From contig CAMDRY010000028.1 of the NCBI GenBank assembly GCA_945906975.1, positions 1 through 16,751 of the forward strand: DNA of 16,751 nt, given 5' to 3'. The notes beneath the pieces were generated by a model. That model was not told the DNA's origin. It saw only the letters and a list, made by a program, of their open reading frames with translations, and did no database searches. Shown here piece after piece: positions 1 to 16,751 of the stretch; the stretch's first letter is position 1, and each line of letters begins with the position of its first letter. Position numbers and translations under genes: made by a program. Source of the stretch: Bordetella parapertussis. Lineage in GTDB: Bacteria; Pseudomonadota; Gammaproteobacteria; Burkholderiales; SG8-39.

Positions 1-137
1 TGCCCCTTGCCAATGCTGCAAACCGGCTGCTTTCTCCCGCAGAAATGGGCGAACTGTTCAAAGTCATCGCCTTTAGCAGGGGTTTGGATGCGGCGCTGCT
101 CGGTTTTTCCCATGGTGACCGCAGCGCCACGCTTTGA
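1..137 (+). CDS. MidA-like SAM-dependent methyltransferase, C-terminal fragment (partial at 5' end)
   Basis: The reading frame that starts at base 3 is open from the window edge to a TGA at 135-137 and gives 44 residues. The fragment contains the block SPAEMGELFKVIAFSRG followed by LLGF and a GDR near the end. I recognise this as the conserved C-terminus of the COG1565/DUF185 family, SAM-dependent methyltransferases related to mitochondrial NDUFAF7/MidA, which methylates an arginine of a complex I subunit. The bacterial role is less clear. The methyltransferase core lies outside the window, so the call rests on the C-terminal motif alone. The gene converges on the Bug receptor gene at 233, and I see no strong terminator hairpin in the 95 bp between them. 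Confidence 0.65.
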   Translation, partial: PLANAANRLLSPAEMGELFKVIAFSRGLDAALLGFSHGDRSATL

Positions 138-232
138 GCCAAGCGGCACAGGCTATGCGCATCGTGGGTTTGTCGGCGCTTCCCTGCTCCTTTGCAGTCT
201 TTTGACCTGCCCTACACGCCTTCGGCCGCTCC

Positions 233-1198
233 TTAATCCAGTTTTGCGCCGGCAGCTTTGACTATTTTTGTCCACATGGCCAGATCAGTCTTGATTTGCG
301 CCGCGAATTGCTCGGGCGTGTTGCCGACAGGATCGATCGCATCTCTAGCCAGGCGGGCCTGAAAATCCGGGCGCTTGATTATGCTCACCACATCCTCGTT
401 AATTTTGCTGATGAGCTCGCGCGGCGTGCCGGCGGGGGCCATGAAGCCGTACCAAGCGGTGATTTCGAAGCCGGGGAGCGTTTCTGCAACAGTGCCCACG
501 TTGGGGAAGAAATTGGACCGCTTGGTGCCTGTGATACCCAAGGCCTTCAGTTTGCCGCTTTGTGTAAGCCCAATGCTGGCGGTAATGCCGCCCACGATCA
601 GCGGAACCTGGTTGGCGAGCACATCGGTGACCCCCTGGCCAAAGCCTTTGTAGGGGATATGCAACATATCAATGCCGCCCATGGACTTGATGGTTTCCAT
701 GGTGAGGTGTTGCTGCCCGCCTGCGCCCGAGGATGCGTAGCTGAGCTTGCCCGGCTGCGCTTTGGCTAGCGCCAGCAATTCCTTGATGTTGTTAGCCGGA
801 AACGAAGGGTGGGCCAAGATGACGAAGGGTCCGGCTGCGGCGTTGACGATGGGCGCGAGGTCCCTGACCGGATCGTAGGGATTTTTCGAATAGAGCAGCG
901 GCGCAATGGTAATTGACGCGTCGGCCGCGAACAGCAGCGTGTAGCCGTCTGGCGTCGCCTTGGCAACAAAATCGGTACCAATGGTGCCCGAGGCGCCCGC
1001 TTTGTTTTCGACAACAACCGCTTGCTTCCACAGGTTGGAGAGTTCCTGCGACAACACACGGCCGTAGATATCGGGTGTGCCACCGGGCGGGAAAGTGACA
1101 ATGACTTTGACCGGTTTGTTCGGATAAGCCTGCGAAAACCCAACGCTGGGAGTCAGCGCTAACGCGAAGGCGATTAAAAGCACATGTAGGCGATGCAT
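233..1198 (-). CDS. Bug/TctC-family periplasmic substrate-binding protein
   Basis: This 321-residue protein has a typical Sec signal peptide: MHRLH, a hydrophobic core, and likely cleavage around residues 22-24 before AYPNKPVKVIV. The mature part shows Bug-family hallmarks: YPNKP, the FPPGG loop with DIYGR, a GASGTIG loop that normally contacts carboxylates, ATPDGYTLL, LSYASSGAGG, and HIPYKG near the middle. Bug proteins are soluble periplasmic receptors that capture carboxylates or related small molecules; some serve TctAB transporters, and most are orphans. The ligand cannot be predicted from sequence. The start is supported by a strong AGGAGG (1203-1208), four bases upstream of the ATG. 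The gene lies downstream of atpC but is separated from it by a terminator, and it has its own promoter-like sequence and palindrome. It is probably a single-gene unit. Confidence 0.93.
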   Translation of the reverse strand: MHRLHVLLIAFALALTPSVGFSQAYPNKPVKVIVTFPPGGTPDIYGRVLSQELSNLWKQAVVVENKAGASGTIGTDFVAKATPDGYTLLFAADASITIAPLLYSKNPYDPVRDLAPIVNAAAGPFVILAHPSFPANNIKELLALAKAQPGKLSYASSGAGGQQHLTMETIKSMGGIDMLHIPYKGFGQGVTDVLANQVPLIVGGITASIGLTQSGKLKALGITGTKRSNFFPNVGTVAETLPGFEITAWYGFMAPAGTPRELISKINEDVVSIIKRPDFQARLARDAIDPVGNTPEQFAAQIKTDLAMWTKIVKAAGAKLD

Positions 1199-1222
1199 GA
1201 GGCCTCCTTAATCCTTAAGGCG

Positions 1223-1236
1223 GTCCCTTTCGGGAC
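1223..1236 (-). other. Small hairpin with GAAA tetraloop in the leader of the Bug receptor gene
   Basis: On the - strand, GTCCC and GGGAC form a perfect 5-bp stem closed by a GAAA (GNRA-type) tetraloop. It sits about 14 bases upstream of the Shine-Dalgarno sequence of the gene starting at 1198. GNRA loops make short RNA stems unusually stable, so this may protect the 5' end of the transcript or tune translation. On the + strand the stem is followed by TATTTTT and resembles a weak terminator, but no + strand gene upstream needs one. Confidence 0.4.
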
Positions 1237-1253
1237 TATTTTTAACGTGCCAA

Positions 1254-1271
1254 ATTATACGGCTGCCGTAT
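1254..1271 (-). promoter_or_regulatory. Promoter -10 box overlapped by a 15-bp palindromic operator candidate
   Basis: On the - strand there is a perfect TATAAT (1259 to 1254). It overlaps the inner edge of the perfect inverted repeat ATACGGC-N-GCCGTAT (1257-1271; 7-bp arms, 1-bp centre). No good -35 hexamer lies 16-18 bp upstream. The site is between the atpC terminator and the Bug gene start, so it most likely drives the Bug receptor gene. A palindrome covering the upstream edge of a -10 box is typical of a repressor site, and ATAC/GTAT arms recall GntR-type operators, but no regulator gene of that class is visible here. Confidence 0.5.
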
Positions 1272-1284
1272 GTGCTCGCCGCAT

Positions 1285-1314
1285 AAAAAAAAGACGGCCA
1301 AAGCCGCCTTTTTT
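1285..1314 (-). terminator. Rho-independent terminator of the ATP synthase operon
   Basis: Thirty-one bases past the atpC stop codon, the - strand reads a GC-rich stem (arms GGCGGC and GCCGTC around TTTG, with one mismatch) followed by eight T residues. A-runs also precede it, so the + strand reads a shorter T6 tract after the same stem. Position and shape fit the end of atpIBEFHAGDC. It also isolates the Bug receptor gene from read-through. Confidence 0.85.
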
Positions 1315-1345
1315 GCCCCGCACGGACGCGCCCGTGCGTGTCTGC

Positions 1346-1765
1346 TTACTTGCGGCGCAGCTTTCGGATAGCGGCGATTTGCGCTGCCATCATGGCAAAC
1401 TCGGACTGCGCGCGCGCCATATCAAGATCGCCCTTCGCGTTGGCCATGGCTTCCTGCGCGGCCTTCTGCGCTTCAAGTGCCTTGGCTTCGTCGAGGTCAT
1501 GGCCGCGAATTGCCGTGTCGGCCAGCACAGTGACAAGCTTGGGTTGAACTTCTAACACGCCGCCCGCGACAAAAATCAGCACCTCTTCGCTGCCATCGGC
1601 GGGCTTGATGCGCACCGCGCCCGGCTTGATGCGGGTAATGAGCGGCGTGTGCCTGGGATAAATGCCCAACTCACCAGCCTCCCCGGGCAGAGCCACAAAC
1701 TCGGCCTCACCGGCGAAGATTTGCTCTTCGGCGCTGACTACATCTACGTAAATCGTATGTGCCAT
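1346..1765 (-). CDS. atpC: ATP synthase F1 epsilon subunit
   Basis: The 139-residue protein has the normal epsilon length and layout: an N-terminal beta-sandwich (about residues 1-87, starting [17 protein letters not shown] and containing [17 protein letters not shown]), then a C-terminal helical hairpin rich in Ala, Glu and Lys. Epsilon is part of the central stalk, couples rotor to catalytic head and inhibits ATP hydrolysis through its C-terminal helices. The start ATG is preceded by AGGA about four bases upstream. It is the last gene of the operon and is followed directly by the terminator. The 86-bp gap to atpD is low-complexity, with two copies of CCCATTT and several CATTC-like words, and holds no gene. 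Confidence 0.98.
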
Positions 1766-1851
1766 TGGATCCTAGTGAATGCTGAATGGTGTGTAGGGAG
1801 TGGTGGAAAAACCGCCGGGATTCTTACGATTCACCCTTTCCCATTTCCCAT

Positions 1852-3240
<1,389 letters not shown>

Positions 3241-3276
3241 CTAACTAGACTTACGATTCGAATTCGGTTGGTTCGC

Positions 3277-4140
3277 TTAAACGGCAGCAGCGCCGGCGAC
3301 AATCTCTGAGAGTTCTTTGGTAATGGCTGCCTGGCGCGTCTTGTTGTAAATCAGGGTAAGTTCGTCGATCACGCTGCCGGCGTTGTCGCTGGCGGCTTTC
3401 ATCGCCACCATGCGCGCCGACTGCTCGGACGCCATGTTCTCGGCGACGCCCGGAAAAATCAGCGACTCAACATAGCGCGTCAGCACCTGGTCAAGAACCG
3501 CTTTGGCGTCCGGTTCGTAGATGTAATCCCACGACCCCTGCGGCACACCAATCTTCTCGCCCGAGAGGGGCAGCAACTGCTCCATCACCGGTTCCTGCTT
3601 CATCGTATTGATAAACTTGGTGTAAAACACCATTAGACGGTCGAAGCGGTCATGGGTGTAACCGTCCAGCATGGTCTTGACGGCACCGATCATTTTTTCC
3701 ATGTTCGGCTTGTCGCCCATCTGGATCACATGCGACACGACGTTGGCGCCGAGGCGCTGCATGAAACCAAAGCCCTTGTTGCCAATCGCGCAAACTTCAA
3801 ACGTCTCCCCCTGCGACTCCCACTCTTTCATCTTGTTGAGTGTCATGCGCAGCACGTTGGTGTTGAGGCCGCCGCACAAGCCCTTGTCGGTTGTGATGAC
3901 GATGATGCCAACCCTATTCACCGTGTCACGCTCAATCAGGAAGGGATGGCGGTACTCGGGGTTGGCATGGCTGATGTGCGCCGCCACGTTGCGGATTTTT
4001 TCGGCGTACGGCCGCGCGGCGCGCATGCGATCTTGCGCCTTTCTCATTTTCGAGGCCGCAACCATTTCCATCGCCTTGGTGATCTTGCGCGTGTTCTGCA
4101 CGCTCTTGATCTTGGTGCGTATTTCTTTTGAACCGGCCAT
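3277..4140 (-). CDS. atpG: ATP synthase F1 gamma subunit
   Basis: The 287-residue protein begins [20 protein letters not shown] and continues with [15 protein letters not shown]. That is the N-terminal coiled-coil helix of gamma, which rotates inside the alpha3beta3 head. The DKGLCGGLN motif of the Rossmann-like middle domain is present. The C-terminal helix carries [14 protein letters not shown] and the closing [19 protein letters not shown] signature. Length matches the family. A modest AAGG lies eight bases before the ATG. The gene sits between atpA and atpD as in the standard F1 order. Confidence 0.98.
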
Positions 4141-4171
4141 TTCTGCGCCTTGTCAGTTAGCTTTACGCCAC

Positions 4172-4189
4172 CCCCCTCAAAACAGGGGG
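4172..4189 (-). other. Hairpin in the atpA-atpG intergenic gap
   Basis: CCCCCT and AGGGGG form a perfect 6-bp stem around a 6-base loop within the 59-bp gap between the atpA stop and the atpG start. No T-run follows on the - strand, so it is not an intrinsic terminator. It could stabilise processed ends of the operon mRNA or set the relative expression of alpha (three copies per complex) and gamma (one copy). That role is inference only. Confidence 0.35.
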
Positions 4190-4199
4190 CAGGGTTGGG

Positions 4200-5744
<1,545 letters not shown>

Positions 5745-5784
5745 GGTAGGTTCCTTGAGGATTCCTGATTCGTTTCTTACGGCG

Positions 5785-6318
5785 CTAGTTGTTCAGCAGC
5801 CCGGTGGTCATTGCGGCCAGCTTGCCGCGCACCGAGCCGTCAATCACTTCATCTCCGACCACGACACGCACGCCGCCGATAAGATCGCGATCTTCACCGA
5901 CCTGCGGTTTGATCTTGCGCTTGAAGCGCTTTTCCAGATCGGCCACCAGCGCGGACAGTTGCGCGGCGTCCAGCGGCATGGCGCTGGTGATCACCGCATC
6001 CACCACGCCTTCGCGCGCGTGCTTTAGGGTCTCGAACTGTTCGCGAATCGTAGGCAGCAAAGCAAGACGGCCGTTTTCGATCAGGATGTGGACAAAATTC
6101 TGCGCATCCTTGGACAGGTCGCCGGCGACCGAAGCAATCAGACCGTACACCTGCTCGGACGAGAACTTCGGATTGCTGATGGCATCCTGCATGTCGCGAT
6201 CAGCCGCAACGGCTGCGAGCCGTCCCAGCACATCGGACCATGCACCCAGCGCATTCGCCTTGTCCGCCAGCGCAAAAACCGCCTCGGCGTAAGGGCGCGC
6301 GATTGTGGTGACTTCCAT
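5785..6318 (-). CDS. atpH: ATP synthase F1 delta subunit
   Basis: The 177-residue protein starts [18 protein letters not shown], the usual first helix of delta, and has the conserved C-terminal block [33 protein letters not shown]. Delta links the top of the alpha3beta3 head to the peripheral stalk b dimer. The start is five bases after the atpF stop, so the two genes are probably translationally coupled. An AGGA three bases from the ATG and a further AGGAG inside the end of atpF can both serve as ribosome sites. Confidence 0.97.
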
Positions 6319-6323
6319 TGGTC

Positions 6324-6794
6324 CTAGAGCTCCTGCTTGAGTTGATTCAGCAGGTCGGCGTGCACTTGCGCATTGACTTCCTTGCGCAGGATCTTCTCCG
6401 CGCCCGCCACGGCAAGCGATGCAACCTGCTCGCGAAGCTGGGTCTTTGCCGATTGCACTTCCTGCTGGATCTGCGCTTGGGCGGCGGCGATCATGCGATC
6501 GCCCTCGGCCTTGGCGTTGGCCTTGGCTTCCTCGACCATCTGGCTTGCGCGCTTTTCGCCCGAGGCAAGAATCTCCTGCGAACGCTCACGGGCATCACGA
6601 ATGATCACCTCGCTTTGCTTGTTCGCCTCGGCGTAAGCGGACTTGCCGCGCTCGGCTTCCGCCAAACCGTCCGCAATCTGCTTCTGGCGTGCTTCTATCG
6701 CGTTGAGCAAAGGCGGCCAAACGAATTTGGCCGAGAACAGGATGAACGCAAAAAATGCGATCCCCTGCGCGAACATTGTCACTGTTAGGTTCAT
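6324..6794 (-). CDS. atpF: ATP synthase F0 subunit b
   Basis: The 156-residue protein has one N-terminal membrane helix (about residues 5-28, with [23 protein letters not shown]) followed by a long charged helix rich in Ala, Glu, Lys and Gln. This is the elongated dimer that forms the peripheral stator stalk. Length matches E. coli b at 156 residues. GGGGAA upstream of the ATG is a plausible ribosome site. The gene lies 27 bp downstream of atpE and nearly abuts atpH. Confidence 0.97.
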
Positions 6795-6821
6795 GGTACG
6801 TTCCCCGTTACGGGAGCTGCG

Positions 6822-7115
<294 letters not shown>

Positions 7116-7153
7116 TCAAATCAAAACGATTGGGGTAATTGAAGCTAAGCGAG

Positions 7154-7975
7154 TTAATGCGATTCGTGCGCCATCGCGATGTATACGATGGTGAGCATCA
7201 TGAAAATGTAAGCCTGCAACGCGACGATAAGAATGTGAAAGATCGCCCATCCCAGACCCAGCAATACAGAGGCGCCGAAGCCGACGAAATAGTCGGCACT
7301 CCAGGAGCTGTTGGCCGCCCACATCCACAGCAGCAGGAAGATAATCTCGCCGGCGTACATGTTGCCGAACAACCGCAGCGCATGCGACAGCGGTTTGGAT
7401 ATGTACTCGACCATGTTGAACAGGAAATTAAACACCCAGAGCAGCGGATTGCCGCCAAAAGGCGCGCAGAAGAGCTCGTGGATGAAACCGCCCACTCCCT
7501 TGACCTTGATGCTGTAGTAGATCATCAGCAGCCAGACCGAAAGCGCCAGCGCAAAGGTCGTGTTCAGGTCGGCGGTCGGGACGATGCGAAAGCCGTGCTC
7601 GCTGATGTGGTGTGTGCCGGCAGCGATGATATCAACGGGCAGAAAGTCCATCGCGTTCATCAGCAGGACCCAGACAAACACCGTCATGGCCGCAGGCGCG
7701 ATAAAGGCGTGACGCTCGCCGTGAAAAATTCCCTTGACCTGGTCATCGACAAATTCAAAAAAGAGTTCGACGAAGGCTTGGCGTTTGTTGGGTACACCGG
7801 CAGTCGCGCCGCGCACGACCCACCAGAGGAAGCCGATGCCAATCACGCCGAGCAGCAACGACACTGCCAGCGAGTCAACGTTGATCATCCAGAACGCGCC
7901 CTCACCGACCTGCTTGGTGTCGAACGTGAGGTGGTGGCCTATATATTCGGAAGGGGTAAGCGTGCCTGATGCCAT
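7154..7975 (-). CDS. atpB: ATP synthase F0 subunit a
   Basis: The 273-residue protein has five or six hydrophobic membrane segments and forms the stator half-channels beside the c ring. The essential arginine is R201 in [35 protein letters not shown] just before it and the C-terminal [18 protein letters not shown] helix are family signatures. Length and features match the E. coli a subunit. No good ribosome-binding site precedes the ATG at 7975. With the atpI stop only 28 bp upstream, translation may partly depend on atpI. Confidence 0.97.
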
Positions 7976-8003
7976 CTTGTTTGGTTATTTGCCAGCTAGT
8001 TGT

Positions 8004-8378
8004 CTAGTTTTCGCGAACAATAATTGCCATGCCGAACATCATTACCGTGACCACGAACGAACCGATAAACGCCAGCGGGACGACATCCTTGTAGATCATC
8101 ATGACCAGCGCGAGCTGCATGACTATCAGAATTATCTTACTGGCCTCCGCGCGGAACAGGGTGCGAAGTACTTCTCCTGCGGTGTTACCCTTGCTCCGCT
8201 TTGACGCGAACAAGCCGTACACATAGCCGGATGTGACATTGACGAGCCCCCCCAGCAAGGCAGATAAGGCCGCGTCATGGCCGATCCAGATGCCGCCTAC
8301 AAGCGCGAGCACAAGACTTGCATACAACTGCCATCTCAAAACGGTGAGGATGGGTTTGTTCTCTAAGCGCAAAGCCAT
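8004..8378 (-). CDS. atpI: ATP synthase subunit I (F0 assembly-associated protein)
   Basis: This small membrane protein has four hydrophobic segments and a basic patch (ASKRSKG) in the middle. It matches AtpI, the first gene of proteobacterial atp operons, which helps c-ring assembly and is not essential. The reading frame extends back to a TTG at 8390 and a GTG at 8384. The promoter at 8403-8431 predicts transcription to begin near 8396, which would leave a leader of only about six bases for TTG. I therefore prefer the ATG at 8378 (124 residues, MALRLENKPI). A weak GGGTG lies just upstream. AtpI sequences are poorly conserved; position is the strongest support. Confidence 0.88.
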   Translation of the reverse strand: MALRLENKPILTVLRWQLYASLVLALVGGIWIGHDAALSALLGGLVNVTSGYVYGLFASKRSKGNTAGEVLRTLFRAEASKIILIVMQLALVMMIYKDVVPLAFIGSFVVTVMMFGMAIIVREN

Positions 8379-8402
8379 TTTCACCCGCAAGCGAACCGCA
8401 AG

Positions 8403-8431
8403 AGTATAGGTGTCCGATGATTGCCCGTCAA
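8403..8431 (-). promoter_or_regulatory. Sigma70-type promoter of the atp operon
   Basis: The - strand reads TTGACG (8431 to 8426), a spacer of exactly 17 bp, then TATACT (8408 to 8403). Each hexamer matches consensus at five of six positions. The predicted start is near 8396, about 18 bases before the chosen atpI ATG. It sits in the 103-125 bp gap between the FAH-family gene and atpI and is the obvious main promoter of atpIBEFHAGDC. No clear terminator of the upstream FAH gene is visible, so some read-through from it is possible. Confidence 0.8.
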
Positions 8432-8493
8432 AAAATTATGTGGCACGGCGTCTCACACCCCTTTGCCCGAAAAATTCACCATCTTTACGAAAC

Positions 8494-9366
8494 TTAACCG
8501 GCGTATTGGCTGGCGATCCGGATGTCCGCCTTGCCAACCGACTCAATTTCACAGGAAAGCACATCTCCGGGTTTGACCGGGCCGACGCCCTCGGGCGTGC
8601 CGGTGAAAATGATGTCGCCGGGGTGGAGCGTATAGAAGCTCGATGCGTATTCGATCAACTTATGCACGTCGTAGACCAGTTTGTCGGTGTTCGAGCTCTG
8701 GCGCTGCTCCCCATTGACCTTGATCGACAGCTTGAGCTTGTTCGGATTCGGCACCTCATCTTTGGTGACAATCCAGGGGCCGCATACGGCGTAGGTATCC
8801 ACCGACTTCCTGAAGCTTGGCAACTCCGGCCCGCGGATGGTCATGTCCAGCCCCATGGCATAACCGGCGACATAATCGAGGGCGTTTTCCTTTTTCACTT
8901 TATTGCAGGTCTTGCCGATGATGACCGCCAGCTCGATTTCGTGGTCGTTGCGGCGCTCGGGCCAGCGCAGCTGGATTTCCTCGCCGAAACCGATCAGCGC
9001 GCTGTTGGCCTTGAGGAACAGGCCCCAGTCCCAGATGTTCTTGTTCTTGATCTCGCGGCCGTGGGCGATGCCCTGGTCTTTTTCCGCCTCGTCAATGTGC
9101 GCATGGTAGTTGATGGGGGCGTTGACGATTTTGGTCGGATTGGCCACCGGCGATTTGAACCTGACCGCACTGACCGGCTTTTTGTCCGCGCCTGCCTCGA
9201 GCTCGCGCACGCGCGCGATGATCTTGTCGAGATTGGCAATAAGCAAGTCACCCTGGGGCAGCGGCCAGCGCACAGCGGGCAGCAAGTCCAACGCGGCACT
9301 CACATCCAACACCTGATCGCCCTTGATCAGGCCCAGTCGGTTGTCATCGTATCGGCAAAGTTTCAT
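8494..9366 (-). CDS. Fumarylacetoacetate hydrolase (FAH) family protein
   Basis: The 290-residue protein has an N-terminal cap of about 75 residues and a C-terminal FAH fold. Metal ligands are visible as the paired glutamates E143 and E145 (in HEIELAVIIGK) and D174 (GLDMTIRG). The NYHAH segment (86-90), FRKSVDTYAVCGPW and the GDIIFTGTPEGVG loop are also present. Members hydrolyse or isomerise ring-opened aromatic intermediates such as fumarylpyruvate, acylpyruvates or 5-carboxymethyl-2-oxo-hept-3-ene-dioate, or act as ureidoglycolate lyases. Near a dioxygenase cluster, cleavage of a ring-fission product is the likeliest role; the exact substrate is not readable. No strong ribosome site precedes the ATG. 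The gene is divergent from the second Bug receptor across 244 bp with a GGCGATCGCC palindrome but no convincing promoter. Confidence 0.9.
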   Translation of the reverse strand: MKLCRYDDNRLGLIKGDQVLDVSAALDLLPAVRWPLPQGDLLIANLDKIIARVRELEAGADKKPVSAVRFKSPVANPTKIVNAPINYHAHIDEAEKDQGIAHGREIKNKNIWDWGLFLKANSALIGFGEEIQLRWPERRNDHEIELAVIIGKTCNKVKKENALDYVAGYAMGLDMTIRGPELPSFRKSVDTYAVCGPWIVTKDEVPNPNKLKLSIKVNGEQRQSSNTDKLVYDVHKLIEYASSFYTLHPGDIIFTGTPEGVGPVKPGDVLSCEIESVGKADIRIASQYAG

Positions 9367-9610
9367 TTCAGTGGCTCACGGTTAAAAAGGAGGCGGCAGA
9401 ACGGCTGCAAGCATAGTCGAATTTGCGCCGAAAAACCTCGCCCGAATGCTTAAACCTGCGCAACGCGGGCATCACACGGCGATCGCCCTCACAAAGCGCA
9501 AACGACCGCTAAAATACCCTGACTTGGCTTGGGGCGCTCCCTTGCGCGTCTTTGCCAAGCACACTGACCTGCGGGCGCTCAGACCCGGCAAAAACTGGAG
9601 GGACAACACC

Positions 9611-10594
9611 ATGACTCGTTTCCTGCGATTGATCACGGGCACCATGACCGCTATGGGAATACTCCTGTGCCCCGCAGCTTCGGTCGCCCAGGCCGATTAC
9701 CCCAACAAACCGATCCGGTTGATCATCGGTTTTCCGCCCGGCGGCTCGACCGATATCGTCGGCCGCATCGTGGCGATGAAGCTGAGCGAGCGCCTCGGGC
9801 AACAGGTGGTCGTGGACAACCGCGGCGGCGCCGGAGGCACCATCGGTGCGGAACTAGCCTCAAAAGCAACGCCCGACGGCTATACCCTCACGATAGGCAC
9901 CACCAGCACGCATGCCGTGGCCGCGGGTGCGTATTCGAAGCTGCCCTATGACCCGATCAAGAATTTCGCCCCGGTGTCATTGGTGGCAATCACACCCTAC
10001 CTGCTGGTGGTCAACCCGCAAGTGCAGGCGAACTCGCTCGCCGATCTGGTCAGCCTTGCGAAAAGTCAGCCGGGCAAACTCAACTATGCCTCGGCCGGCA
10101 ACGGCTCGACCACCCACCTTGCGATGGAAATGCTCAAGGACGCGGCCAAGATCAACCTCGTGCACATACCCTATAAGGGCAACGGCCCCGCGGATATCGC
10201 GATTCTTGGCGGCGAGGTGCAAGCGGTATTCGGTTCTATGCCCGCGCTACTGCAAAACACCAAGGCCGGAAAATTGCGCGCCCTGGCTGTGGGCACAGCG
10301 CGCCGCTCTCCGGCGCTGCCCGATGTGCCGACAGTGGCCGAGCTTGGCTATCCGGGTTTCGAGGCCGCGCTTTGGCTGGGCGTACTCGCGCCGGCCGGAA
10401 CACCGCAGCCAATCATCGACCGCCTCAATCGCGAACTGACAAGCATTGCCGCGACGCCCGATTTCAGGTCGCTGATGGACAAGAATGGCGCCGAGCCTAT
10501 CAGCAACACCCCGGAGCAGTTCGCCACCATGATCCGCGCAGAAGTCGAGCGTTACACCAAGGTGGTAAAGGCCATCGGCGTAAAACTGGACTGA
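9611..10594 (+). CDS. Bug/TctC-family periplasmic substrate-binding protein
   Basis: From the ATG at 9611 this is a 327-residue protein with a signal peptide (MTRFLRL, a hydrophobic stretch, likely cleavage near residues 26-28 before DYPNKPIRL). The mature part has FPPGGSTDIVGRIVA, RGGAGGTIGAELA, ATPDGYTLTIG, LNYASAGNGSTTHLAME and HIPYKGNGPA, all Bug-family signatures. A GGAGGG eight bases upstream fixes the start; the reading frame stays open to 9446 but that extension is not signal-peptide-like. It is clearly paralogous to the Bug gene at 233-1198 (both end in a V-K-A-x-G-x-K-L-D tail), yet the ligand-contact loops differ, so a different substrate is likely. It stands between the FAH gene and the dioxygenase operon and may bind the pathway substrate. 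Confidence 0.93.
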   Translation: MTRFLRLITGTMTAMGILLCPAASVAQADYPNKPIRLIIGFPPGGSTDIVGRIVAMKLSERLGQQVVVDNRGGAGGTIGAELASKATPDGYTLTIGTTSTHAVAAGAYSKLPYDPIKNFAPVSLVAITPYLLVVNPQVQANSLADLVSLAKSQPGKLNYASAGNGSTTHLAMEMLKDAAKINLVHIPYKGNGPADIAILGGEVQAVFGSMPALLQNTKAGKLRALAVGTARRSPALPDVPTVAELGYPGFEAALWLGVLAPAGTPQPIIDRLNRELTSIAATPDFRSLMDKNGAEPISNTPEQFATMIRAEVERYTKVVKAIGVKLD

Positions 10595-10699
10595 TCCGTC
10601 TTGATCGCCTGGAAAAGCGCGCCCGGCGCGGGTCTTCGGGCATGAAGCCATCCGGGTCGGGCTTGATCATGAGCCGGCCCTTGCACGCCTGAAACGAAA

Positions 10700-10734
10700 A
10701 TGGCGAAGCAAGCCTTCTCCGATGGCTTCGCCAT
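10700..10734. terminator. Inverted repeat between convergent genes, probable bidirectional terminator
   Basis: ATGGCGAAGC (10700-10709) and GCTTCGCCAT (10725-10734) form a perfect 10-bp stem around a 15-base loop. It lies between the + strand Bug gene ending at 10594 and the - strand bicupin gene ending at 10771. On the - strand it is followed by TTTTCGTTT, on the + strand only by a short TTT. Position between convergent ends supports termination in both directions, mainly of the dioxygenase operon. The remaining 176-bp gap shows no gene. Confidence 0.6.
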
Positions 10735-10770
10735 GCCTTTGCCTGGGCAGGCGCGCGTACGCCGCCCCGC

Positions 10771-11892
10771 CTAAGCCGCTTTTTGCCGGTTGGTCTCGAA
10801 CCCGCTCTCGGTGCCGAGCACCGCGGCCGGATGCTTGAGGTCTTCCTGCCAGAGCAGCGACTCCATGAAAATATTGAGTGGCTGATCCTGCACCGTCAAC
10901 TCATAGACATAGTCATCGTAGGAGGCGTGGTTGTGAACCGCCCAACCGGGCGCCGACAGCATCAGGTCGCCGGCCTTCCATTCGTAGCGGTTACCGGCAA
11001 CCACGCTATAGCCCTGGCCGGAGAAATAGTAGTTAATCGCGGCTGAAACATGGCGGTGCGGCCGATCGACGATTTTCGGCGGACGGATGGTCATGGTGGC
11101 AAAAAAGTTGGGCGTGATGCCATTACAACGCCCGCTGACCGGGTTGTAATACATGTACAGACGGCGGCCGATGTAGTCATTGCCCAGCGCCTCAAGCTTG
11201 TCGAGTTCTTTCTTGACGTCGCGCCAGGGGAAGTACAAGGGATTGTCGTTCACCACCTGCGGATTGATCAGCACCTCGTAGGGCATCAACATGCCGCCCT
11301 CGTTGCCGATGGGGAACATGCCGTAAGGGCTTTGCCTGCGCGGATCAGCCGGCTCGGTCTTTTTTTCAACGGCGGCGATTTGCGCCGGCGGTTCTTCGTC
11401 TGCGACATAGACCTGCATGTGCTGCAGCAGCGACGCATTGGAATAAGTCAGGCGAACCTGCAATTCCTTGCTGTCATTGACATGCGAATAGGTGTTGTAG
11501 GACGGGTGGTTCCACACATCGTATTGCTGAAATTCAATACGCTTGCCACCCACCATGGTGTGACCGGCGCCGCCAATGCAGAAATTCACCTCGGTGGCGT
11601 TATGACGGAACGGCGCGCTTTTCTCGCCCGGCTTCAGAACCGACAGGCGCACCTGTATGCCCGGTGCCATGCCCGGCGCGTAGTCCTTGGAACTCGGATG
11701 CACGATCAGCGATTCGCGGCGACCATTGCCCGGCAAGGCCGAGTCGGCCAGGCGCTGCACTTCGGCGTCAATTTCTTCCTTGGTCACGACGATGGGCGCC
11801 CACAAGTCGTTTTCTGTGGCGCGCGGTTTGCCGGTGAAGTCGATAAATTTGCCCTTGCTGTTGGCAAAATCGATGCGGTAATCGTTACTCAT
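10771..11892 (-). CDS. Gentisate 1,2-dioxygenase-like bicupin ring-cleavage dioxygenase
   Basis: The 373-residue protein contains two cupin domains (about 75-165 and 260-345), the length and layout of gentisate/salicylate-type ring-cleavage dioxygenases. The C-terminal cupin has a complete metal set: H279 and H281 in PHRHVSAAINYYF, and H320 in GWAVHNHAS. The N-terminal cupin keeps only H97 in PFRHNATEVNF, and the histidine expected near its end appears replaced (NTYSHVND). Classical gentisate dioxygenases carry iron in the N-terminal cupin, so the active site may be in the other domain here. The likely reaction is oxygen-dependent cleavage of a hydroxylated aromatic acid; the substrate is not established. 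AGGAG six bases upstream supports the ATG at 11892. It is the last gene of the Rieske operon, 99 bp after the cyclodeaminase-like gene. Confidence 0.8.
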   Translation of the reverse strand: MSNDYRIDFANSKGKFIDFTGKPRATENDLWAPIVVTKEEIDAEVQRLADSALPGNGRRESLIVHPSSKDYAPGMAPGIQVRLSVLKPGEKSAPFRHNATEVNFCIGGAGHTMVGGKRIEFQQYDVWNHPSYNTYSHVNDSKELQVRLTYSNASLLQHMQVYVADEEPPAQIAAVEKKTEPADPRRQSPYGMFPIGNEGGMLMPYEVLINPQVVNDNPLYFPWRDVKKELDKLEALGNDYIGRRLYMYYNPVSGRCNGITPNFFATMTIRPPKIVDRPHRHVSAAINYYFSGQGYSVVAGNRYEWKAGDLMLSAPGWAVHNHASYDDYVYELTVQDQPLNIFMESLLWQEDLKHPAAVLGTESGFETNRQKAA

Positions 11893-11908
11893 GACAGGCT
11901 CCTGTTCG

Positions 11909-11974
11909 TTGACGTTGCATTAACGTTGTGTTGGCGTTGCGCTGACCTTGCACTGACCTTGCGTTGACCTTGCG
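11909..11974. repeat. Six tandem copies of an 11-bp repeat
   Basis: Exactly 66 bp consist of six contiguous 11-bp units on the + strand: TTGACGTTGCA, TTAACGTTGTG, TTGGCGTTGCG, CTGACCTTGCA, CTGACCTTGCG and TTGACCTTGCG. The last three differ from each other at only one or two positions. The array fills most of the 99-bp gap between the cyclodeaminase-like gene (stop at 11992) and the bicupin gene (start at 11892), outside both coding regions. The 11-bp period is close to one DNA turn. Confidence 0.9.
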
Positions 11975-11991
11975 TGTCAGGGTACTTCGGT

Positions 11992-12987
11992 TCAGACCGC
12001 CGTCTTCGCCTTGTTGGGCGCGAGGCGGGGTTTGGCTTTTTTCGGTTGCAGAATACTGCGGCCGACGTCCCGGGCGTGGGCGCGCTTGACCAGTTCAACA
12101 CCCAAGGCGAGATCGGAGATGCCCATGCCCATCGCCTTGAACAAGGTGATGTCATCCATCGGCCTGCGTCGGCGCCCGGATGCGATGAGCGTGGCAAGCG
12201 TGGGCACCGCGTCCCATCCGGCCTTGTCGTACTGGGTCATGAACTCGCGCGACAATTGCCGCACGCCGGCAAGATTGTCCACCGCCACGGCGGTGACGCG
12301 CGCAAACACATCCTGGGTGAACTCCTCGCGGTCGGGCGCAATCGCACCCACGGCGTTGAGATGGGTGCCCTCGTCCAGCATGGCTGCGCTGAGGAAGGGT
12401 GTCGTGGCGCGCGACACCAGGGTGACGATTTGCGCGCCCTTGCAGGCCGCTTCGGTCGAGACCGCTTCCACAACTTCGATCCCAAACTCCTCGCGCACCT
12501 TGGCGGCGAAGGCGGCGCGTTTTTCCGCAGTGGGGCTGAAAACCTGCAAACGTTCGATAGGCCGCACGGCCAGCATGGTTCCAACCTGCGATAAAGCCTG
12601 CTTGCCCGTGCCGATGAGGCCCATGACCTTCGCCGCAGGATCGGCCAGCCAGTTGGCGGCGACGCCGGAAATGCCGCCGGTGCGCATATTGCCCAAGGCG
12701 AAGGCCTCAATCACCGCCACAAGGGCGCCGTTTTGGGCGTCCCAGAGCAACAGCAACGGGCAGGTGCCCCCCTCAGTGTGCGCCCAGGTTTTTGTACCCA
12801 CCAGACCGTCAAGCCGCGCACCGATGGCATGCAGGTTGCTCTTGCCATATTGCATCAGCGTCTTGCTCATGTTCTGGGCGTCGCCTTTGGCCTCGGCGCG
12901 CAGCGCAGACTCCAGCGCGCCGATGGCCTCGCCAAGATCCATCAACCCGACCACATCGGCTTCGGTAATCCAAAGGGGATCGCTCAT
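11992..12987 (-). CDS. Ornithine cyclodeaminase / mu-crystallin family NAD(P)-dependent protein
   Basis: From the ATG at 12987 this is a 331-residue protein. The dinucleotide fold carries VMGLIGTGKQA (122-131). Family residues include K66 (VGTKTW) and R102 (LGNMRTGG). True ornithine cyclodeaminases have a catalytic Asp in an NAVGGD context; here the stretch reads NAVGAIAPDREEF with Ile at that position. This resembles mu-crystallin, ketimine reductase or alanine dehydrogenase-type members. It may reduce or deaminate an imine/amino acid formed in the pathway; the substrate is unknown. The start codon overlaps the ferredoxin stop as ATGA, so the genes are translationally coupled. The frame extends further upstream to 13170, but that extension only shadows the ferredoxin gene. 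The C-terminus is an unusual lysine-rich tail. Confidence 0.87.
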   Translation of the reverse strand: MSDPLWITEADVVGLMDLGEAIGALESALRAEAKGDAQNMSKTLMQYGKSNLHAIGARLDGLVGTKTWAHTEGGTCPLLLLWDAQNGALVAVIEAFALGNMRTGGISGVAANWLADPAAKVMGLIGTGKQALSQVGTMLAVRPIERLQVFSPTAEKRAAFAAKVREEFGIEVVEAVSTEAACKGAQIVTLVSRATTPFLSAAMLDEGTHLNAVGAIAPDREEFTQDVFARVTAVAVDNLAGVRQLSREFMTQYDKAGWDAVPTLATLIASGRRRRPMDDITLFKAMGMGISDLALGVELVKRAHARDVGRSILQPKKAKPRLAPNKAKTAV

Positions 12988-13301
12988 TCTGCAGCCGCCA
13001 CAAACACGGCACCGTCCTCGATTTTGACCGGGTAAATTTTGATATCGACCCGGCAAGGCACACCCGCCGCCTTGCCCGTCGGAATGTGGAAGGTGCCCTG
13101 GTGCAGCGGACATTCGATGTATTCGCCGTCGACAAATCCATCGGCGAGGCTCGCCGCCCCATGGCTGCATGTGTCGTGTGTCGCGTAAATTTTGCCAGCC
13201 AGGTTATAAAGGCATACCGGCTCGGGGCCGGCATCCACCAGCAGGGTGCCATCTTCAGGCACATCGCCCACCGTGGCTACTTTGGTCCAGTTTTGCGTCA
13301 T
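12984..13301 (-). CDS. Rieske-type [2Fe-2S] ferredoxin of the oxygenase system
   Basis: The 105-residue protein has one Rieske cluster site: C45-x-H47 (DTCSHGAA) and C64-x2-H67 (ECPLHQGTF). Length matches the small ferredoxins (NagAb/NdoA class) that pass electrons from a reductase to the terminal oxygenase. It follows the beta subunit gene by 28 bp and overlaps the next gene by four bases, so it belongs to the same transcript. No clear Shine-Dalgarno sequence precedes the ATG. The ferredoxin reductase needed to reduce it is not in the window. Confidence 0.95.
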   Translation of the reverse strand: MTQNWTKVATVGDVPEDGTLLVDAGPEPVCLYNLAGKIYATHDTCSHGAASLADGFVDGEYIECPLHQGTFHIPTGKAAGVPCRVDIKIYPVKIEDGAVFVAAAE

Positions 13302-13329
13302 GGTTGTGTGGTGTAAATCAGGTAAAAAA

Positions 13330-13830
13330 TCAAAGTGGATAGATCAGGCTGTTGGGAATCAGCAGTGTATCGAATACGCACAGCTTTTCACGAAAGCGCA
13401 GCTTGTCGCCGACCACCACGAGCTTGTCCTGATACTGACCGGCATTGAACACCTTGGTAGTTTCGTCGTTCAGCGTCTCGAGCGCGAGGTAATTGGCGCG
13501 CACCGACAGCTCGCCGTCCTTCCAGCCAAGGATGCGGATGCCCGTCACCATGCGGCGCATGTAGCGCGGCGCGTACATCATGGTCTTGCGGATGCCAACG
13601 ATCCGGTCAAGCAGCCCCGCCCGGCCTTCGGAACGCCAGGTGGCCAGCGGCAGGCCGCGCTCGAAATTCTCGCGCGGAATAATTTTATAGAGGCAGTCTT
13701 CGGTGAAAAAACCGGGCCAGTCCTCGAACCGGTCTTCATCCAGGCAGCCGGCGTACTCGGCGTAGACATCTTCGAGCTCGAGGCGCAGGTCGCGCGCGCT
13801 CATGTTCAGATAAGGTTCAGCGGCAGCCAT
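13330..13830 (-). CDS. Aromatic-ring-hydroxylating dioxygenase beta subunit (NagH-like)
   Basis: From the ATG at 13830 this is a 166-residue protein of the small-subunit family (SnoaL-like fold) that forms the structural base of alpha3beta3 Rieske oxygenases. Typical features are LEDVYAEYAGCLDEDRFEDWPGFFTEDCLYKIIPREN near the N-terminus, and AGQYQDKLVV and LRFREKLCVFDTLLIPNSLIYPL at the C-terminus. AAGGAG nine bases upstream supports this start rather than the ATG at 13866, which has no ribosome site. The gene follows the alpha subunit by 39 bp. It resembles salicylate 5-hydroxylase small subunits in length and motifs. Confidence 0.93.
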   Translation of the reverse strand: MAAAEPYLNMSARDLRLELEDVYAEYAGCLDEDRFEDWPGFFTEDCLYKIIPRENFERGLPLATWRSEGRAGLLDRIVGIRKTMMYAPRYMRRMVTGIRILGWKDGELSVRANYLALETLNDETTKVFNAGQYQDKLVVVGDKLRFREKLCVFDTLLIPNSLIYPL

Positions 13831-13869
13831 GTCAGAGAGCTCCTTGCGCAGAACAGCGCATCGCACCGG

Positions 13870-15105
13870 TCATAGATCCATGACCTTGCGGTAATAGTCG
13901 TAAAAGGACCGGATCGCACACTCGGTCACCATGTGGGGTTCGTCATGCCAGTCGCGCCCGCCCATCTCCATCACGCCCTCCGCGCCGGGCGACGGGGCTA
14001 TACCCTGCTGCGAATATTTCATGACCTCGCTGTCGTCGGCGGACACGAACCCTGCAGGGCCCATCAGATTGGCCTGACGCAGCCGGCGCTTTTTCATTTC
14101 CTCGTCGTCGTCGGCATAACCAAAAAAAGTCCACGCCAGCTCAAACTCCGCGACGCCGCGCGTCACCAACTGGCGCATCGCCAGCGTGTTGGACTGCTGC
14201 TGGATGATGAGATTGGGCCACAGCGTGGTCATCGCCACGGTGTATTCCGGAAACTCGCGCATCGGCTGCAACATCGTCGTGTCATTGAGCTTGAAGTCCT
14301 CCTTGAAAGACTTCATGTCGGCAAGCGCTTCAGTCTTGGCCTGCTCGCCCTTCCAGGAAATCAGCGCGCCGTGGCGGCCGGTGGGATCCATCTGCACCTT
14401 CGAAGGGGAGTCGGCGCGAAAGAGCCCAAAGCTCACCAGGAATACATGCAGCAGGCTGGCGTGATACGGATCCTTGATGTTCTCGAACATCAGTTTCCAG
14501 TTAGCCGGGATGAGCTGGCGCGAATACCCCAGCACCTCAAGCTTGCGGCCGTTGAAAATGCGGTCATAAAGCGCAAGCATGGACGTGCCAAGGTATGCCT
14601 CGAAGGGCTCAATGTCCTCGGCAAAGGACGCGAACACCGCGCCGTTACGCACCGTGACCTTGAGCTTGCGCAAGCCGTGGTTCTTCGGGTCGAAATCGTC
14701 AGGCATGCCGCCCTGCTTTTTCACGCCGCGCCGAAACGGCACGCCGATCAGGTCGCCCTTCAGGTTATAGGTCCACTGGTGGTAGGGGCACATGAACTCG
14801 GGGGTGTTGCCAAGATGCTTCTGGCAGAACTGCACGCCGCGGTGGGCGCAGCGGTTCTCAAACACATTGACGGCACCGTCTTCATCGCGCGTGACCACCA
14901 CCGGCTTGTCGCCGATAAAGGTGCGCTTATAGTCGCCCGGATTCGGGATCTCGGCTTCCAGGGCCACATAAGCCCAGCTCGTGCCGCAAAAAATGCGCTC
15001 TTGTTCGCGTTTGTAGATCTCCGGATCCGAGTAAGCCCAATAGGGCACGCGGGAAAGCCCTCCCTCCGGCCATTGATAACCGGGAAAAGCTGGTTTGTCG
15101 CCCAT
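13870..15105 (-). CDS. Rieske aromatic-ring-hydroxylating dioxygenase alpha subunit, salicylate 5-hydroxylase (NagG)-like
   Basis: From the ATG at 15105 (AGGAGG eight bases upstream) this is a 411-residue catalytic subunit. The Rieske site is C86-x-H88 and C106-x2-H109 (ENRCAHRG, MCPYHQW). The mononuclear iron site is visible as D212, H215 and H220 in ENIKDPYHASLLH, with a carboxylate at D357/D358 in AGFVSADDSEV; D212 is the bridging Asp between the two centres. Blocks such as ALEAEIPNPGDYKRTFIG, LKGDLIGVPFRRGVK, MKKRRLRQANLMGPAGF and HMVTE resemble NagG, which hydroxylates salicylate to gentisate. The related anthranilate dioxygenase AndAc is an alternative. The frame reaches 15201, but that extension lies in the promoter region and lacks a ribosome site. 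It is the first gene of the five-gene operon. Confidence 0.92.
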   Translation of the reverse strand: MGDKPAFPGYQWPEGGLSRVPYWAYSDPEIYKREQERIFCGTSWAYVALEAEIPNPGDYKRTFIGDKPVVVTRDEDGAVNVFENRCAHRGVQFCQKHLGNTPEFMCPYHQWTYNLKGDLIGVPFRRGVKKQGGMPDDFDPKNHGLRKLKVTVRNGAVFASFAEDIEPFEAYLGTSMLALYDRIFNGRKLEVLGYSRQLIPANWKLMFENIKDPYHASLLHVFLVSFGLFRADSPSKVQMDPTGRHGALISWKGEQAKTEALADMKSFKEDFKLNDTTMLQPMREFPEYTVAMTTLWPNLIIQQQSNTLAMRQLVTRGVAEFELAWTFFGYADDDEEMKKRRLRQANLMGPAGFVSADDSEVMKYSQQGIAPSPGAEGVMEMGGRDWHDEPHMVTECAIRSFYDYYRKVMDL

Positions 15106-15127
15106 CGCGTTCTCCTCCTGCACCTGC

Positions 15128-15158
15128 GTTGTATAAAACAACTGCGCGCAAAATTCAA
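15128..15158 (-). promoter_or_regulatory. Candidate promoter of the Rieske operon with a small palindrome
   Basis: On the - strand TTGAAT (15158 to 15153) is separated by 17 bp from TATACA (15135 to 15130), each matching four of six consensus bases. Transcription would begin near 15123, about 18 bases before the alpha subunit ATG. The -10 box is overlapped by GTTGT-N5-ACAAC (15128-15142). A better -35-like TTGACA (15197 to 15192) has only ATCGCA at the right distance. The modest match suggests an activator-dependent promoter. Confidence 0.45.
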
Positions 15159-15203
15159 AGGCGCGGCCTGCGATGCTACGCTGCCGCGCAATGTCAATCA
15201 ATC

Positions 15204-15225
15204 TCGATTACCGAATCGATATAAT
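15204..15225 (+). promoter_or_regulatory. Perfect TATAAT box with an adjoining palindromic operator, regulator promoter
   Basis: TCGATT-ACCG-AATCGA (15204-15219) is a perfect inverted repeat ending directly at a perfect TATAAT (15220-15225). No good -35 lies at 17 bp; the closest, TGTCAA at 15192-15197, is 22 bp away. MerR-type regulators bind palindromes lying between -35 and -10 boxes, so this fits autoregulation by the downstream MerR-like fusion protein. The same site lies upstream of the divergent Rieske operon and could control both. This is inference from position and shape. Confidence 0.55.
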
Positions 15226-15251
15226 GCACCCTGAACCACCGCGCCACCACC

Positions 15252-16526
15252 ATGACCTTCCCGGCAAAACCTGAAATCCCACCCACCTCGGACTACGTCA
15301 CCGCGCCCGAGGCCATCGCCCTGCTGGGCATCAAACCGCAGACGCTTTACACCTACGTTAGCCGCGGCCTGATCCGCTCGGTCAATCAACCCCAGCGCAA
15401 GCAAAAGCTCTACTACCGCGAAGACATCGACAAGGTCAGGGCGCAGGGCGAGGCGCGCCAGGGCCAGGGCATGCCGGCGGCCACGGCGCTGCGTTGGGGT
15501 CATCCTGTCATCACTACCGCCGTCACTGAAATCACTCCGGAGGGCCCGCGCTATCGCGGCCGGCTCGCCCTGGACCTCGCGCGCCAGGGCTGCTCGTTCG
15601 AGGCCGCGGCCGAGTTGCTCTGGTCAGGCGTACTGCATCACGACCCGCTGGTCTGGGATTGCGAGCCGCTGCCGGCGAGCTTTGGCCGGGCCATGGATGG
15701 CGCCGCGCTGCAACCCACGCCCTTACCACTATTGCGCATCAATGCGCTCGCCACCTCGATGCTTGGCGCGGCCGAGGGCGCCGGCAGCGAAATCCGCCGC
15801 GGCACAACCATCCCCGCGGCACGGCAGCTGATCCAGACCCTGACTGGCTGCCTCGGTTATCTTGGTCAAAAACCGCGCTTTCGCATGCCGCCCCAATCGG
15901 CACCGATCGCCGCCACGGCCATGCACCTGCTCAATCCCAAGGCGGGGTCGGACAAGATCGCCGCCCTCAACGCCGCGCTGGTATTGTGCGCCGACCACGA
16001 ATTGTCTTCATCCACGTTCGCCGCACGGGTGGCAGCCTCCACCGGCGCCGAATTGCGCGCCTGCATCCTCGCCGCCATCGGCACCCACTCGGGCGCCTCC
16101 CTGGGCGGCGGTTGCGACCGCGCCGAGGACTTGTTGCGCACCACGCGCAGCCGTGCCGAGATGCGCCAGCGACTGGCCGCCCTGGAGCAATCGGGCTCGC
16201 GCGTTCCCGGCTTTAACCTGCCGGTCTACCCCAAGGGGGATCCGCGCGCGCGCCATCTGCTAACGATGGCGCAAGACTTTGCCAAGCGCGGCGAGCGCGC
16301 ACAACTCATTTACCAGTTCATCGAAGAAGCCGAAGGCATGCTGCATCTGCGCCCCAGCATAGAGGTCGGATTGGTGGCGCTTTGCGCCGCGCTGAACCTG
16401 CCCGAACGCAGCGCCGGTGCGCTCTGGGCCCTGGGGCGAACCGCCGGCTGGATCGCACATGTCATGGAGCAGCGACTGGCGGGTCATTTATTACGGCCAA
16501 GGGCGCGTTATGTCGCACCGGGATGA
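15252..16526 (+). CDS. DNA-binding (MerR/excisionase-type HTH) domain fused to a degenerate citrate synthase domain; putative regulator
   Basis: The 424-residue protein has an N-terminal winged-HTH of MerR/HTH_17 type (about 15-65: YVTAPEAIALLGIKPQTLYTY, then GLI and LYYREDIDKVR). A citrate-synthase-like domain of about 340 residues follows, recognisable from ADHELSSSTFAARVAAST (247-264), VYPKGDPRA (325-333) and GRTAGWIAHVMEQ (395-407). Compared with citrate synthases, PLHGGAN reads ASLGGGC (His to L284), FGHRVY reads FNLPVY (His to L323), and the late catalytic Asp is E371. H249, R332, R396 and R415, corresponding to substrate-carboxylate contacts, are retained. It therefore probably binds a carboxylate or acyl-CoA without catalysis and acts as a sensor-regulator. 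It is divergent from the Rieske operon. No Shine-Dalgarno sequence precedes the ATG, suggesting low expression. Confidence 0.85.
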   Translation: MTFPAKPEIPPTSDYVTAPEAIALLGIKPQTLYTYVSRGLIRSVNQPQRKQKLYYREDIDKVRAQGEARQGQGMPAATALRWGHPVITTAVTEITPEGPRYRGRLALDLARQGCSFEAAAELLWSGVLHHDPLVWDCEPLPASFGRAMDGAALQPTPLPLLRINALATSMLGAAEGAGSEIRRGTTIPAARQLIQTLTGCLGYLGQKPRFRMPPQSAPIAATAMHLLNPKAGSDKIAALNAALVLCADHELSSSTFAARVAASTGAELRACILAAIGTHSGASLGGGCDRAEDLLRTTRSRAEMRQRLAALEQSGSRVPGFNLPVYPKGDPRARHLLTMAQDFAKRGERAQLIYQFIEEAEGMLHLRPSIEVGLVALCAALNLPERSAGALWALGRTAGWIAHVMEQRLAGHLLRPRARYVAPG

Positions 16527-16616
16527 TCGGATGCCCAAGAACACGATGGATTAAAACCCGCGCTGCAGCCGTATGCCTTGTAATCCACGACCCCTGGCAA
16601 CTCACGAATCACAATC

Positions 16617-16751
16617 ATGCTCTTCAGAATCACCGCCGGCACCTTATGTACCCTGCGTGCCCTATTTACCCTTTGTACATTTTGGACATTTTGTACACTA
16701 GGGGCGTCGATAGCGCTGCTTTTCGCCACGCCCACCCTCGCACAATCGTTG
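16617..16751 (+). CDS. Secreted protein N-terminus, probably a third Bug receptor (partial at 3' end)
   Basis: An open frame runs from the ATG at 16617 to the window end, giving 45 residues. It is a long signal peptide: MLFRIT, a hydrophobic stretch to about residue 37, then ATPTLAQSL with likely cleavage after A42. Cleavage at ALAQ/LAQ followed by the mature N-terminus is common in Bug proteins, and the gene lies in a Bug-rich region 90 bp after the regulator gene. The mature domain is off the window, so the family is a guess. The hydrophobic core is encoded partly by 9-bp tandem repeats. No upstream in-frame start exists after the stop at 16581, and the ribosome site is weak. Confidence 0.55.
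   Translation, partial: MLFRITAGTLCTLRALFTLCTFWTFCTLGASIALLFATPTLAQSL
16672..16698 (+). repeat. Three tandem 9-bp repeats inside a signal-peptide coding region
   Basis: TTTGTACAT, TTTGGACAT and TTTGTACAC are three contiguous near-identical 9-bp units. They lie in the hydrophobic core of the signal peptide of the gene starting at 16617 and contribute residues LCTFWTFCTL. The 9-bp period keeps the frame, so copy-number changes would lengthen or shorten the hydrophobic core by three residues. Confidence 0.75.

Follow-up and report, generated by a model that had tools for sequence, protein, structure and literature searches.

At positions 15252–16526 on the forward strand of the window, the 16,751-nucleotide stretch of DNA analysed here, we identified a gene for a 424-residue protein that joins a DNA-binding head to a citrate synthase (CS) fold. 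Its product is very probably a metabolite-sensing switch for the adjoining aromatic-compound operon. Judging from sequence comparisons, we favour, with a probability of roughly three in four, a one-component regulator in which the CS pocket has been reused as a carboxylate sensor and which would control its own gene as well as the divergent operon.

The assignment of this HTH-CS gene is based on the open reading frame and its translation, the Pfam domains HTH_17 and Citrate_synt, and an AlphaFold2 (AF2) model. The N-terminal domain (residues 15–62, positions 15294–15437, forward strand) is a MerR/excisionase-like winged helix, whose score of 29.3 passed the HTH_17 cut-off of 27 and whose score of 20 missed the MerR_1 cut-off of 21.6. 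It includes Thr34 (15351–15353), which the translation places within the segment TLYTYVSRG. The CS-fold domain follows (residues 82–417, positions 15495–16502, forward strand; Pfam, Foldseek and VIA-align), with a Citrate_synt match over the same residues at an E-value of 1.6e-51. These are the only two Pfam domains of the protein, and a PLP-binding aminotransferase domain is absent. The query carries the family signature, an HTH with TLY(T/A/S)YVSRG ahead of a CS domain, and the fusion of a MerR/excisionase-like HTH to a CS-like domain claimed in the initial annotation is confirmed. The query matched 20 NCBIfam CS-type models, scoring far under the cut-off every time. Structure prediction and superposition, named at the outset as a check, gave the same picture: the AF2 model (pLDDT 86.9, pTM 0.79, from a 98-row alignment) matches citrate and 2-methylcitrate synthases in Foldseek and VIA-align. 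The isolated HTH head was modelled with a pLDDT of 73, and a fold search with it returned no match at E < 0.001, the nearest solved folds being weak matches to SoxR, BldC, phage Xis and GlnR (E 0.04–0.1).

We aligned the query to E. coli GltA, numbered here without its initial methionine. His264, His305 and Asp362 are required in CS catalysis. In the query they are replaced by L284 (16101–16103), L323 (16218–16220) and E371 (16362–16364), respectively, all on the forward strand. The substrate-binding residues, on the other hand, are kept: H249 (15996–15998) corresponds to His229, R332 (16245–16247) to Arg314, R396 (16437–16439) to Arg387 and R415 (16494–16496) to Arg407, again on the forward strand. 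Both the claimed replacement of the two histidines by Leu and of the aspartate by Glu, and the claimed retention of the four binding residues, were thus borne out. Since His229 and the three carboxylate-holding arginines remain while the catalysts are lost, the pocket may bind a ligand without converting it.

We then compared the query with the best 120 of its 5,446 matches, a collection that includes ordinary citrate synthases. Most of these 120 homologues are full length and carry both Pfam domains, as in the query. Among the 121 sequences (query and best 120 of 5,446), the position of His264 is never occupied by His, that of His305 is His in 13 and that of Asp362 is Glu in 115, while the positions of Arg314, Arg387 and Arg407 are Arg in 121, 119 and 120, respectively.

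For a broader view of the family, we assembled the best 80 of 586 confirmed HTH-CS stretches in named genomes and six annotated plasmid loci, which together with the query gave 87 aligned proteins (the best-80-of-586 set). Proteins without His264 are referred to as dead and those that keep it as intact. At this position, 59 proteins have His, 27 another residue and one a gap; Arg is found at Arg314 in 87/87, at Arg387 in 85/87 and at Arg407 in 86/87. At His229, 79 proteins keep His and eight have Asn, the latter all belonging to the 27 dead proteins of the best-80-of-586 set (L031, L087, L084, L011, L014, L015, L017 and L018). This suggests that the ligand differs across the dead proteins, with a different one in these eight.

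A quick maximum-likelihood tree was built from 84 rows, comprising 83 HTH-CS proteins and GltA. Four loci with cut, partial or split genes (L016, L033, L040 and L083) were excluded from the tree and from the neighbour counts. One of them, in Acidovorax carolinensis P4 (L083:12028-13250), is annotated as two overlapping pieces and so is possibly a broken gene; directly upstream of it is an IS5 transposase. With sampling biased to relatives of the query, a short search and a single long-branch outgroup, the tree placed the 25 dead rows of the best-80-of-586 set in one clade (SH-aLRT 99) nested among the 58 intact rows. Going by their record titles, all 24 named rows of the dead clade are betaproteobacterial; intact forms are also present in some Burkholderiales (L036, L069 and L080; L095–L097).

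Within the tree set (best 80 of 586), the intact rows keep the enzyme site nearly completely (N232 and S234 in 57/58 each, H264 in 58/58, H305 in 57/58, D362 in 56/58 and F383 in 58/58). In the dead rows, N232 is replaced in 25/25, S234 in 20/25 and F383 in 18/25. The suggested check of whether the His/His/Asp losses are conserved across HTH-CS fusions gave a divided outcome: His264 and Asp362 are missing in all 25 dead rows, but His305 is still present in 20 of them. What marks the clade is therefore the absence of His264 together with Asp362; on the branch of the query, His305 disappeared as well. His264 gave way to seven different residues, and Asp362 to Glu in 14/25 and also to Ala, Phe, Val and Ser. 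No row departs from Arg at R314, R387 or R407 (25/25 dead and 58/58 intact).

A further search covered 150 genomes of the same order (E 1e-60, with no more than 11 candidates being scored in each); HTH-CS was found in eight genomes and not in the other 142. Of the 14 loci recovered, 11 lack His264 and three keep it, and three are exact repeats (L091 and L099 within L006, L098 within L004). Two genomes yielded four matches each, G001 (L090, L098, L100 and L102) and G116 (L091, L099, L101 and L103). Two proteins beyond the tree set are exceptions. L090, encoded in the L004 genome as a paralogue, has neither catalytic His but has the catalytic Asp, a mix of losses that differs from the dead rows used for the tree; in L099, Arg387 is replaced by Gln. 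A separate, full-scoring CS (445–478 bits) was present in 9/9 dead-clade genomes searched.

These residue patterns bear on two alternatives to a sensor. The CS fold could be a dimerisation scaffold only, the protein binding its operator while the old active site senses nothing. We consider this unlikely. In its favour are the catalytic positions, now varied and often hydrophobic, and the appearance of Asn at His229 in 8/27 dead proteins of the best-80-of-586 set. However, the substrate arginines are kept in 25/25 dead rows of that set and in 119–121 of the 121 sequences of the alignment with the best 120 of 5,446 homologues. In CS, one of the three substrate-site arginines is supplied by the partner subunit; such a trio would be needless in a pure scaffold, which argues against this explanation.

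Less probable still is that the protein has remained an enzyme, performing a CS-like Claisen condensation or lyase reaction with E371 as base, and binds DNA in addition, as a bifunctional trigger enzyme. The change from Asp to Glu retains an acid, and the dead rows of the best-80-of-586 set with Glu (14/25) or with His305 (20/25), as well as the Asp of L090, speak in its favour. So do relatives with the full His/His/Asp set and the same kind of operator, both of which had been missed in the initial annotation. The query, however, is without both histidines, and the variety of residues at His264 and Asp362 in the dead rows indicates that a replacement catalyst is not conserved.

Comparing 30 upstream regions by eye, we found a sequence shared near the HTH-CS start in several phyla, ATCAATCTTGAT-N6/7-ATCAAyrT, which consists of three alternating ATCAA/TTGAT half-sites. 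A two-block model of this sequence common to HTH-CS genes located the predicted operator of the window, AATCAATCTCGATT-ACCGA-ATCGATAT, at 15196–15222 on the forward strand, between the divergent HTH-CS and Rieske genes. It is the top site in the 16.7 kb window, with 26.1 bits against 13.4 for the runner-up. A TATAAT noted by eye at 15220–15225 (forward strand), a possible −10 element of the regulator's own promoter, overlaps the end of the operator. A promoter scan of 15050–15320 returned no promoter-like site, and a −35/−10 pair for the Rieske gene picked by eye (TTGAAT at 15158–15153 and TATACA at 15135–15130, minus strand) was not confirmed by it. The dyad GTTGTATAAAACAAC (15128–15142), also considered as an operator, was dropped, as it was not seen by eye in 29 other upstream regions.

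The two-block model exceeded 16 bits in 67/86 upstream regions of the best-80-of-586 set (L020, without an upstream region, is absent from this count), compared with 3/430 shuffles and 3/1141 other windows of the same loci. Among regions of this set that were unread when the consensus was written, 44/56 were above the threshold (intact 38/44, dead 6/10, unclassed 0/2). The 19 misses among the 86 regions (dead 7/24, intact 8/58, unclassed 4/4) were commoner in the dead than in the intact class, and of eight further non-repeat dead loci, three passed 15 bits. A strict operator pattern gave 24 matches in 16 whole genomes picked for HTH-CS, and the reversed pattern gave one. Twelve of the 24 lie directly upstream of an HTH-CS gene, in 11 of the 16 genomes, and in six of these 11 the HTH-CS-upstream match is the sole strict match. 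Five of the other 12 are near-copies of one word and probably represent conserved coding sequence. Another of these 12, in Polaromonas sp. YR568 (L088:7707-7729), is found upstream of a gene for a Peripla_BP_6 substrate-binding protein, far from HTH-CS; this is a possible remote target.

One base of the operator varies together with residue 34 of the HTH. In a covariation scan that was blind to the tested base and used a threshold of 15 bits, 70/86 sites of the best-80-of-586 set passed. Thr34 (TLY-x-YVSRG) was accompanied by C (TCGAT) in 13/13 passing sites of this set, while Ala or Ser34 was accompanied by T in 54/57, G in two, A in one and C in none. The association gives a Fisher value of 3.9e-14 with kinship ignored; on the tree, the residue and the base changed three times each, in step, which is too few changes for a kinship-aware, tree-based sign test to reach 0.05. 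Four of the 17 Thr34 rows in the best-80-of-586 set have no site above 15 bits, their best sub-threshold sites carrying C in L005, L030 and L087 and A in L031. The query combines Thr34 with TCGATT/ATCGA. Among the loci from the 150-genome search, 7/14 passed 15 bits and all seven follow the residue-34 rule, the single Thr34-C case among them being a repeat of L004.

The divergent operon starts with the alpha subunit of an AndAc-like Rieske oxygenase (13870–15105, minus strand; Pfam Rieske and Ring_hydroxyl_A). Its start was picked by eye at the ATG following an AG-rich stretch, and it scored 451.7 bits with the AndAc model, under the cut-off of 750. On the same strand follow the ring-hydroxylating oxygenase beta subunit (13330–13866; Pfam, NCBIfam), a Rieske ferredoxin (12984–13301; Pfam, NCBIfam), an ornithine cyclodeaminase/mu-crystallin (OCD) family protein (11992–12987; Pfam, start chosen by homology), a gentisate/5-aminosalicylate dioxygenase-like bicupin (10771–11892; Pfam, NCBIfam) and a fumarylacetoacetate-hydrolase (FAH) family protein (8494–9366; Pfam, NCBIfam). 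A TctC-type substrate-binding protein is encoded on the forward strand (9446–10594; Pfam), and together with a second one read by eye (233–1198) it flanks the region. A minus-strand run of ATP synthase genes, likewise read by eye (1346–7975), ends near the catabolic cluster. The AndAc-like oxygenase, ferredoxin, bicupin and FAH protein point to a salicylate- or anthranilate-like substrate that would be cleaved to a keto acid, and our leading guesses for the ligand are therefore the acid produced by ring cleavage and the substrate itself.

Neighbouring genes at the other loci were identified by homology to 41 reference proteins; greedy gene calling was dropped as too noisy in GC-rich DNA. Up to 4 kb upstream and on the opposite strand, intact loci of the best-80-of-586 set have a second CS in 41/58, prpB in 18/58 and either in 42/58, while a divergent CS or prpB within 4 kb was found in 0/25 dead loci. 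Within 8 kb, dead loci of this set have a Rieske oxygenase in 13/25, a substrate-binding protein in 20/25 and either in 22/25. Neither was detected within 8 kb in any of the 58 intact loci of the set, in a comparison whose reference proteins came from Burkholderiales loci, so that detection is favoured there, and in which several contigs are short. Leaving aside the window and four plasmid loci, the Rieske linkage amounts to 8/20 dead loci of the best-80-of-586 set. As background, nine dead-clade genomes (55.9 Mb) contain 55 Rieske alpha matches, 23 of them in a single genome, which corresponds to ~1 per Mb or overall about 1.6% per 16 kb. The linkage to substrate-binding proteins, counted with three reference proteins and hence more widely than PF03401 alone, is given less weight because of the high background of such genes, 5/9 dead-clade genomes having 40 to 110 or more PF03401 genes.

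Individual loci illustrate both kinds of neighbourhood. The closest named locus among the matches listed, L002, encodes an HTH-CS 65% identical to the query and has retained both the Rieske alpha gene (75% identical) and the beta gene (66%) of the window; it is a MAG contig labelled Bordetella parapertussis, a species label that we doubt. In a Paraburkholderia (L084), the gene of a dead HTH-CS that shares 39% identity with the query lies divergent to a cupin gene. This cupin and the bicupin of the window are 67% identical, and an OCD encoded further on matches that of the window at 56% identity. In Massilia sp. WG5 (L082:3172-13281), a dead HTH-CS is found by a Rieske oxygenase, a PDR/VanB reductase, a Gfo/Idh/MocA oxidoreductase and nadC, a cluster that we take to resemble phthalate degradation genes. 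At 17 loci, mostly of Xanthomonadaceae (L046, L049–L051, L053–L059, L065, L068, L072, L075, L076 and L081), an intact HTH-CS is divergent to prpB and CS/PrpC with the operator between them, which makes it a candidate for regulating the methylcitrate cycle. On plasmid At of Agrobacterium fabrum C58 (L085:6797-9173), a second citrate synthase gene adjoins an intact-type HTH-CS in head-to-head orientation, and an operator match lies directly upstream of the HTH-CS.

The neighbourhoods also speak to the idea that the protein forms mixed dimers with the ordinary citrate synthase of the cell and reports the state of that enzyme instead of a pathway metabolite. CS dimers share active sites, and a second CS adjoins intact HTH-CS genes in 41/58 cases of the best-80-of-586 set. 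No divergent CS neighbour was found within 4 kb of any of the 25 dead-clade genes of the set, however, and we regard this explanation as very improbable. Finally, a decaying citrate synthase duplicate with a chance HTH fusion can be dismissed with near certainty, since despite the degraded active site the 424-codon frame is open, most of the best 120 of 5,446 homologues are complete proteins that share both domains and show aligned replacements, and operator and HTH covary, a conservation that in sequence terms counts strongly against decay.

We thus return to the carboxylate-sensing regulator of the divergent operon, which the initial annotation had put forward, with fumarate, pyruvate-derived citrate or an acyl-CoA as candidate ligands that our data neither favour nor disfavour. 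It draws support from a clade that lost His264 and Asp362 throughout but keeps the arginines, from the conserved operator-like intergenic site and its covariation with residue 34, and from the repeated occurrence of Rieske-oxygenase, transporter and ring-cleavage genes near members of the dead clade. In the proposed mechanism, CS-fold subunits would dimerise as usual and offer two MerR/excisionase-like heads to the DNA. The two heads would bind the predicted operator between the regulator gene and the Rieske-oxygenase operon; we infer this DNA binding from the conservation of the operator and its covariation with the HTH. The pocket, devoid of catalytic residues, would hold a di- or tricarboxylate unconverted or, alternatively, an aromatic carboxylate or a ring-cleavage acid of the pathway. 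Binding of the ligand would shift the CS fold between open and closed forms and thereby alter how the heads are placed on the DNA. The operator overlaps the TATAAT ahead of the regulator's own gene, which makes autorepression probable, and, with the Rieske start codon ~90 bp downstream of it, its position would permit activation of the operon.

Several known systems resemble parts of this protein. With PrpC and citrate synthase (PF00285) it shares the fold and the substrate-arginine set, but His264, His305 and Asp362 are replaced and an HTH head is added. Its head is akin to the MerR/BldC/excisionase group by the Pfam HTH_17 match and, weakly, by the folds of SoxR, BldC, Xis and GlnR. MerR proteins combine a coiled coil with an effector domain, whereas the query has a large CS domain instead. 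Operators of the MerR family lie in long-spacer (19–20 bp) promoters; in the window, the scan of 15050–15320 recognised no promoter with which to compare them. ROK repressors such as NagC and Mlc derive from kinase-fold proteins and are, as proposed here for the query, an enzyme fold turned into an effector-binding repressor, with an unrelated fold and HTH. In MocR/GabR, a wHTH is fused to a PLP aminotransferase fold (PMC4944035), so that an HTH stands N-terminal to a whole metabolic-enzyme fold as in the query; both the HTH family and the enzyme fold are different, and the query has no PLP domain. Regulators made of an HTH and an enzyme fold are therefore a known kind, and a CS-based version was not found in the literature searched, which covered few subscription journals and yielded no description of an HTH-CS regulator. 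SCO5831 is a Streptomyces citrate synthase-like protein for which the accessible parts of two sources claim no regulator role (PMC9739823, PMC8981147). The HTH-CS architecture is already visible in Pfam assignments and in entries named, for example, 'citrate synthase family protein'. As the sources that name these proteins call them citrate synthase, it is probable that many regulators carry the annotation of a TCA-cycle enzyme.

For the family as a whole, we lean slightly towards a regulator family that spans phyla, in which the intact forms are trigger enzymes and a single loss in a betaproteobacterial clade gave rise to a free sensor with a changing HTH-operator code. If so, intact forms would bind their own operator, usually shared with a divergent CS or prpB-prpC, the sensor would have spread to aromatic and carboxylate catabolic operons, and in the code Thr34 would read C and Ala/Ser34 would read T. 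With the operator and the Thr/Ala34 rule, the regulon of a genome could be predicted and put directly to the test. The intact branch provides a candidate regulator of the methylcitrate (prpBC) operon in Xanthomonadaceae. The family would then offer a directional transition from enzyme to sensor, in which catalytic residues were lost and ligand-holding ones kept, with living relatives that retain the enzyme site.
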